From IMG/VR virus record IMGVR_UViG_3300034104_005543, positions 51,487 through 115,486 of that record: 64,000 nt of DNA, one strand, 5' to 3'. This document shows positions 1-64,000 of the stretch, in pieces (position 1 is the stretch's first letter; each line of letters opens with the position of its first letter). Origin of the DNA: a virus. The notes under the pieces were generated by a model. That model saw nothing but the letters and a program-made list of their open reading frames with translations, was not told the origin of the DNA and did no database searches. Made by a program: the position numbers and the translations under genes.

Positions 1-1250
1 TTTCAGTAGATGGAATAAAACCAACATCTTGGGAAGAAAAAATTATCGAACAAGGAAGAACTATGGTACCAATTGGAAGTAATTCATATGGTACAATATA
101 CGGGCAACCTGTAGGAAATCCAACAACAACTGAAAGTACCACTTATTATAAACCTATTTTTCAAAAACCATTAATGCCAAAGCTTAAAAAAATGCCATTA
201 AGAAATATAACTCAAATATCTTATGATAAACCAGAAAGAGAATTTGTACCTTTAGATATTCCTATACAAAAACCTGCAAGAAACCCTCCTCAGAAATTTT
301 ATTATGGAATGGATAAAAAACAAGAAAAAAGAAGATTAGCTGGTAAACCATATACAGCACTTAACTCTTCAGGTAATGAAATATACATAGCTTCTGGTGA
401 TACAAGATTAGATAGCGACCCTGAAAACACAATAGGTTATAATAAAGGTAGAGCTTATGTAGAAGGAGATAGAATGGAGGAGTTTGAACCGACTAGAGAT
501 ACTCAAAATAATCCTATTTCTAAAGAACAAATGGGCGGTAATATATACGATAAAGAAACTGATAATCTATTAGCTCAGATAGCTTCCATGATAGCTGATG
601 GGGAAGACCCTGATATGTTAGCAGGTTCTTTAGTAGATACTGGTTATTCAGAAGAGGTAGTAGATTCTTTAGTAGAAGAAGCGATTGATAGATTATCAGA
701 ACTAGGTGATTACGAAGAAGAAGACATCAATCAAATAGAAGATATTAAAGTTCTTAGAGAAGGTGGTATTCCTGATAGATACAAAAACCAAGGTTTTACT
801 AAAGTGGGTGCAAAACGCAAATCTAATCGTCCTGGTAAAAAATGGATGGTACTTGCTAAAAAAGGCAACAAATATAAAATAGTGCACGGTGGTTATAAAG
901 GGATGAAAGATTACACCCAGCATGGTTCAGAAGAAAGAAGAGAAAGATTCTGGGACAGAATGGGTGGTAAAAATTCTGCTAAAGCTAAAGATCAGTTTAG
1001 TCCTTTGTACTGGCATAAAAGATTTGGTACTTGGCAAGACGGAGGTAAAACTCCTATTGAACACCCTGAAGGACAAAGAAAATTTCCTGGTAAAACAACT
1101 AGAATTCCTTCTAACAGAATTACAATGGAAGGAATTAACTATCCTGTTTTAGCAATTGGAGATAATGGAAAAGCAAATTTAATGCTACCAGGTGAAGAAT
1201 ATTTGTATCTTGGTGTAAATTATGTAGATGAAGTTCCATTTTCTAAATAA
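1..1250 (+). CDS. Gly-Gly-motif virion-type protein, 5' partial
   Basis: The reading frame is open from base 3 to the stop, so the gene runs in from the left and the first internal ATG (63) is probably not the start. The N-terminal half is Pro/Asn/Thr-rich and looks disordered. An acidic helical stretch follows (around nt 540-740). The C-terminal half is basic, and its RPGKKWMVLAKKGNKYKIVH block, with Arg/Trp-rich residues up to SPLYWHKRFGTW, resembles a short basic domain seen in many Bacteroidota phage proteins (DUF5872-like, from memory). Five Gly-Gly pairs occur (MGGNIY, EGGIPD, HGGYKG, MGGKNS, DGGKTP), a feature shared with the next four plus-strand genes. As first gene of the late block it is probably a virion or ejected protein. 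No enzymatic motif was seen. Confidence 0.8.
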   Translation, partial: SVDGIKPTSWEEKIIEQGRTMVPIGSNSYGTIYGQPVGNPTTTESTTYYKPIFQKPLMPKLKKMPLRNITQISYDKPEREFVPLDIPIQKPARNPPQKFYYGMDKKQEKRRLAGKPYTALNSSGNEIYIASGDTRLDSDPENTIGYNKGRAYVEGDRMEEFEPTRDTQNNPISKEQMGGNIYDKETDNLLAQIASMIADGEDPDMLAGSLVDTGYSEEVVDSLVEEAIDRLSELGDYEEEDINQIEDIKVLREGGIPDRYKNQGFTKVGAKRKSNRPGKKWMVLAKKGNKYKIVHGGYKGMKDYTQHGSEERRERFWDRMGGKNSAKAKDQFSPLYWHKRFGTWQDGGKTPIEHPEGQRKFPGKTTRIPSNRITMEGINYPVLAIGDNGKANLMLPGEEYLYLGVNYVDEVPFSK

Positions 1251-1279
1251 ATTTCGTAAATTAGATAAACTATAGTTAT

Positions 1280-2092
1280 ATGAAAAAGTCGTCAAAACCC
1301 TGTTATAAGTGCGGTGGTAATGTAAAAATGCAAGAAGGTGGTTCTGCAGAACAAGACCAAATTATGCAAGTAATTCAAATGTTCGCAGACATGCAAGGTG
1401 TTGATCCTGAAGAAATAATTCAACAACTGCAAGGATTATCTTCAAAAGAACAACAGCAAGCTATTCAGCAGATGATGCAAGTAGTACAGCAAGGTCAAGG
1501 GCAACAGATGAGAATGGGTGGTAGTAGATATCAAGAAGGTGGGAGTACTGAGCAAGATCAAATAATGCAGATTATTCAAATGTTTGCTGAGATACAAGGT
1601 GTAGATCCCCAAGAAATTATGCAGAGACTTCAGCAATTAAGTCCTGAACAACAGCAACAAGCTATACAACAAATGGCGCAGGTTGTTCAAGAAGCTATGC
1701 AACAACAACAGGGTATGCCTCAACAAGGTATGCAACAGCAGATGATGCCACCTGAACAACAAGCAATGATGGCGCAAGGTGGTTCTTGGTACTATGGTGG
1801 TTATATGAATCACCCTATGATGGAACCTAATGGTTATCAGCACCCTGTAGCATTATTTGAAATGGGTGGTATGAATCAAATGAAGCAAGGTGGTATTCAT
1901 ATTGACCCTCGTAAAAAAGGTACATTCAAAGCTCAAGCTACTAAAATGGGTATGAGTGTTCAAGAAGCAGCGCGTCATATTCTTAGAAATAAAGATAAGT
2001 ATTCTACCGCGATGGTTCGTAAAGCAAACTTTGCTAGGCAAGCAAGTAAATGGAAAAATGAATTTGGTGGAGATATATACGTAGAAGATTAA
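1280..2092 (+). CDS. Gln-rich Gly-Gly-motif virion-type protein with tandem repeat
   Basis: A 270-residue protein in three parts. The N-terminus has a CYKCGG pair of cysteines. The centre is a tandem repeat, period 67 residues, of helical Gln/Met-rich sequence (each unit begins QEGGS and contains QGVDP). The C-terminus (residues about 205-262) is a basic helical module containing GMSVQEAARHILRNKDKYS, a small conserved module of large phage proteins that I recognise but cannot name. Gly-Gly motifs recur throughout (MQEGGS, MRMGGS, AQGGSWYYGG, EMGGMNQMKQGG). The protein ends in EFGGDIYVED, an acidic FGG tail also found on the next two proteins. A structural or cargo role is inferred from context. 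Start: the ATG 29 bases after the previous stop. Confidence 0.85.
   Translation: MKKSSKPCYKCGGNVKMQEGGSAEQDQIMQVIQMFADMQGVDPEEIIQQLQGLSSKEQQQAIQQMMQVVQQGQGQQMRMGGSRYQEGGSTEQDQIMQIIQMFAEIQGVDPQEIMQRLQQLSPEQQQQAIQQMAQVVQEAMQQQQGMPQQGMQQQMMPPEQQAMMAQGGSWYYGGYMNHPMMEPNGYQHPVALFEMGGMNQMKQGGIHIDPRKKGTFKAQATKMGMSVQEAARHILRNKDKYSTAMVRKANFARQASKWKNEFGGDIYVED
1331..1702 (+). repeat. In-gene tandem repeat, 201-bp period
   Basis: Two diverged copies of a 67-codon unit lie inside the Gln-rich protein, the first at 1331-1531 and the second from 1532 to about 1702. Both encode QEGGS-(A/T)EQDQIMQ, then QMFA, QGVDP and Gln-rich helix. Differences are mostly conservative (V/I, D/E), which indicates an old duplication kept under selection. 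Confidence 0.85.
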
Positions 2093-2097
2093 GTATT

Positions 2098-2826
2098 ATG
2101 AAAGGAACAACTACATATAAAATATGTCATCAGTGTTCTGTCAATTTGCCAGAAAACAGAAAAAACTATCGTTCTTCTAGAATACATAGCAAAGAGGTTT
2201 TTCACATGGTTTGTAGAACATGCGAAGATTCTATTAAATTAAAACCTGAGTGGTTTGAAGGCAAGTTATTGTGTCATAAATGTGCTGACTACAAAGATGA
2301 AGTTGTTTTTACACCAAATAACACTTTAAATGCTACAAGAAATTATAGAAGGTATATATGCAATAATTGTAATAAAATACGACAACATAAATTAAATGCT
2401 TCTTTTTCTGAAGATAAAAAATTAGATAAAATTTTAACTAGTAGATACAGAGGTGCTGTAGATAGATCTTTGAAATCTAATATAGAATTTTCTATAAGTA
2501 AAGCATTTCTTCATGATTTATATATAAAACAAAAAGGAAAATGTGCCTTATCAAATTTAGATATGACTTTTGAATTAAATGCAGGAAGAACTCCAACTAA
2601 TTTAAGTGTGGATAGAATAAATCCAAACGAAGGATATACAGAAAATAATACACAATTAGTATGTATGGCTATAAACCAAATGAAAAGCGATTTTACGAAT
2701 GATGAGATATATAAATTTTGTAAAAATTTTGTTCTCACATATGAGGAAAAAAATAAAAGCGAAGAAAACTTTGCTAAAGAATTTGGTGGTCAATTAGATG
2801 ATCAAGATTTAATGGAACTTTATTAA
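2098..2826 (+). CDS. HNH endonuclease with cargo-like FGG tail
   Basis: A 242-residue free-standing HNH endonuclease. The N-terminal half has CxxC pairs (CHQC, CRTC, CHKC, CNNC), likely zinc ribbons. The nuclease core around residues 145-205 reads GKCALSNLDM, then NLSVDRINPNEGYTENN and QLVCMAINQMK, the DRI...N..N pattern of phage HNH homing enzymes. The gene starts 5 bases after one virion gene and stops 1 base before the next, so it is a precise insertion in the operon. Its last 20 residues, NFAKEFGGQLDDQDLMELY, are not typical of HNH enzymes. They resemble the acidic FGG tails of the neighbouring virion proteins. It could promote its own spread by cutting phages that lack it; packaging into virions is speculation. 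Confidence 0.85.
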   Translation: MKGTTTYKICHQCSVNLPENRKNYRSSRIHSKEVFHMVCRTCEDSIKLKPEWFEGKLLCHKCADYKDEVVFTPNNTLNATRNYRRYICNNCNKIRQHKLNASFSEDKKLDKILTSRYRGAVDRSLKSNIEFSISKAFLHDLYIKQKGKCALSNLDMTFELNAGRTPTNLSVDRINPNEGYTENNTQLVCMAINQMKSDFTNDEIYKFCKNFVLTYEEKNKSEENFAKEFGGQLDDQDLMELY

Positions 2827-2827
2827 C

Positions 2828-4855
2828 ATGAAGAAAAAAGATTTTCCTTATTTGCCTAAAGCTCAAGTAGGTAAAGAACATGACGGACTTACTGTAGCAG
2901 AAAGAGCTCTACTACTTGCCGATGATTTATTTGAATCTACTACTACATCAAATTTAGTAAAATCTAAAAGCGTTAAATCAGAATCTAATAGCAAAACTTT
3001 TACTAAAAAAGATTCTGTTAAAGAAACAAGAAAGCCTATACTAATAGATGTAGTTAATAGTATATATAGTGAATCTTCTCCTCTAGGAAATACTCAATAT
3101 ATTCCTGTAGGAGATCCTAGATATGATAAGGCTAGAAGAAAAAGACCTCCAGGAGACTTTATAACTTACTGGAATGAAGATTCTCAAACATGGTTAAATA
3201 CTTATAACCCTGAGAATTATAAAAATGTTTCTGTAATTGGAGTTCCTTCAGACAGAATAGGTGATCAAGGAGAATGGATAAGAAGAGATCAGCTTAAAGA
3301 GAAAGTTAGTTATGCAGGTCGCGGATATAGGAACAATCCTGATTATGAAATCGGAGGTTCTACAGAACCTACAAAAGAATTTTATGATTTTTATGAAAAA
3401 GTAAAGAAAAAATATCCTAATGCAAGTGAAGAGCAAATTTTAAATGTTTGGGAAAAAAGTTATTTAAAAGGAGAAAGTTATAAAAATCCTTTTTTAGCAG
3501 TTACTCCTTTAATACCTGGTTCACAGTCTACCTTTGAACAATATGGTATAAGTGAACCTTATATTAATAACGCATCGTATTTTAATGAAACACCGTATCC
3601 TCAAAAGGTAAGAGATATCGATTATAATGATCCTTTAGTTTATCCTACTGTTGTTGATAATGAAGAAATACCAACTAGATTTACAAATCCTTTTTTACCT
3701 GAATCAACTAAAAAATTACCGGGATATTTATCACAATTAGATAGAATGCCTACTAGATCTGTTACTCAAATAGGTAGTCCTTCTAGTCTTGTGTATGATC
3801 CTAAAAAGGCTAAAAGTGTAAGTAAAGCAATTAATAAATTAGCTAAAGAAGATGCTGAATACAGAAGAAACCAGCGTGAAGCAGATGAAGTTATTCTTCC
3901 TACTGAAGAATCAACTAGTTGGAGAGTAAATGAAGAAGCACCTACTTCTAATGCTGATATGTACGCTTCTGAAATTTCAAAAGACTGGGAAACTGTTGTA
4001 CCTGAATTTAGAGTAAAAACTAAACCTAAAGTTGATACAAGTCCTGTTGTAGTAGACATAACATCTAATCCCAATTATGATTGGGGGTATGCTATGAATA
4101 ATAAAGGTAACATTGAATATAAAACAGAATCCCCTAATTTTATTGAAAGAAACGCTCCTGTATATAAAAAAGGAGGCTATTTACCTAAAGCTTTGTTTGG
4201 TAACATGTTCAAAAAAAATAAACAACCTTATGGTCCTACTGCATTTACAGATCAGTTTTCTCAATGGCAAGATAATAGTCAAACTGCTAAAAATGCACAA
4301 AGACAACCTCAAGCAAATCCTATGTTTATGTCAGGTCAAAACGCACCTATGACATCAAATGTAGATAATATACAAGGTACAGGAACAGAACTTATTTTAA
4401 ATCTTAATAAACCTTCTAATACAAATACTAAAGTAGAAGAAGATCCATTAAGTTGGTATGAACAAGATGAAGCATTTGATCCTCTTAAAGTAAATTTTGA
4501 TAAAAACACAAAATCAGAACCTTCTTTTGGTCAAAAAGTAGGGGCTTTTGCTAAAGGTATGTGGAAAGGAGCTAATGCAGATAACATACTACTAGGTACA
4601 AAAGCTCTTAATAATTTATTAGAAAAAACACCGGACTATGATCAGTTTCAAAGAAACTATAAAGAACCAGGTCAATCTATGAGTAGAGGAGATTGGACTA
4701 CTAATCAAGGTTTCTTACAACCTAATCGTTTAGGTTATTTTGATAAGTTTTCAGTAGGAACAGGGAGTATGCAATTTGGTGGTGAGGTAGATATGACCGA
4801 TGATGAAATTTATGAGTTTTTGGCAGCGGGTGGAGAATTGGAGTTTATAGATTAA
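2828..4855 (+). CDS. Gly-Gly-motif virion-type protein (675 aa)
   Basis: An unrecognised 675-residue protein, low in complexity and rich in Asn, Pro, Tyr, Lys and Glu, probably largely disordered. It opens with LPKAQVGKEHDG and has a related block later, KKGGYLPKALFGN; the next protein has a third copy (VGGYLPKAQVG). A helical segment EIGGSTEPTKEFYDFYEKVK lies near residue 180. The C-terminus has MQFGGEVDMTDDEIYEF followed by AAGGELEFID, an acidic FGG tail like those of the two upstream proteins. Translation starts 1 base after the HNH stop codon. The repeated LPKA(Q/L) motif suggests a shared binding or processing signal. No catalytic motif was seen. A virion or ejected role is inferred from position. 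Confidence 0.8.
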   Translation: MKKKDFPYLPKAQVGKEHDGLTVAERALLLADDLFESTTTSNLVKSKSVKSESNSKTFTKKDSVKETRKPILIDVVNSIYSESSPLGNTQYIPVGDPRYDKARRKRPPGDFITYWNEDSQTWLNTYNPENYKNVSVIGVPSDRIGDQGEWIRRDQLKEKVSYAGRGYRNNPDYEIGGSTEPTKEFYDFYEKVKKKYPNASEEQILNVWEKSYLKGESYKNPFLAVTPLIPGSQSTFEQYGISEPYINNASYFNETPYPQKVRDIDYNDPLVYPTVVDNEEIPTRFTNPFLPESTKKLPGYLSQLDRMPTRSVTQIGSPSSLVYDPKKAKSVSKAINKLAKEDAEYRRNQREADEVILPTEESTSWRVNEEAPTSNADMYASEISKDWETVVPEFRVKTKPKVDTSPVVVDITSNPNYDWGYAMNNKGNIEYKTESPNFIERNAPVYKKGGYLPKALFGNMFKKNKQPYGPTAFTDQFSQWQDNSQTAKNAQRQPQANPMFMSGQNAPMTSNVDNIQGTGTELILNLNKPSNTNTKVEEDPLSWYEQDEAFDPLKVNFDKNTKSEPSFGQKVGAFAKGMWKGANADNILLGTKALNNLLEKTPDYDQFQRNYKEPGQSMSRGDWTTNQGFLQPNRLGYFDKFSVGTGSMQFGGEVDMTDDEIYEFLAAGGELEFID

Positions 4856-4872
4856 TTTTGTATTTTTAGATT

Positions 4873-7215
4873 ATGATGAGACGTGTAAAAATTACTAAAC
4901 TTCCTGAAGCTGGTTATGGTAGACCCATATCAGAAGGGTGGAGTACAAAAAATAAAAATGGTTATACTGCTAGTTTGCTATCAGATAAGACTTCTTCTCC
5001 TGTAAGAAAAACACTTACTAGTGTTCCTAGAGGAGAAGCTAATGTAGAAGCAGAAGGTGGAGAAACCGTAGTTGGTGATTTTCAAAAAGACGGTCTTGAT
5101 GAATTTTACAACATTCAAGGACCCCGTCACGCAGATGGTCCCGGTGTACCTCTAAACTTACCAGAGTCTTTTATTTTCTCAGACACAAAGAAGATGAGAA
5201 TCAACAATCCTGATTTGTTAAAAATCTTTGGTAAGTCTAAAGGTTCTTATACTCCAGCGGCATTGTCTAAAAAATATCAACTAAACGATTACAACGCTAC
5301 TCTAACTAATAAAGATGCTGATACTTTAGAGAAAGAGACTGCGGAATTAATGATTAATAACAACCGTGATAAATTATCGAAATTATCTATTATACAAGAA
5401 GTTTATTTAAAGGGTGGTAATGTACCTAAATTCGCTTATCCCTACTTAGAAAAGAAAGGTATTAGTACTAGCCAGTTAGCAACTGACCAAGATGACATAA
5501 ATGAAGAACAGTATAGATATGGTGGGTATTTAGATAAATATCAAAATGCAGGTTCAACAAAATCTTCTAAAAAAGGCGCTACTGAACAACCTATATATAC
5601 ATTACCATTAGCAGATAATAGTTATATAGATCGAGGTTCAAACACTGAACTAAACAATTCTTTTCCTATGTCAGACAATAACGGAGCTTTTTTTGAACAA
5701 GGTAGTAGAATTATAAACACATACAATAATGGTTTACCTAACGATACCTCATATATATATATGAAAAATATTGATAAAGGAGGTAATCCTCTTACTGAAT
5801 CTTTTTATTATAATACAGGGCAAAACATGCCTGATAAAAAACCGGTATCAAACTTTCAAGGTTCAAATCAAAATACTAATCAATATTATTTTGATGCTAT
5901 AAATAGATTAACAGGTTTAGATTCATTAAATAAAAAGAAAGTTGGTGGGTATTTACCTAAAGCTCAAGTAGGGGACGATCGTTTTAATCCCGCAGATACT
6001 ACAAAAGCAAGAATTGTAGATAAAATTCCTGAAGGTTTTAAACCATACCAAGAAGATCCTAATTATGCACGGAAAATAACACAAGGTCGACAAATAAATG
6101 CTGCTACGCAAGGTACTCATACAATCGAAGGTGTTATTAATAATAAAGGAACATATTCTACTTTTCATAAAGCAGCCGTAGAAGCAGGTATTACAGATCC
6201 TGAAGAATTAAAAAAAGCAGCTGCTGACTATTTAGGTCCTAATCCTAGATTACCATCTAAAAAAGAAGTAGTTAGAGTACAACCTGTTGCACCTGCTGCT
6301 CCTTCAGAACCATTAGAAAAAATGGTTCCTAGAAGTGTTACGATTCCACCTCCTTCTGTAGAAAGAACAGGACCTCCTGCTTTTGGTACACCTGAACAAG
6401 AAACTACTGATGATGAACAAAAACAAACCTACGACTACTCTCAATATCCCAGTCAACCTTTCTTTAAATCAGATGTAGTAGATTTATATGGTTCAGCTTT
6501 TTCTTTATTTGATAATACTGATGTAGGTCCTACATATCAAAGAGTAGCAGGTCCTAGGACTATTAATCCTGTATTAGAAGACCCTACTCGTGCTATTGCT
6601 AATAGACAAGAAGGTGCTGCTAGAGCTACAGACGCTATAAAAGCATTTGGTAGAAACCCTTCATCTGCAGCATCTTACATGCAAGGTTTAGCAGCAGGTG
6701 ATACCGCTGATATAATAAGTGGTGTAAATCAAAGAAACATAGGTACCTTAAATCAAGCGCAAGGGTTTAATGCTCAAATGTTAGGTAACTATGATAGAAG
6801 TCGTCAAATGGCTGATAGACAATATGATGTAGATTTAGCTACTTACTTGCAACAAAAAGCTAATACTAGAGCTCAAAAGAGAAATGTATTTACTAACAAG
6901 TTATCTCAAGCTTATACTAATCAAGGTAATGTAAACTTGTTAAACGCTCAAGATCCAAGTTTTATGTTTAATACTAGAGCAAATAATATTCGGTTTACAG
7001 GACAACCTGGTTCTGGACAATCTTCAACACAACCTGGTTTTGCAGGAAAAAATTACAAAGACATGACTCCTGCAGAAAAAGATGAATATTTAAAAGAATT
7101 AGATATACAAGATAAGGAATCACGTATAGCAAGTCGTAATCAATTTGGTTATGTACCTAGACGAGGAGGTGCTGGTTGGAGACAACAAGCAGGTTTACCT
7201 GGTAGTAGACAGTAG
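4873..7215 (+). CDS. Gly-Gly-motif virion-type protein (780 aa)
   Basis: 780 residues. The N-terminal domain (about residues 50-200) contains NVEAEGGETVVGD, GPRHADGPGVPLNLPESFIF and SDTKKMRI. I recognise this as a conserved module of large Bacteroidota phage virion proteins, function unknown to me. The middle holds the cargo motifs YRYGGYLDKYQNAG and VGGYLPKAQVG. From about residue 430 there is a Pro-rich linker, then an Ala/Gln-rich helical C-terminal region (RAIANRQEGAARATDAI onward) resembling internal virion proteins. Two ATGs are adjacent at the start; the first is given. The stop is TAG followed by an AT-rich gap, consistent with standard decoding. The role, an internal or tail-associated virion protein, is inferred. 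Confidence 0.8.
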   Translation: MMRRVKITKLPEAGYGRPISEGWSTKNKNGYTASLLSDKTSSPVRKTLTSVPRGEANVEAEGGETVVGDFQKDGLDEFYNIQGPRHADGPGVPLNLPESFIFSDTKKMRINNPDLLKIFGKSKGSYTPAALSKKYQLNDYNATLTNKDADTLEKETAELMINNNRDKLSKLSIIQEVYLKGGNVPKFAYPYLEKKGISTSQLATDQDDINEEQYRYGGYLDKYQNAGSTKSSKKGATEQPIYTLPLADNSYIDRGSNTELNNSFPMSDNNGAFFEQGSRIINTYNNGLPNDTSYIYMKNIDKGGNPLTESFYYNTGQNMPDKKPVSNFQGSNQNTNQYYFDAINRLTGLDSLNKKKVGGYLPKAQVGDDRFNPADTTKARIVDKIPEGFKPYQEDPNYARKITQGRQINAATQGTHTIEGVINNKGTYSTFHKAAVEAGITDPEELKKAAADYLGPNPRLPSKKEVVRVQPVAPAAPSEPLEKMVPRSVTIPPPSVERTGPPAFGTPEQETTDDEQKQTYDYSQYPSQPFFKSDVVDLYGSAFSLFDNTDVGPTYQRVAGPRTINPVLEDPTRAIANRQEGAARATDAIKAFGRNPSSAASYMQGLAAGDTADIISGVNQRNIGTLNQAQGFNAQMLGNYDRSRQMADRQYDVDLATYLQQKANTRAQKRNVFTNKLSQAYTNQGNVNLLNAQDPSFMFNTRANNIRFTGQPGSGQSSTQPGFAGKNYKDMTPAEKDEYLKELDIQDKESRIASRNQFGYVPRRGGAGWRQQAGLPGSRQ

Positions 7216-7260
7216 ATAAATTTTAAAAATTTATTAAACTTGTAATGTTAAAATAGCTAT

Positions 7261-7285
7261 ATTAGTGTGAAATATTCATACTAAT
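7261..7285 (+). promoter_or_regulatory. Leader hairpin abutting a start codon
   Basis: ATTAGTGTGAA is followed by a 3-nt loop and TTCATACTAAT, giving an 11-pair stem in RNA with one G-U pair. It ends exactly at the ATG of the 959-residue gene, in the only gap above 60 nt within the late operon. It could control ribosome access or mark a processed 5' end. It lacks the U tract of an intrinsic terminator. A TTG...TATATTAG stretch just upstream is only a weak match to Bacteroidota promoters. Confidence 0.45.
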
Positions 7286-10165
7286 ATGGCTACTTTTATT
7301 CCTGGCGTAACTGATTATATACCTCAGTTTCAGAACGATATACCAGATTTAGGGTTAATTCAACAGACTCTTAAAATTAAACAATCACAGTACGATGCTA
7401 ATTATGCTAAAATAAAAAGCATACAGGATGGTATATTAAATGCGCAACTTACTAGAGATGATACTAAAGAAACTAGAAAAGCGTTTTTTGAAGCTGCTAA
7501 TAAAGCAATCAAACAAATTTCTACTGTAGATCTTAGTAAAGCTCAAAATGTTTCAGTAGCAGAAAGAATATTTGACCCGCTTATTAACAATCAACTTTTT
7601 ATAGCAGATGCATCTAAAACTAAGATAGTAATGGCAGAATTACAAAAGGGTCAAGCTGCAAGAGATTGCACTGACCCTAAAAAGTGTAACGATGGTTATA
7701 ATCCAGAAAGCGATGAAGCACTAAATTATTGGTTAGAGAATTTTAAGAACATGACTCCTGATGAAGCACTTAAAGCAAATCCTAGAAGATATGTATATGA
7801 TCCTAAGATAAGTAAAAGACTTACTGACCTTATTAAAGAAATAGAACCTAGCGCTACTATTACTGAAGTTCAAGGACAATGGATTGTAAAAACTAAAATG
7901 GGAGACCAAGTTCAAGCTCATCTAAATAGTATTTTACATAATGCTGTTGCTACAGATCCTCAAGTAGGTGAATACATGAGAAATAAAGCTTATGTTCAAA
8001 GAGAAAGGTTTATAAGAAGTTCAGGTTTACCAAGAGAACAAGCTGACGCAAACTATAATAACGAAATTTTAACAACTGTAGAAAAACAAAACACAGAAGA
8101 TTTAAATAATATTAATAAGTCTATAGAAGAAATACAGTTTAAAGGTAAAAAACTTGTTGAAGCATCTGGTGGTAAAGTACCTACTAATAGTAGCATTCTT
8201 CAAAGAATTGAACAGTTTGGTCAAATAATTCAAATGCTTGAAGCTAATAAAAAAAGTATTGAAGAAAGACAACAAGATTTTGAATTATTTAGACAAAATG
8301 CTAATTCTTCTAGAATTGACGATCAAGTAGCATCAACATTATTAAGCAATCAAATAGGTTCTTTTGCTAAATCTTATAGTGCTCTTAAAAAAGAAGTTGA
8401 TATTGAAGCTAATCCATATGCTGTAAATGAGCAAAAGTTTAATTACGATGTTGCTATAGAAAAAATGCGAGCTGAAAATGATAAAAATAATATTATTCTA
8501 AGAGCTCGCATGGATATGGCTAAAGAGCAATTTAAATTTAATCTTGAAAATACTGCAAATATACCTGGTGTTACCCCTGAAGGAGGAGTACAGCTTATAA
8601 GTCAAGGTGAAAGTGCTACAAGACCTATAGATAAAATTGGAAAACATAATACGGACCAAGCTTTAGCATATGCAAGTCAGGCTCAAAAAGGACAAAAAGA
8701 TTATTTGGTAAAATTATATAGAAGTTTAAGTGTTGCTGATAGGAATAAACTATTTAAAAAACCAAATGGTGATCCTTATACAGTAGAAGAATTACAAAAC
8801 TTAGACCCTAAAACTTTACAAGAAACATCTAAAGGTAATGTTTCTCAACTAAGTCTTTTATATAGAACTGTAACAGGAGCTATAAGTAAAACACCTCCTA
8901 CTACACTACCTCAAATTCAAGGAGAACTAGCTGCATTACAAACTTCTATTAATTTAAATGAAACAGCATCTAAAGAAGCAATAAATGCTTTTAACAGTAA
9001 TAAAGAATCAGTTAATTTAAATCTAAATAAAAATCCTGATTTTGTAGGGTTAATGCAAACTATAATGAAAGGTAATGATCCTGAATTAAAAAAGTTATTT
9101 AGAATAAAAGATGGAAAAATAGATGTAGACGACTATAAATTATATCAACTTATATTAAAAGAAAGAGATCCTGCTCTTTTTTTAGCAAGTCAAAAAGTAA
9201 CAATGTCTGGTGTGAATCCTATGGGAGGTATAGGAGTTGGTTTTGGTGCTGTAAAAGCCTCTGAGCGATTACAACTGTTAGAAAATTTAGAACAAGTTAT
9301 AAGTAAAGCTAAAGATGATACCTATAAATCTAATTCTAGCCAATTAAAAATAGTAGGTGCTAATTTAGATTTAGATCAATTAGGCAACCCTATAATATCA
9401 TACCCTGCTATAGGAATTCCTACAACAGTTAGTAGTACGGATAATACAGCTGAGAAAAAAACAGCTCTTTCTATGCTTAACAGTTTAGATTATGTAGCTA
9501 CTACAGAACCCGAAAGTAAAATAAAGTTTTATTATCCCGATGGAAATAAATATCAAGAACTTGAAGTTGGTGCCAATGTTATAGCTCAATTAAAAGCAGG
9601 GTTTTCAAATCCTCAAAAAAGTAATGTACTGCAAATCAATAGTATTGAAAGAAGCGAAAATCTTACATACAAAAAAGAATATGATGATTCTAAAGTACTT
9701 TATAAAATAAATATTGCTCCTACTACAGCAGAAGCTATAGCAAAAACGACAGGAAAAACTGTACAAGAAGTTTCTCAAATTATTGTAGAAGTAGATAAAA
9801 ATTCAGATAGAAGTAATTTTGTAAATGCTAGTTCTAATTTTAACGCTGCAAATACTATACTCAAAGGAGGAGGAAAAATAACTCAAACAATTGATGATCC
9901 TATTTCAGGAGATAAATATGAATTAAATATTTTTAGAGCAGAAGATGGTCAGATTTACAGTTATCTTAATTACAATGATGTTTTTAATGGTAATAGTTAT
10001 TTACCTATAGGTAGTCTCGACCCTGAAGAATATATATTACAAGGTGTTCAAAGTATTAGTTCAGGTATAGCTACTAAGAATAATAAAGTAGCAAATGAAA
10101 ATCAAAATTTACAAACAAATTTTGTTTCAAAAACAGAGTTGTATAATTTACTAGGAATTAAATAA
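7286..10165 (+). CDS. Large helical virion/cargo-type protein (959 aa)
   Basis: A 959-residue, mostly helical protein. The N-terminus (IPGVTDYIPQFQND, PDLGLIQQTLKIKQSQYD, then a DLSKAQNVSVAE segment near residue 90) matches, from memory, the opening of internal proteins encoded just before the giant RNA polymerase genes of crAss-like phages. Long coiled-coil-like stretches lie around residues 255-400. The C-terminal part is more mixed and probably beta-rich. No signal peptide, membrane segment or catalytic motif was found. Its stop overlaps the start of the 2422-residue gene by one base (TAATG), implying coupled translation and perhaps a shared complex. An injected or internal virion role is inferred. 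Confidence 0.8.
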   Translation: MATFIPGVTDYIPQFQNDIPDLGLIQQTLKIKQSQYDANYAKIKSIQDGILNAQLTRDDTKETRKAFFEAANKAIKQISTVDLSKAQNVSVAERIFDPLINNQLFIADASKTKIVMAELQKGQAARDCTDPKKCNDGYNPESDEALNYWLENFKNMTPDEALKANPRRYVYDPKISKRLTDLIKEIEPSATITEVQGQWIVKTKMGDQVQAHLNSILHNAVATDPQVGEYMRNKAYVQRERFIRSSGLPREQADANYNNEILTTVEKQNTEDLNNINKSIEEIQFKGKKLVEASGGKVPTNSSILQRIEQFGQIIQMLEANKKSIEERQQDFELFRQNANSSRIDDQVASTLLSNQIGSFAKSYSALKKEVDIEANPYAVNEQKFNYDVAIEKMRAENDKNNIILRARMDMAKEQFKFNLENTANIPGVTPEGGVQLISQGESATRPIDKIGKHNTDQALAYASQAQKGQKDYLVKLYRSLSVADRNKLFKKPNGDPYTVEELQNLDPKTLQETSKGNVSQLSLLYRTVTGAISKTPPTTLPQIQGELAALQTSINLNETASKEAINAFNSNKESVNLNLNKNPDFVGLMQTIMKGNDPELKKLFRIKDGKIDVDDYKLYQLILKERDPALFLASQKVTMSGVNPMGGIGVGFGAVKASERLQLLENLEQVISKAKDDTYKSNSSQLKIVGANLDLDQLGNPIISYPAIGIPTTVSSTDNTAEKKTALSMLNSLDYVATTEPESKIKFYYPDGNKYQELEVGANVIAQLKAGFSNPQKSNVLQINSIERSENLTYKKEYDDSKVLYKINIAPTTAEAIAKTTGKTVQEVSQIIVEVDKNSDRSNFVNASSNFNAANTILKGGGKITQTIDDPISGDKYELNIFRAEDGQIYSYLNYNDVFNGNSYLPIGSLDPEEYILQGVQSISSGIATKNNKVANENQNLQTNFVSKTELYNLLGIK

Positions 10166-13100
10166 TGGATAATTTTAGCGATTTACAAAAAGATATAGAT
10201 TCTGCTATATATAGCGCTTATCAATTTGGTAATGTAACGGGCGCTCCACAGAATACTACTTTTAATGGAGATGTTGCAGCTCAGATGTTAAAAGAAAACA
10301 TTAAGACTACACCGTCTTTAGTTTCTACATCAGGAGGTGTTCCTTCAGTATATGGTGACTCTCAAATGAATCTAACATTTGAAAGGTACTATATGCACCC
10401 TAATTTTAGCAGATTAGGTTATTCACCTTGGAGAGATAACGATAGACTATATAATGAGAATAGTTCTTGGTTAGATAATACTAGTAGATCTATTAAAGCA
10501 ATGGGTCATATAGCAATGGAATCGTTTGGTTCTAATAAACCTTTCATTTCTACTTTAGATTTATTTGATCCTTTAAACTATGACGAAGAATCAGCAGGTT
10601 CTATATCCAGAATGATGAAATTAGGATATGACACTAGTGGTGGTCTAGGAGCATTTACTAATAACTTTTTATTAAATAGTGGTATTACTCTTGGTATAAC
10701 AGCAAGTGCTCTTGTAGAAGAAGCTGTTATAGCAGGTGCTTCAGCTCTTATGGCAAAAACAGGTGTAGGAATTCCTGCAGCTGTAGGTACTTTAGGTGTA
10801 GGTACTGCAGCTACTATAGGTAAGTTTGCTAGAAACATAGGTAAAGTATTTAATGCTAATGACCTTGTTTTTAAATTAGCACGTAACACAGATGAACTAA
10901 AGCAAGTATATGACTTCAGTAAAATGGGTCGTGCTTTAGATAATAAAGTAGTTGATTTTTTTAACCCTCTTTCTAATACAGCAAAACTATTAAAAGAATA
11001 CCCTGAGACTTTTAAAGGATTAAACGCTCTTGGTAAAACAGCTACTTCTTTTGGTGCTTTTTATGCAGATGCAAGAGCAGCTGCTAGAGTTCTTAATGAA
11101 GCTCAAATGGAAGGAGGACTAGTTCTTAATCAAATGGTTGAGGATGGAATACGAAAAGAGTATGATGCTACAGGACAGTATCCAACAGAAGAAAAGATAG
11201 CAGGTATTAAAGAAGCAGCTCAAAATGCAGCGTTTGCTACTACGATGATAAATCTACCTCTTATTTTCTTTTCTAATAAAGTAGGGTTAGATAATATCAT
11301 AAAAAATCTACCTAAAGGTAAAAATCTAATAAGTGCTTTAGATGATGTTAAACAGTTTGGTAGTTTTAGTAAAATAAAAGGTCAAGGTTATAAGTATCTT
11401 ACTTCACCTTTACAAAAAATATCAGCCGGTGCTAGACCTGTTGAAATAGCAAAATCATTTCTTAACTACACTCGATACAATTTTTCAGAAGCAATTCAAG
11501 AAAATCTACAGGAAGCAACTAGTGCTGGAGTTATAAACTACTATAAAAAGTTGTTTGAGAATCCTATGATAGACCAACATATGCTTTTAAAAGAATCTGT
11601 TGCTTTAGGTATAGGAGAACAATTTACTGGACAAGGTTTAGAAACTTTCTTTAGTGGATTTTTAACAGGGGGTTTGATGGGAGGCATGGGTAAAATAGCA
11701 AATCTGGGTATAAATGTAGGTCAAAGAATATACGATCCTGTAGCTTTTAAAGACTATCAAGATGAAAAGAAAAAGTTAAAAGAAGAACTTGAAGAATCAG
11801 CTAATTACCTTGACAAAAACTTTTTAGACTTAGGTAGAGGTCCTATTGACATGATCAATCCTAATGCTGTCAATGCAGCTCAACAAAGTGCTGCTAGTAA
11901 AACAATGAATGCTTCTAATCAAACAGGAAATGTTAAAGTATCCAAAGATGCTCAACGACTATCTTTGTTTGAACATGTATCTAATGCTATTAAAGGAGGT
12001 TTTTATAACAATATTATAGATGATTACAAAAGTCAACTTGCTGTAGATGACAAAACATTAGCTGAAGCTTTTGGTAGAGATATTACAGAAGTACCTAAAT
12101 TAAGATCTGATATTTCTAATGCAATTGCTGACGCTGAAAATATTAAAAAATTACACGATAAATATAATTTTGGTAATCCTGTAAATCTTAAAAGTGTTTC
12201 TAAAGACGATCCTAAATATAGACAATTATTAGCAAGATATAATGCATTTGAGACTGTACGAAAAATGCTTATAATGTCTGAAGATACTATCAAAGATGGT
12301 GCTTACAGAATGAATAAAATTACAGAGTCTTTGATGACTTTATTACCAGAGTTTGGAGAACTAGATTCTGATGATATTTTAACACTAGTAGATACATTTA
12401 GATTAGAAGCATATAAGTTTGATCAGATTAAGCAAGAACTAGAATTAGCAAAAAGCACTCAAAGTTCTCCTAGTACTACTCCTGAAGATAGAGAAAAAGC
12501 TAGAATTAAAGAACAATATATTAGTCGGAAATTAATTGCTTTAACAGATTTGCATACTAAACTAAAATCTTTTAGAAGTAAGAAAAAGACCAATACAGAA
12601 TTTACCGACGATGAAAGAAGTGCATTGTCTGGTGCATATAACGCATATATTAGTGTACTAAACCAAAATCCAGAAAGAAAAAGTTCTGTTGTTACTACAA
12701 CAAATCTAGATGAATCATTAAATTATATACTAGATTATATATCTTTAGAATCTGAAAATGAATTACTTACTAGTATAATTTCAGTTTTACAAGACCCTCA
12801 AGGTTTTGCTACTACAGTAAATGATACTACAAACTACCTAGAACAAATACTAAATGATACAAGCTTTGTATCTAAAATGGTTAACCGAGGTGTTAGTCTT
12901 TTAGAACACAATGCTATATACAACTTTATGTTTACAAAGTTTGGTGTATATGTAAAAGAATATGAAGATGGTAGTGTTGCATTTGAAAGACCTAGTGCTA
13001 ATGTAGTAGACGCACTTATTCCTGTAGATCCTTTGTCAGAAGAATATGAAGAAATGCTTAACGCATTTTTTGATAAAAAAGAAGCGTTATCTAAAATAGA

Positions 13101-16100
13101 TGCTACTACAGAAAAGATTAAAAAGACAAAAAAAGTTCAAGCAGATAGAGTTGCTAAAGATAAAAGAGATTTTGAAACTATAAAAGCTGCACTTAAAAAA
13201 GAAGATCCTTCTTTATCTGATGAAGCATTAGATAGAAAAAGTCGTTTTATTTTAATGATCCCTCAATTGCGAGATTTGTACATACAAGATTCAGTCCTTG
13301 ATGGTTTAGCTCAAAATATTGAAGATGCAGCATCTACTCCTACAACAAAAGAAGAAGTAGAAGAAGCATTAAAATTACTAGAAGCCGCTAAATTTATAAT
13401 AGTAGAAGACCCTGATACTGGTACCTCTTATTATGTACAGGTAGATGAAGAGGGTAATCCTTTAGAAGAAAGTTTAGAGTGGAAACGAGTAACAAGTCTT
13501 TATAAAACTAAAGAGTTTGGTGGAACAAAGAAGTTTACACATAGAGGTAATATTATAGATGGACTTTTAAGAGCTCTTATTGGAGATAAAAGTTTAACTA
13601 AAGAACAGTTTAAAGAAGCTTATGTAGAATTACAAAAAGAAAACCCAGAAGCTTTTGAATTTACTGATGATAATCTTACAACTTTAAGAAGTACTCTTGA
13701 TAATTTTATAGCTAGTATTGAGTCCCAGGGTTACACTCTTAGAGCTAATATACCTACTCTTTGGGGTACAATAGACGGGCAAAATGTTGCTGGTACTATG
13801 GACATAATTGCAGTCAATGATAAAGGTGAAACTTTATTAATAGACCTCAAAACTTCTAGTTCTAATAGAAGAAAAGCGTATGCTATGGAAGCAGCTCTTA
13901 AAAAAGCAGCTGGTAATAAATACAATTTAGTAAAAGAAAAAATAATAGCTAATGGTAACAAAATTAAAGGTGATGTAAGTAAAGGTGAAAAAAACCTACT
14001 TAATGATTCTGAAATAGGTGATATATTAAATAACTTTCTTTCAATAGAAGATGACAGTAAAATTAAACCATACGTTGATGTAAACGCAATCTTCTTCTAT
14101 AAAGATTCTGACGAAAATCAGTTAAATGCTTATGCTGATTTGTTAGAACAAAGAACAGGTATAAAAGTATCAGGGTTATTTGTGTTACCTTTAACTATAC
14201 AGGATAACAACAATAATAAAACCTATACTAAAATAGAAGCAGCTACAGAAAAAATTAATAATAAAGACAGATATGCTCTTAAAGTAAGTAGAAAACAACC
14301 TATTGCACCTAAAATAGAAACTACAGAAACACCAAAAACTGAAGAAAAAGAAGTAGTAGAAGAAGAAACTCTAGAAGAAGAACCCTTAACAGAAGAAGAG
14401 ATTAAGCTTAGAGATGAAAGAGTAGAGCTTATAAACAAAACAATAGGATTACTTGAAAAAAGGAAAGAGAAAGGAGTACAAAGTATTACAAATGTTGAAA
14501 ACACATTAGAATATTTAAAAGAACTATTAGATGAAACTTCTGAATTAAGTTTTGAAGAAGTTAAAAAAATACTTAACACTATTAAAACTCTTGAAGAAGC
14601 AATATCATCTAATTCTGCTAGAAAATCAAAAAGAGGACAAGCTATATCTTTAAGTATAGAAGAATACAAAAAACAGTTTAGAACTGAAAAGCAGTTGTTC
14701 AATGATATAGCTAATAGAATTAAATATCTTAAAGAAGATTTGCAACAACTTAAGCAAATTGATAAAGATCTATCTGATCAAATTAACTATTATAGAAATA
14801 TGATAGCTAATAAAGACTTTAAAACTTTAAGTTTTGAGGAGATAGAAGAAAAGATTGAGATTATTAACAAGAAAAAATCTGTATTAGAAAAAATAATAGC
14901 TAGTTTACTTAGAGTAATAAAGCAATCCGTTTTTTATCTAAAAGAGTACGTTAAAATCACAACTAAGTCTATCAATGATTTAGAAATATTTAAAAAGAAC
15001 ACTAACTTCAAAAGATTAAATACTGAAGAACTAAAAAAGTTAATCGATGCAGAAGATTCTTCTGCTACAACAGAATACGACAAATTAAGGAAACAAGCTG
15101 ACGAACTTGAAAAAGCTATAGAAAACAATCTAGATTCTATAGAAATAGTAGAAGGCGCAAAACAAAAAGAACAAGAACGTCTTGATGATTTGTATAATGT
15201 TGTACAAAAATACAATAATCAGCTACGGTACCTTAACAATCTACTTACAGTATTGTATCCCGATTTAGCTAAAATCAAATTAGAAAAAGCAACTGCTGGT
15301 AAAACTGCAAAAGAACAAGTTGCTCCTGGAGTTAAAAAAGCACCTGCACCGACTGCTAAACCTAGTCCTCAAAAAACAGAAGCTAGATTAGAAGACGCTA
15401 AAAAAGAAAAAGCAAAAGCTGAAAAACGTACTACTAAACCTAAAAAAGAAAAACCTACTACTACACCTACAGCTCAACCTACTGTTTCTGATAAGAAAGC
15501 TGATGTAAAAGGAAATTTAGCATCACAAGGTACTTCTATAGAACTAGAAGTAATAGGTGAAACTGGTAAAGAGTTTTTACTTACTGTAGATAGAAGTGGT
15601 AACATTAGCTTATGGTCTGAAAAACAACCTGATGGTACTTATAGACCTGGAGAAGGCGCACCAAAAGAAGCAATAGATAAACTGTATAATAAATACATAC
15701 CTGAAAAAACAAGAATAGCTATAACTAATTGGTTAAATGCGTTCACTGGTTCTTGGGCTGCATCAGAAACAGAAGATGGTAAAAAATATGATATAGCTGA
15801 AAAAGAACTTAATGCAGAACTAGCTGCTTTAGAAGGTACTGGTATAGAAGAAACTGATACTACAACTAATACTTCTAATATAGGACCTGTATCGTCTATA
15901 AAACTAGATACTGTCTATCCTATATACAAAGACAATAAACAGGTAGGTTCTGTAGTTTTGCAAAGTGTTAACGGAATACCCGCGTTTGTTTTTACTAATA
16001 GTAAAGGTCAAGTAAGTACTCCTTCAGTAATAACAACCTTGTCAAATAATTTCTTTAATGCTAATGAAGGTTTGTTTGAACATTGGTATAATAATATTCT

Positions 16101-17433
16101 TACTGATGATAACCGTCAGTCAGTGTCGTTGTATAAAATGGCAACTACTGCATCCCAAAAAGATTTGTTTGTAGCTATTTACGGTATAAGTAAAACTGTG
16201 TTTAACAAAAATATAGATTTACTAGAAGATGCTGTATCTACTAATGAAGATATATTAGATACTTTTAAAGGTAAACTTATATATGGTACTCCTGGAGTAG
16301 GAAAAACACAATTTATAACTGAATACAACGCTCGTCCTGAAAGTCAAAGAAAACATACTCTTATAGATGTAGATGATTTACTAGTAGCTAGATTACAAGA
16401 ACTTAATGCTAAATTAGGTTTTGCTGGAGATTTAGAGTTTACAAACGAAAACTTATTTGCTATTATAAACAAGTTTGGGAAAACATTTGGTACTACAGAA
16501 CGTACTAAAGAACTAGATAATCTTCTGTACAACCCGGTATTAGAAATCATAAAAAGTGAAAAAGCAAAAGGTTCTATCCTACTAACAGGAACAAAAAGAT
16601 TTATAAAAGAAGCTGATATTGCTGTACTTAGTGAAGAACGTAGTAATATATTACGCGATAGGATAGTAACGGGTGAAGGAGATGTAAAAAAATACCTTGA
16701 AGCTGAAAACAGATTTACTAAACAAGTAATAATACTAAAACAGGGACAACCATTCAGCGATGTATTAGTTAAAGGTATTGACGCAGTAGAAGCAGATGCT
16801 GCATTTAGACAACTAAAGCGTAATCTTTTTAATAGAATGATTTTTGATGACTTTACTTTAGTTAAACTTATTACAGAATTAAGTAAAGTAAATCTTAGTG
16901 AGCTTAATTCAAACCAACTTGTAGATCTTTTCAATACAATAATAACTAAAGAATCTCCTTTTTATTCTGAGATTATAAGTTTAGATGGTAATATTGACGA
17001 AAAAAGTAAGGAATTATTTAATTACTTCAAAACTTTTTACAATTCTAACGAGACTTCTGTTACAGATCGGAGTGTATTACTTAGAAAAATAATAGATGTT
17101 TTAAGTAACATTGCTCCTAACAGTATATCAATTACAGATTTAAATAATCCACTATCTAATTTTGCAGTACTTAGCTCTGTAAACGGAGACAATATAGAAT
17201 ATAATGTATTTTCTAGTATTGGTGCTGAACCTCAACTAAAATCACAGTCTATTTCTACTTTTGTAACAGCAGTCTCTAAAAACAGAAGTAAGATAATATC
17301 TTTTAGAGAAACAGTTCAAGGCGAAACTGAAAAGATTGATTCACCAGAAGCCGTAGGTAAAAATATAAACAACCTACCTAAACTTGATGAAAAAGATATC
17401 TTTAACAAACCTTGTGGACCTATTAATACTTAA
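10165..17433 (+). CDS. Giant multi-domain ejected protein: PD-(D/E)XK-like nuclease plus P-loop
   Basis: 2422 residues. The N-terminal third has Gly/Ala-rich hydrophobic stretches (about residues 172-232, and GFLTGGLMGGMGK near 500) that could touch a membrane. Residues about 1200-1380 read GTMDIIAVNDKGE, LLIDLKTSS and later QLNAYADLLEQ, the G-x-D...D-x-K arrangement of PD-(D/E)XK nucleases. Coiled coils and a Lys/Pro/Thr-rich linker (about 1712-1778) follow. Near residue 2041 is a clear P-loop, YGTPGVGKTQF, with a following LIDVDDLL that could be the Walker B or kinase-type acidic strand. It lies just upstream of the RNA polymerase gene and is probably ejected into the host. Substrates are unknown. 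The nuclease call is tentative, the P-loop firm. Confidence 0.85.
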   Translation: MDNFSDLQKDIDSAIYSAYQFGNVTGAPQNTTFNGDVAAQMLKENIKTTPSLVSTSGGVPSVYGDSQMNLTFERYYMHPNFSRLGYSPWRDNDRLYNENSSWLDNTSRSIKAMGHIAMESFGSNKPFISTLDLFDPLNYDEESAGSISRMMKLGYDTSGGLGAFTNNFLLNSGITLGITASALVEEAVIAGASALMAKTGVGIPAAVGTLGVGTAATIGKFARNIGKVFNANDLVFKLARNTDELKQVYDFSKMGRALDNKVVDFFNPLSNTAKLLKEYPETFKGLNALGKTATSFGAFYADARAAARVLNEAQMEGGLVLNQMVEDGIRKEYDATGQYPTEEKIAGIKEAAQNAAFATTMINLPLIFFSNKVGLDNIIKNLPKGKNLISALDDVKQFGSFSKIKGQGYKYLTSPLQKISAGARPVEIAKSFLNYTRYNFSEAIQENLQEATSAGVINYYKKLFENPMIDQHMLLKESVALGIGEQFTGQGLETFFSGFLTGGLMGGMGKIANLGINVGQRIYDPVAFKDYQDEKKKLKEELEESANYLDKNFLDLGRGPIDMINPNAVNAAQQSAASKTMNASNQTGNVKVSKDAQRLSLFEHVSNAIKGGFYNNIIDDYKSQLAVDDKTLAEAFGRDITEVPKLRSDISNAIADAENIKKLHDKYNFGNPVNLKSVSKDDPKYRQLLARYNAFETVRKMLIMSEDTIKDGAYRMNKITESLMTLLPEFGELDSDDILTLVDTFRLEAYKFDQIKQELELAKSTQSSPSTTPEDREKARIKEQYISRKLIALTDLHTKLKSFRSKKKTNTEFTDDERSALSGAYNAYISVLNQNPERKSSVVTTTNLDESLNYILDYISLESENELLTSIISVLQDPQGFATTVNDTTNYLEQILNDTSFVSKMVNRGVSLLEHNAIYNFMFTKFGVYVKEYEDGSVAFERPSANVVDALIPVDPLSEEYEEMLNAFFDKKEALSKIDATTEKIKKTKKVQADRVAKDKRDFETIKAALKKEDPSLSDEALDRKSRFILMIPQLRDLYIQDSVLDGLAQNIEDAASTPTTKEEVEEALKLLEAAKFIIVEDPDTGTSYYVQVDEEGNPLEESLEWKRVTSLYKTKEFGGTKKFTHRGNIIDGLLRALIGDKSLTKEQFKEAYVELQKENPEAFEFTDDNLTTLRSTLDNFIASIESQGYTLRANIPTLWGTIDGQNVAGTMDIIAVNDKGETLLIDLKTSSSNRRKAYAMEAALKKAAGNKYNLVKEKIIANGNKIKGDVSKGEKNLLNDSEIGDILNNFLSIEDDSKIKPYVDVNAIFFYKDSDENQLNAYADLLEQRTGIKVSGLFVLPLTIQDNNNNKTYTKIEAATEKINNKDRYALKVSRKQPIAPKIETTETPKTEEKEVVEEETLEEEPLTEEEIKLRDERVELINKTIGLLEKRKEKGVQSITNVENTLEYLKELLDETSELSFEEVKKILNTIKTLEEAISSNSARKSKRGQAISLSIEEYKKQFRTEKQLFNDIANRIKYLKEDLQQLKQIDKDLSDQINYYRNMIANKDFKTLSFEEIEEKIEIINKKKSVLEKIIASLLRVIKQSVFYLKEYVKITTKSINDLEIFKKNTNFKRLNTEELKKLIDAEDSSATTEYDKLRKQADELEKAIENNLDSIEIVEGAKQKEQERLDDLYNVVQKYNNQLRYLNNLLTVLYPDLAKIKLEKATAGKTAKEQVAPGVKKAPAPTAKPSPQKTEARLEDAKKEKAKAEKRTTKPKKEKPTTTPTAQPTVSDKKADVKGNLASQGTSIELEVIGETGKEFLLTVDRSGNISLWSEKQPDGTYRPGEGAPKEAIDKLYNKYIPEKTRIAITNWLNAFTGSWAASETEDGKKYDIAEKELNAELAALEGTGIEETDTTTNTSNIGPVSSIKLDTVYPIYKDNKQVGSVVLQSVNGIPAFVFTNSKGQVSTPSVITTLSNNFFNANEGLFEHWYNNILTDDNRQSVSLYKMATTASQKDLFVAIYGISKTVFNKNIDLLEDAVSTNEDILDTFKGKLIYGTPGVGKTQFITEYNARPESQRKHTLIDVDDLLVARLQELNAKLGFAGDLEFTNENLFAIINKFGKTFGTTERTKELDNLLYNPVLEIIKSEKAKGSILLTGTKRFIKEADIAVLSEERSNILRDRIVTGEGDVKKYLEAENRFTKQVIILKQGQPFSDVLVKGIDAVEADAAFRQLKRNLFNRMIFDDFTLVKLITELSKVNLSELNSNQLVDLFNTIITKESPFYSEIISLDGNIDEKSKELFNYFKTFYNSNETSVTDRSVLLRKIIDVLSNIAPNSISITDLNNPLSNFAVLSSVNGDNIEYNVFSSIGAEPQLKSQSISTFVTAVSKNRSKIISFRETVQGETEKIDSPEAVGKNINNLPKLDEKDIFNKPCGPINT

Positions 17434-17453
17434 AATTTTACTATATTTACCTT

Positions 17454-20400
17454 ATGAATATAACTGCCACTTCTTGTAATATTACAACGGAAGACTTAGA
17501 AAATTTTGAAGTTCATTTCGTTACACTTTATAAAACAGCTTTTGACGATTTAAAAGAAAATGAAAATTTAAATGTCAAAAAATTCATGCAGAATTACTTT
17601 AAAAGAGTATCTGAAATAGTAGACAATCCTAGCGAAAAGTATGAAAAAGCGTTACTTGCTACTTTAGTAGGTTCTGTAGCTTTAGTAAACACAGCGCGCA
17701 ACCCTATAAACAAAAATTATTTCCCGGATTATATAGTACAGCAACTTGGTAATATTCCTTGGAATATAGTAGATGATTCTTCTAAAGTAAAAGTAACTAA
17801 TTACTTAGATTTAATACCTGCTGTAAAACCCGTTGTAGCTCCTGTAATTAGTGCAAGAGAAAGTGATGCAGATTATGAAGCTTCTTTGTTTGAAATCAAC
17901 ACAATGAATATTGCGTTATTATTTCAACCTACAGATTCTGAATTCTATAACAGTAATGATTTATCCAAAGAAGTAGAACAAAAAAATGGCATAAAAGCTT
18001 TTAGAAAGTTTGTTGATTATTTTTTAAGTAATAGCAATAAAACTGTTCAAGACAAAGACCCTGTTCTAGAAAATATTTACATAAGACTTTTTAAGATAAA
18101 AGATGTTGATTCTTCAAAAATATATGGTAATCCAAAAGGGAGCGAATATGTTTATCTTATAGTAGACTCTCAAGGAAATCCTATTTATATAAACGATGAT
18201 GGTGTTATTGATTCAAGTGGAGCATATCATGCAGCATTTTATTCAAGGATTCCTGATGAAGTTATAAACAACATAGATAAGTATATGGATGGTAGTACAG
18301 ATAAAGTGCTATTAAATTTACTTATTAAAAGAGGAATGGTTTTAAATCCTGAAAAATATAAAGCCAGTACTTTATCTTCATCTACGGATTCTAATGTTAT
18401 AACTCAGATAGAAACTGAAAAAGAACAATATATACAATCGCTTCTTGCATCCACGCGTAGTATAGCAAGATTTATCAAGGATAGAATTCTTGAAGATCCT
18501 GAAAATAATTTTATGGAAATTGATACTTTAAATAGCAGATTTGGTTATTTAAAGTATATATCCAAAAGAGCGGATTTAGCAGAAAAAGGTGATAGCTTTA
18601 TTACAGATGAAAGTGGTAAATTTATAAACGGTGTACAATCTATTGCTTATAAACCTGCTAAAGTATTGGGTAAAAAACAAGATGCTCGTTTAGTTATAAA
18701 TGATAAGTTTAATGTAACAATATTTCTTAGCAATAATAAACTAGGATTTGCAGGAGATAGAACCAACCCTCGTTTACTTCCTATTGTAGATGCATTAGTA
18801 GAATTATTAACAGATGATACTATTTTGTATGGAGGTGTACCACTACCAACCGCTGAAAAAAACGAAATACTAAAACAATTTTACTTTCAGGAAATAACAT
18901 CTGCAAAAGCTCCTATTAAACATAATACAAAAAATTCTAATGAAGCGTTATGGACTGTAACTGTTAGTGAAAAAAATAGCAATGAAGCAACTGTTTATAA
19001 AAAAGGTACTGATAAAGAAATTTTTAAACAGTATCTAAAACAAAGTTTAGAAGCAAATTATTTACTAAACCCTGCTAATGAAACTATTAAAATTCCTACT
19101 ATTATCCAAGACGGTGATATTAAAACTCTTATTTTAAAAGAAATAAGCAGTGCTGATTATATAGCTCAATACTTTAAGTTGCCTATAACTGTAACAGAAA
19201 ATAGCGACAAATTACCAATTCTAAATCCTACACTAGCAATAAATTTTGAGTCTCCTTTTACTATTAAAACAAAAGAAGTAAAAGAAGAGTTTGTTGATGA
19301 CGAACTGTGGATGTCTAAAAACATTGCTAACTTATCTACAGAAAAGCTAAATAAGAAAGCTTTAGAGTGGTTTAATACAAACCCTATAACTAAAAACATA
19401 CCGCTACAACAACTTTTTAATATAGTAAATTCAGGAGCTCTTGCTACTTGGAGCAGAGCTGGTGTTACATTGTACAGCGGTTCTCAATATACCGACCTTT
19501 ATCACGAAGCCTGGCATGAATTTACAGAGATGTGGTTTACACCAGAACAAAAACAAAATCTTCTTTCAGAAGTAAAAAAAATAAAAGGTAAGGTAACATA
19601 CTATTATAAGAACGAAAAAATAACCAAACTAGCTTCTGAAATAGATAGTTACCAAGAAGCAATGGAATTTTTAGCAGATGAGTATAGAATGTTTGCTATT
19701 AATGAAAGCGCTTCTGTAGTAACAAAAACAATTAAAGCAATATTCAAAGCGATAAAAAACTTGCTGGATTCTTTATTTGGTAAAACTACTTCTTTAGATA
19801 ATAGTATAAATACTTTTGATAACCCTGTTATTAAAGAGATTTTTACTACACTATACACAGGTGATGTAAAAAAACTTGAAGCTTACCGCTATGATATAAA
19901 TCAAGGTACTACAGATGTGTTGCAAAGAACAATAGTAGGTGTAGGAAAAAAAGAAGAAAGATATAAGTTTACTTCGCAAGAAAGTATTTTATTACAGCAA
20001 GCTATTAATTCAATAGTTTTTGATGCAGCACTTACACAAAGAGATACTAAAAGTCAGCAAGGAACTATAGTAGGTAGTGTTAGACTTTTATTTAGATCGG
20101 ATAAAGTTGAAAGATTTCATAAACTTATTGCAGAACGTTTTGCTGAAAAACAAAAAACTTTTGAACAACTTGCTAATAATTCTGAAACGACTAATGAAGA
20201 CCTAAAAAAATCATATAGAGAAATGGCATCTTTGTTTGCAGTGGCTTTAAGAAATTTAGGAAGTGTTGAAAAACTTAAAGATAGAACTGAAAATCAAGGT
20301 ATTATTAAATACTATATAGAAGAAAACGAGTTCATTAATGAAATATATAACGACGATGAAGAAGATTTTCTTGCTAAAGATGACGGGCAGTATTCTGATA

Positions 20401-23400
20401 AAGGAAATAATAGTACATCTTTACATAGCGACTTTTCACCGTATCTTAAACTGATGTTTTCCATAATGCCTGCTCTTAAAGTATTTAAAGAAAATACTTT
20501 ATATGTAAATGATAATTTAACAGAAGGTATAAAAAAAGTAGGTGATTATTATTATAGGGTAAACATGCTTTCTGGAGAACAATCAAGTATTGAAGCAAAA
20601 GATTTTCTTAGGTTGTTTAATACCCCTAGACATATTGTTGATGAAAACGGTAATATTATAAAAAGTAGTTCATATGTAGAAAGAGATGCTACAGGTTCTC
20701 CAGTAGCACTAGGTAATGCTAACATAGCTATAAGTAAACTAATAGAAACACCTGGTTTAACAGGTACTCTAAAACCATTATCATTACTTACTATAATTGA
20801 AGCTTTTGCTCAAAAAGGTACTTCTGTTACAGATAAATCATTTTTTGCATCAGTATATGGTATAATAGGAGGTAACGCTTTTACTAAATGGAATTCTATT
20901 ACAATACAAAAAGCTCAGAATCAGTTACAAGAAAAGATTAAACTCTACCCTGAATTCTATAACAATGTCAAAGAACACTTTTATACTTATAGTTCTTTAG
21001 TAAAAAGCTTGTCAAGAGAAAAGGTTCCTCCTATAATGGTTAGTATATCGTTAGATAAAGATAAAAAATACACCATAGAATCTTATATAGGAAACACAGA
21101 ATATATTAGCTTTTGGAATAAAAGAGAAGTTGAATACATTGACTATACTACAAAATTACCATCTGAAGAGCAAAAGCGTTATGGTTTAGTTCAAGTTGGT
21201 ACAGAACTTAAATTTAATGCGCAAGAGTTTTTTAATCATCCGGATAATAATAAAAATTATAATCCTGCAGCAAATAAACAAGATGTTGTATTTAAATATA
21301 CTGACCGTGATAAAATAGTTAATTATCTAAAACTATTAGGAATATTAAATAATAGTATTGTTTATCCTGAGTCATTAATAATAGAGATGCTCAAAGATTC
21401 TACAATCATAGATGGACTAAACGCGCTTAATATAGCTTTATTCAACTATAAACAAAACTTATCAGAAGTACCAAGTATTCTTTCTCTACTAAAAAAAGGT
21501 ATAGCTGCTATACCTGACTTAAAACAATTAACCCTAGTTGAAAAAGTATTTAGCTATGCAAATAAAATAGAAATTACTACTAATGATTATATGTACAAAG
21601 ATGCAAAAGGTGATTTGGTTAACGAGTTTTCGTTACAATCATCTATGATGCGATACGTACAGATGTATAATGATTCTGATCTAAAAGCAGAACTTTATCA
21701 AACACCTGAAGAAAATGCATTCTGGGTTGATTCATTGCTTAACAAAGCAATTTACGGCACCAACCCAAAAAAGTTTAGATTATTTTTAGCAGGAGGTATT
21801 ACTAATGATAATAACACAGGAATATCTGAAAATGATAACAATGTTTTTACTGCTACTATTGAATCAATAATTAATCTGCGTATTCAAAATGCATATAGAA
21901 TGTATCAGCATTCAGGAAAAAGTACACAGTATTTTATTAGTTTAGATAAACAACCTTTTATACAATACAATGCTGCCGACGAAATGGCTAATAATGTGTT
22001 TTACAATCAAATGTATAATTATTTTATAGCAGAAGCAGTTCGAGTCTATCAGACAGAAAACGGTGTAAGTGAAGGTGTAGAAATGTTTAGTAAATACGGA
22101 AAAGAATTTCTCTTTTTTGATTATATAAACGATTCAACCAAAACATTAGTAAAAAAATTAATAGCTGAAAATTATAATTTAGAACAACCTAATGTTACAG
22201 AAGTAATAAACAATGTAAAACAAAGTTTACAAAACTATAAAGCTACAATTATAAGTGAAATAAAAAACGAACATGAACAGCGAATAGAAAAAGCTATAAA
22301 TGCTTTTGCAAAAATTGATAATACTATTTTAGATAATGTTGATAAAGCAATAAAAGATACCGTTGGTGAAGAATCAGATGGAAATGGAAACAAGTTATAC
22401 CGTCATTACTATATGAATAATACTTTGTTTAACATGGAATCTCATATATTTTTCTATGGTGACTTAGCAAACTATCAATTATCAAAGGATGAATTTCCTA
22501 AACGAAATGCTCTTTTAGGTTCTGGTGGAAATCCTGTTTATTCAGATCCTGAATATAGAACTTTAATAAAAAACATTTTTGACTTTAGTGATACTAATGA
22601 TGCTATAATTAATCTTAAAAAGTTACCCATTACTATTCTAGAGGATGTAAAAGTAGGGTCAGAAAATTATAGTGAATATGAAAAAGCAGTAAAAACTATA
22701 ATTCAAGACGCAAAGACAGCTGAAAAAAGAGTAAGTCCTTACAAGGATGGCATGAAAGAAGCAGATGCTCAAGGTATAGTTTTACTAGATACTTATAGAA
22801 TGCTTTCATTAGCTTCAAATAATTGGAGTTCTGTAAAAGAAGATTACTATAATCGCATTAAAAATAATCAGCCTTTACCAATAAATGTTTCTGAATTTTT
22901 TCCTTCTTTAAAGTATCAATTTGCAGGACCAGCAACATATATTAAAGATGAAAAAACAGGTAAGCTTCAAATGTTTACTCTTAAATTTAATATAATACCA
23001 TTAATACCTAGTGTACTTAAAACTAAAATAGGAGAAGTAGAAAAAGAAAGATATCTCAATCTTGTTTCTAAAAAATTGGTTACTGAAAACATAGCAATGT
23101 TAACTTTTGTTTCTGGGTCCAAAAATAGTTTCTTGTTCGATAAAGAATCTAATATTTTCTACGATGATAATGGAAATTTGACAGAAAGTCCTTTTGTTAA
23201 AAACTATATTGATACAACCTTTTTCAAAGATCAACTTTATATAGCTCCTGTTTTTAAAGAAAAATCTTTAGTATCTAGTCAAAAAAGAACTAAAATATTA
23301 GATTTGTTTTATCAAAATGGTAAACTCACAGAAAAATTTGCAAGACATAAAGATTTAGTAGAAGAATATAAAAAATCTATTGCTGATGCAACGGAGATTT

Positions 23401-26400
23401 TTAAACAAAAACTTTCTTCGACACTACAAATAGATTTAAATAACCCTGATAAAAAAGCACTTGAGAAGTTTGCAGGTTACATAAAAGAACTGCTGCATAA
23501 AAAAGGTTATATAACAGCTGATGAAACTGAAATGATAACCATTGTAGATGGTGCTTTTGCGCAAGATTATTTACCGTCAGGGCTTGCTGTTATATTAGAT
23601 GGTATTATAGCAAACATTATTGAAAAAAATATTCTTCAGCAAAAGTTTCCTGGAGAACCTCTTATTCAAGTTGCTAATACAGGTTGGGAGTTTGTAGAAA
23701 CAGACCCTTTAAAAAAGAGATTAAAAAAAGATAAGGTTCGTTATAATAATAAGTTAAAATCATACAGACCTGGTCCTGATGGTACAACGTTACCAGGACA
23801 AGTAATAATATCAATGCAAGGAGGTTTTTATAAACTACTTAATCTTACTCATACTGATGGTAATCCTATAGGTACTGTACCAAGATTAAACGAAATGATG
23901 GGTATAGAATCATGGAAGAAAGAGCATATGCAAAAATTTATAATAACAGGAGATAGAATTCCTGTGCATGCTCATCCTTCTATGGAAGTTTTAGAAATTG
24001 TTGAATTTATAGATTCACTTCAAGGTAATGTTATTATACTTCCTTCTGAGATAGTAGCAAAATCTGGTGGTGACTTTGACGTAGATAAACTGACACTTCT
24101 TTATCCTACTTTTGATGATGCAGGTAATATATTAGAATACTCTCTTGACTATAATCAAAGCAAAGAGAGAATAAAAGAACTATCTGCAAAAATTAAAGTA
24201 GAAGAAAAACATACCGCTGCTTACTATAAACTATTACGAAAAATACTTAGCGCGGTTGCTAAAGATTTAAAAACAACAGGATTTCAAAATGTAGGTGAAT
24301 TAGCTAGTAGTAATAAAGCAGACCAGTACCGTAAAGTAGTTACTAAAAACGAAGAAGCATTTGCGGAGTATGATGACATTGAGTTAAAAGCAGATGAAAC
24401 TTTAGACTCTATCGCAGCAAAAATTGAAGATATCAATCAGAAAATTGATGATATATTCAACAATAAACCTGAATTAAAAACTAAAGAAGATAAGTTAACT
24501 GAATCTGAAAAGCAACTTATTAAAACTGCTGAAGAATACACTAACGCAGTTTTTTATTTCAAAAACATAGTAGGCGCTATAGGTAATAGAATAAATCAAA
24601 ATGTAGCAGCACTACTTACTGTAGAAGAATTATTCCCTTATTTAATTTTACCTACTACTGACGAAAACCTAAAATCAATAGCTAATAGTACAGAAAACAA
24701 ACAATTAAGTGAATTTCCTATACCTTCAGAAAAAAGAAAATATAGTTATATAACAGATCCTTTTGAATCTTTGCTAAAGTTAGACTACAATAGTGCCGGT
24801 AAAAAAAGTTTAGGTATTATTGCTGTATTTTCATCAATGCTTAATGAAATGGCTGAAGCAAATCTACGACTACCCAATGGTATAATGGTTAAGGGTGGAG
24901 GTTTTAAAGTAGTAAAAATACCATTTATGTATAGGAGCACTAAAGAAACAGTTGATGTACTTGTAGACGGTGAAATAAAACAGATTAAGATTGACGCTTT
25001 AGATTACTCAAGTCTAACTGATTTAGAAAATAATGATAAAGGTGACTACACAGGACAAAAGATTCAAGCTTCTGTTGACGTAGAAAAAGACCCTTGGTTA
25101 TTACGTCTTGGCATTAGAAAAGAAACAGCATCTTTCCAATTAGGTTTAACTGGAGCAAGTGTAAAAGAAGGACCTCTTTCTATATTTTTACTTAATCCTA
25201 TGGTAAATCAGTTTGTTAGATATACGGAAATATCACAAACACCGTTGTTGCCATTTTTTAGTAACATAAGTGATGGTGTTAATAGCAAACTTAGTACTGT
25301 TAGTAAGTTTTCAAAAATAATATCAAAACGAGAATTAACGGATTTAATAAAAAATTCTGATTATAGTGATGAAATAAAACAGAAAGCCGAAAAAGTTTTA
25401 CAGAAAACTTTTACTAAAGATAATATTATAGAATTAAATAATATCTTTTACAGTACTTCTATACAAAAACACGAATCAATAAATTTTGGTGCTTCTCACT
25501 ATGAATCAAAATTAAATCAAGCAGTGGGACTTATACATTATATAGCTATAAATGAAATGTTTAAGGACACTATTAATAAACTTTCTTTTGCTTTGCGACC
25601 AGATCGTCAGCGATTTGCTTCTATATTAGACTTTATGATTTTTGATAAAAAATTTGAAGAACTATACAATTCAATGCCTGATTTTACTCGTGAAGCGTTG
25701 CTTCAAATAAAAGAAAAAAGTGTGAGATCTTCTTTCTACATTAATACTAGCACTTTACCAAAAGCTTTATTAGAGCTACTATCACCCATGATGATACCTG
25801 TAGTAAACTTTATTTATGAAAAGCATTATAAAAATAAACAATTTGAATCGCAGATACCTTTTAAAGATACTAAAGCTGCAATAAAACTATACTCAAACAT
25901 CATTAGGTCTACACTATTGCAAAAACTTTTAAACTCTAGATATGATAATGATGTTTACAAAGGATTTAATATTATAACAAGTACTGAATTTACTTCTGAT
26001 AGTAATGCTGTAGAAACAGCCGTCCTTAATAATGACTTTAATATACTAGCAACCTCTGCTATAAAAGTTTTAGAAGTTAAGGATGAACTAAATAATGTTG
26101 TAGAAAAATCTATATATGTAAATAAACTTAATATTGCTCTTTTTGCTATGAGTGGTGCTGCCGATAAAAGCAATGCTGATTTTTATATCAACTACGGTAT
26201 GGCAAAACCTGATAGTAGAATTATAACAAGTCCTAAAAAACTTGAGAAATATCTTATTGAATACGAAATAGCTAAAAATAAATATCCAATAAGTGCGTTT
26301 GAAAAAACAATTTATTATGAACAAGTATATAAAAACATAACAGAGGATGTTGATTATAATAAAGTAACCAGCACTAATAAGGATGTAAAGAAAATTAACT

Positions 26401-28631
26401 ACGCTTATGAACTATTTTTGCGTGATATGGCACTTATAAATACTATGCCTTTATCAGTTTTAAGTGAAAAAAGTATAGGTAAGGGTACAACTAACATTGG
26501 TTATTTTATAAATCAATTTAAAGTAGCATATGGAAATATCTTATTACAATCATATCCTGTATTAAATAATATCAATACAAAAGTAAGAGATAGGTCTGAA
26601 AATCTAGAAGTTGAAATTATTGGTATCAAAGACAATTTAGAATACTACCGAAATCAAATACAAACTCTTATAGATCCTACAAAACAAGTAATGTCAAATA
26701 GCTTTGACAATATAATATTAAGTGATATTTTAACTGGAGTAGGATTGTTTTCAGTAATGCAGAATAATACTAGTACAACTGCTAGTAAAGTGCAACAACT
26801 TTTTGTCAACAAGAGCTTGATGCGAAATTTAGCTACTATTTCATTAAGTAATAAAGAGTTAAACGATTTGTTGAATTCAATATTATCAGAAGTTATTGCT
26901 AAAAACAATCACAAAAAAATGGGTTATGTCTATGTACTTCCAGAAAAGAAACCTATAACTGCAAATACTTTAGATATAGTACCTTATAGAAATATTAAGA
27001 CTACTAAATCTACTCTGTTTGTTGCAAAATCTGTTTCTACTTCTACTACAGATACTACACAAACTGCGGTAAGTACTCAACCCGAAACTGCTAGAACTAT
27101 ATATGATAAGATTAATAAAGATAAAAAAACAAAGTCTACTAATGTAGAGATAGCAGGTCAAGGAGATTTATCTGATGTAAAGTATAGTGCAAAAACATTT
27201 TGGAGTGAAGTGGTACCAGAAGCAAGAGCTTGGTTTGGAGATAACCTTATAATTGCATATAGAGGTAAAAAAACAAATACTTTCTTGCAAAACTATAAAG
27301 GTAGGCTTAGTGGAGAACCTGCATTAACAATAGGTAATCCTTTTGACTGGCAAGCTGAAACAGGTACCCGCGATGAACAAGGTATAAAATCTACTAAACG
27401 ATTTATACACTGGATGATTACTGGAGATAACATGGGTGTTACTGAAGCTACACCTGAATATAGGCAAGCTATTATTGATGATATTAAAAACGGTAAACTG
27501 AAAAATAGACCTATTATATATTATCAAGAAAAAGGATATGCTACTCATGCTACAGCTTTAGATTATCTTATAAATGAGTATAATTGGAATCAACCTACTA
27601 CACCTACTGTAAGTGAAGGTATTGAAATTAATTCTAAGCAAACAGGATTAGGAAATGATTTAACTAATGTACATTTTGCTACAAATGGTAAATCTAAATT
27701 TGATATAATCCCTACAGATAAATCTTTAAAAAACCCTGACTCTGTTAAATTAGATAGTAATGATTTAGCGGTTAAGTGGGCAATAGATAAAGGACTAAAA
27801 ACTTATGCTGATGCTTATGGTCAATCAGTAGAAGCTTGGTATAAATCAAACAATGCAATGTCAAAAGGCATTCCTAAAGGAACAGAAGGAGATGCTTATG
27901 ATATGAAACTTATGATAGGATTAATAACTGATAAGTTAAAACAATATCCTAATCTAGTTACACAAATTACAGAAAGAGGAGGTTTAGCGTTTTTAGATAA
28001 ATCTACTCATACTATGGGAACTGGTAGATGGTCTAGTAAAAATCCAAAAAATATGTTTATGAATGCTTTAAAACAGGCATATCAAAACGTATCTGCTACA
28101 CCTACTGTAACTGCAAAACCTACTACTCAAACTCTAGAATCAAAAACAGAATTAGAAGTTTATATTCCTGATTATAGTTTAGCTGAATCTGTATATAACA
28201 ATCTAAAAAGCAGAGAATCTAAAGGTGAGGATTTTATAAAGATTAAAAACGAACTGTATAAAAAATTCTACGATAATATTTCTCAGAAATACGATCAGAT
28301 ACCAAAAGATACTAACTTTAACATTAGATATATGTTAGGCAATACAGTAATAGAATCAGCAAACATTGAAAATGAAGAAAGTATAAAAAAGACACTTGTT
28401 TATGATAATATACCTCTTGGAAATGATGATAGAAGCAAGCAAATAAATTCAATATTAAACGGCTTGTTATACATAAATGCTTTTGTTTTGTATCAAAAAT
28501 TTGGTAAAATAAATAAGCAGTTTTTACCTCCTAAACTGGTTGCTAAAATAATGGTTAGAGAAACCATCGAACAAGCAAACATAAGTGAGGACGAATTGAA
28601 TAAAGTTTTAGAAGTTATAAGAAATTGTTAA
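17454..28631 (+). CDS. Virion-packaged DNA-dependent RNA polymerase, giant multi-domain protein
   Basis: 3725 residues, the largest gene. The catalytic signature DFDVD is at residues 2207-2211, within GNVIILPSEIVAKSGGDFD and preceded by GDRIPVHAHPSMEVLE. This arrangement belongs to the single-chain RNA polymerase of crAss-like phages (related to YonO and eukaryotic RNA-dependent polymerases), which is carried in the virion and transcribes early genes. A zincin motif, HEAWHEFTE, is at residues 684-691. After a Ser/Thr-rich linker near 3200, two further domains follow: about 3240-3380 (GNPFDW, STKRFIHWMITGDNMG) and about 3395-3550 (GDAYDMKLM, ERGGLAFLDKSTHTMGTG), then a helical end. I recognise these last two only as recurrent unknown modules. 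Whether the chain is cleaved is unknown. Confidence 0.92.
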   Translation: MNITATSCNITTEDLENFEVHFVTLYKTAFDDLKENENLNVKKFMQNYFKRVSEIVDNPSEKYEKALLATLVGSVALVNTARNPINKNYFPDYIVQQLGNIPWNIVDDSSKVKVTNYLDLIPAVKPVVAPVISARESDADYEASLFEINTMNIALLFQPTDSEFYNSNDLSKEVEQKNGIKAFRKFVDYFLSNSNKTVQDKDPVLENIYIRLFKIKDVDSSKIYGNPKGSEYVYLIVDSQGNPIYINDDGVIDSSGAYHAAFYSRIPDEVINNIDKYMDGSTDKVLLNLLIKRGMVLNPEKYKASTLSSSTDSNVITQIETEKEQYIQSLLASTRSIARFIKDRILEDPENNFMEIDTLNSRFGYLKYISKRADLAEKGDSFITDESGKFINGVQSIAYKPAKVLGKKQDARLVINDKFNVTIFLSNNKLGFAGDRTNPRLLPIVDALVELLTDDTILYGGVPLPTAEKNEILKQFYFQEITSAKAPIKHNTKNSNEALWTVTVSEKNSNEATVYKKGTDKEIFKQYLKQSLEANYLLNPANETIKIPTIIQDGDIKTLILKEISSADYIAQYFKLPITVTENSDKLPILNPTLAINFESPFTIKTKEVKEEFVDDELWMSKNIANLSTEKLNKKALEWFNTNPITKNIPLQQLFNIVNSGALATWSRAGVTLYSGSQYTDLYHEAWHEFTEMWFTPEQKQNLLSEVKKIKGKVTYYYKNEKITKLASEIDSYQEAMEFLADEYRMFAINESASVVTKTIKAIFKAIKNLLDSLFGKTTSLDNSINTFDNPVIKEIFTTLYTGDVKKLEAYRYDINQGTTDVLQRTIVGVGKKEERYKFTSQESILLQQAINSIVFDAALTQRDTKSQQGTIVGSVRLLFRSDKVERFHKLIAERFAEKQKTFEQLANNSETTNEDLKKSYREMASLFAVALRNLGSVEKLKDRTENQGIIKYYIEENEFINEIYNDDEEDFLAKDDGQYSDKGNNSTSLHSDFSPYLKLMFSIMPALKVFKENTLYVNDNLTEGIKKVGDYYYRVNMLSGEQSSIEAKDFLRLFNTPRHIVDENGNIIKSSSYVERDATGSPVALGNANIAISKLIETPGLTGTLKPLSLLTIIEAFAQKGTSVTDKSFFASVYGIIGGNAFTKWNSITIQKAQNQLQEKIKLYPEFYNNVKEHFYTYSSLVKSLSREKVPPIMVSISLDKDKKYTIESYIGNTEYISFWNKREVEYIDYTTKLPSEEQKRYGLVQVGTELKFNAQEFFNHPDNNKNYNPAANKQDVVFKYTDRDKIVNYLKLLGILNNSIVYPESLIIEMLKDSTIIDGLNALNIALFNYKQNLSEVPSILSLLKKGIAAIPDLKQLTLVEKVFSYANKIEITTNDYMYKDAKGDLVNEFSLQSSMMRYVQMYNDSDLKAELYQTPEENAFWVDSLLNKAIYGTNPKKFRLFLAGGITNDNNTGISENDNNVFTATIESIINLRIQNAYRMYQHSGKSTQYFISLDKQPFIQYNAADEMANNVFYNQMYNYFIAEAVRVYQTENGVSEGVEMFSKYGKEFLFFDYINDSTKTLVKKLIAENYNLEQPNVTEVINNVKQSLQNYKATIISEIKNEHEQRIEKAINAFAKIDNTILDNVDKAIKDTVGEESDGNGNKLYRHYYMNNTLFNMESHIFFYGDLANYQLSKDEFPKRNALLGSGGNPVYSDPEYRTLIKNIFDFSDTNDAIINLKKLPITILEDVKVGSENYSEYEKAVKTIIQDAKTAEKRVSPYKDGMKEADAQGIVLLDTYRMLSLASNNWSSVKEDYYNRIKNNQPLPINVSEFFPSLKYQFAGPATYIKDEKTGKLQMFTLKFNIIPLIPSVLKTKIGEVEKERYLNLVSKKLVTENIAMLTFVSGSKNSFLFDKESNIFYDDNGNLTESPFVKNYIDTTFFKDQLYIAPVFKEKSLVSSQKRTKILDLFYQNGKLTEKFARHKDLVEEYKKSIADATEIFKQKLSSTLQIDLNNPDKKALEKFAGYIKELLHKKGYITADETEMITIVDGAFAQDYLPSGLAVILDGIIANIIEKNILQQKFPGEPLIQVANTGWEFVETDPLKKRLKKDKVRYNNKLKSYRPGPDGTTLPGQVIISMQGGFYKLLNLTHTDGNPIGTVPRLNEMMGIESWKKEHMQKFIITGDRIPVHAHPSMEVLEIVEFIDSLQGNVIILPSEIVAKSGGDFDVDKLTLLYPTFDDAGNILEYSLDYNQSKERIKELSAKIKVEEKHTAAYYKLLRKILSAVAKDLKTTGFQNVGELASSNKADQYRKVVTKNEEAFAEYDDIELKADETLDSIAAKIEDINQKIDDIFNNKPELKTKEDKLTESEKQLIKTAEEYTNAVFYFKNIVGAIGNRINQNVAALLTVEELFPYLILPTTDENLKSIANSTENKQLSEFPIPSEKRKYSYITDPFESLLKLDYNSAGKKSLGIIAVFSSMLNEMAEANLRLPNGIMVKGGGFKVVKIPFMYRSTKETVDVLVDGEIKQIKIDALDYSSLTDLENNDKGDYTGQKIQASVDVEKDPWLLRLGIRKETASFQLGLTGASVKEGPLSIFLLNPMVNQFVRYTEISQTPLLPFFSNISDGVNSKLSTVSKFSKIISKRELTDLIKNSDYSDEIKQKAEKVLQKTFTKDNIIELNNIFYSTSIQKHESINFGASHYESKLNQAVGLIHYIAINEMFKDTINKLSFALRPDRQRFASILDFMIFDKKFEELYNSMPDFTREALLQIKEKSVRSSFYINTSTLPKALLELLSPMMIPVVNFIYEKHYKNKQFESQIPFKDTKAAIKLYSNIIRSTLLQKLLNSRYDNDVYKGFNIITSTEFTSDSNAVETAVLNNDFNILATSAIKVLEVKDELNNVVEKSIYVNKLNIALFAMSGAADKSNADFYINYGMAKPDSRIITSPKKLEKYLIEYEIAKNKYPISAFEKTIYYEQVYKNITEDVDYNKVTSTNKDVKKINYAYELFLRDMALINTMPLSVLSEKSIGKGTTNIGYFINQFKVAYGNILLQSYPVLNNINTKVRDRSENLEVEIIGIKDNLEYYRNQIQTLIDPTKQVMSNSFDNIILSDILTGVGLFSVMQNNTSTTASKVQQLFVNKSLMRNLATISLSNKELNDLLNSILSEVIAKNNHKKMGYVYVLPEKKPITANTLDIVPYRNIKTTKSTLFVAKSVSTSTTDTTQTAVSTQPETARTIYDKINKDKKTKSTNVEIAGQGDLSDVKYSAKTFWSEVVPEARAWFGDNLIIAYRGKKTNTFLQNYKGRLSGEPALTIGNPFDWQAETGTRDEQGIKSTKRFIHWMITGDNMGVTEATPEYRQAIIDDIKNGKLKNRPIIYYQEKGYATHATALDYLINEYNWNQPTTPTVSEGIEINSKQTGLGNDLTNVHFATNGKSKFDIIPTDKSLKNPDSVKLDSNDLAVKWAIDKGLKTYADAYGQSVEAWYKSNNAMSKGIPKGTEGDAYDMKLMIGLITDKLKQYPNLVTQITERGGLAFLDKSTHTMGTGRWSSKNPKNMFMNALKQAYQNVSATPTVTAKPTTQTLESKTELEVYIPDYSLAESVYNNLKSRESKGEDFIKIKNELYKKFYDNISQKYDQIPKDTNFNIRYMLGNTVIESANIENEESIKKTLVYDNIPLGNDDRSKQINSILNGLLYINAFVLYQKFGKINKQFLPPKLVAKIMVRETIEQANISEDELNKVLEVIRNC

Positions 28632-28632
28632 T

Positions 28633-30825
28633 ATGTTTTGTATAAATAAAAATTCAGAAGAGTTTAAGTCTCTTGTAGAAGAAGTAGGTTTTAGAGACGC
28701 TGTAGCATACTACTTAGCAAAAGGGTATATTATTGATGATACCGAGTTTACTTCTACTTCAGAAGAAGTAGAAGAAGTTAATAGCCTTTTTCAAAATACA
28801 AATTATTATAATTTAGAAAACACGGAGGTTAAAAGAAATATAAAAAACCTAGAAAAGCAGCTGCTAGATGGTTTTTTAGCTGAATATAATTTTACAGCAA
28901 CCGAGTATGAAAACTTAAAACAAGAACTAGGAATAGACTCTTATACAGCAACAGATTTAATAACAAAATCTATTGCATACGAAAAAGGAGAATCTATTTT
29001 ACCAGAGGTTGCATACATTGCCTATTCAATTTTAGGTAAACAAAACAACAAAATTAGATCTGATTTAAGATACCTAGTAAACAAATGGAGCAAATACACT
29101 GAAAGGTTTAACTATCATAAAAAAATAATATCAAAAAAAGAAGGGTTTATTGATGATAAAAAAGAATGGCGAACAAAAATAAAAGACCTAGTAATACTAG
29201 ACTTTTTAAGAGAAAATATAGAAAAATATTACTTTAACGATAATGAATTCACTAAAATTAATGATTCAAAATGGACAAAAGAAGATTTTACATTGTGGGA
29301 AAAAATAATTAGAGCAATAGAAAAATTCTTAGAAAAACTTAATATAATGTCAGATGAGCGGAAAATAGAGAAACTTAAAAATATAGGTTTATCTATTGCT
29401 AGTGAAATACTTACAAATAATTATCAATATTATAATTACAATTTATCGCAAGATCAAATAAGAAAATATTATAAAAATACAATTCAAAGCGATCCTTTTG
29501 CTAAAGAATTAGTTGAATTTGTTCAGTCTAAAATAGGACTTATTCTTACTGGATCTTTAGCTTTAAGAAAAGCAGGTTCTGTTTACAGAACTATTATTGA
29601 AACTTTACATGATATAGATTGGGTTGTGCCTTTTGAAAAAACGTACACTCCTACTAACATGGATGCGTACAATAGAATTATTAATGGAGAACCTGAGTTT
29701 ATATTAGATGAATATATAGAAAGTCTAAAGATAGATGATGTTGCAAGAAATGTATTATATAATATTCAAAAATTAGATTGGTTTCAAGATTTCATAGAAA
29801 AATACCCATCTTTTGAATTTACGGGTGGTTTTTATGGAGGAGAACATACTAAAAAAGAAAGTTTTACAGCGCAAGGTGTTGTAAACGGAGAATTTTATAC
29901 TGAGGATGGTACTCATGAACAAGAATTTACTTTTTACAGTAAAGATCCTATTACAAAGAAACCTATAAAAGTAACTGAAAAAAGTATAGTTAATCATAGA
30001 AAAGGTGAATATATAAAAGGAACAGGATACGCAATTGATTTTTTTGTACGATTACAACCCCATCAAGAACAACATGAAAATTATTTTAAACTATGGAAAG
30101 AAATAATGATTGCTAAAATTAGAATGGGTAGAGATAAAGATTTTATAGACTGGAAAGCATTTGTTCCATATCTTAAGTCAACCAATTCATTTAATTTTAA
30201 TTATGAAGGTTTTCGACATTTCAATTACGAATCTTCCAAAACAAATTTATTAGAAGAATATATAGTAGATACATTAGAAACTGTAGAAGAACAAGAAACA
30301 TCTACTGGTATAAAACCAGGAGTACAAGAACTAATGGATTTTAATAGACCTGTAGTAGATACTAAAGAAAAAGCATCTCCTGTAGTAGAAGAGTTAATGA
30401 CCCCTGAACAAATAGAAAAACAGCGTGACTTTGAAGATTTAGTTGAAAAAGCTAGATTAGATGAAGAAATGGGTATAGATAGGTTTGGCGATTCGTTTGG
30501 TCCTGAAACTATTAGTTTGCAAAAAGGGTATATTAACCCTAATACAGAACCAGTTCTCTATCAAACGTATGTAAATAAATACAATGAAGAAACAGGTAAT
30601 AACATCACCGGGTATGAATTCCTAAAAGATGATGAAGAAGACATTTTTGATATGTCACCTTTCTATAAATTCTTAGACGAAAATGATTTGCAAGGTTTAG
30701 ACTTACGTTACTATGAAAGAGGCGTAGTAAATTTTGAAGAATTTAACCAAGATGTGATAAAAAATAATAACTTTAACAAAGGGATTGACCCTATTGCAGG
30801 GTTTCCTGTTCCACCAAGTTGCTAA
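28633..30825 (+). CDS. Large virion-type protein with nucleotidyltransferase-like motif
   Basis: 730 residues. The N-terminal 280 residues are helical and Lys/Glu-rich. At about residues 302-333 the sequence LILTGSLALRKAG, then LHDIDWVVP, matches the Pol-beta nucleotidyltransferase signature (Gly-Ser followed by an Asp-x-Asp pair). The C-terminal part is acidic and probably partly disordered. The gene begins 1 base after the RNA polymerase stop and is followed within 3 bases by the 1991-residue gene, so the products are probably made together and packaged together. The target could be a nucleotide, RNA or protein; nothing in the sequence decides. A second, unrelated-looking gene with the same signature opens the opposite operon's distal end. 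Confidence 0.82.
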   Translation: MFCINKNSEEFKSLVEEVGFRDAVAYYLAKGYIIDDTEFTSTSEEVEEVNSLFQNTNYYNLENTEVKRNIKNLEKQLLDGFLAEYNFTATEYENLKQELGIDSYTATDLITKSIAYEKGESILPEVAYIAYSILGKQNNKIRSDLRYLVNKWSKYTERFNYHKKIISKKEGFIDDKKEWRTKIKDLVILDFLRENIEKYYFNDNEFTKINDSKWTKEDFTLWEKIIRAIEKFLEKLNIMSDERKIEKLKNIGLSIASEILTNNYQYYNYNLSQDQIRKYYKNTIQSDPFAKELVEFVQSKIGLILTGSLALRKAGSVYRTIIETLHDIDWVVPFEKTYTPTNMDAYNRIINGEPEFILDEYIESLKIDDVARNVLYNIQKLDWFQDFIEKYPSFEFTGGFYGGEHTKKESFTAQGVVNGEFYTEDGTHEQEFTFYSKDPITKKPIKVTEKSIVNHRKGEYIKGTGYAIDFFVRLQPHQEQHENYFKLWKEIMIAKIRMGRDKDFIDWKAFVPYLKSTNSFNFNYEGFRHFNYESSKTNLLEEYIVDTLETVEEQETSTGIKPGVQELMDFNRPVVDTKEKASPVVEELMTPEQIEKQRDFEDLVEKARLDEEMGIDRFGDSFGPETISLQKGYINPNTEPVLYQTYVNKYNEETGNNITGYEFLKDDEEDIFDMSPFYKFLDENDLQGLDLRYYERGVVNFEEFNQDVIKNNNFNKGIDPIAGFPVPPSC

Positions 30826-30828
30826 AAA

Positions 30829-33800
30829 ATGAATTGTTCTATTGATAATTTTCGTGATAATGTAACAAAACAAATGTTACAGTATGGTTTTGCAGTTGCT
30901 GCGTCTAAGTATTCAAGTAATCCAACTTTACAAAACGCTATAAGAAACGGAATAAGCACTAATCAAATACCAAAAAAGATTTCTATAGGTAATAAATCAT
31001 ATAGAGGTTTTGATATAGCTAAAAAAATTGCAGATGCTATAAACCAAGGTTGGAAATCTATGGTAGCTAATGTTGCAACTGTAAATGATACACATTCTAT
31101 AAACATAAACATTAGTCCTGATATGATGAAGCTTCTAGAAGCTGCTGATTTTACTGCAGAAGAAAGAAGCGCTTTTAACGACATAGCTCCGGGTTATGCT
31201 AATAGTCTAGAAGAAGAAGCTATATTAAAGTATGAGAGTATGAAAAGCTCTGATATTGATAAACTAGTCTCTGCACAAGCTAATAATTTTTTGAGTTCTG
31301 TTTTAAGTACTTTAAAGCGTGCTTTTCCTACAGTAAACTACCAAATTGTAAGTGATACAGATGCTAGAGAAATTACAAAGAATTCTGCTAACCCCTACAC
31401 AGGTCAGGGTGTATCTTTTTTCTACAATGGTACCGTTTATATAATAGAAGGTAATGTAACACCCAAAACATTAATTCACGAGTTTCTGCATCCCTTAGTT
31501 AAGTCAATAGAAGTAGAAAACCCAGGATTGTTTGATAATTTAGTTAATGAAAGTAAAACTGTAGATAACACTTATGGACTTGAAGTAGGAAAAAGACTAC
31601 AAGAAGAAATAGATGAAGACCCTGAAACTTTTTCCTTTGACAATAATGCGTATAAAAGAGAATACGTAACAAGAGTATTGGAAAGAATCGCTAGTGAAAG
31701 ATTACTAGAAAACAGAGAAGATGGTATTCTATATAACTTTTTTAACAAAGTTTTCTACGCTTTGAAACAGATATTCAGAAAAGTATTTGGTTCTAAAATT
31801 AATGTAAGTAAATTATCAGCTTATACTTCACTTTCAGATTTAGCTGAAATGCTTAAAATGAGTGAGTTTAATCTTAATGCTGAGTTATTTACTACTGAAG
31901 ATTATGTAGAGTACTTAAGTAAAGTAGAAGAAGAAATAAATAAAACAGCAGAATTATTAGCAGACTCTGTAAAGTATAATAAAGAAGCTGCAAAAGATCC
32001 TCGTAATATAAAATTTGGACTCTCAAATCTTGATGACCTGATTAAACAGTTAGAAACTTTAGTAGATAATAATACTGAATACTTCAAGAATAACAATATG
32101 ATAGATCCTGAATTAAATGCTATTATATTTAATTCCGAAACTGGTAATCTCGAAAAAATAAAAGAAGAGTTAAGACTAAATAAAAAGTTTCTTGTACAAG
32201 AACAACTGGATCTTAGTGAAGATATTAGAAATGCTTTAAACGCAGAAAAAAACGATGCTCAAAAAGCATACCGGTTAATATCAAGTATATTTGAAATTCA
32301 AGCGTTAATCTACAATTTAGCAGGACCTGATAAAACAGTACTTATTGATAAAACATCAACTGATGATTTTAAACAAAATTTAGTTTTGATAGAAAAACTA
32401 GAAGGTATGTTACGATCATTTCAAACATTAGCTCAAAGTGTAAATTCTATCATTGTTAAACTTGATCGTAATAATCAATTAGCACAATCTCTTAACCAAA
32501 CAATAGAATATTCTGAAAATGGTCTAAATCAACTTAAAAAACAAAGGTTTAACAATATAAAAGAAGTAATAAATGTACCCTTGTCTGCTATAAATGATAC
32601 GATTCAATCTTTATATAATGATCTAATTGAAAAAATAGATGAAGAAATAGCAACTAAAGGATCTAATAGTTTATTGGAAAAAAGAAAAGAGTATTATATT
32701 AAAACTCGCGACTCTTTAATGGTTTCCGAAAAAAGATTAGAAGATTTATTACAAGGTAAAGCGGGAGACTCTGATTTCTTAGAAGGTTATATTCTGTCTG
32801 CAGTACAATCTTCAGATCCAATTTACGGTACCCTTGGTAGTATTGTAAAAAACGCTTACAATAATATAGAGGCTAACATGGTTAATGTTTATTCCTCATA
32901 CTTTAAAGATTTAAATGAATTACAAAACAAAGCAGGAATAACAAAATTTAACTACTCTAGTAAATACAGGCAAATAATTACAGAAGCTACTAGACTAGTT
33001 AGAACTGTTGAAGAAGGAGAAAGTAATAAAGAAGTAACGCTTGAAGAAAAAAGTGACTACTTTGAGTTTTTACATTCTACTTTAGTTTCACAAGCAACTA
33101 ATGATATAAGAAGATTAGAAGCAGAAAAAGAAGATGCTTCTAGAAATAATGACTTGATTACAGTAGCTGAAAAGTCTAGAGAGATATCAGAGTTAAAAGA
33201 TAAATACTTTTTTGGTTCTGTTTTAGAAGGACACAATATCAGAAAACAAATGCTTTCTACAGAGTGGGGCGTAAGAATGTTTATCAAACGACTTAAGATA
33301 GAAGACAACATTCGTGTTTTAGAACTTGTTATAAAAGCTGAACTAGCATTAAACAATCCTGAAGCCCGACAAAATATTATAGATAAACAAGAACAAATAA
33401 AAGAACAGTATATATTATTAAATGAAATAACTAGCATATACAAAAAAAATGGTGAGGTTAAAACAGGGCAAGAATACCAAGATGCTATAGACTATAAAAA
33501 TTTTTATACTGTTACAGAAAGCAATTTAGAAATAGAAAGAGAAGAAACAATACAAAAATTTGTCGAAGCTTATAAATTAAACGAAGAACTATTAGGTGCA
33601 AACACTCCTGAATTTGGTCAATGGTTAGCTGAAAACACTTATATAAAAAGAAAAGATGAATATTTTTCATTAGTTCAGCAAATATTTGACAACATAGGTG
33701 AGACAAACAATAAGTCTACCAGTTTTACAGCAAAACTTAAAGACTTAAATAATGAACGATCTGCTTTAGGTAAACAGTTAAGTCAATTAAGAATATTGTA

Positions 33801-36800
33801 TTCTGATCCTAGAACAAAAATGATGCTCATTGACCAAATGACACCAGAAGCTGTAAAAAAAGTAAATGACATTGAGCAAAGATTATTTGAAATAGGTATA
33901 GAAATAGATGTAGAAAGAGGACTACCTAAAAATATAAAAAGGAAAGATATTGAGCTATTACACACAGTAAGGAAATTGTATGCTGGAGATTACGAATATG
34001 AATCAACAGATCCTCCTGTTATTAAATCACTCAAACAAAACAATTTTAGATTGTATGAAAAATATATTGCCATAAGTGAAGCACTAAAAGAATTCAGAAG
34101 CGAACAACCTTCTAATGTAGAGCAAGAATATATAAATGGTGAGTGGGGTAAATTCTACGATATTCAATACAAAGGTAAAACAGTTGCTTATGAAATGTAT
34201 AAAAAAGAAGCTATTCAAAATATAAACAACGGAATTTATGTTGATATAGCTTTTATTAACACAGATACTAATTTCATTAAAGCTTTAGAGAATAAAGATT
34301 TTAGAAAATTTATAGAAGACCATCATACTAAATTTGAAATAGAAGAGGAAGGTACTGTATCATTTGCTTATGTTCCAAACGGAATTCACATTGAACAAAA
34401 AATCAATGACAATTACAAGGACATGGTTGAATTTAGAAACAGTAAAGGTGAACTTGTAAAAACAAACTTTCCTTCAAGAAATTATCACGCTTTAAGAACC
34501 AAAGAAGCAGTTAAAACTCCTCGCATAATGGGAGTAACAGTAAATGCTTTTGGTGAATGGTTACCTAAACCTATTGAAGTATTGTATGCAGAATCTAAGG
34601 GTAATAAAATAACTACTGAGTTCTTAGAAAATATTCCTGACATGTCAGATTCTGAATACAATTCATTTATTAATGACAATGAGGAGTTAACTAAGTATGT
34701 AAATAAAGAATACTATAACTTAAAAAAGACTGATAAAGATCTCTGGAATCTACTAGAATATCTAAAGAAAATGTCTTTTACACAGCAAAAAGAAACTTCA
34801 AAAATGGGAAGACTTAATTTTCAAGTACCTTCTTTTTTTGCTAGTAATTTTGAAGTTGCTCAAAAAACATTATCTGGACAAAAACGATCTGGGTTATCAG
34901 TATTCTTATCTTCTATTAAAGCAAAGCTTTTTGGTAAAGAGGGAGATGAAGCTGAAGAAGGATACTCTAATGTTCTTTCTGCTGAAACAGAAGAAGAAAA
35001 ACGCACTAGACTTAAACTTATATCACTAGACTTTTTTGGTGATGAATTATCTAAGATACCTGTAGCAGGAAAATATCCTATTGACTTAGATAAAGTAAGT
35101 ATGGATATTCCTTTATCTATGTTCAGATACTTCTATAGTATAGAAGAAGTAAAAGAAAAAGTAAAAATAATGCCTATTGCTAGAGGTATTGAAAAAGTAT
35201 TGGCTGATGAAGAAAACGCGTTGAAAGAAATGGATAAAATTAATAAATATGCATTTCTTCAAAACAATCTTACAATCTTTGCAGGTGCTAAAAGCAAAAA
35301 AGAAGCTAGTATTAGAAAACAAATGGTAGAATCTTTTAACCGCACTATATTTGAAGGTGAAAATGTTAGAGGATTTTTATCAGATGCAACACCTATATTG
35401 AAAATACTAAATAATGTAACAAGATTTACATCGACTGTATTTCTTTCTACTCCAGAATCTGCTATAAGAAACAGAGTACAAATGGGCATGCAAAATATAA
35501 TAAACCTTGCAGCACAAGATGGAGTTGATAGAGAAAGTTACACTAAAGGTGAAATATGGGCAACTAAATATATGTTTGGTCAAACAACACACGCATATCA
35601 AGGAGGTACATATACCTTTGAACAAATGATGGTTGATGCTTGGGACCCAAAACAAGGTAGCTCAAAGCAAAGAATAGGTCGTAGTTTTAATAGATCATAC
35701 GCGCAAGATGCTGCAGATTGGCAATCATTTGTACTAGCACCAAGAACTTGGTTAGAAACACAAGGTGCTATAAAATTATGGGCTCAACGTATGTTCTATG
35801 AAAAAGTAGAAATAACAGAAAATGGCGTTACTACTAAAATACCATACATGGAAGCATGGTATATAGTTGATGGTAAACTAACACTTAGACCAGGTATTGA
35901 CAAAACATATGATGTAGAAGGAGTAAAGTTCAACCTGATCAAAAACAGAATTCACCAGCAAATTGCTTTAACCAACGGTGATTCATCAGCTTTAGGTAAA
36001 AGTTATGGAGATAAGTTTGTTATCTACAATCAGCTTCTTAGTATGAAAAGATTCTTTTATATGATGTTTTTGAATCGTTTTGGTACTAATTTTAAATATG
36101 ATAAAGAAAAATCTTTTTTTGATGCTTGGTCTTTTTCACCACGGCTTAACTATTCAACAGGAGAAACTCAAGAAGGATACTATATAACATCGCTACGATT
36201 CATAGCAAATTACTTTAGGAATATTTTTACTAAAAACCCTAATTTTAATATTTACTGGAGTATGCTTACTCCGTATGAAAAAAGAAATTTAATTAAAACA
36301 TTTAGTGATATAATGCTTTCTTTAGTCTTATGGTTAATTGGTAGAATGTTATTTGAGTATGACCCCGATGATGAAGATCGCTACAAAAAATTAAGAGCTA
36401 ATTCAGCACCACTACCTATATTTGGTACAGCAGACGAAGGACAGTTTCATTTAGAAGGTTACGCTTTTAATAAAGCTCTTCAGCTTATATTAGGTTTTCA
36501 AGAAGAACATAATACTTTTATGCCTTTACCCGGTATGGGTTTAAAAACATACACCAATTTATTTCAAATTAAAATGGCTACCTTTCAACCTAGTGCTGAT
36601 CTTATTAAAAATGTAATAACATATAGTATGTTAGGAGCAACTGGTGACGAAAGAGGTTTTTATGATAAAAGAGTCGGTCCTTATGAATGGCAACAAAAAG
36701 ATTCTGCTAAGATTGTAAACTTTATGTTAAAGTATATTGGACTATCAGGAACTTCTACAGATCCTGTGTTAGGTATCCAACAAAGAGAGTCTTTTGCTCG

Positions 36801-36804
36801 ATAA
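30829..36804 (+). CDS. Giant coiled-coil virion-type protein with zincin motif
   Basis: 1991 residues. A zincin-type metallopeptidase motif, IHEFLHPLVKS (HEFLH at residues 217-221), follows a small beta-rich lead-in (FFYNGTVYIIEG). Residues about 350-1150 are long helical coiled coils. The last 500 residues are richer in aromatic residues, with a hydrophobic helix (SDIMLSLVLWLIGRMLF, around residue 1830). It is the last gene of the plus-strand late operon, 13 bases before a hairpin terminator. By position and size it is one of the proteins ejected with the RNA polymerase. The metallopeptidase domain recalls the zincin modules of multi-domain 'polyvalent' phage proteins. Enzyme activity is inferred only. 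Confidence 0.85.
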   Translation: MNCSIDNFRDNVTKQMLQYGFAVAASKYSSNPTLQNAIRNGISTNQIPKKISIGNKSYRGFDIAKKIADAINQGWKSMVANVATVNDTHSININISPDMMKLLEAADFTAEERSAFNDIAPGYANSLEEEAILKYESMKSSDIDKLVSAQANNFLSSVLSTLKRAFPTVNYQIVSDTDAREITKNSANPYTGQGVSFFYNGTVYIIEGNVTPKTLIHEFLHPLVKSIEVENPGLFDNLVNESKTVDNTYGLEVGKRLQEEIDEDPETFSFDNNAYKREYVTRVLERIASERLLENREDGILYNFFNKVFYALKQIFRKVFGSKINVSKLSAYTSLSDLAEMLKMSEFNLNAELFTTEDYVEYLSKVEEEINKTAELLADSVKYNKEAAKDPRNIKFGLSNLDDLIKQLETLVDNNTEYFKNNNMIDPELNAIIFNSETGNLEKIKEELRLNKKFLVQEQLDLSEDIRNALNAEKNDAQKAYRLISSIFEIQALIYNLAGPDKTVLIDKTSTDDFKQNLVLIEKLEGMLRSFQTLAQSVNSIIVKLDRNNQLAQSLNQTIEYSENGLNQLKKQRFNNIKEVINVPLSAINDTIQSLYNDLIEKIDEEIATKGSNSLLEKRKEYYIKTRDSLMVSEKRLEDLLQGKAGDSDFLEGYILSAVQSSDPIYGTLGSIVKNAYNNIEANMVNVYSSYFKDLNELQNKAGITKFNYSSKYRQIITEATRLVRTVEEGESNKEVTLEEKSDYFEFLHSTLVSQATNDIRRLEAEKEDASRNNDLITVAEKSREISELKDKYFFGSVLEGHNIRKQMLSTEWGVRMFIKRLKIEDNIRVLELVIKAELALNNPEARQNIIDKQEQIKEQYILLNEITSIYKKNGEVKTGQEYQDAIDYKNFYTVTESNLEIEREETIQKFVEAYKLNEELLGANTPEFGQWLAENTYIKRKDEYFSLVQQIFDNIGETNNKSTSFTAKLKDLNNERSALGKQLSQLRILYSDPRTKMMLIDQMTPEAVKKVNDIEQRLFEIGIEIDVERGLPKNIKRKDIELLHTVRKLYAGDYEYESTDPPVIKSLKQNNFRLYEKYIAISEALKEFRSEQPSNVEQEYINGEWGKFYDIQYKGKTVAYEMYKKEAIQNINNGIYVDIAFINTDTNFIKALENKDFRKFIEDHHTKFEIEEEGTVSFAYVPNGIHIEQKINDNYKDMVEFRNSKGELVKTNFPSRNYHALRTKEAVKTPRIMGVTVNAFGEWLPKPIEVLYAESKGNKITTEFLENIPDMSDSEYNSFINDNEELTKYVNKEYYNLKKTDKDLWNLLEYLKKMSFTQQKETSKMGRLNFQVPSFFASNFEVAQKTLSGQKRSGLSVFLSSIKAKLFGKEGDEAEEGYSNVLSAETEEEKRTRLKLISLDFFGDELSKIPVAGKYPIDLDKVSMDIPLSMFRYFYSIEEVKEKVKIMPIARGIEKVLADEENALKEMDKINKYAFLQNNLTIFAGAKSKKEASIRKQMVESFNRTIFEGENVRGFLSDATPILKILNNVTRFTSTVFLSTPESAIRNRVQMGMQNIINLAAQDGVDRESYTKGEIWATKYMFGQTTHAYQGGTYTFEQMMVDAWDPKQGSSKQRIGRSFNRSYAQDAADWQSFVLAPRTWLETQGAIKLWAQRMFYEKVEITENGVTTKIPYMEAWYIVDGKLTLRPGIDKTYDVEGVKFNLIKNRIHQQIALTNGDSSALGKSYGDKFVIYNQLLSMKRFFYMMFLNRFGTNFKYDKEKSFFDAWSFSPRLNYSTGETQEGYYITSLRFIANYFRNIFTKNPNFNIYWSMLTPYEKRNLIKTFSDIMLSLVLWLIGRMLFEYDPDDEDRYKKLRANSAPLPIFGTADEGQFHLEGYAFNKALQLILGFQEEHNTFMPLPGMGLKTYTNLFQIKMATFQPSADLIKNVITYSMLGATGDERGFYDKRVGPYEWQQKDSAKIVNFMLKYIGLSGTSTDPVLGIQQRESFAR

Positions 36805-36817
36805 AAGAAAAAAAAAT

Positions 36818-36843
36818 CCCCCTACCTTTTTAGGGGTAGGGGG
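36818..36843 (-). terminator. Hairpin terminator between convergent operons
   Basis: CCCCCTACC pairs with GGTAGGGGG (9 pairs, 8-nt loop). On the minus strand it is followed by nine consecutive U residues, a strong intrinsic terminator for the replication operon. On the plus strand the stem is followed by AGCTGTT with no U tract, so it may stop the late operon only partly. Confidence 0.85.
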
Positions 36844-36849
36844 AGCTGT

Positions 36850-37731
36850 TTATTCGTCAGAATCGTTTTCGTTAAACACTTTATCTATAATAGTGTTTAG
36901 CGCGTGCGAGTCTATCGTTTCTTTCTTAGTAGAAGAAAGTATTTCTATTAGTTTACTAAAGTATGCTATATCAACACCAATAAGTTGTTCTTCTAACACA
37001 TAAGGATCTCTTAAATTTAGTTCTGATATCTGGAACATAATCTTAAGCATTTCACCAGCGCTGATATTCCATCCGCGTTTTATAAACTTCTTAATGCGTA
37101 TAATAGAAGTAACAGGGTATAAAGAACCTCTATACTTAAGAGTTTTTGATAGAATAGATTCTAATACTTCAACCGTAGTTACTAGACCTTCATCGTAAGT
37201 AAAATAGGAAGTAGCATGAACAAAATCAAAATTCTTATGAATAGCTGCAGCATCACCGGTAAATCTTAACACAATCTGAATATCGTCTGATAAACTAATA
37301 GCGTTAGGAGAATAAAATACAGGACGGTATTTAGGAGCAGTATCTTCATCATACTCTGGAGCATAACCACCATTTTTTTCTGCAAAGAAAATCTTTACCT
37401 GATCTTCTTTAAGATTTTTAACAGCGATTACATATGCAGAATCCTCTTTACCTTCAACACTTTTAACAAGTGTGTCTTTATCAGAACCAGAAAGAACTAT
37501 CATTCTTGTATCATTACCTACATAGTATTCTGCAAGTCTTTTTGCTACTTCAATATCTTGAATATAGATATCATAGTCGTTTACTTTTTCTTGCAAGTAT
37601 AAGGAGGCTATACAGCCTCCAGATACTAACAAACTTTTTCTTACATCATCTCTAAGAACAGGATCTGTAATTGAGTCTAACCACAATTCTAATTCTTTCT
37701 TTATTGTCTTGATTATAGTTTTTCTTTGCAT
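36850..37731 (-). CDS. Nucleotidyltransferase-fold protein
   Basis: A 293-residue protein with SGGCIASLYLQ, then NDYDIYI (Gly-Gly at residues 38-39, Asp 52 and Asp 54). This is the motif of Pol-beta-type nucleotidyltransferases, such as CCA-adding and tRNA-modifying enzymes or minimal NTases. The remainder is mixed alpha/beta with no second recognisable domain. The start chosen is the ATG one base after the MazG stop (TGACATG). An ATG 39 bases further upstream would overlap MazG and add 13 residues. As the last gene of the replication operon it precedes the strong terminator. The role could be RNA end modification or antidefence, but neither can be told from sequence. Confidence 0.82.
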   Translation of the reverse strand: MQRKTIIKTIKKELELWLDSITDPVLRDDVRKSLLVSGGCIASLYLQEKVNDYDIYIQDIEVAKRLAEYYVGNDTRMIVLSGSDKDTLVKSVEGKEDSAYVIAVKNLKEDQVKIFFAEKNGGYAPEYDEDTAPKYRPVFYSPNAISLSDDIQIVLRFTGDAAAIHKNFDFVHATSYFTYDEGLVTTVEVLESILSKTLKYRGSLYPVTSIIRIKKFIKRGWNISAGEMLKIMFQISELNLRDPYVLEEQLIGVDIAYFSKLIEILSSTKKETIDSHALNTIIDKVFNENDSDE

Positions 37732-37732
37732 G

Positions 37733-38131
37733 TCAGTATTTTTTTCCGTGTAATCTTTCACGAGTTTCATTGAATCTCATCTTCAAAATAATATGGTCGG
37801 TAATATTAATGTTCTTACCACCTACCAAATCAAACAAACGAATAAAGGTATCTGCAATCTCCTCTTCAAAGGTTCCTTTAATGTTATTATTGTAGTAGTC
37901 GATGTAAGCTTCTTTCTTTTGTTCGTGCTTAACATTTTTACTTAATAAAACACCCAGTTCTAATTCTGTAGAGTTTAAAGTACAGTGTCTTTGTTTTCTA
38001 TCTGCTTCTAGCGCTTCTGCTAGTTCAGAAACAATTAACATAAGGAGCTCACCTGTGTTTCTTTCTTTGTCCCAGAAACCTTTTTCTTTTGCTGTTGAAT
38101 GAGCTTTTTCGATTAATGCATTAATGTCCAT
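37733..38131 (-). CDS. MazG-like nucleoside triphosphate pyrophosphohydrolase
   Basis: 132 residues, all helical. It contains the all-alpha NTP pyrophosphatase signature: SELAEALEADR (ExxE), then FEEEIADTFIRLFDL (ExxD) with a Lys/Arg-rich loop between. The family hydrolyses NTPs or dNTPs to monophosphates and coordinates Mg2+ through these acids. Here it overlaps the dCTP deaminase gene by 11 bases, so the pair probably tunes the nucleotide pool, for instance removing dUTP, dCTP or (p)ppGpp-like alarmones. Length fits the family. Confidence 0.88.
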   Translation of the reverse strand: MDINALIEKAHSTAKEKGFWDKERNTGELLMLIVSELAEALEADRKQRHCTLNSTELELGVLLSKNVKHEQKKEAYIDYYNNNIKGTFEEEIADTFIRLFDLVGGKNINITDHIILKMRFNETRERLHGKKY

Positions 38132-38666
38132 AAAAATTTAAATAATATTTACTAGATTGATTTCCTTTTTGTTTATTGTATTTAGATTTTGATTTTAGTG
38201 AGTAATCGTTTTTAATATTACCACTTACTTCTTCAAATTCAATCTGACCAATTAACATATTCGGATAAATTTTAATAGGTTGAATACATGCCAGTTCTAA
38301 AACTAAAGAACCTTCAAAACCGGGGTCTATAAACCCTGCAGTTAAATGTATCATTAAACCTAATCTACCTAAACTAGATTTACCAGATAATGTAGATTTT
38401 AAATTGTACGGTATTTTTAAGTATTCGTTACAGTGCCCTAGATATAAAACACCAGGTTGTAACTCGTAACCTTCATCTGTTAAGATTACAGGTTCTGCTA
38501 ATAAATGTTCTTTTTTACAATCAAAAGTTTTGTCTTGGTAAAAAGCAATTTCAGGGTTAAGAGTAACATCATAACTGCAAGGATTAAGATGCTCTTTTCT
38601 GAAATTGCTAATACCAAGATGTTTACTTAGTAGTCTTCTTTCTATTTCTAAGTCACTAAGAATCAT
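38121..38666 (-). CDS. dcd: dCTP deaminase / dUTPase family protein
   Basis: 181 residues with the diagnostic core SGKSSLGRLGLMIHLTAG directly followed by FIDPGFEGSLVLEL, in line with Dcd and Dut trimeric enzymes. The Ser/Arg and the Glu of LVLEL correspond to active-site residues of dCTP deaminase. The N-terminus has HLNPCSYDVTLNP, as in Dcd. It converts dCTP to dUTP, and bifunctional members go on to dUMP. With ThyX elsewhere in the window it would feed dTMP synthesis. It overlaps its upstream neighbour by 4 bases and MazG by 11. The choice between monofunctional and bifunctional forms is open. Confidence 0.88.
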   Translation of the reverse strand: MILSDLEIERRLLSKHLGISNFRKEHLNPCSYDVTLNPEIAFYQDKTFDCKKEHLLAEPVILTDEGYELQPGVLYLGHCNEYLKIPYNLKSTLSGKSSLGRLGLMIHLTAGFIDPGFEGSLVLELACIQPIKIYPNMLIGQIEFEEVSGNIKNDYSLKSKSKYNKQKGNQSSKYYLNFYGH

Positions 38667-39031
38667 TTGTCATTATTTACAAGTTGTTTATACAAATCAT
38701 CATTCAGTTTTTTAAGTCGACGGACTTCTGTTTCTAATGATTTTATATTATCAGCCATAGAAGACTTAGACAAACCTACTATTTTAGTGTAGGTTTCTCT
38801 TTGTATTTTCAAATCGTATTCTAAATTTGATTTTTCATATTTAAGATGTTCAATTTTATTATTAGACTGATCAAGAACATGTTGTAAATAATGCTGATTA
38901 TAGATACCTGAGTGGTAAAAATACTTCTTAAAAATATAATAGCAATCTCTAAGTCCATCTACATACATTGAATCAGGATTTTTTGTAGCACACTCCTGAA
39001 TCATTTTTTCAACATTATTATAAATATTCAT
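38663..39031 (-). CDS. Small coiled-coil protein, unknown
   Basis: 122 residues, not recognised. The C-terminal two-thirds, from HVLDQSNNKIEHLKYEKSN to the end, form heptad-like coiled coil rich in Lys, Leu and Glu. The N-terminus has a CxxCys-poor helical segment with YYIFKKYFYHSG. The gene follows a hairpin terminator and its stop overlaps the dCTP deaminase start by 4 bases, so it may begin a short nucleotide-metabolism subunit of the operon. Confidence 0.75.
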   Translation of the reverse strand: MNIYNNVEKMIQECATKNPDSMYVDGLRDCYYIFKKYFYHSGIYNQHYLQHVLDQSNNKIEHLKYEKSNLEYDLKIQRETYTKIVGLSKSSMADNIKSLETEVRRLKKLNDDLYKQLVNNDK

Positions 39032-39049
39032 TTTTCTAAGAGTTAAATA

Positions 39050-39073
39050 AAAGGGGCTTTTACACCCCTTTTA
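39050..39073 (-). terminator. Intrinsic terminator after DUF932-like gene
   Basis: AAAAGGGG and CCCCTTTT form an 8-pair stem with an 8-nt loop just after the stop of the DUF932-like gene. In the minus direction the stem ends in UUUUAUUU. It separates the replication genes from the dCTP deaminase/MazG group; a promoter for the latter should lie within the next 20 bases or upstream read-through must occur. Confidence 0.8.
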
Positions 39074-39081
39074 TTATGTGA

Positions 39082-40185
39082 TCACCATATAAAATCTTCG
39101 TCTGTAACAGTAGATGAAGAAGGCGGATTACCAAAGTCATCATCGTCATCAACATTGTTATATACTATTGTCTCTTCCTCTTCCTCTTCTTCTTGTTTTG
39201 ATTCTTCTAAAACAACTTCTTCATCTTCTTCTTCCGCAACAACAGTTTCTTCTACAACAGCATATTCTATTTTACGGGATTCTTGCTCAAAGTTTTCATC
39301 AAAAGTAGTTTCAACTTTTTCAGGTTCTGGAATTGCTACAGGTTCTGGAACAACAGATTCTTCTTCTACTACCATATCTAACTTTTCTTCAATATCATTT
39401 TCTGTTTCTACTACTACCGGAGTAGAAGAACTGACATTATTAAAGTTAAGTGTAGATTCTATAGGTATAATAGAATCAAAACTATCAGTCAAATACTCAT
39501 GCAATTCAGAATGTGCAGACAACCAAAACCTAGGATGGTAGGTATATGTTACCAAAGAAAGCATCTCGTAAACATCAGATAATTTCCAATTAGAAACATC
39601 CTTAAATGTTTCTGTCATCCACTTCTGTATTGTACTTGCCTGGTGTGGTGTAACTAAATTCTTATTAAAGAAGATATTACCTAACAAACAACAAGTTTCT
39701 TCCCTAGAAATTGATTTAAAAGAAAGAGCTTCTATTTCTGCTATTGTGTTGTCATAGTAGGAATAAGCATTTTGTATTACATTTTCCATGAGTTTAATGA
39801 TATCAGAAATATCACCACCCTTTTTTACGGAAAAATAATGTTTAACATATACAGCAGGATTAGTCTTTAACCTACAACCTACCGCACACTTAAAGCGCAT
39901 AGATCTGGTATAAGAATTAACCCAGCTAAATACTAGTTGGTAGGTATCGTTAGACGGTACATCCACCACAAAATAAGCAGCTACTATTTCATTCTTGTTA
40001 GAACCAATAAATTTAATTGATTCTTCACCTTCTGCAGTTGCAATAGTAATGTTATTGTCGGCTAGTATTTTCTTACTAGCCTCAATAACTTGTTTGTGTG
40101 ATGGTGGATTGTATCCGTTACCGTAAACCGGAATAGAACTAGTAATTACAGAGTTCTCGTTTGTGGGATTAAGTTTGATAGGCAT
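39082..40185 (-). CDS. DUF932-like phage protein with acidic tail
   Basis: 367 residues. The middle section, LVFSWVNSYTRSMRFKCAVG followed by CRLKTNPAV, and later SDVYEMLSLVTYTYHPRFW, recall DUF932 phage/plasmid proteins (an N-S then C-R core and a W..(Y/L)...T motif). This is similarity from memory and should be tested. The last 110 residues are an extremely acidic low-complexity tail of Glu, Val, Ser and Asp, ending SSTVTDEDFIW; such tails often mimic DNA or bind basic partners. The gene starts four bases after the polymerase stop and ends at an intrinsic terminator, so it is expressed with the replication genes. Role unknown. Confidence 0.75.
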   Translation of the reverse strand: MPIKLNPTNENSVITSSIPVYGNGYNPPSHKQVIEASKKILADNNITIATAEGEESIKFIGSNKNEIVAAYFVVDVPSNDTYQLVFSWVNSYTRSMRFKCAVGCRLKTNPAVYVKHYFSVKKGGDISDIIKLMENVIQNAYSYYDNTIAEIEALSFKSISREETCCLLGNIFFNKNLVTPHQASTIQKWMTETFKDVSNWKLSDVYEMLSLVTYTYHPRFWLSAHSELHEYLTDSFDSIIPIESTLNFNNVSSSTPVVVETENDIEEKLDMVVEEESVVPEPVAIPEPEKVETTFDENFEQESRKIEYAVVEETVVAEEEDEEVVLEESKQEEEEEEETIVYNNVDDDDDFGNPPSSSTVTDEDFIW

Positions 40186-40189
40186 AATT

Positions 40190-40988
40190 TTAAAATAATG
40201 TGTTTTCTACTTTTTTTACAATGTTACTAATCTCTTCATAAATAGCATCTAGATAAAACTTTTCGTTAATACCATAGTTTACCCAGTCTTGCTCTTCATG
40301 AACATTATATACTGTTTGATATACATTACCAGAATGCTGTTGTATCTTACGTCCATCAACACTGTTGACTTTAATAATCTTACAACCCTTCTTGCTCATA
40401 TAATATCTAGTTACTTTCTGTAAAGGAGATTCTGTAATAGAACCTTGGTCGTTACACAATGCAACTAATTTCCACTCTGAGGATGATTTGATACCACCAC
40501 AGTAGTCAAAAATATTTTTGTTAGCTTTTAATGTTTGCTCTGGTAACTTACCAAAAACAAAATAATTGTATAAAGCCTTACGTTTAATAAGAAAGCTTTT
40601 ATTCTTATGAAGCGCTAAGTCTGTAAACTCAAATGCAATACCCTTACATTTTGTAGGACTGTAATAAAACTTACCGCTCTCTTCTCTACAAGGGAATATA
40701 CCTTTTGATTTAATTTTAGAATACTCTTCAGAAGAACACTCTCTTTCTTTAAAAATACCAATATAGTTATTTACATCTCGAATAATAAGCTCTTTATAAG
40801 CATCAAACTCCAAAGATAAACTAGTTCTTTCTTCCCAGCGCTTACAACATTCTTTATAAATCTCCATTTTATCGCGTGGTATTAAGAATTCCGCACCATC
40901 TGTATTTACCAAAACAGGAATAGCATCAGGAATACTTAGCAATACATCCTCGAACAACATCATCAAAGACAACTGTCCGTTTATAGTA
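40190..40988 (-). CDS. DNA polymerase family B, 3' exon
   Basis: This segment has no start codon of its own. It continues the polymerase after removal of the upstream intron: ...ATGAGCAT joined to TACTATAAACGG reads M-S-I-T-I-N-G-Q-L-S-L. It carries motif C as VLVNTDGAEF, the NTDG variant seen in phage polymerases of this type, plus a Lys-rich thumb region and a C-terminal helix. Spliced, the two exons give 1989 nt, an exact 662-codon frame plus stop. The TTG at 40972 would start a 260-residue protein lacking motifs A and B, which would not be active. The polymerase replicates the phage genome with the primase and DnaB helicase encoded upstream in the operon. Confidence 0.88.
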
Positions 40989-42092
40989 CATTTAATCCCC
41001 TAAATTTCTAAAGGGGGTGGATCATATCTTCTTGATATCTAAAAATTTTATTACTTGCGTGTTTACGTAAACCTTTGCATACTTTTGCAATATAAGATTC
41101 ATCTAACTTATAATAAGCTGCTGCTTCTTTTATTGAATTATATACAAACCCGTCATTCACACATATAACAGGTGAAGAGTGATTATTAATGTAAAAAGGA
41201 AAATCACATCCTTTTTTACATAATATCCATTTTTTTGCTGATTTCCTAATACCCATAATACAACTGTTTATTAATTGTATAGAACATCCTATATGTTCGG
41301 AAGCATGTTTTTGGGTAAGAAAATATTGTATTTCACCTGTTATCAGATTCTTTCCTTTTAGTCTATATTTTATCTTAATTAATTCGTTAAAGTTTTTATT
41401 AAAAGACATAAGCCACTTACTTAAAACAAGTGAGTCATATAAGGCTGATGTTGTTACTTTTAAATACATCGCTGCAGCTTGTACTGAACTAAATTCAATA
41501 ATTTCTGAAGTAAATATATTATACAAATAACATGTTCTTGTATGAGGTTTTGTTGGTAATAGTACATGATTTGTTAAATCATCATACTTTTCAATTAACT
41601 CCTCTTCTTTTAATAAAGCATCTTCTAAATTAGTAAAAGAATCAACTATAGTCATTAATATTTGATTACCGCTTTTTAACTCTTTACTTATCCAATTACT
41701 CTTATAAGTATTATTATGATAAGATTTTGAAGTATGATGTGATAATCTTCTTAAAGGATCTGTAGTAATACCTACATAACGCACTTTATTATTCTTTGTT
41801 GAACAAAGTGTGTAAATGTATATTTTATTTATCATGCACGGTGTTTCCCAGACTATATATTTATTTAAGTCAAGTACTCTCTTGCGAGATGATCTCTGAA
41901 CTCTTCCCTGTTCGGGATTCAGCTGCTGATTGTCCATTTTGTGTAATTTTTTGTAAAAATACAATAAACCTTACACTCATACAAATATTTTTCAGGCATT
42001 CAAGCTTAGTCGTATTTCATACTTACTTTGTAGCATATTTGTCTTTAGGATATTCCAGCAATTAACCGTGTTTATTGAGCACCACTATTTTA
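40989..42092 (-). mobile_element. Group I intron in the DNA polymerase gene
   Basis: The intron is 1104 nt. The 5' exon ends GAGCAU; the intron carries GUGCUC 10 nt inside (42082-42077), giving a six-pair P1 with the diagnostic terminal U-G wobble. Directly before it, AUAGUG (42088-42083) pairs with UACUAU at the start of the 3' exon to form P10. The intron ends in G. Splicing restores the polymerase frame between conserved motifs B and C. A TATAGTCTGG element around 41850 resembles the P7/S sequence of group I introns. The catalytic core lies in the 257 nt before the endonuclease gene. A CCCC...GGGG hairpin (P9-like) overlaps the end of that gene, followed by AUUAAAUG. I could not fold the full core by hand. 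Confidence 0.88.
41008..41835 (-). CDS. GIY-YIG homing endonuclease, intron-encoded
   Basis: 275 residues from MINKIYIYTL. The GIY-YIG domain occupies about residues 4-95: IYIYTLCSTK, then VRYVGITTDPLRRLSHH (the YIG equivalent and catalytic Arg) and a Glu-rich helix (LKEEELIEKY) supplying the metal ligand. Three NUMOD-like DNA-binding repeats follow (FSSVQAAAMYLKVTTSALY; FLTQKHASEHIGCSIQLIN; YNSIKEAAAYYKLDESYIA), each a helix-turn-helix read of the kind seen in phage intron endonucleases. The frame is open 43 codons further upstream, but that stretch encodes ribozyme core rather than protein. It should cut intron-less polymerase genes at the splice junction and so spread the intron. Confidence 0.88.
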   Translation of the reverse strand: MINKIYIYTLCSTKNNKVRYVGITTDPLRRLSHHTSKSYHNNTYKSNWISKELKSGNQILMTIVDSFTNLEDALLKEEELIEKYDDLTNHVLLPTKPHTRTCYLYNIFTSEIIEFSSVQAAAMYLKVTTSALYDSLVLSKWLMSFNKNFNELIKIKYRLKGKNLITGEIQYFLTQKHASEHIGCSIQLINSCIMGIRKSAKKWILCKKGCDFPFYINNHSSPVICVNDGFVYNSIKEAAAYYKLDESYIAKVCKGLRKHASNKIFRYQEDMIHPL

Positions 42093-43282
42093 ATGCTCAT
42101 TGTCATTAGAGGATCGTAGAAAGGACTATTTCTCTCATTAGTAAGACCGTAAGCACTATTCAAAATAATCTTAAATAGATAATTTACAGGATCTTTCTTA
42201 GGTATTTTAACGCGTTCTTTAAAAAACCATTCATACTGTTCACAAAAAATCTCTACCGGAATATGAGCAGGAGACCATTTGTTTTTAATAGCAAGATTAG
42301 GATAAAAACTTATTACATCAAATGATTCAAGAGAGTACTTAGCATCTGACTTGTAAATACCAGGAAGTCTAGAACCATGAACACCACCTAAACCATAATC
42401 AATAGTAATACCTTTAGTCTTTATGCAATGCTTAAAAGCATCTTTAGTTTTTTCAGGATCAATTACTAATTCTTTAAACGCCTCTAGAAGATTCTTAAAC
42501 TCTTCACTTTTGAATTCAGTATAAGGAAGAATAATATCTTTTACTGGAATACTTTCGCGATATGTTCGTAAAGATTTAAAATCTCTAGGATTCATTCGCA
42601 TTTTAGGTGCCAAGTAATAAGAAAATATCTTCTTTGCAATACTAGGTTCAGAAGAACTAAGTAAATCCATTTTATATTTCTCACTAAAGATTTCTCTTTG
42701 AGAAGTCTGCGGTGTAAATATTTTGTATAGATGTTTAGTAGAACTAACATCGTTACCACAGTAACTAATAATCTGATCTATTTGATCAAGACTATTAATT
42801 ACTGTAGAATGATGTATCGGCATTTCTTCAATGTTATGCCAATCTGTTGTAAACTGCAAATATTTTAGACTAGCTCTCTTTGCTGCAGAGTCAAAATGTC
42901 CTTGCTTAAAAACATCAATATGAGGAATACTAAGTTCAAACGGACCATACTCAGCAAACTCTTTATTATTAGAACGCTTTATTGCTTCTTGAGCTTTAAG
43001 GTAAATATTGTATGCTACTTGAGAACCAGGTAGATTAAGTAAGTCTTCTCTATTTCTAATGATGAATTCTATAATCTGAGAATCAAAGGCAATACCATTA
43101 AAAGAAACAAAAGAATCTTTGTTTACAATTAAAGTATCTAGAAAATTACAAAGCTCTTCTAAATCATTCCTTAGATCATGTATAACATAGGTATATACAC
43201 TAGCTTGCTCATCTACATCAGCTTCTTCAAAAACAAAAGCTGTGCAATTAATAAGAGTCTCGCAGTCAAAAACAAATCTCAT
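42093..43282 (-). CDS. DNA polymerase family B, 5' exon (exonuclease, motifs A and B)
   Basis: The 3'-5' exonuclease lies at the N-terminus: ExoI FDCETL (residues 5-10), ExoII SFNGIAFDSQ, ExoIII ISYCGNDVSS. The polymerase domain follows with motif A SFDVISFYPNLAI and motif B KIPKKDPVNYLFKIILNSAYG. These define family B. No terminal protein-binding insertion could be identified. Without splicing, translation runs into the intron after LMTMSI and stops 11 codons later, giving a 406-residue chain lacking motif C. The gene's start overlaps the upstream gene's stop by 4 bases. The exon ends between motifs B and C, in the most conserved part of the gene, as is usual for self-splicing introns. Confidence 0.92.
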
Positions 43283-43803
43283 GATGTATATATTTCTTTC
43301 TCTAAATCAGGTAGGTTACATAACTCAGGACCTACTATTGCTATATCAACCTTTAAATCATCAGCATAATCCTTGTAATATTTGTCAGGATATAACCAAG
43401 AATTCACATACTCATATGTAGGTTGACCTTTGTAATATCCCAGTATAACCTTTTTAATTCCTTCTGGTATTTGAGAATATTTGCCTGTAAGCACAAGACT
43501 CCAGACTTCTTTCATATCAGTAAGGTCGAACACGTAAAGATACTTACTTTCACCCAATCTGCGCATTTCAGATTGCTTAAAATGAGGAGAGGTAAATAAA
43601 TACTTGCCTTCTAGATCACGGTGTATTTCAGGATATTTACTACCATCTACTACAACAGTAAGCTGATAATCATCGATGTTGTACACATCTTTCCTACTAA
43701 GGTAGCATTGAATCTCTAAAATATCATTTACATTTTTAGGACATATCAAAGGAAATAAAAATACCTTCGATTTTTGCACATACTGCTTAAGAACTTTAAT
43801 CAT
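43279..43803 (-). CDS. Unknown protein encoded before DNA polymerase
   Basis: 174 residues, not recognised. Mixed alpha/beta, aromatic-rich (Tyr, Phe, Trp), with no cysteine pairs, P-loop or membrane segment. It overlaps the PD-(D/E)XK nuclease gene upstream and the polymerase gene downstream by 4 bases each, so the three are translated in step. A polymerase accessory role would fit but is unsupported by motif. Confidence 0.75.
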   Translation of the reverse strand: MIKVLKQYVQKSKVFLFPLICPKNVNDILEIQCYLSRKDVYNIDDYQLTVVVDGSKYPEIHRDLEGKYLFTSPHFKQSEMRRLGESKYLYVFDLTDMKEVWSLVLTGKYSQIPEGIKKVILGYYKGQPTYEYVNSWLYPDKYYKDYADDLKVDIAIVGPELCNLPDLEKEIYTS

Positions 43804-44768
43804 AAAAATATTTCATAATTTATATATGATTTAGGTAGTCTAAAATTTTGTTCAGCAAAACTTTGTTTTACCTGATTTATAAGGACATTCGTTCTTTCTA
43901 ACCATTGTTCCATAGTAGATTCAGATACTTTAAAAGGATAAACTACACCATAACTATCAACTACTATAAAAGTAAATGTTACACTATAATCTGGGTAATA
44001 ATGTTTAGCAAACTTATAATATAAAGCTGCTTGCAACCACAGATTATAATACTCAACAGTTTCAGGAAAGTCCTGAATGCGTTTACTAGTTGTTTTTAAG
44101 TCGCTTACAAATACTGTTTTAGCATTTTCCTTGACTCTAATACAATCTATAATACCTCTAAGCCCAAAGAATTCAGTAGCATTTGGAATACTTACTTCTT
44201 TCTCAGACTCAGTAAACTCTAATAACCACTTACAAACTTTATCTTGATTTAGCAGTTGAGTTTTTTCTAGAATTTCATTGTAATCCTGCTGACTTACTGC
44301 TACTTTAGATTGAGCAGTAAGTAAATAGTTCCAGTATTCTTCGTTAACATCAAGAATTAGTTTCTTACCTCTATCAGAGTCTAGTTTAATAGCAGAATAG
44401 TAATCTATTTCAGCCATAATCTGACCAATTTCATCCTGATACTTGTTTAAAGGAGCTATTAATAATTCAGGGTCCTCTAAATGTCTAGAATATAACATTT
44501 TAAGAACAACTTGATGATTATCTATAGGTAGTTTGTTTGGTAGTAGACTAAACTTTTCCGCAAACTTTTCTGGTTCTAAAACCAAACAATGTAGTAATTT
44601 ACCTTTAGTAATAAAATCACCGGATATGTCTTCTTTCTGATTAAGCACGTAGTGCTTGTAAAAAAGATATGGACTATAATGATATTTACTCAAACCAGAA
44701 AAACTTAAGTTAGGTTTGGATTGAATAAATTCCTCTAATAACTGATATTCATTTTTACTTTCCATCAA
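43800..44768 (-). CDS. PD-(D/E)XK exonuclease
   Basis: 322 residues. The N-terminus has SFSGLSKYHYSPYLFYKHY and FITKGKLLHCLVLEPEKF, the conserved entry helix and G-x-x-x-H of phage RecE/Cas4-like exonucleases. The core has GLRGIIDCIRV followed by VFVSDLKTTS (the Asp and Asp-x-Lys of the PD-(D/E)XK centre), then YNLWLQAALYYKFAKHY with the typical Gln-x-x-x-Tyr helix. The enzyme would resect double-stranded ends 5'-3' for recombination with the Sak4-like ATPase and SSB-like protein encoded upstream, or process replication ends. It overlaps its neighbours by 4 and 14 bases. Confidence 0.88.
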   Translation of the reverse strand: MMESKNEYQLLEEFIQSKPNLSFSGLSKYHYSPYLFYKHYVLNQKEDISGDFITKGKLLHCLVLEPEKFAEKFSLLPNKLPIDNHQVVLKMLYSRHLEDPELLIAPLNKYQDEIGQIMAEIDYYSAIKLDSDRGKKLILDVNEEYWNYLLTAQSKVAVSQQDYNEILEKTQLLNQDKVCKWLLEFTESEKEVSIPNATEFFGLRGIIDCIRVKENAKTVFVSDLKTTSKRIQDFPETVEYYNLWLQAALYYKFAKHYYPDYSVTFTFIVVDSYGVVYPFKVSESTMEQWLERTNVLINQVKQSFAEQNFRLPKSYINYEIFL

Positions 44769-45666
44769 ATAAATTTAATTGAGCAGGGTTAACTTCATTT
44801 TTCAAAACTTGTACTTTAAGTTCGTCTGTAATTGACAATGTAAATACTATATCCTCTGAACCATATTTACTACTAATAAAATCTTTTACGGAATGTTTAA
44901 CATTTTCCATTATTGCATTTAGATGATATTTAGTTAATAAGTTTTTAGAAATTAATAACTTGAAAAGCTTATCCTCTGCAAAATCAAGAATGTCTTTTTC
45001 ACCTAAATAGCTCATTAATGTTTGAAACTTAACACTTGTATGAAGACGGTAATTTCTTATTGTCCACTTATAGTTACATAATAAGCCATAAATATAAGAA
45101 ATTGATTTATCTAAATTACAATTACACATTAAAGTAACAGCTAATTCAACATCACTTTTATTTGTACTACTTAGCATCGAATCTAAAACTTTATGTTGTT
45201 CTTCATCGATAATAGGCAAATCTACATTTTCATACAGTAAACTAGATATAACATTAATATGAACTATTTTAGAAGGATATTTGATAATATCTAGAATATC
45301 TTTCTCATAAACAAAACCATATTTTGAATTTTTATAAGCTCTAAACCACCTTTTTGATATAAGTTTATCATCATAATTTGTATATAAATATTCTCTTTTC
45401 TTATATAGAACATTATCATCTACTAGTATAAAATCTGCTTTTTCTATATCTCTAACAATTTTGCTATTAAACTTTTCTGTTAGCATTCTAACATTATGCC
45501 TACTAATAACAGTTTCTTTAGAAATATAAAATTTAGAACCCTGCTTTATATCTATATTATCTTTATGGTCTACATGATTTATAGAATAAGCGTTTTCTCT
45601 ATAGACTTTATCATAAACTTTTTGTGTAGAACTTACATTACTTGCGTATAAAACTTCTTCTTCCAT
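44755..45666 (-). CDS. Unknown protein, paralog of upstream neighbour
   Basis: 303 residues, function not recognised. It pairs with the 284-residue protein just upstream. Aligned by eye, DSMLSSTNKSDVELAVTLMC here corresponds to ISMICNGGPSDLEIVQTILL there, with similar preceding (YEKD/FSKN) and following helical segments. The two look like an old tandem duplication. The C-terminal half is helical and HEAT-like in texture, without clear repeats. It lies two bases after its paralog and next to MoxR and vWA genes, so a role as adaptor or substrate of that chaperone pair is a reasonable guess. Confidence 0.75.
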   Translation of the reverse strand: MEEEVLYASNVSSTQKVYDKVYRENAYSINHVDHKDNIDIKQGSKFYISKETVISRHNVRMLTEKFNSKIVRDIEKADFILVDDNVLYKKREYLYTNYDDKLISKRWFRAYKNSKYGFVYEKDILDIIKYPSKIVHINVISSLLYENVDLPIIDEEQHKVLDSMLSSTNKSDVELAVTLMCNCNLDKSISYIYGLLCNYKWTIRNYRLHTSVKFQTLMSYLGEKDILDFAEDKLFKLLISKNLLTKYHLNAIMENVKHSVKDFISSKYGSEDIVFTLSITDELKVQVLKNEVNPAQLNLFDGK

Positions 45667-45668
45667 AA

Positions 45669-46523
45669 TTAAAATACTTTAGTGACTTCTACTTTTATTG
45701 GTATAGAAAAATATAATTTTGCTAACTCTGCCATTTTATATTGATATACAGGTTGCATATACTTTTCTATTAATTCTTTTGGTAGCATGTTAGATTTATC
45801 ATAACAAGCATAGACATCAAAAAACGAACTTTGTAAATGATTATTTACAAAATTATTTACTTCTTTAGATACATTTTTACTAGTTTTGAAAAAATTAGTT
45901 CCTCTATAATATATAGCAGTACCTAATAAATCTAAAAGAATTTTTTCTTCCTTTGTAGCATCCTTTGTAATAAGTGATAGTAAAATTGTTTGTACTATTT
46001 CTAAATCACTAGGTCCTCCATTACAGATCATAGATATTAAAGTAGGTATCATATCCTCTGTAATTCTAACACTAGGTTTCAGATAATATTTATCAAAAGA
46101 TATTGGGTTTAACTTACCCTCTATAATCAAAGGCAAATATTTTTCCCAGTTTTTAGAAAAGATATAAATGTTTTTATTGAGGTGCTTAACACTTAAAACA
46201 CTAAATTTTGATTTATATTTACCTGTGTAGAATAAACTGACAGGAAAGATTATATGTTTACTATTTTTATACGTATCTATAGGATTCTTCTCTACATTTA
46301 AACCATTACTATCACCCTGAAAATATGGATAAAAGAAAACTTTATCATCAGGTGTAAGAGTTCTGTCATTATTAAAATAGTTGTTATAATCAACTTCATA
46401 CATATAAAAAGCTATGTATTTAGAATTAATAGATATATATTGAAGAGGTGCAGTTTGGAGGAGTTCTAAGAACTCCTCCGTTTTACTGTCACCTTTTTTG
46501 TTATAAAGGCTTTTGGTGATCAT
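45669..46523 (-). CDS. Unknown protein, paralog of downstream neighbour
   Basis: 284 residues, unknown. Tyr- and Asn-rich N-terminal half of likely beta structure (FFYPYFQGD, IYIFSKNWEKYLPLIIEG). The C-terminal helical half contains the segment ISMICNGGPSDLEIVQTILL, which aligns with the downstream gene. It overlaps the MoxR start/stop by one base, so it is translated with that ATPase. No catalytic residues are evident. Confidence 0.75.
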   Translation of the reverse strand: MITKSLYNKKGDSKTEEFLELLQTAPLQYISINSKYIAFYMYEVDYNNYFNNDRTLTPDDKVFFYPYFQGDSNGLNVEKNPIDTYKNSKHIIFPVSLFYTGKYKSKFSVLSVKHLNKNIYIFSKNWEKYLPLIIEGKLNPISFDKYYLKPSVRITEDMIPTLISMICNGGPSDLEIVQTILLSLITKDATKEEKILLDLLGTAIYYRGTNFFKTSKNVSKEVNNFVNNHLQSSFFDVYACYDKSNMLPKELIEKYMQPVYQYKMAELAKLYFSIPIKVEVTKVF

Positions 46524-47725
46524 TAGATTAGAATTTTTTGTGCAACTGCAGGTTTAGTAAGAATATTCAAGAAACGGTTACGATTAGCACCTACTAGTTC
46601 TCTTGCAATAAGATAAACCAAGTCTGCAGGTAGTAACTCATCTTGTTCAATAATATCACCTATTCTCAAAGAAAACTCAGGTTTGAATTCTTTCTTATCA
46701 AATAATACAAGAGTATAATTTATAAGACGGTGTGCAAGAACAGCAGCAATGTCAAGTCTAGTATTAGAACCTTGTCCTACGAGCTCTTTAATTTTGTACT
46801 GAACAAGATTAAAGTCTTGAGTTTCTAAGATGTATTTAGGAGTAACCATCTTATCAAGTTTATCGTGAATAAACTGAGTGAAGGTAGTTACAAACACAGA
46901 ACCTACAGAAATCTCACCTAAAGATTGAATCAATAGTAGAGATGAAGGATCTGAAAAGTCTTTAATAAATCTAATAGAATTAAAGAACTTAGTTACAATA
47001 CGAGCATTGCAATTATCATTAATCATCTCAGGATGTAACAAAACGAAGTTAATACAACGCTCATCAATACCTATAGATTCTGCATACTTAGCCCAGATAT
47101 AAGCATCAAACTTACAATCAACTCTAAAGTAGCGTGAAGTTTGTGCTGTATCTTCGGTAGTAACATTGTAATCACCGTTGTCAGGATTAGAACTAAGAAC
47201 GATAGTAGAACCTTTAGGTAATTTCCAAGAGAAATAACTTTGATTGTCTACAATTTCCATAATAGCTTGCATAAAACGAGGCTGACAACGATTAAAGTCG
47301 TCAAGAATAAGGACCATCTTTTCATTAGAAACTAACCATTCTGGTTTAGCATAACCCATTCTAGTTTTAGTAGTAGCAGTCCAACCTTTATCAGTAGCAG
47401 TTGTCAATACAGCTTCTGGTACCCAGCGAACTTTTGTTTTATCACCTTCGGTTTTAGTTACTTCGTACTCTTTAATAGGAAAACCAGTAATCTCACCTAA
47501 GTCGTCAATCTGAGCAAGATTCTTCTTTACAGAATGAATACCTAGTTTATCACAAGTTTGTTTAATTAATGATGTCTTTCCTATACCGGAAGGACCTGAT
47601 ATGTTAAGAGAAATAGGGTCGATACCAATTTCTTGTAATTTAAGATTGTTTTCAATAATGTACTCTAGAAGTTGCTTTACTTCTGTGATGTTCATCTTTA
47701 CTGTTTTGTCAATTGCTTTTCTCAT
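46523..47725 (-). CDS. MoxR-type AAA+ ATPase
   Basis: 400 residues. Walker A ISGPSGIGKTSL (residues 42-53), Walker B MVLILDDFNRCQP (137-149), sensor-1-like TIVLSSNPDNGDYN and an arginine-rich RYFRVDCKF segment. The order and the DDFNR variant fit MoxR/BchI-class ATPases, which work as hexamers with a vWA partner to remodel target proteins. The partner is encoded directly upstream (4-base overlap), and two paralogous unknowns follow downstream. The target in the phage cycle is unknown; replisome, host protein or virion assembly remodelling are all possible. Confidence 0.88.
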   Translation of the reverse strand: MRKAIDKTVKMNITEVKQLLEYIIENNLKLQEIGIDPISLNISGPSGIGKTSLIKQTCDKLGIHSVKKNLAQIDDLGEITGFPIKEYEVTKTEGDKTKVRWVPEAVLTTATDKGWTATTKTRMGYAKPEWLVSNEKMVLILDDFNRCQPRFMQAIMEIVDNQSYFSWKLPKGSTIVLSSNPDNGDYNVTTEDTAQTSRYFRVDCKFDAYIWAKYAESIGIDERCINFVLLHPEMINDNCNARIVTKFFNSIRFIKDFSDPSSLLLIQSLGEISVGSVFVTTFTQFIHDKLDKMVTPKYILETQDFNLVQYKIKELVGQGSNTRLDIAAVLAHRLINYTLVLFDKKEFKPEFSLRIGDIIEQDELLPADLVYLIARELVGANRNRFLNILTKPAVAQKILI

Positions 47726-48894
47726 AATGAAATTTGTTTTACAGTTCCTGGTAATAAATCGTTTAAAGAGTGAGAGTCTGGTATTAACCAGAGTATATTA
47801 TTTGGTGAAAGGTCAGGAGGACTACATTCACCATCGGTAAAATAAATAAGAGCTTGATATTTAGGTTGATTTTCTGCGTAATAGTTTACAGGAGGATTAA
47901 AATCAGTACCTCCTCTACCTTCTATTCTAACAAGATTATCAAGTACATATTCTTTAATAGGTCTTACAGGATAACCTTTAGCGTCACACTGCATAATATC
48001 TACTTCAGTACCACATTGATTAATGTGCTTAAGTTCTGCAAGAAACACTTCTAAAAGAGTATCATTAACAGATTGAGAAGTATCTATAGCTACTAGAATA
48101 TGAGCCATTTGTTTAATCTTCTTACCTGCAGCTTCAGGATATCTCACATTTTCTTTAGTGCGAGTAGTTTTTACATCTGCAGACATACAATAACCAACAA
48201 ACTTTCTTAGATATGCTTTCCAGTTAAACTTAGGTGGTTCTTCTTTATCAATAAGTTCAAAAATACCACCTAATTCTTCAGGAATTCTACCTCTAGTTTT
48301 ACTAACAGCGTCTCTTGCATTAGTAAGCATACCTTCTGTAACTTTTTGAAGTAGTTTATCATCTACATCGCTCATAGAATAAAAATCATTCCATTCGGGT
48401 GTAGTGTTAATCTCTTCAAATTCACCAACTGCAAACTGATCACTATCACCTGTAGGTAAACTATTAAGTTTTTCTAAGTAATAATCAATACTTTTATGCT
48501 CTTCTGCCAACTCATAATTAATACTAGCAAGTATTTCATTAAGTTTTGCTAAAGTCATAAATTTTGTAGGACAATTTAGCCAGTAATTCTCGTTAACATA
48601 CTGATTTACTACAATATCCATTGCTAAATGTGCTAGCTTTTTGTTAGAATAATCCTTAATTCTTAAGGGATGTAGTAAAGCAATATGAATTACTTCGTGT
48701 AAAATATGAGCTTTTGCATTGTTCAGCGTAATACTATTAAAGTATTTCTCACTCATTGAAAGCTCATAATTTATACCTTTTTTAACAACTCGAACAGTAT
48801 CTACACTATCCCAGCTCTTGTTAATCATAGATAGAAAAATACCATAAAAGGGACTTTCTATAATGATGTCCTTAAATATTTTAGAAGCATCCAT
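47722..48894 (-). CDS. vWA-like protein with putative metallopeptidase domain (DUF2201-type)
   Basis: 390 residues. The N-terminal domain has HILHEVIHIALLHPLR (HEVIH at residues 66-70), the zincin-like motif of DUF2201 N-terminal domains. The C-terminal domain has HILVAIDTSQSVND (DxSxS metal-binding MIDAS start, near residue 270), GRGGTDFNPP and LIYFTDGECSPPDLS, a vWA-like fold. Family members pair with MoxR ATPases, and here the ATPase gene overlaps by 4 bases. MIDAS residues are intact by eye. It may sense or hold targets for the ATPase, or cut them if the zinc site is active. Confidence 0.88.
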   Translation of the reverse strand: MDASKIFKDIIIESPFYGIFLSMINKSWDSVDTVRVVKKGINYELSMSEKYFNSITLNNAKAHILHEVIHIALLHPLRIKDYSNKKLAHLAMDIVVNQYVNENYWLNCPTKFMTLAKLNEILASINYELAEEHKSIDYYLEKLNSLPTGDSDQFAVGEFEEINTTPEWNDFYSMSDVDDKLLQKVTEGMLTNARDAVSKTRGRIPEELGGIFELIDKEEPPKFNWKAYLRKFVGYCMSADVKTTRTKENVRYPEAAGKKIKQMAHILVAIDTSQSVNDTLLEVFLAELKHINQCGTEVDIMQCDAKGYPVRPIKEYVLDNLVRIEGRGGTDFNPPVNYYAENQPKYQALIYFTDGECSPPDLSPNNILWLIPDSHSLNDLLPGTVKQISL

Positions 48895-48895
48895 G

Positions 48896-49387
48896 TTACA
48901 GATTATTTTTACGTGCGTACTCTGCTATTAAAACAGCATCTATTAATCCATCATGTGGTTTAGTAGCTTTATCATAAGTAAGAGAAAGAGTAGGAAAAAG
49001 TCTTTTAATAGTAACAAGAGCCATTGCTTTTGTATCTTTAGAAGTTTTACCTGATTTATTTATAACAGTAGTGTGTTTAAACATTTCTTTTTGCCAATCA
49101 ACAGCTCTTACAGCTGTATAAGGTATGTTCATAGCAACACAAAATGCTTCCACTAATCCCATTTGATACCCCATTGAAAAAGCAGTTTGTTTAGAACTAC
49201 CATATATTACACCTAATTTCTCAAATATAATATGAGTGTGCGAGTAACTTGTCAAAATTGAAAAAAGCGAACCAGTGTCCACTTGATCTTTTATTATAGG
49301 CATCTTAAAAGTGTCAATACTGTCTTCTTTTATAACAGCGATTGCTCCTTTCTTGCCTATATCTATACCAATATAAGTTTTTGTCAT
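48896..49387 (-). CDS. RuvC-like Holliday junction resolvase
   Basis: 163 residues, RNase H fold. TYIGIDIGKKGAIAVI supplies the first Asp (residue 9), HIIFEKLGVIYG the Glu, and PHDGLIDAVLIAEYARK the last acidic residues. The length matches RuvC and phage resolvases. It would resolve four-way junctions and branched DNA before packaging. It sits between primase (4-base overlap) and the vWA gene. Confidence 0.9.
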   Translation of the reverse strand: MTKTYIGIDIGKKGAIAVIKEDSIDTFKMPIIKDQVDTGSLFSILTSYSHTHIIFEKLGVIYGSSKQTAFSMGYQMGLVEAFCVAMNIPYTAVRAVDWQKEMFKHTTVINKSGKTSKDTKAMALVTIKRLFPTLSLTYDKATKPHDGLIDAVLIAEYARKNNL

Positions 49388-50319
49388 ATTAATGATTTTA
49401 TAAGTTCAACAAAATGTTTTTTAGTGTTTTCGTAACCTGTTTTTTCTATTGCTTCGCTAGGGTCTTTGTGTAAAGACCAAGGTATATTCACAAATCCATG
49501 ATCTATATACCTTAAAGCAGCTTTTTGACCAGGTTCATCATTGTCAAAAAGTATAAACTTGCTTTTGTAACTATGTTTAATCACAGCAAGTCTTGTTTTA
49601 TTAAGCATAGTGTTCTCACTATCTACTGCAAGAAAATCAAATTGTCTTGTTATAGTAGAAAGAGACATTATGTCTTTGAGTGATTTAGTAAGAATAAGAT
49701 GTCTTTTATTTTCTATTTGTTCTGCACCCTGAAAAAAATCATTTACATATATAAACTTGCATGTTTTATTATATGGTTGATATATCTTACCTAGAGTACC
49801 GTCTTCTTTAAAATAACCGTAAGTGTATAATCCTTGAAATTTAAAAGTTTTGTCGTCTTTCTGTAGTATGAATTCCGATATAGGTTTAACATTATACTTG
49901 TTAAGTATAGAAAGACCTATATTGAATTTAAGCCAGTATTTTTTATCGTGATCAAACCACTGTCTTGTTTTGTAACTAGTAACTTCAGATGGTGTTTCTT
50001 CTACGTTAGGAACAGAATACTTATATTCTCCTACCTTCATAAAATCAGTAACTATCTTATTAATAGCTTCCTTCTCTGAAATGTTAAATATTTTACTAAC
50101 AAGATGTACAGCACTTCCGCCATTACCAGAAGCAAAATCTTTGTAAATATATCTACCGTAGCGATAGTATATAAACATAGACGGTCTTCTATCAGAAGTC
50201 TGAAATATTGATTTAATTACTTGTCTTTGTCCTTCAAGAGGTTTTTCTAAATTACAATAATATTCAAATATCCAAGATTCTGGGATACTATCTATAGCTA
50301 CATTTAAAAGATTGAGCAT
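49384..50319 (-). CDS. DNA primase, TOPRIM type
   Basis: 311 residues. The C-terminal half has a TOPRIM core: HLILTKSLKDIMSL (Glu replaced by Lys-Ser at the usual catalytic-Glu turn), FDFLAVDSE and KFILFDNDEPGQKAA (the Asp-x-Asp), followed by KDPSEAI. The N-terminal part has YRYGRYIYKDFASGNGGSAV, as in CHC2-type primases, but no zinc-binding cysteines, so the zinc finger is absent. It primes DNA synthesis for the family B polymerase with DnaB upstream. It starts a new group of genes just past an intrinsic terminator. Confidence 0.87.
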   Translation of the reverse strand: MLNLLNVAIDSIPESWIFEYYCNLEKPLEGQRQVIKSIFQTSDRRPSMFIYYRYGRYIYKDFASGNGGSAVHLVSKIFNISEKEAINKIVTDFMKVGEYKYSVPNVEETPSEVTSYKTRQWFDHDKKYWLKFNIGLSILNKYNVKPISEFILQKDDKTFKFQGLYTYGYFKEDGTLGKIYQPYNKTCKFIYVNDFFQGAEQIENKRHLILTKSLKDIMSLSTITRQFDFLAVDSENTMLNKTRLAVIKHSYKSKFILFDNDEPGQKAALRYIDHGFVNIPWSLHKDPSEAIEKTGYENTKKHFVELIKSLI

Positions 50320-50330
50320 AGTATAAATAA

Positions 50331-50356
50331 AAAGAGGGGCTATTAAACCCCTCTTT
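50331..50356 (-). terminator. Intrinsic terminator after SSB-like gene
   Basis: AAAGAGGGG pairs with CCCCTCTTT across an 8-nt loop, then runs into UUAUUUAU in the minus direction. It lies between the SSB-like gene and the primase gene. Partial termination here would make the SSB-like protein and Sak4-like ATPase more abundant than downstream enzymes. Confidence 0.82.
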
Positions 50357-50373
50357 TATCATAGCAGGTTTAA

Positions 50374-51090
50374 TTAAAACAATGGATCTGAAAGAGAAGA
50401 ACCCGAATCCATATTAAAATCTTCTGCAGTATCAGAAGTTACTCCAGATGCTGATTCAAAATCCTCAGCAGGTTTTACTTCTGCTTTAATCACATGAAGA
50501 TTAGAGTCAAATTGAATTAGCTTAGACGGAGATGCGTCTTTTCTTTCTACAAAAGTTTTACCTTTCTCATATTTAGGGAAGAACATATCATTACGAACAT
50601 ATCCGTCTTTGATATACTCTTTAGCGCCAATAGTGAAGTTGTAGTAGCGAGAAGTAATACCGGTAGTTTGAAGCATGTTGTTAAAATCTTCAACCAATTC
50701 TTCAATACTATCAAACTTTTCGTTAGCTGAATTCAACCACTCTACCGCTTCTGCGCCTAATTCAAAACAAAGAGATGAAACAAAACGAGCAATACCTTGG
50801 TCTTTGTAGACAGGACGACCTGTTTTAGTTGTACCATCAGAGTAAGCATAACGAGAGCTCTTAACTCTACCTACCTGACCTTTGTAACGAGGTCCCTCAA
50901 CGTCGTTCTTGTCAACCAAGAAACCTTCAAACTCAGGACCCATGTCAGGACCTTCAAGTTCAAGAATAACAAATGAAGCACTTGCATCATAAGCAGGTGA
51001 TTCCAAAGCAACACGAATGATACGTGCCTCCTGAGTACCTGGAGATAAGTTCTTAGGTACATTTTCGCTGTAATTTAATTTAATTCCCAT
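50374..51090 (-). CDS. Putative single-stranded DNA-binding protein
   Basis: 238 residues. The central part is beta-rich with aromatic and basic residues (RYAYSDGTTKTGRPVYKDQG, SRYYNFTIGAKEYI), consistent with an OB-like DNA binder. The C-terminal 45 residues are acidic and disordered and end in SLSDPLF, analogous to the acidic-plus-Phe tip of SSB proteins that recruits partners. The gene lies between Sak4-like ATPase and primase and is followed at once by a strong terminator, consistent with high-level expression. The call rests on tail and context, not on a recognised OB signature. Confidence 0.72.
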   Translation of the reverse strand: MGIKLNYSENVPKNLSPGTQEARIIRVALESPAYDASASFVILELEGPDMGPEFEGFLVDKNDVEGPRYKGQVGRVKSSRYAYSDGTTKTGRPVYKDQGIARFVSSLCFELGAEAVEWLNSANEKFDSIEELVEDFNNMLQTTGITSRYYNFTIGAKEYIKDGYVRNDMFFPKYEKGKTFVERKDASPSKLIQFDSNLHVIKAEVKPAEDFESASGVTSDTAEDFNMDSGSSLSDPLF

Positions 51091-51095
51091 AATAA

Positions 51096-51878
51096 TTAAT
51101 CAATGTAAATTTCGTTCCAATTTGTTTTTAATCCTTCTTCTGTGTATTCTGAAATAACTAATTCTTTATTTCTGAGGTGCGAAGGTCTTGCACCACATGC
51201 AACATCTTCTTTAGTTTTGAAACTAAGAATGTTTTTGTCGCCTTTTCTGTACATGTAACCGATTGCATCTGAGTTAGAGGTAACAATTCTTTTAAGTTTA
51301 CCGCCAAGATCAATGTCACTTGCAGTAAAAGTTGTACCGTCTTTCTCTAGATAAATCTCTTTGATGTGAGCTAAAAGAATAATACGAGGAGCAAATGTTT
51401 GAATAAAATTGATCAACTGCATTGTACCTTCTCTTATCCAAAAATAACCTGCACCTTCGGGCATACCCGTAAGACTACCATACTTTCTTTTACCCGCATC
51501 TTCCGCTAATTTACCGTCTGGTCCTTTTTTAAACCAGTTTTTACCGGGGATTGTTTTAGAATACAGTTGCTCACCGTAAACAGATCCCATTTCTTCTAAA
51601 GAGGTTGTTGTATCTATCGCTACATAATTGTAAGGATACTTACCGTTATCTTCACGATACTTTTTAATTTCAGCTCCTACTTTCTTCAAGTGATCAACAG
51701 ATTCAATCTGAATCTTATAACCTGAAATAAAAGAAGAACCTTTCTCAAAATCTAAAATAAGACATTTATCTAGTTTACTAACTAGTTCTGTCTTACCTAC
51801 TTTTGGTTTGCTAAAAATAATTAAATTTTTTGGCGATAGTGTTTCTGGACCTACGACTTCTAATGGTAATATACTCAT
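51096..51878 (-). CDS. Sak4-like RecA-fold ATPase (AAA_24)
   Basis: 260 residues. Walker A IIFSKPKVGKTELV (residues 20-33), a Walker B-type YVAIDTTTSLEEMG, and the later LLAHIKE and DIDLGGKLKRIVTSNSD segments typical of phage AAA_24 proteins. The Sak4 group anneals single strands with SSB help. It is encoded beside the SSB-like protein (5-base gap) and in the same operon as a PD-(D/E)XK exonuclease, together making a complete annealing-recombination set. Confidence 0.88.
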   Translation of the reverse strand: MSILPLEVVGPETLSPKNLIIFSKPKVGKTELVSKLDKCLILDFEKGSSFISGYKIQIESVDHLKKVGAEIKKYREDNGKYPYNYVAIDTTTSLEEMGSVYGEQLYSKTIPGKNWFKKGPDGKLAEDAGKRKYGSLTGMPEGAGYFWIREGTMQLINFIQTFAPRIILLAHIKEIYLEKDGTTFTASDIDLGGKLKRIVTSNSDAIGYMYRKGDKNILSFKTKEDVACGARPSHLRNKELVISEYTEEGLKTNWNEIYID

Positions 51879-52384
51879 ACTTGCTTAATAAATTCATTTA
51901 GTTCTTGGTTATTACTTACAGGTCGTCTGTGTATAATAGCAATAAGATCTCTTACTGTTAAGACAGACGCGCTTCTATCTAAAAAAGATTCTAACTTAAG
52001 TTCGTAATTGGCATTAGCTCCAGGTAAAGAAATTTTAGTAGATTTTGGTTTTTCTACAAAAACTTCTCTTTTAGGTATTACATGTAATTCCTCTACAGGA
52101 ACATAAAACTTGTCGGCATAACCTTCTACTATTTCATATTCAGACTCCCAAAATTCATTGAAAGCATAACGATAAAGTGTACGGTCAATACCTGGGTTCA
52201 ATGAAGAATCTACTATTTCTAAGAATACATCACCCTTAGAAAGTTCGCTCTTAAAGAATATAACACACTGCTGATTCTTAAATCGAATAGCAGTTTTCAT
52301 TACGAAGTACGCATTTCCATAATCAGAAAGTATGTCTGCATGGTAGCTACGTAATTCATCTGTTTTTTCATTCCATTTGCTCAT
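51875..52384 (-). CDS. Unknown protein between DnaB and Sak4-like genes
   Basis: 169 residues, not recognised. The central part is beta-rich (CVIFFKSELSKGDVFLEIVD), followed by a basic linker with REVFVEKPKSTKISL and a C-terminal helical segment. It overlaps DnaB upstream and the Sak4-like gene downstream by 4 bases each. A replisome accessory role is suggested only by this location. Confidence 0.76.
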   Translation of the reverse strand: MSKWNEKTDELRSYHADILSDYGNAYFVMKTAIRFKNQQCVIFFKSELSKGDVFLEIVDSSLNPGIDRTLYRYAFNEFWESEYEIVEGYADKFYVPVEELHVIPKREVFVEKPKSTKISLPGANANYELKLESFLDRSASVLTVRDLIAIIHRRPVSNNQELNEFIKQV

Positions 52385-53331
52385 GGTTTAAAAGAAATTG
52401 CTTGTTTTGAAGGAGGTGAAATAGATACTATATTCATCTTGTCAAATTCACCTCTGTAAAATGACATAGCTGGTTCACCGTTACGAACTTTAAGGTAATG
52501 CATAACAATAATATTTTTGTCTATTATCTGATACTTTTCGGGACCATATAACCTGATGTTTTTAATACCAGGTCTATTTAAACCAATAAGAATATCAGTA
52601 AATTGTAGCAAAAAGTCAGAACCAAACACATCACTGTCTAATAAATAATTACCCGCAGTGCCCTCTTTAGATCTGTCTACTGTGTCTACACCTCTGTTAA
52701 GCTGACTCAAAACTACGAAAATTATTGGATAAATTTTCTTCATATTTGTCATCATAGAGCCTAAATCAAAAATCATTTCTTGGATGTCTTGACCTGGAAG
52801 TTTCTTAACTAGTAAACTGTGATCGATAGTAACTAATAGATATGGGCAGTTGTAAGTTTTAAAGTATTCTTTTATCTCAGCAGCCATCTGAGGTACTGTC
52901 AAAGGTTCATCTACTATATCAATAGGAAGACTTTTCATAGATTGTGCGTATCTAGCACAAGCATCAAATTCTTCTTTAGATATAACATTGTCCTCTGCAG
53001 AACATATATAAGAATAACTTTTACTAATAGCAGATGAAAACTCGCGAATAGCACTAACTCTACCAACCATCTCGTACTGAAATCTAAGACTTCTAAGACC
53101 GGGTAGATTGTTATTACTAAAAGCATGTTTAACAAGTATCTGTTCTACTAGTGATTTACCACTACCAGGACGACCTGCAATAACTACAGTTGTAGGAAAC
53201 TCAAAGCCGTCAATACCTACTTTATTCATTGGAGACCAAGGTGTTCTGAGACTAAGTACTTCTCCTTTAGCACGTTTAGACATATAGTCTAGTGCACTAA
53301 TAAATGCATCACTTTGTGATTTCCATCTCAT
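52381..53331 (-). CDS. Replicative DnaB-type helicase
   Basis: 316 residues, the RecA-like motor domain without the usual N-terminal domain. Walker A VVIAGRPGSGKSLVEQ (residues 49-64), H1a-like RFQYEMVGRV, Walker B YLLVTIDHSLLV, H3 IIFVVLSQLNRGV and H4 region NIIVMHYLKVRNGEP with the Arg used as finger. It unwinds the duplex ahead of the polymerase as a hexamer. The upstream winged-helix gene, overlapping by 4 bases, is the best loader candidate. Confidence 0.9.
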   Translation of the reverse strand: MRWKSQSDAFISALDYMSKRAKGEVLSLRTPWSPMNKVGIDGFEFPTTVVIAGRPGSGKSLVEQILVKHAFSNNNLPGLRSLRFQYEMVGRVSAIREFSSAISKSYSYICSAEDNVISKEEFDACARYAQSMKSLPIDIVDEPLTVPQMAAEIKEYFKTYNCPYLLVTIDHSLLVKKLPGQDIQEMIFDLGSMMTNMKKIYPIIFVVLSQLNRGVDTVDRSKEGTAGNYLLDSDVFGSDFLLQFTDILIGLNRPGIKNIRLYGPEKYQIIDKNIIVMHYLKVRNGEPAMSFYRGEFDKMNIVSISPPSKQAISFKP

Positions 53332-53915
53332 AGTACTTTTGTTTCAAAATCTTTTGGTTCGTCTTCTTCTACACCATCTATTATAAGCTGGCAGAATTCT
53401 GCAAGAGTAGAAGAAATCATTTTGTTGGTTGCCTCTTTAGATATAAAATACTGAGAATTACGCATGTACTTGTAGTCTTGTTCTTTGAACTTTCGTACAT
53501 AATACTTAGTAGCAGTAAGAATAATATCCTTATCGTATTGAGGATAGGTGTTAATAAACCAGTTAAGGTTTTTAATAATAAGTTTAGAAGATACTCTAGC
53601 GGGTTTGTTACTAGGTAACACCATCTTAGGAAAACATTCTAAGTATTCTTTAGCAAATTGTTCATCCACAGTCGGTAACGCAGGTTTTTCTTCTACTTTC
53701 TTATTCACTTCATCAAAAACTTTTTGTCCTTTAGGTGTAAGTACCCTACCGTCAATTTCTAATAGACCATCTGTAATTAGTTTCCTAATTTCATAGTCTT
53801 CATTGACATAAGGTATCGGACATTTTATACCCATTTTAACACAAAACAACATAAGAATCTCGTTTGGTGTGTATTTGTGTTTTTTACAATAATTAAAAAA
53901 TGGTCGCACTGTCAT
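53328..53915 (-). CDS. Winged-helix protein, possible helicase loader or initiator
   Basis: 195 residues. The N-terminal 75 residues (YTPNEILMLFC, YEIRKLITDGLLEIDGRVL, TPKGQKVFDEV) read as a winged-helix DNA-binding domain. A linker and a helical C-terminal half (INTYPQYDKDIILTATKYYV, YKYMRNSQYFI) resemble the DnaB-interacting region of phage replication-organiser proteins, in which a Trp/Tyr-rich helix precedes the end. It is the first gene of the replication operon, next to DnaB. The function is inferred. Confidence 0.78.
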   Translation of the reverse strand: MTVRPFFNYCKKHKYTPNEILMLFCVKMGIKCPIPYVNEDYEIRKLITDGLLEIDGRVLTPKGQKVFDEVNKKVEEKPALPTVDEQFAKEYLECFPKMVLPSNKPARVSSKLIIKNLNWFINTYPQYDKDIILTATKYYVRKFKEQDYKYMRNSQYFISKEATNKMISSTLAEFCQLIIDGVEEDEPKDFETKVL

Positions 53916-53979
53916 AAATTTTATAAATTTATTTTTCTTTCCCTCATAATTTGTTAAATTAATACATGCTATTCAGAAC
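53916..53979. promoter_or_regulatory. Divergent intergenic region
   Basis: 64 AT-rich bases separate the start of the minus-strand replication operon from the plus-strand membrane-protein cassette, so both promoters must be here. I see no clean TTTG/TAnnTTTG pair of Bacteroidota type, as expected if a phage polymerase reads at least one direction. Confidence 0.55.
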
Positions 53980-54243
53980 ATGTTAGATAAAATTAAAAGT
54001 TACTTTACACCGATATTGGCTAGTATATTGGGTTTATTAATATGGACGGATTTACAGACCATTAAGTCAAAACTTGACATATTAATGGAAGAAAGAGCTG
54101 CCATAAAAGAGAGGCTTGATTTTAACGACAAAAGTATTGAAGAGTTGCAACAACTTTTCCCCAGAAAAGTAACATTTTACAAACAATCATTGTTTATAAG
54201 AGATGATAAATTTCCTAAATTTGATAAAAAGAAACATAGTTAA
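53980..54243 (+). CDS. Small membrane protein with coiled coil
   Basis: 87 residues. One predicted membrane segment, YFTPILASILGLLIW (residues 8-22), then a coiled coil (TIKSKLDILMEERAAIKERL) and a basic end. It is first of a four-gene membrane cassette and overlaps the next gene by 41 bases. A lysis-related or membrane-anchoring role is possible. No endolysin lies in the window. Confidence 0.72.
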   Translation: MLDKIKSYFTPILASILGLLIWTDLQTIKSKLDILMEERAAIKERLDFNDKSIEELQQLFPRKVTFYKQSLFIRDDKFPKFDKKKHS

Positions 54244-54418
54244 ATCCTATAAAACAACTACTGTAGGTTTAATTTTACTAATAGCAGGTATCGCTAGTGT
54301 TTTTTACGAAAAAGCTACCTGGATTGATTCGACCGGTATAATCTTAGTAGGAATAGGACTTATCATATCTCCTGATACCATAAAGAAAAAAATTGATTCT
54401 GAAACACCATGTCCATAA
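54203..54418 (+). CDS. Small two-span membrane protein, holin-like
   Basis: 71 residues. Two hydrophobic segments, TVGLILLIAGIASVF (residues 20-34) and TGIILVGIGLIISPD (44-58), joined by a short turn, with basic N- and C-termini. This topology is typical of small phage membrane proteins in Bacteroidota genomes and fits a holin-type pore. It overlaps the upstream gene by 41 bases and the downstream gene by 10. Holin function is inferred from shape only. Confidence 0.72.
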   Translation: MINFLNLIKRNIVKSYKTTTVGLILLIAGIASVFYEKATWIDSTGIILVGIGLIISPDTIKKKIDSETPCP

Positions 54419-54720
54419 AAACTGAATCTTACTTTCCTATACTATTAATAGTTATAGGATTTGCGTGTTTGTTTCTTTTCATAAACAACTCTAACAAAAA
54501 AGAGAAGTCTATTATTACAATGGAACCTAATGAATATCGTATGAAGATTGAAAGCTTGTCAAATGAAAACCACAAGCTCCGTCTTTATTCGGATAGTTTA
54601 TTAGCAATTCCTTATAGCGCGACTAAAGAAACAATAAGAATAAGAAGTAGAAAAGAGATTCAAATCTTATCTGATCTAAATAGTGAACAATTAGATAGTG
54701 CCATAAGAAAAAACTGGTAG
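54409..54720 (+). CDS. Single-span membrane protein with coiled coil
   Basis: 103 residues. N-terminal membrane segment ILLIVIGFACLFLFI (residues 11-25) and a charged helical remainder (YRMKIESLSNENHKLRLYSD) that would lie in the periplasm. This is i-spanin-like topology, although no partner lipoprotein is nested in it. It ends one base before the next gene. Confidence 0.72.
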   Translation: MSIKTESYFPILLIVIGFACLFLFINNSNKKEKSIITMEPNEYRMKIESLSNENHKLRLYSDSLLAIPYSATKETIRIRSRKEIQILSDLNSEQLDSAIRKNW

Positions 54721-54721
54721 T

Positions 54722-55105
54722 ATGAAACATTTTACAACATCAATAATACTTTGCTTTCTTTGTTTTAGCTTGTATTGTCAATCGCAAGATACTTTTAAAT
54801 GCTACAACGCAAATGAATTGCGCAGAATAGCTACTAGATTGATAGAAAAGAAACAGTGTGATAGCATCCTATCTGTAGCAAATGAAGAAATAACTACTTT
54901 ATACGATGTGATTTACGTAAAAGATATTATAATCTACAATACAGATAGCATTACCAAACTTCAAGCAGACAGAATAAAAGAATTAGAAACTAATTATCAA
55001 AAACTGTCTAATACAAACAACAGTCTTAATAATAAACAAAAGTGGTTACTAACAGGTCTTTTAGCATCTCTGTTAACTAACATTGCCCTTATACTTACCA
55101 AGTAA
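54722..55105 (+). CDS. Unimolecular-spanin-like protein
   Basis: 127 residues. An N-terminal signal-like hydrophobic segment (SIILCFLCFSLYCQSQ) is followed by a helical region of about 80 residues and a C-terminal membrane segment (LLTGLLASLLTNIALIL) next to the stop. A signal with a nearby Cys plus C-terminal transmembrane helix is the arrangement of u-spanins, which span the periplasm and fuse the inner and outer membranes at lysis. The lipobox is not canonical, so it may instead be a plain two-anchor protein. Its stop interlocks with that of the UDG-like gene on the other strand (11 shared bases). Confidence 0.74.
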   Translation: MKHFTTSIILCFLCFSLYCQSQDTFKCYNANELRRIATRLIEKKQCDSILSVANEEITTLYDVIYVKDIIIYNTDSITKLQADRIKELETNYQKLSNTNNSLNNKQKWLLTGLLASLLTNIALILTK

Positions 55106-55802
55106 TAGGCTCCTGTTTAATAGATTCTAAATATCTATTAATCTTATTAAAACAGTCTTTAGAATCCCATTCTATTTTTTGATACGCAGCAAAAGCTGGG
55201 TGGTCTGTTTTAATTTTTAGAAAATTATCAGGTAAATAATCTTCCCAAGAACATGCATGCTTACCCATAAATACAAAAGCTGTATCAGGTCTTGCAAATA
55301 TAAGACTATCAAGTACTTGTGCTACCATAGGTTTCCATCTCATCATATGATTTTCTGGGCTACCTACACCTGTAGTAAGAGAACAATTAAGTAGTAAAAC
55401 ACCTTGGTTTGCCCACCTTTCTAAATTACCATCTACACAAATAAGTTTACCATCATAGACAGTTTTGTTTATCTGTGTAAACATTAAAGAAAGTGATTTT
55501 TCTACTCGTTTACCTTTTTGAGTACAAGAAAATGCTAAACCATCTGGTACTCCTACATAAGGATAAGGAGATTGACCTAATATGACAACCCTTGTCTTAT
55601 CAAAATGACATGTTTCAAATGCTCTAAATATCTGAGCAACTTTTGGTACAAAACGCCTACCATCCTGCGCTTCTCGTAAAAGATCAGTCAGTATAGGAGG
55701 TAGTTTTTCTTCACAAAAAAATCTAAGTTTTTGGTCCCAACCTGTATTTTCTAGTTTTTTAATGAGTTTTTCTCTAACTTCGTCTAAATTTATAAATTCC
55801 AT
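55095..55802 (-). CDS. UDG-fold protein with Asp-to-Ser change in the active site
   Basis: 235 residues of uracil-DNA glycosylase family 1 architecture. RVVILGQSPYPYVG (residues 71-84) corresponds to the GQDPYH motif, but the catalytic Asp is Ser78. The uracil-stacking Phe is in DGLAFSC. The pocket Asn is in GVLLLNCSLTT (Asn139). The His-containing loop is TDHPAFAAY (His201) instead of HPSPLS. The family normally removes uracil from DNA. The Ser variant could be slow or a uracil reader. The start codon overlaps the divergent plus-strand start. Whether the phage relatives share this Ser needs an alignment. Confidence 0.85.
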   Translation of the reverse strand: MEFINLDEVREKLIKKLENTGWDQKLRFFCEEKLPPILTDLLREAQDGRRFVPKVAQIFRAFETCHFDKTRVVILGQSPYPYVGVPDGLAFSCTQKGKRVEKSLSLMFTQINKTVYDGKLICVDGNLERWANQGVLLLNCSLTTGVGSPENHMMRWKPMVAQVLDSLIFARPDTAFVFMGKHACSWEDYLPDNFLKIKTDHPAFAAYQKIEWDSKDCFNKINRYLESIKQEPITW

Positions 55803-56103
55803 GAAAGTAATTAGTCCTGAATCGATTGTTGAAATTAAAGTTTCTGGCGCTTTCTATGCTAGACTACAGCAACTTGCTATCCATAACATGGATGGTAAAA
55901 CTACTGAAGACGTACAGAAAGCAATGCAGTTATTGCAAGAAGGTAAATTTGAAGACCCTTGGTCCTACCACTATGCTACTATCGTAGTTCTTCTTTCTAC
56001 TATAGAAAATGAAGCAGTAAAGCAAAACAAAGTAGTAGAAAAAGAAATTACCGACGATATCATCATTCCTGATAGACCTGCTGCTGAAGAATCAAATTCC
56101 TAA
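55801..56103 (+). CDS. Small conserved crAss-like phage protein
   Basis: 100 residues from MKVISPESIVEIKVSGAFY. The block GAFYARLQQLAIHNMDGKTT, then PWSYHYATIVVLL, is, from memory, a small protein conserved in crAss-like phages, function unknown. The ATG at 55801 shares bases with the UDG-like start on the other strand (CATG). An earlier in-frame ATG at 55762 would lie inside that gene and is disfavoured. The C-terminus is acidic. Its stop lies inside the end of the minus-strand gene to the right (12 shared bases). Confidence 0.75.
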   Translation: MKVISPESIVEIKVSGAFYARLQQLAIHNMDGKTTEDVQKAMQLLQEGKFEDPWSYHYATIVVLLSTIENEAVKQNKVVEKEITDDIIIPDRPAAEESNS

Positions 56104-56475
56104 ATCAGCACACTCTGTTTCTACCAGGTTAATTACATAGTCTAATTCGTCACGAGTACAATCTCCAAATGACTTACAGATTATGTATTTGTCACCGTCA
56201 ATAGTTTTTTCAATGCAAAAGCCCGCTTTTTTCTTGATTCTGATTTTCTCATCAGAAGCACTGTTACCGGTAAATTTTGCAATGTCTCTAATGGAGGCGT
56301 GAAGTTTAGCTAATTGAGCTAGACTTCCGTCTCCACTAGTGCGATTAACAAACAATTCTATAACCTCGTTTTCTTTCAAACTTTCCTTAAACATTTTAAA
56401 CTTAAGTTTGTCAGCATGTTGTTGGTAAACTAACTCGCTACCTTCTTTAACCATTCTAACTGTTAAATTTTTCAT
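56092..56475 (-). CDS. Unknown small protein, last gene of the helicase operon arm
   Basis: 127 residues, mixed alpha/beta. GSLAQLAKLHASIRDIAKFT and CTRDELDYVINLVETECADL give it a faint likeness to NinB-type recombination proteins, but the likeness is not strong enough to name it. It overlaps the SF2 helicase by 4 bases, which supports a DNA-processing role. It should be tested by profile search. Confidence 0.72.
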   Translation of the reverse strand: MKNLTVRMVKEGSELVYQQHADKLKFKMFKESLKENEVIELFVNRTSGDGSLAQLAKLHASIRDIAKFTGNSASDEKIRIKKKAGFCIEKTIDGDKYIICKSFGDCTRDELDYVINLVETECADLGI

Positions 56476-57524
56476 ATAAAATTTTCAATGTAAGTTATTT
56501 TAGAAGAATCATACTTAGTAAGAGCATTTTTAATCCAATGTTCTTCTATAGTTTTTTTGTAGCAAAGAATGTGTACGGTACAAGTTTTATCAGGAGATAG
56601 TCGTAGTAATCTACCTATTCTCTGCTGAGTTATTCTAGGATTAGAATAAGCATGCATGATAATACCTGTTTCTAAATTTGGTATATTGATACCTTCGTTT
56701 AGTTGTTGCACACAAACTAGCTGATTGATATATCCATCAGAAAAATCTTGTAGATTCTGTTGAGAATCAGGATTATCAGAATGATAAGAAATACCTAATC
56801 TATCAGCTTGAGCTTTCTTGTTTACGAAAATAATAGTCTTACTATCAATAGTTCGAGCAAGTTGTTCTATATAAGCTATCTTGCTATTAAATCCTGTCAA
56901 AACACTAAGTATCTTAATAGGATCTCCCATAGCTAAATATTTATTATAACTAGCTTGTTCTGAAGTAATAAAACTTTTACTCTTATCTGGACCGTAGTGT
57001 ATTGTTAGATTTTTACGAGGGTCTAATTCTACAGCATGAACAATTATTCTATAATCATTAATAATGTTCATTGCTATAACATCGTCTTCGTATATCTCAT
57101 AACAAATAGGAATATTATACTTTACTATTTCTTTTTTGAAACCATAAACAGGTGGAGTACCTGTAAGACCTAATATAGGTCCTTTATATAATTTCCTAAT
57201 CCAGTCTGCATGTGCTAATGTAAGAGAATGAACCTCGTCAAAAATTATAAACTCTACTTCATTAGGGTCTAGATTATTTAGACTGCGGTAAGTAGTAAAA
57301 ACTAAATCTAGATTAGCATTATGTTTTATATTCTCGTCTTTCCATGTTTTGTACATAGATACCTTTGGTACTACAACATGAACTTTAGAATACTGTTTAG
57401 CAATGTCTAGTGCAACTTTAGTTTTACCTGCACCAACACTCATTACAATAGTTCTTCTGTGTTTATCGTAAGCTTTGTCGTAAGCTTCTTTTTGTATAAA
57501 TTCCCTTTGCTCCGTCCCAGTCAT
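56472..57524 (-). CDS. SF2 helicase (UvsW/DEAD-like)
   Basis: 350 residues. Motif I SVGAGKTKVALD (residues 29-40), motif II FIIFDEVHSL (92-101), motif III LGLTGTPP (119-125), and motif VI RITQQRIGRLLRLS near residue 305. The short length, with no insertions, fits UvsW-like phage helicases that act on branched DNA or R-loops to drive recombination-dependent replication. It is co-transcribed with the small protein downstream. Its first 62 bases overlap the end of the glycosyltransferase gene. Confidence 0.9.
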   Translation of the reverse strand: MTGTEQREFIQKEAYDKAYDKHRRTIVMSVGAGKTKVALDIAKQYSKVHVVVPKVSMYKTWKDENIKHNANLDLVFTTYRSLNNLDPNEVEFIIFDEVHSLTLAHADWIRKLYKGPILGLTGTPPVYGFKKEIVKYNIPICYEIYEDDVIAMNIINDYRIIVHAVELDPRKNLTIHYGPDKSKSFITSEQASYNKYLAMGDPIKILSVLTGFNSKIAYIEQLARTIDSKTIIFVNKKAQADRLGISYHSDNPDSQQNLQDFSDGYINQLVCVQQLNEGINIPNLETGIIMHAYSNPRITQQRIGRLLRLSPDKTCTVHILCYKKTIEEHWIKNALTKYDSSKITYIENFI

Positions 57525-58311
57525 ACTCGTTTAATAATTTAGCGATAGTTGATGTGTAATCTGTCTCTACTTCTTCAACATGACTCCAGTTTTTAAGAAC
57601 AAGAGCTTTACTCTTAATAGAACTAAAGTTACTATATGCTTCTTTAAGAACATTGTAATATCTCTGAGCATTTTTGTAATTAGTACCGGAGTTAAACTTG
57701 CTATAAAAGTCTAGAGTTCTGATGTAGGAAAAGTGATGCATTACTCCTTTAAGAATAGTGCTTGTTTCATAGGGAAGTATTCTAGTTGCATCTAGTAAAT
57801 GCTTTCTAGGATTACTACCGTTGTATTCTTTATCCCTAATCTTTGTAATAAATGGTACCAAAAACTTAGGGTCCTCATCGTAGAAAACTTCAGGATACTT
57901 ATAGTATGTTCTTATTCTACTAAAGTAAACATCTTTTTCTCCTTTATCTTCTATAACTTGTTCAAATAAATTAGGTAGATATAACTCATCAGCATCCATA
58001 GTAATAAAATGAGTACAACCATGCTCTTTAGCTAATCGCAAACCTATATTTCTTTTCTCACATTCATTTTCCTGTAAAGAAGCTCCGTCATCAGGTTTAT
58101 ATAATACAAGTGTATCTACAAGTTTTTCAGCTTTAAGATGTTTAATGACATCTTTAATCTTATCGTTAAAAACAAGACCGTTATTACTAACTTCTTGATA
58201 CACTATACTTAAATGTGTAGCAAATGGTTTAACAAAACGCAGATTCATTTCTAGCATTTCGTAACCATCAAACATATTTACGGAAATCCCTAACTTAATC
58301 ATACTATTCAT
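57463..58311 (-). CDS. Glycosyltransferase, GT-A fold (family 2-like)
   Basis: 282 residues. NECEKRNIGLRLAKEHGCT is followed by HFITMDADELYLP (residues 101-113), in which DADE is the metal-binding motif of GT-A enzymes acting on nucleotide sugars. An N-terminal beta-alpha-beta (LGISVNMFDGYEMLE, HLSIVYQEVSNN) supports the fold. In phages such enzymes modify DNA, virion or host surface. The substrate cannot be told here. Its last 20 codons overlap the helicase gene in another frame. A start at the fourth codon, right after the preceding stop, is also possible. Confidence 0.85.
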   Translation of the reverse strand: MNSMIKLGISVNMFDGYEMLEMNLRFVKPFATHLSIVYQEVSNNGLVFNDKIKDVIKHLKAEKLVDTLVLYKPDDGASLQENECEKRNIGLRLAKEHGCTHFITMDADELYLPNLFEQVIEDKGEKDVYFSRIRTYYKYPEVFYDEDPKFLVPFITKIRDKEYNGSNPRKHLLDATRILPYETSTILKGVMHHFSYIRTLDFYSKFNSGTNYKNAQRYYNVLKEAYSNFSSIKSKALVLKNWSHVEEVETDYTSTIAKLLNEYDWDGAKGIYTKRSLRQSLR

Positions 58312-58594
58312 ACTTAACTATTATACATCTTTTAAGAACTTTCAGTAGATTTTCATCTATTACTTTAAGAATAAACTCTTTTGCTTTTGCTTCAGAATAA
58401 AACAAACGCCCGCGTTTATTAAAAAAAGTATTAAGAATGTGATTCTCTACTACAGGGTTAAAGGTAACAGATACTAAACTACCGTTACCTTGTTTTCTGT
58501 ACATAACTACATCTCCTGGTTTAGGCATTTCTTTAATAGAAAAGTATAAACCAGAAACAGGATCTTTAATCTTGTATTTTTCCTTCATTTTCAA
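58304..58594 (-). CDS. Small unknown protein before ThyX stop
   Basis: 96 residues, basic, mixed beta/alpha, with PGDVVMYRKQGNGSLVSVTF as the likeliest beta core. No recognised family. The start overlaps the end of thyX by 29 bases and its stop overlaps the glycosyltransferase start by 8. A start two codons later is also possible. Confidence 0.7.
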   Translation of the reverse strand: MKMKEKYKIKDPVSGLYFSIKEMPKPGDVVMYRKQGNGSLVSVTFNPVVENHILNTFFNKRGRLFYSEAKAKEFILKVIDENLLKVLKRCIIVKYE

Positions 58595-59597
58595 TTATAA
58601 ATCTATACTGAACAAAACCTTGGAAATTATTACACCAACCTTTTTCGCTACCATTTCTGGTATAGTAATCTACTTCTTCTTTACTCATAGCTCTAGCACA
58701 ATGCTCAAAAGGACTCATGTGCTTTTCTGTAAGAAGTTTATAAAACAATTTTAGATCAGCTTCATAATCAATTTTAGGTTCATCACCTAATGTTTGATAT
58801 GATAAACGAGCACATCTAGCAGTTGATATTTTTATTCTAGCATCATCTGTTCTCTCAAATTCGTCTTCAGGATTAATTAAAAACCAAACTTCATTATCAG
58901 AAATATTATCACCAAAAGGAATATGCCATTCACCAGATAATAATTTTTCAGGTTTTGATAAACAAAACTCTTCATACATTAACTCTGCAATTTGCTGAAT
59001 ATGTATTTCTGCAGGTGATTCGTCTATAGATAACCAATCTAATGTTTCAAATTGACCTTCATCGCTAGTATTAGTTCTTCTAAAATACTCACCTTTACTT
59101 CTAGCTATCTGTTCAATAGGATTACCCTCGCGATCAACAAGATAATACTTATACTTAGGGCACCTAAGTTCAAAGAAATTAAGCAAACCTGGTAGACTAG
59201 TAGTTATTATTTCTGTGGTCCATGTAAAAGGTTCTACCAAACGATTAGTTAATTGTTTAGTCAACTCTTTAGCATGTAACCTCATAGCATCTGTAATAAC
59301 ATTATTCTTAATGTTTAACCATTCTCTTTCAAAAGTCTCAGCTTCAATACCTTTAAAATAATAATCACCCTGCATACCAGAATGTTTTTTCTGCCATGCA
59401 ATAGGAACAAAACAATTATCTTTTAAATCGCTTTCGGTTTTACTAAAAGGAATAGCTCTAGAAGAAGAAGTATTTCTTGAAAAAGCTCTATGTCTACACA
59501 TTTCTGCGTGTATAATGCGAGGGTATGTAACAATAAAAGTTACTAGCTCGTGATTAAATTCTGTAATTGAATGCTTAATTATTTCTGCTTTGTACAT
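58566..59597 (-). CDS. thyX: Flavin-dependent thymidylate synthase ThyX
   Basis: 343 residues. The ThyX signature RHRAFSRNTSSSR is intact (residues 35-47), with upstream RIIHAEMC and downstream PFEHCARAM, which form the FAD- and dUMP-binding sites. It makes dTMP from dUMP using methylene-tetrahydrofolate and FAD. The protein is somewhat longer than the bacterial enzyme, with an insert around residues 130-200. dUMP can come from the dCTP deaminase in the replication operon. It overlaps its upstream neighbour by 19 bases. Confidence 0.93.
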   Translation of the reverse strand: MYKAEIIKHSITEFNHELVTFIVTYPRIIHAEMCRHRAFSRNTSSSRAIPFSKTESDLKDNCFVPIAWQKKHSGMQGDYYFKGIEAETFEREWLNIKNNVITDAMRLHAKELTKQLTNRLVEPFTWTTEIITTSLPGLLNFFELRCPKYKYYLVDREGNPIEQIARSKGEYFRRTNTSDEGQFETLDWLSIDESPAEIHIQQIAELMYEEFCLSKPEKLLSGEWHIPFGDNISDNEVWFLINPEDEFERTDDARIKISTARCARLSYQTLGDEPKIDYEADLKLFYKLLTEKHMSPFEHCARAMSKEEVDYYTRNGSEKGWCNNFQGFVQYRFIIENEGKIQD

Positions 59598-60172
59598 AAT
59601 TCTTCTGTTAATAGTTCTTTGTCTATATGCTCTATAATACCATTCTTGAATATATCACTATCTCCGTAAAAACCTGAAAGAGAATTAACTATCTCTTTAT
59701 GAGTATGTCCTAGATTACAAACTTGTTCTTTATATAAAGTAAATTTGTAGACTTCTCCTGTAAGATAACTATCATATAATGCAACTTCATTATCAATTAT
59801 TTCAGATGCTTTATTTTCATGTATTCCTTCTCGATCTAACGCTTCTTGTGTAACATAAACAAAACCTATTTGACCACTATCCCATCTACAAGAAAAAGGA
59901 GTGGTGCTAATAGTAATACCAGAATGATCGTATAAATATAACGGTTTTATAGCTATAATATTATTATCTGATTCTAAAAATTCTTTTAGTTGATTCCAAC
60001 CATCAAAATATTCTGATTTTAAATCGTTTACATCTCCTAATGTATATCTTTTATGAAAGCAAACCATTGTGGTTATGTTATCAAAATCGACTCGTGGATT
60101 TAAAGGGTTTATGTCTTGTTCTACTATAAGAACATGATTATTTTTAAGTTTATATTCTTCCATTTCAAACAA
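59579..60172 (-). CDS. Conserved phage protein, unknown function
   Basis: 197 residues. The block VCFHKRYTLGDVNDLKSE, then LYLYDHSGITISTTPFSCRW and DSGQIGFVYV, is a signature I recognise from many phage genomes (a DNxxT-M-cH-rrY-lGD family), but its function is not known to me. It carries His, Asp and Tyr residues that could form an active site. Start: first ATG, with MEEYKL at codon 4 as an alternative. Upstream is a strong terminator, downstream thyX. Confidence 0.8.
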   Translation of the reverse strand: MFEMEEYKLKNNHVLIVEQDINPLNPRVDFDNITTMVCFHKRYTLGDVNDLKSEYFDGWNQLKEFLESDNNIIAIKPLYLYDHSGITISTTPFSCRWDSGQIGFVYVTQEALDREGIHENKASEIIDNEVALYDSYLTGEVYKFTLYKEQVCNLGHTHKEIVNSLSGFYGDSDIFKNGIIEHIDKELLTEELCTKQK

Positions 60173-60177
60173 TAAAA

Positions 60178-60198
60178 AAGGGGAACCTAATTCCCCTT
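60178..60198 (-). terminator. Intrinsic terminator
   Basis: AAGGGGAA and TTCCCCTT pair around a 5-nt loop, and the minus-strand transcript continues UUUUUAUU. It lies between the 71-residue gene and the conserved phage gene of 197 residues. Confidence 0.85.
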
Positions 60199-60222
60199 AA
60201 ACTAAATTAATTACTTAAATAC

Positions 60223-60438
60223 TTATTGGTTAAACCAATTTTCCCATTCTTTAGCTTCTGCAAGAGTAGCTTTAGGTGACTTATTAGGAATTACCATTCC
60301 TTGGTTATCACCTGGTTCCTGAAACTCTGAAATAGAAAATATACCATAGAAATCAGAAGATTCTAGTTCTTGAACTGCTTTAACTGTTCTTACACCAAAG
60401 GCAGTATTGCATCTGTAAAAGTGATCTATTTGTATCAT
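60223..60438 (-). CDS. Small unknown protein
   Basis: 71 residues, not recognised. Polar, with aromatic positions (FYRCNTAFGVRTVKAV, DFYGIFSISEF) suggesting a short beta domain and a C-terminal helix EAKEWENWF. The ATG overlaps the stop of the beta-rich gene by 4 bases, so it is expressed with the two virion-like genes upstream and stops just before a terminator. Confidence 0.72.
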   Translation of the reverse strand: MIQIDHFYRCNTAFGVRTVKAVQELESSDFYGIFSISEFQEPGDNQGMVIPNKSPKATLAEAKEWENWFNQ

Positions 60439-61001
60439 AGCTGTAATTTATAAATTCTAAACACTGTTCCTACTGCATATCCTCCTGTAATACTAGGGAA
60501 TCTAAACTGTACACTTGTTATGTTAGTAGAGTTATCTTTCCAAATGCCACCAAATGTAGGATAAAGAGGTACTGCCGCTTGATTTATTCCAGTTGTAACA
60601 CAGTTTCCTTGAACAGCTCTATTTTTACCTGTAACAGCATCAATAACTATATCAAACATTGTCATAGAAGTACTACCACTATTAGGAGCCATAAATATAG
60701 AAGGTTGATTATTAGAACCAACACTTGATGCAGCACCTACATACGAATAACGGCTATCATAAACATTTGTTACAATTCCATTAAACGTTAAACTATGTGT
60801 ATCTGCACTAACTGCATTTACAGAAGTACCTTGAATTCTATAGCTTTGATCTACATTACCGTTCAATCCTGTAATATCAATAGTAGTTTGCGCACCTACC
60901 AGATATGTAGTTCTATTTTCTAATATAGCAGGAATTGCAGTTACAACTTTATATTGTTGTAGTAAAACAAATCCAGGTTCTGAAGTTCTTAAACTAATCA
61001 T
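60435..61001 (-). CDS. Beta-rich virion-type protein (188 aa)
   Basis: 188 residues, rich in Thr, Ser, Gly and Val, with alternating hydrophobic pattern (TTYLVGAQTTIDITGLNG, SITGGYAVGTVFRIYKLQL) as in all-beta phage appendage or capsid-decoration proteins. No charged catalytic centre or membrane segment. It is paired with the upstream 161-residue gene (2-base gap). Such proteins are usually late gene products, yet it lies on the strand of replication genes. Confidence 0.75.
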   Translation of the reverse strand: MISLRTSEPGFVLLQQYKVVTAIPAILENRTTYLVGAQTTIDITGLNGNVDQSYRIQGTSVNAVSADTHSLTFNGIVTNVYDSRYSYVGAASSVGSNNQPSIFMAPNSGSTSMTMFDIVIDAVTGKNRAVQGNCVTTGINQAAVPLYPTFGGIWKDNSTNITSVQFRFPSITGGYAVGTVFRIYKLQL

Positions 61002-61003
61002 AA

Positions 61004-61489
61004 TTATTTTGCTTCAATAATGTATAATGTACCTGCAGTTCTAGTGTAAGAAATACTAGGGTATTTGTGACCAGGCAAGTAAGGATATTCTTTTACTGAT
61101 AATTTAGGAATAGTTATACCATTAATACTACCTGCAAAATCTTCACTAGTTACAAAAGTCATGTAAAGATTATCAGCTGCAGTAGAACCACTGCTAGTAA
61201 CAGCACTTTCTGTTACTGTAAGAGTTGCAGGACTTACTGTAGGAATAATCTGAGTTTTCTGAGTACCGTTAGTCTGTCTGTTATGAATAGTCTGTAATTC
61301 AGCTGTTGAATTAGCAGCATAAACATTTATTGAAGATAAATAAGCATTAGCTTGTTGCGTATCAATATAAATATTATTCAATATCGCAGTTATAGAAGAA
61401 GATGTAGTTGTAATAGTTGAAATTACTTCTTCTAATAATTGCTTTTTAGCTAATTCATCTTTATGATATTGAGCACTAACGTCGTACAT
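61004..61489 (-). CDS. Virion-type protein with helical N-terminus and beta C-terminus
   Basis: 161 residues. A helical N-terminal half (KQLLEEVISTITTTSSSITA, Thr/Ser-rich) could form a trimeric coiled coil. The C-terminal half is beta-rich (VSPATLTVTESAV, NLYMTFVTSEDF, GHKYPSISY). This recalls short phage fibre or head-decoration proteins. Operon partner: the 188-residue beta-rich gene just downstream. Confidence 0.75.
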   Translation of the reverse strand: MYDVSAQYHKDELAKKQLLEEVISTITTTSSSITAILNNIYIDTQQANAYLSSINVYAANSTAELQTIHNRQTNGTQKTQIIPTVSPATLTVTESAVTSSGSTAADNLYMTFVTSEDFAGSINGITIPKLSVKEYPYLPGHKYPSISYTRTAGTLYIIEAK

Positions 61490-61553
61490 AACTTTATAAA
61501 TTACAGTTGTATATGTAATTTAATAAAATTTTGTAAGTTTTACTATAAACTTT

Positions 61554-61934
61554 TTAAGTTTTTAGTCTAGATTCTGATAAACCTAAATCTTTTGCTTCAC
61601 TTGGATTGTTTTCTATGTAATCATGACAGTTACGACAAACGGCTAAGAAAAAGTTAGTATCAATAAGTAAACTACCAATTCTTCCTTTTTTGTGATGAAC
61701 TTCAGTAGAAGAAATACTGCACCCAGGTAAACCTGCTTGACATTTAGTATGCTTTATAAGAAATGCTTTACGAATTAAAGAATAACTTTTTTCAGCTACT
61801 ACCTGCTTTTCAGATTTCTTTGTAATTGTCTTGGGGTTTTTCCTACTCCAACAAGACTTACAATAGAGATCCCCTCTATCATTTTTCCAAATGACAGAGG
61901 GTTTCTCACATGCGCAGCAATCTTTAAGCCTCAT
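61554..61934 (-). CDS. HNH nuclease (NinG/Rap-like)
   Basis: 126 residues. An N-terminal CCACEKP ... YCKSCW zinc ribbon, then the HNH core CQAGLPGCSISSTEVHHKKG and AVCRNCHDYIENNPSEA, ending in LGLSESR. The order and length agree with NinG-type phage recombination endonucleases. It may nick branched DNA or act in recombination alongside the resolvase of the other operon. The zinc and HNH residues are all present by eye. Confidence 0.85.
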   Translation of the reverse strand: MRLKDCCACEKPSVIWKNDRGDLYCKSCWSRKNPKTITKKSEKQVVAEKSYSLIRKAFLIKHTKCQAGLPGCSISSTEVHHKKGRIGSLLIDTNFFLAVCRNCHDYIENNPSEAKDLGLSESRLKT

Positions 61935-62130
61935 GCTCTAAGTTGCCGGTAGATTGTGGTTGAATAACCAAAGCTCTTGTGTGGGTTACAGAACCAACTG
62001 CAAAACCATTGCGAGCTTCTACTATCTCATTATTCTGTGATGCTAACACTTTAAGAATTTCTTCTTCTAGTGGTGTTTCAGGAATAAGAATGAGCTTAGT
62101 TGAACCGTTGATAATTGTTTCTACTTTCAT
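61924..62130 (-). CDS. Small unknown protein (68 aa)
   Basis: 68 residues, acidic, beta-alpha pattern (STKLILIPETPLEEEILKVL). Not recognised with confidence. It overlaps the HNH gene by 11 bases and the upstream gene by 4. Confidence 0.68.
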   Translation of the reverse strand: MKVETIINGSTKLILIPETPLEEEILKVLASQNNEIVEARNGFAVGSVTHTRALVIQPQSTGNLEHEA

Positions 62131-62531
62131 AAGTTTTCTTTCAATTCTGAATTAATACCGTAAAAGTTTTTGGGAAGAACACCAGAATCCATTAGTTTTT
62201 CAATAATGTCTTCTTTAGTAATACCTAAGTCTTTAAAAGACATAGGACACACTTTATTCAAATCAACAGCGTCTCCGTATTTTATAGTAAATACTTGAGT
62301 CAATTCTGTTTTAGGAAAAAAGTGTTGCATAAAAGCATTAGCCCATTCATTAACACGTTCTTGTTTCAAACGATTAATTGCGATCTGAGCTTTTCTGAAC
62401 TTGTTGCGAATTTTGTGATAATCTGCAACAGATAAATCTTTCTTAACTTCATCATCGCATGCATTTTCGCCATGCAGACAAATGTTAAAAAGAAGTTTTT
62501 GTGTTTGATTGAGTTTTGTTGATGTTTGCAT
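62127..62531 (-). CDS. Unknown protein (134 aa)
   Basis: 134 residues, mainly helical and basic at the centre (YHKIRNKFRKAQIAINRLKQ). It has a few Cys residues and a C-terminal helix with ITKEDIIEKLMDSGVLP. Unrecognised. It overlaps the next gene by 4 bases. It may bind nucleic acid through the basic helix, which is a guess. Confidence 0.72.
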   Translation of the reverse strand: MQTSTKLNQTQKLLFNICLHGENACDDEVKKDLSVADYHKIRNKFRKAQIAINRLKQERVNEWANAFMQHFFPKTELTQVFTIKYGDAVDLNKVCPMSFKDLGITKEDIIEKLMDSGVLPKNFYGINSELKENL

Positions 62532-62548
62532 TGTTTTGTTTTTAAAAG

Positions 62549-62803
62549 TTAATGATCAATAAAAAGGTCGTCCTTTACTTCAATTAATTTTTCCTCGGAG
62601 CTTATCTCATCTAGTTCTACTAAAGACAATAGAGTATCATCTTCTAGTATAGAATGCTTTCTAAGTACAGAACCGTGAAAAGGATTGGTAATATATTCTC
62701 CATCAAAATCTGCTAATAACAGCTGATGAATATTGTCAGGGTAGCTTAGGTATGTATCAACATCCATTATTACTACCCTACCATCACTTAAAGAATAATG
62801 CAT
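62549..62803 (-). CDS. Unknown acidic protein (84 aa)
   Basis: 84 residues, Asp/Glu-rich, with no Cys and no membrane segment; unrecognised. Beta-type N-terminus (YSLSDGRVVIMDVDTYLSYP) and a helical acidic C-terminus. It is not overlapped by its neighbours, with about 80 bases upstream that may hold its promoter. Confidence 0.7.
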   Translation of the reverse strand: MHYSLSDGRVVIMDVDTYLSYPDNIHQLLLADFDGEYITNPFHGSVLRKHSILEDDTLLSLVELDEISSEEKLIEVKDDLFIDH

Positions 62804-62885
62804 AATATATAAATATAATATGCGAATATACCAAAATTAATTTCAGTAAATAATATAAATTTTTTTAGTTTAAACTTACTTGGTA

Positions 62886-63041
62886 TTAAGCTGTTTTCTT
62901 GTTTCGTTGTACATTATTGTAATGAATTAATGTATTTCGTGCAGTATTCAGTTCCTGCTCTGTAAAACTAACAGTTTGTATTTTGTTTAGTTTATACCTG
63001 TGGTTTTCCATTAGTATGTCAACGGCTTGTTGTAGTTCCAT
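62886..63041 (-). CDS. Short 51-residue gene of the NKQQTA cluster
   Basis: This short frame reads MELQQAVDILMENHRYKLNK and ends TQ-poor with VQRNKKTA. Its ATG sits inside the final codons of the 92-residue frame (the tail of the next gene), in the same arrangement as the neighbouring pair: the YEQTYG-coding 24-nt repeat contains the start codon of the downstream gene in each case. The shared overlap supports it as a real gene. Mostly helical, function unknown. Confidence 0.62.
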   Translation of the reverse strand: MELQQAVDILMENHRYKLNKIQTVSFTEQELNTARNTLIHYNNVQRNKKTA

Positions 63042-63252
63042 AGGTTTGTTCGTAATATTCTGCACATCTATTTTCGTTTATCGGTACATCTTGACCACCA
63101 TCCCAATAAGCGTTCTCAATCTGCTCTCTGTTCATCTCTTTGCATATCGCATAAAGGAACATAACCGATTCCAACTTGTCTCCATCGTGTTCAAAATTGG
63201 ACTTAATCTTATCAAAGAAATAGTCCACTGCTGTTTGTTGTTTATTTTCCAT
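63019..63252 (-). CDS. NKQQTA-family small protein (77 aa)
   Basis: 77 residues from MENKQQTAVDYF (an earlier in-frame ATG 45 bases upstream is within the preceding gene and is disfavoured). It resembles the gene just upstream: NKQQTA near the start, a Glu-rich helical centre (MNREQIENAYWDGGQ) and YYEQTYG at the end. A family of small proteins of this type is common in Bacteroidota phages and plasmids; the function is unknown to me. It is a product of tandem duplication. Confidence 0.72.
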   Translation of the reverse strand: MENKQQTAVDYFFDKIKSNFEHDGDKLESVMFLYAICKEMNREQIENAYWDGGQDVPINENRCAEYYEQTYGTTTSR

Positions 63253-63270
63253 AGGTTTGTTCGTAATATT
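63036..63270 (-). repeat. 24-nt direct repeat at two gene junctions
   Basis: TTCCATAGGTTTGTTCGTAA followed by TATT occurs exactly at 63036-63059 and 63247-63270. It encodes the YYEQTYG end of one gene and contains the ATG of the next. This is a footprint of tandem gene duplication, or a recombination point between small genes. Confidence 0.85.
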
Positions 63271-63490
63271 GTTCAGATTCAATATATGGCACACCATTTA
63301 TTTTCCATTTAGGAACAAATTCATTCCCTTTTATAAAGGCTTGCTCAATATGCTCCCGTTCCATTTGCAATAATTCTTCTGCCTTATCAATGACTTCTGA
63401 AAAAGAAAGTATTTTGTTTGGATTTTCTTTAAGCATTTTATCACCCCATTTAATTAAGGTTTGTAGTGCGGTTTGTTGTTTATTTGCCAT
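63242..63490 (-). CDS. NKQQTA-family small protein (82 aa)
   Basis: 82 residues from MANKQQTALQTL (an earlier ATG 12 bases upstream is possible). NKQQTA, a helical region with MEREHIEQAFIKGNEFVPKW and a closing YYEQTYGK. Paralog of the downstream gene; they overlap by 11 bases with the conserved 24-nt repeat at the junction. Function unknown. Confidence 0.74.
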   Translation of the reverse strand: MANKQQTALQTLIKWGDKMLKENPNKILSFSEVIDKAEELLQMEREHIEQAFIKGNEFVPKWKINGVPYIESEQYYEQTYGK

Positions 63491-63534
63491 AGTCCTGCTC
63501 AAATTGGTTCAAGTCCACCCGAAAGCCCCAGAAT

Positions 63535-63783
63535 TTAATTGGTTGTGGTGTCATATTTATCTCTGTATTGTTTATTTAATTGATACAATTCGTTTTGATT
63601 AGATAATAAAAATACTCCAAGCGGATGCCCGTAATATAAATTGCCATCGTATGAAATCCAATCGCCTGACATAAACGCATCGGGTTTCCTATTGTCATCT
63701 TGAACTTCTTTCCAAATATCAAACTTCTTTGCAAGTAATCTAACTTTGATAAAATGGGGGAGTAATCTAATTATCTTACTCAT
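63535..63783 (-). CDS. Small unknown protein (82 aa)
   Basis: 82 residues with a basic N-terminus and an aromatic segment (DWISYDGNLYYGHPLGVFLL). Unrecognised. The gene is in a region of higher G+C than the rest of the window and overlaps its upstream neighbour by 8 bases. Confidence 0.65.
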   Translation of the reverse strand: MSKIIRLLPHFIKVRLLAKKFDIWKEVQDDNRKPDAFMSGDWISYDGNLYYGHPLGVFLLSNQNELYQLNKQYRDKYDTTTN

Positions 63784-63973
63784 ACACCCACCTCCCTTTC
63801 ACCGTTCCGTCTGGGTTTAATGCGGGTACAAATCCAGTCCAAACGCCTAATAAACTTTTTGTTGAGTCCATCTCCACCTCAATCGCAATCGGGTTGCGTT
63901 CAATCTGTGGCAACTTATACCCAGCCAACTCAGGGCAGGTAAAATCTGGTTCAATTTTAAATCGTTTTGTCAT
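63776..63973 (-). CDS. Small unknown protein (65 aa)
   Basis: 65 residues, Pro/Glu-rich, with one Cys (DFTCPELAGYKLP) and a beta-like centre ending GTVKGRWVYE. Unrecognised. It lies in the G+C-rich end of the window; the first gene of this stretch may lie beyond the right edge. Confidence 0.62.
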   Translation of the reverse strand: MTKRFKIEPDFTCPELAGYKLPQIERNPIAIEVEMDSTKSLLGVWTGFVPALNPDGTVKGRWVYE

Positions 63974-64000
63974 GTTTTGTTTAAGTTTAGTTTCTTAATA

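What the first reader, a model, noticed from the sequence alone, without database searches (positions are those of the whole stretch)
40989..42092. Self-splicing group I intron, with GIY-YIG endonuclease, between polymerase motifs B and C
The polymerase gene is broken into two frames. Joining at the predicted sites gives an exact 662-codon protein with the local sequence MSITINGQLSL. P1 (GAGCAU with GUGCUC, ending in U-G) and P10 (AUAGUG with UACUAU) can be read without any tool, and the intron ends in G. The polymerase is essential, so the phage depends on the ribozyme.
Basis: partly seen in the sequence, partly recalled or inferred. Interest (0 to 1): 0.75.

Follow-up and report, generated by a model that had tools for sequence, protein, structure and literature searches.

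The report
Mobile self-splicing intron in phage polymerase
[quoted passage not shown] such introns in this gene were already reported, but here an intron-free near-twin and repeated independent insertions at the same site make the case for a mobile element unusually clear.

Summary
On the MINUS strand, exons 43282-42093 and 40988-40190 join into a 662-aa family-B-type DNA polymerase; the 1104-nt insert starts with U, ends with G, and lies between motifs B and C. Group I identity holds, though Rfam's model alone misses its threshold because a 275-codon GIY-YIG/NUMOD gene sits in P8 and splits the core. P1, P3-P9, with P7.1-GUA-P7.2, can be assigned (subgroup IA2, no P2). A covariance model built only from this intron and five relatives finds three introns that Rfam accepts on its own. 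A near-identical phage (polymerase 99.4% aa) has the gene uninterrupted. Five phages with polymerases only ~48% identical carry the same intron (86-90% DNA) at the same codon, and carriers do not form one clade (4 changes, AU p=2e-8): repeated homing. P1 shows a compensatory exon/guide change. The first ~220 nt of exon 2, but not exon 1, differ from the empty relative, as co-conversion would leave. Group I introns in PolB of crAss-like phages were reported in 2021, so this is a new member of a known kind. Splicing and cleavage are inferred.

The parts
42093..43282 (-). polB exon 1 (exonuclease region, motif A DVISFYPN, motif B KIILNSAYG); ends ..ATGAGCAT (5' splice site after base 42093)
40190..40988 (-). 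polB exon 2 (motif C VNTDG); starts TACTATAAACGG
40989..42092 (-). group I intron, subgroup IA2-like, 1104 nt, U at 5' end, terminal G at 40989
42077..42098 (-). P1: exon GAGCAU (42098-42093) with internal guide GUGCUC (42082-42077); U.G at the splice site; C-G pair here, G-U in five relatives
42083..42088 (-). P10 5' strand AUAGUG, pairs with exon 2 start UACUAU (40988-40983)
42065..42070 (-). P3 5' strand CACGGU, pairs with ACCGUG at 41842-41837
42055..42060 (-). P4 5' strand UGCUGG, pairs with UCAGCA
41890..41894 (-). P7 5' strand GAUCA, pairs with UGAUC at 41024-41020
41837..41889 (-). P7.1 (UCUC GCAA GAGA), GUA linker, P7.2 (CUUGACU..AGUCUGG), then P3 3' strand: IA2 hallmark
   Evidence: definition in PMC3428280
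41830..41834 (-). P8 5' strand UGAUA, pairs with UAUCA at 41037-41033; the ORF fills the P8 loop
41008..41835 (-). 275-aa GIY-YIG homing endonuclease with NUMOD1 and I-HmuI NUMOD-like repeats; its start codon overlaps the P8 5' strand and its stop UAG lies in the P9 loop, so its last codons also encode P8', J8/7, P7' and the P9 5' strand
40997..41016 (-). P9 hairpin CCCC..GGGG
40769..40988 (-). first ~220 nt of exon 2: 87% identical to the intron-free relative while exon 1 is 100% identical; probable co-conversion tract

Best explanation
This is a mobile group IA2 self-splicing intron in the polB gene of a crAss-like phage. In the transcript, the intron's guide sequence (GUGCUC) pairs with the last six bases of exon 1 to form P1. 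A guanosine bound in P7 attacks the 5' splice site after the U of the U.G pair; exon 1 then attacks after the terminal G, with exon 2 aligned by P10. This restores the frame through polymerase motifs B and C and gives the 662-aa enzyme. The ORF in P8 encodes a GIY-YIG endonuclease that would cut intron-free polB near this site in co-infecting phages; repair from the intron-bearing copy inserts the intron and copies some flanking exon. Anatomy, empty site, repeated acquisition and selection on the ORF are shown by sequence; splicing, cleavage and the direction of conversion are inferred.
For: Exact frame restoration. Near-identical intron-free relative L001 (99.4% aa), and 154 fetched loci (some duplicates) continuous across the site. 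Same intron at the same codon in five other phages: 86-90% DNA identity in the intron against ~48% aa identity in the polymerase and 55-69% DNA identity in the adjoining exon. Carriers are not one clade on the polymerase tree: 4 changes, AU p=2e-8. 66 proposed pairs, 99.7% of cells paired, 3 pairs with compensatory changes (P1, P5a, a P5 extension) against 0 in all slid controls. Model R1, built from these six introns only, finds introns that Rfam accepts on its own: cr118_1 capsid gene (R1 E=2e-22; RF00028 94.7 bits), L084 (2e-15; 84 bits), ICP1 (9e-14; 77.9 bits). GIY-YIG E=3e-10, NUMOD1 E=6e-9; dN/dS 0.22-0.28 between the window's ORF and its relatives. One-sided 220-nt exon-2 tract abutting the intron, 25 of 27 changed codons synonymous.
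Against: RF00028 stays below its gathering score (21.8 vs 50 bits), as expected if the ORF splits the core, but not proof of that reason. Most core pairs (P3, P4, P6, P7, P8, P9) do not vary among the six relatives, so covariation says nothing about them. P10 has no covariation. No RNA data. One relative (L081) has a stop inside the endonuclease. R1 E-values are rough (short calibration, six similar sequences).
Confidence: 0.95

Rival explanations
1. An intein or in-frame insertion removed after translation rather than from RNA.
For: Inteins are common in some crAss-like phages (PMC7886860); the insert length is a multiple of three.
Against: The insert is not open in the polymerase frame: exon 1 reads 9 codons into it and stops. 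Pfam shows no intein domain, and the ribozyme core matches known group I introns.
Confidence: 0.01
2. A degenerate intron: the ribozyme no longer splices, and the polymerase is broken or made as two proteins.
For: No RNA data; low RF00028 score; exon 2 does have an in-frame TTG (40972) as a possible separate start.
Against: Ribozyme segments are the most conserved part of the intron (94-96% against 82-87% for the ORF); the guide changed together with the exon; both exons stay nearly identical in protein to the intact relative, with mostly synonymous changes.
Confidence: 0.04
3. For the flank only: the 220-nt divergent tract in exon 2 is unrelated recombination, not co-conversion during homing.
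For: Two other divergent tracts exist in the same 17 kb (39.1-39.5 and 49.3-50.0 kb); the direction cannot be polarised and no donor with matching exon was found.
Against: The tract edge coincides with the intron edge; random placement of three such tracts puts an edge within 5 nt of it in 0.4% of trials.
Confidence: 0.3

Closest known systems
Group I introns in PolB and other core genes of crAss-like phages (Yutin et al. 2021, PMC7886860)
   Same: Same broad phage group, same gene, group I intron with endonuclease ORF
   Different: That survey identified introns in gut phages mainly by their endonuclease domains; the passages read do not describe this intron, its site, its ribozyme structure or its spread
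Group I introns in phage DNA polymerase genes with HNH nicking enzymes: SPO1 (I-HmuI), SP82, Bastille, Pf-WMP3 (PMC3428280)
   Same: DNA polymerase gene, conserved site of functional importance, IA2 with P7.1-GUA-P7.2 and no P2 (as in Pf-WMP3), mobile
   Different: Aligned there with E. coli Pol I and Taq (family A) and HNH enzymes; here a family-B-type polymerase and a GIY-YIG enzyme, with the ORF in P8 rather than P6a-P7
Group I intron in Vibrio phage ICP1 (HQ641347, L083:2981-3277)
   Same: Closest foreign ribozyme by model score (R1 E=6e-34), 94% identity over 49 nt of P6-P7
   Different: No ORF in P8, different host gene, not annotated as an intron in the record
Group I introns of crAss-like phages cr118_1 (capsid gene) and Rudgehvirus jaberico (helicase gene, with GIY enzyme)
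   Same: Related ribozyme core found by R1; both split a core gene
   Different: Different genes and sites

Membership tests
Group I self-splicing intron (RF00028) | Conserved core P3-P8 with P7, P1 with U.G at the 5' splice site, terminal G | tested here: met
   reciprocal model search hits Rfam-accepted introns
Group I self-splicing intron (RF00028) | Score above Rfam's gathering threshold (a curation cut-off, not a structural feature) | tested here: not met
   21.8 bits vs 50, partial match; the ORF separates the two halves of the core
Group I self-splicing intron (RF00028) | Self-splicing activity | not testable with these tools
   needs RNA
Subgroup IA2 | P7.1 and P7.2 between P7 and P3', linked by GUA | tested here: met
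   UCUCGCAAGAGA-GUA-CUUGACU..AGUCUGG; definition in PMC3428280
GIY-YIG homing endonuclease | GIY-YIG catalytic domain plus DNA-binding NUMOD modules | tested here: met
   PF01541 E=3e-10, PF07453 E=6e-9, PF22083 E=5e-10, all above cut-off
GIY-YIG homing endonuclease | Cleaves the intron-free allele | not testable with these tools
   needs purified enzyme
Mobile (homing) intron | Same site occupied in separate lineages, empty in close relatives | tested here: met
Family B DNA polymerase | Motifs A, B and C | tested here: met
   PHROG 1252 E=4e-125; profile matches PolB of solved structures over motifs A-C, weakly; Pfam DNA_pol_B only below its cut-off
Crassvirales (crAss-like phages) | crAss-type RNA polymerase and relatives | tested here: inconclusive
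   Part of the 3725-aa protein matches Crassvirales RNAP at 23-31% identity, E to 3e-9; 14 records, most labelled crAss-like; structural genes not examined

The most novel reading that the evidence does not exclude
The intron is an element in active spread through crAss-like phages and is used in competition: its endonuclease cuts the polymerase gene of intron-free co-infecting relatives (such as L001) and so favours its carrier, as reported for an intron endonuclease of phage PhiPA3 (PMC11620839).
Probability: 0.2. Interest if true: 0.55.

Novelty: new member of a known kind. Interest (0 to 1): 0.35.

Why it matters
Introns of this gene in these phages were known mainly as something that complicates annotation, found through endonuclease domains. 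Here the exact site, the ribozyme structure, an intron-free near-twin and several independent carriers are in hand, so homing in an uncultured crAss-like lineage becomes directly testable. It also shows why a standard Rfam scan misses such introns: the ORF in P8 splits the core.

Tried and rejected
Rfam at gathering threshold (none in the window) and RF00028 over the whole record (none) miss the intron. A first placement of the P7 3' strand at AUAGUCUG (upstream of the ORF) was rejected: the matching strand is UGAUC after AAGAUAU, downstream of the ORF, which puts the ORF in P8. Early structure strings had offset errors. tblastn of the endonuclease in the named phage collection: no match; scan of prokaryote genomes: none. 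Two-piece polymerase hits in Vibrio 1.084.O, Pseudomonas SYP and Acinetobacter 313 phages are single annotated CDSs, not introns. RF00028 and R1 did not identify the two further inserts in the L170 polymerase. Promoter and terminator scan gave nothing above chance. No donor of the exon-2 tract was found among the loci held.

Full report
What was checked. The intron lies on the minus strand of the window. Removing 42092-40989 (1104 nt) joins 1190 nt and 799 nt into an open frame of 662 codons. The protein matches the phage DNA polymerase family PHROG 1252 (E=4e-125), and its profile matches family B polymerases of known structure over motifs A to C (weak). In an alignment of 20 relatives the invariant K371..N375..G379 (motif B) and N425-T-D-G428 (motif C) flank the insertion point at codon 397, next to the invariant T398-x-N400-G-Q-L. 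Without splicing, exon 1 runs 9 codons into the intron and stops, giving 406 aa without motif C.

Empty site. A phage whose polymerase is 99.4% identical in protein (L001) has the gene in one piece. The DNA alignment breaks exactly at the insertion: 99.2% identical upstream to 42091, resuming at 40988. Of the loci found by either exon, 154 are continuous across the site (some are the same contig fetched twice); the interrupted ones are carriers of this same intron.

Same intron elsewhere. The endonuclease as a query found five further contigs. All carry the whole intron at the same codon, 86-90% identical in DNA, while the polymerases are only ~48% identical in protein and the adjoining exon DNA 55-69%. 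On a tree of 123 polymerases (five of the six carriers; L078 was left out because its gene is broken further) the carriers need four changes of state, and one clade is rejected (AU p=2e-8, quick tree). L079 and L080 share a 99.6% identical intron with exon 2 only 72% identical over 300 nt. This is the pattern of homing into one site.

Ribozyme. Rfam's group I model does not reach its gathering score in the window; at a relaxed threshold it aligns P3-P7 at 42073->41836 with E=0.0058. Read by hand and checked by script, the core is: P1 GAGCAU/GUGCUC, P3 CACGGU/ACCGUG, P4 UGCUGG/UCAGCA, P5 UCC/GGA with P5a ACAAAUAU/AUAUUUGU, P6 and P6a, P7 GAUCA/UGAUC, P7.1 UCUC/GAGA, a GUA linker, P7.2 GACU/AGUC, P8 UGAUA/UAUCA, P9 CCCC/GGGG, terminal G. 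The P7.1-GUA-P7.2 arrangement is the stated mark of subgroup IA2, and P2 is absent as in the Pf-WMP3 polymerase intron (PMC3428280). On six relatives 99.7% of pair cells are standard; three pairs change on both sides (P1, P5a and a P5 extension), none in any slid control. The P1 change is the most telling: exon C with guide G here, exon G with guide U in the five others. With the others' guide, this exon would have a mismatch in the middle of P1.

Reciprocal test. A covariance model (R1) built only from the ORF-less forms of these six introns hits group I introns that Rfam accepts independently: the cr118_1 major capsid gene (R1 E=2e-22; RF00028 94.7 bits), an intron of the L077 phage in L084 (2e-15; 84.2 bits) and ICP1 (9e-14; 77.9 bits). 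Its best foreign hit is a second ICP1 intron (6e-34), which RF00028 scores 38.9 bits, below threshold but E=1e-6. As a negative control, 20 intron-free polymerase loci gave nothing better than E=8.7 in the same search. R1 finds this intron, in two halves, as the only one of its kind in the 115-kb record.

Endonuclease. The ORF (41835-41008) starts at the 5' strand of P8 and stops in the P9 loop, so its last codons also encode P8', J8/7, P7' and the 5' strand of P9. It has GIY-YIG, NUMOD1 and I-HmuI NUMOD-like domains and evolves under purifying selection (dN/dS 0.22-0.28 between the window and its relatives). One relative, L081, has a stop near the end. The ribozyme parts are more conserved (94-96%) than the ORF (82-87%).

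Co-conversion. Against L001, exon 1 and about 1.7 kb in all upstream of the site are 100% identical, but the first 220 nt of exon 2 are 87% identical, with 25 synonymous and 2 other changed codons; the rest of the gene has 8 changed codons. Two other divergent tracts occur within 17 kb; chance placement puts an edge within 5 nt of the intron in 0.4% of trials. Co-conversion during homing is therefore likely, but it is not polarised and no donor was found.

Phage and prior art. A segment of the 3725-aa protein matches the RNA polymerase of Crassvirales at 23-31% identity (E to 3e-9), so the phage is probably a distant crAss-like phage. Group I introns in PolB, capsid, primase and ATPase genes of crAss-like phages were reported by Yutin et al. 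2021 (PMC7886860) and repeated in a 2023 review (PMC10136315). Introns with homing enzymes in phage DNA polymerase genes go back to SPO1 (cited in PMC11878797). The finding is thus a new member of a known kind.

Limits. There are no RNA or enzyme data. Most core helices do not vary among the six close relatives. P10 is present here with six pairs but is not supported by covariation. The tree is a quick one with some long branches meeting, the window pair among them, though the exact 99.4% pairing with an intron-free phage does not depend on it.

Noticed in passing
L170:6651-12128 (contig IMGVR_UViG_3300037488_003165): This relative's polymerase is broken three times (residues ~138, ~376 and 397); the two other gaps hold ORFs that look GIY-YIG-like by eye (KIYIGS..), one of them inside motif B. 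Neither RF00028 nor R1 recognises those two inserts.
   Followed up: partly
L082:1906-2370 (Cellulophaga phage phi14:2): Its polymerase is also split, at about residue 318 just before motif A, with a ~460-nt gap in which R1 gives a weak hit (E=0.07): probably a small intron at another site.
   Followed up: partly
L084:1501-1793 and L085 (same phage as L077): That phage carries further group I introns (RF00028 84 and 72 bits); the first is followed by a sequence resembling the window's ATPase gene (46523-47725), which is uninterrupted here.
   Followed up: partly
2098-2826: Free-standing endonuclease VII/HNH-like gene (PHROG 1035 E=9e-22). DNA identity to the near-twin phage G001 is 99.6% up to 2843 and then breaks, so the nuclease gene sits at a boundary of genetic exchange.
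   Followed up: no
49300-50040 and 39120-39540: Two further tracts of 83-90% identity to G001 inside a block that is otherwise ~99% identical; the first overlaps the primase-like gene.
   Followed up: no
L083:1513-3277 (Vibrio phage ICP1): Around ICP1 ORF81-ORF79 there are up to three group I intron cores (RF00028 77.9, 38.9 and 28.9 bits) that are not annotated in the record.
   Followed up: no
61554-61934: Small HNH-like ORF (PHROG 740 E=1e-5).
   Followed up: no
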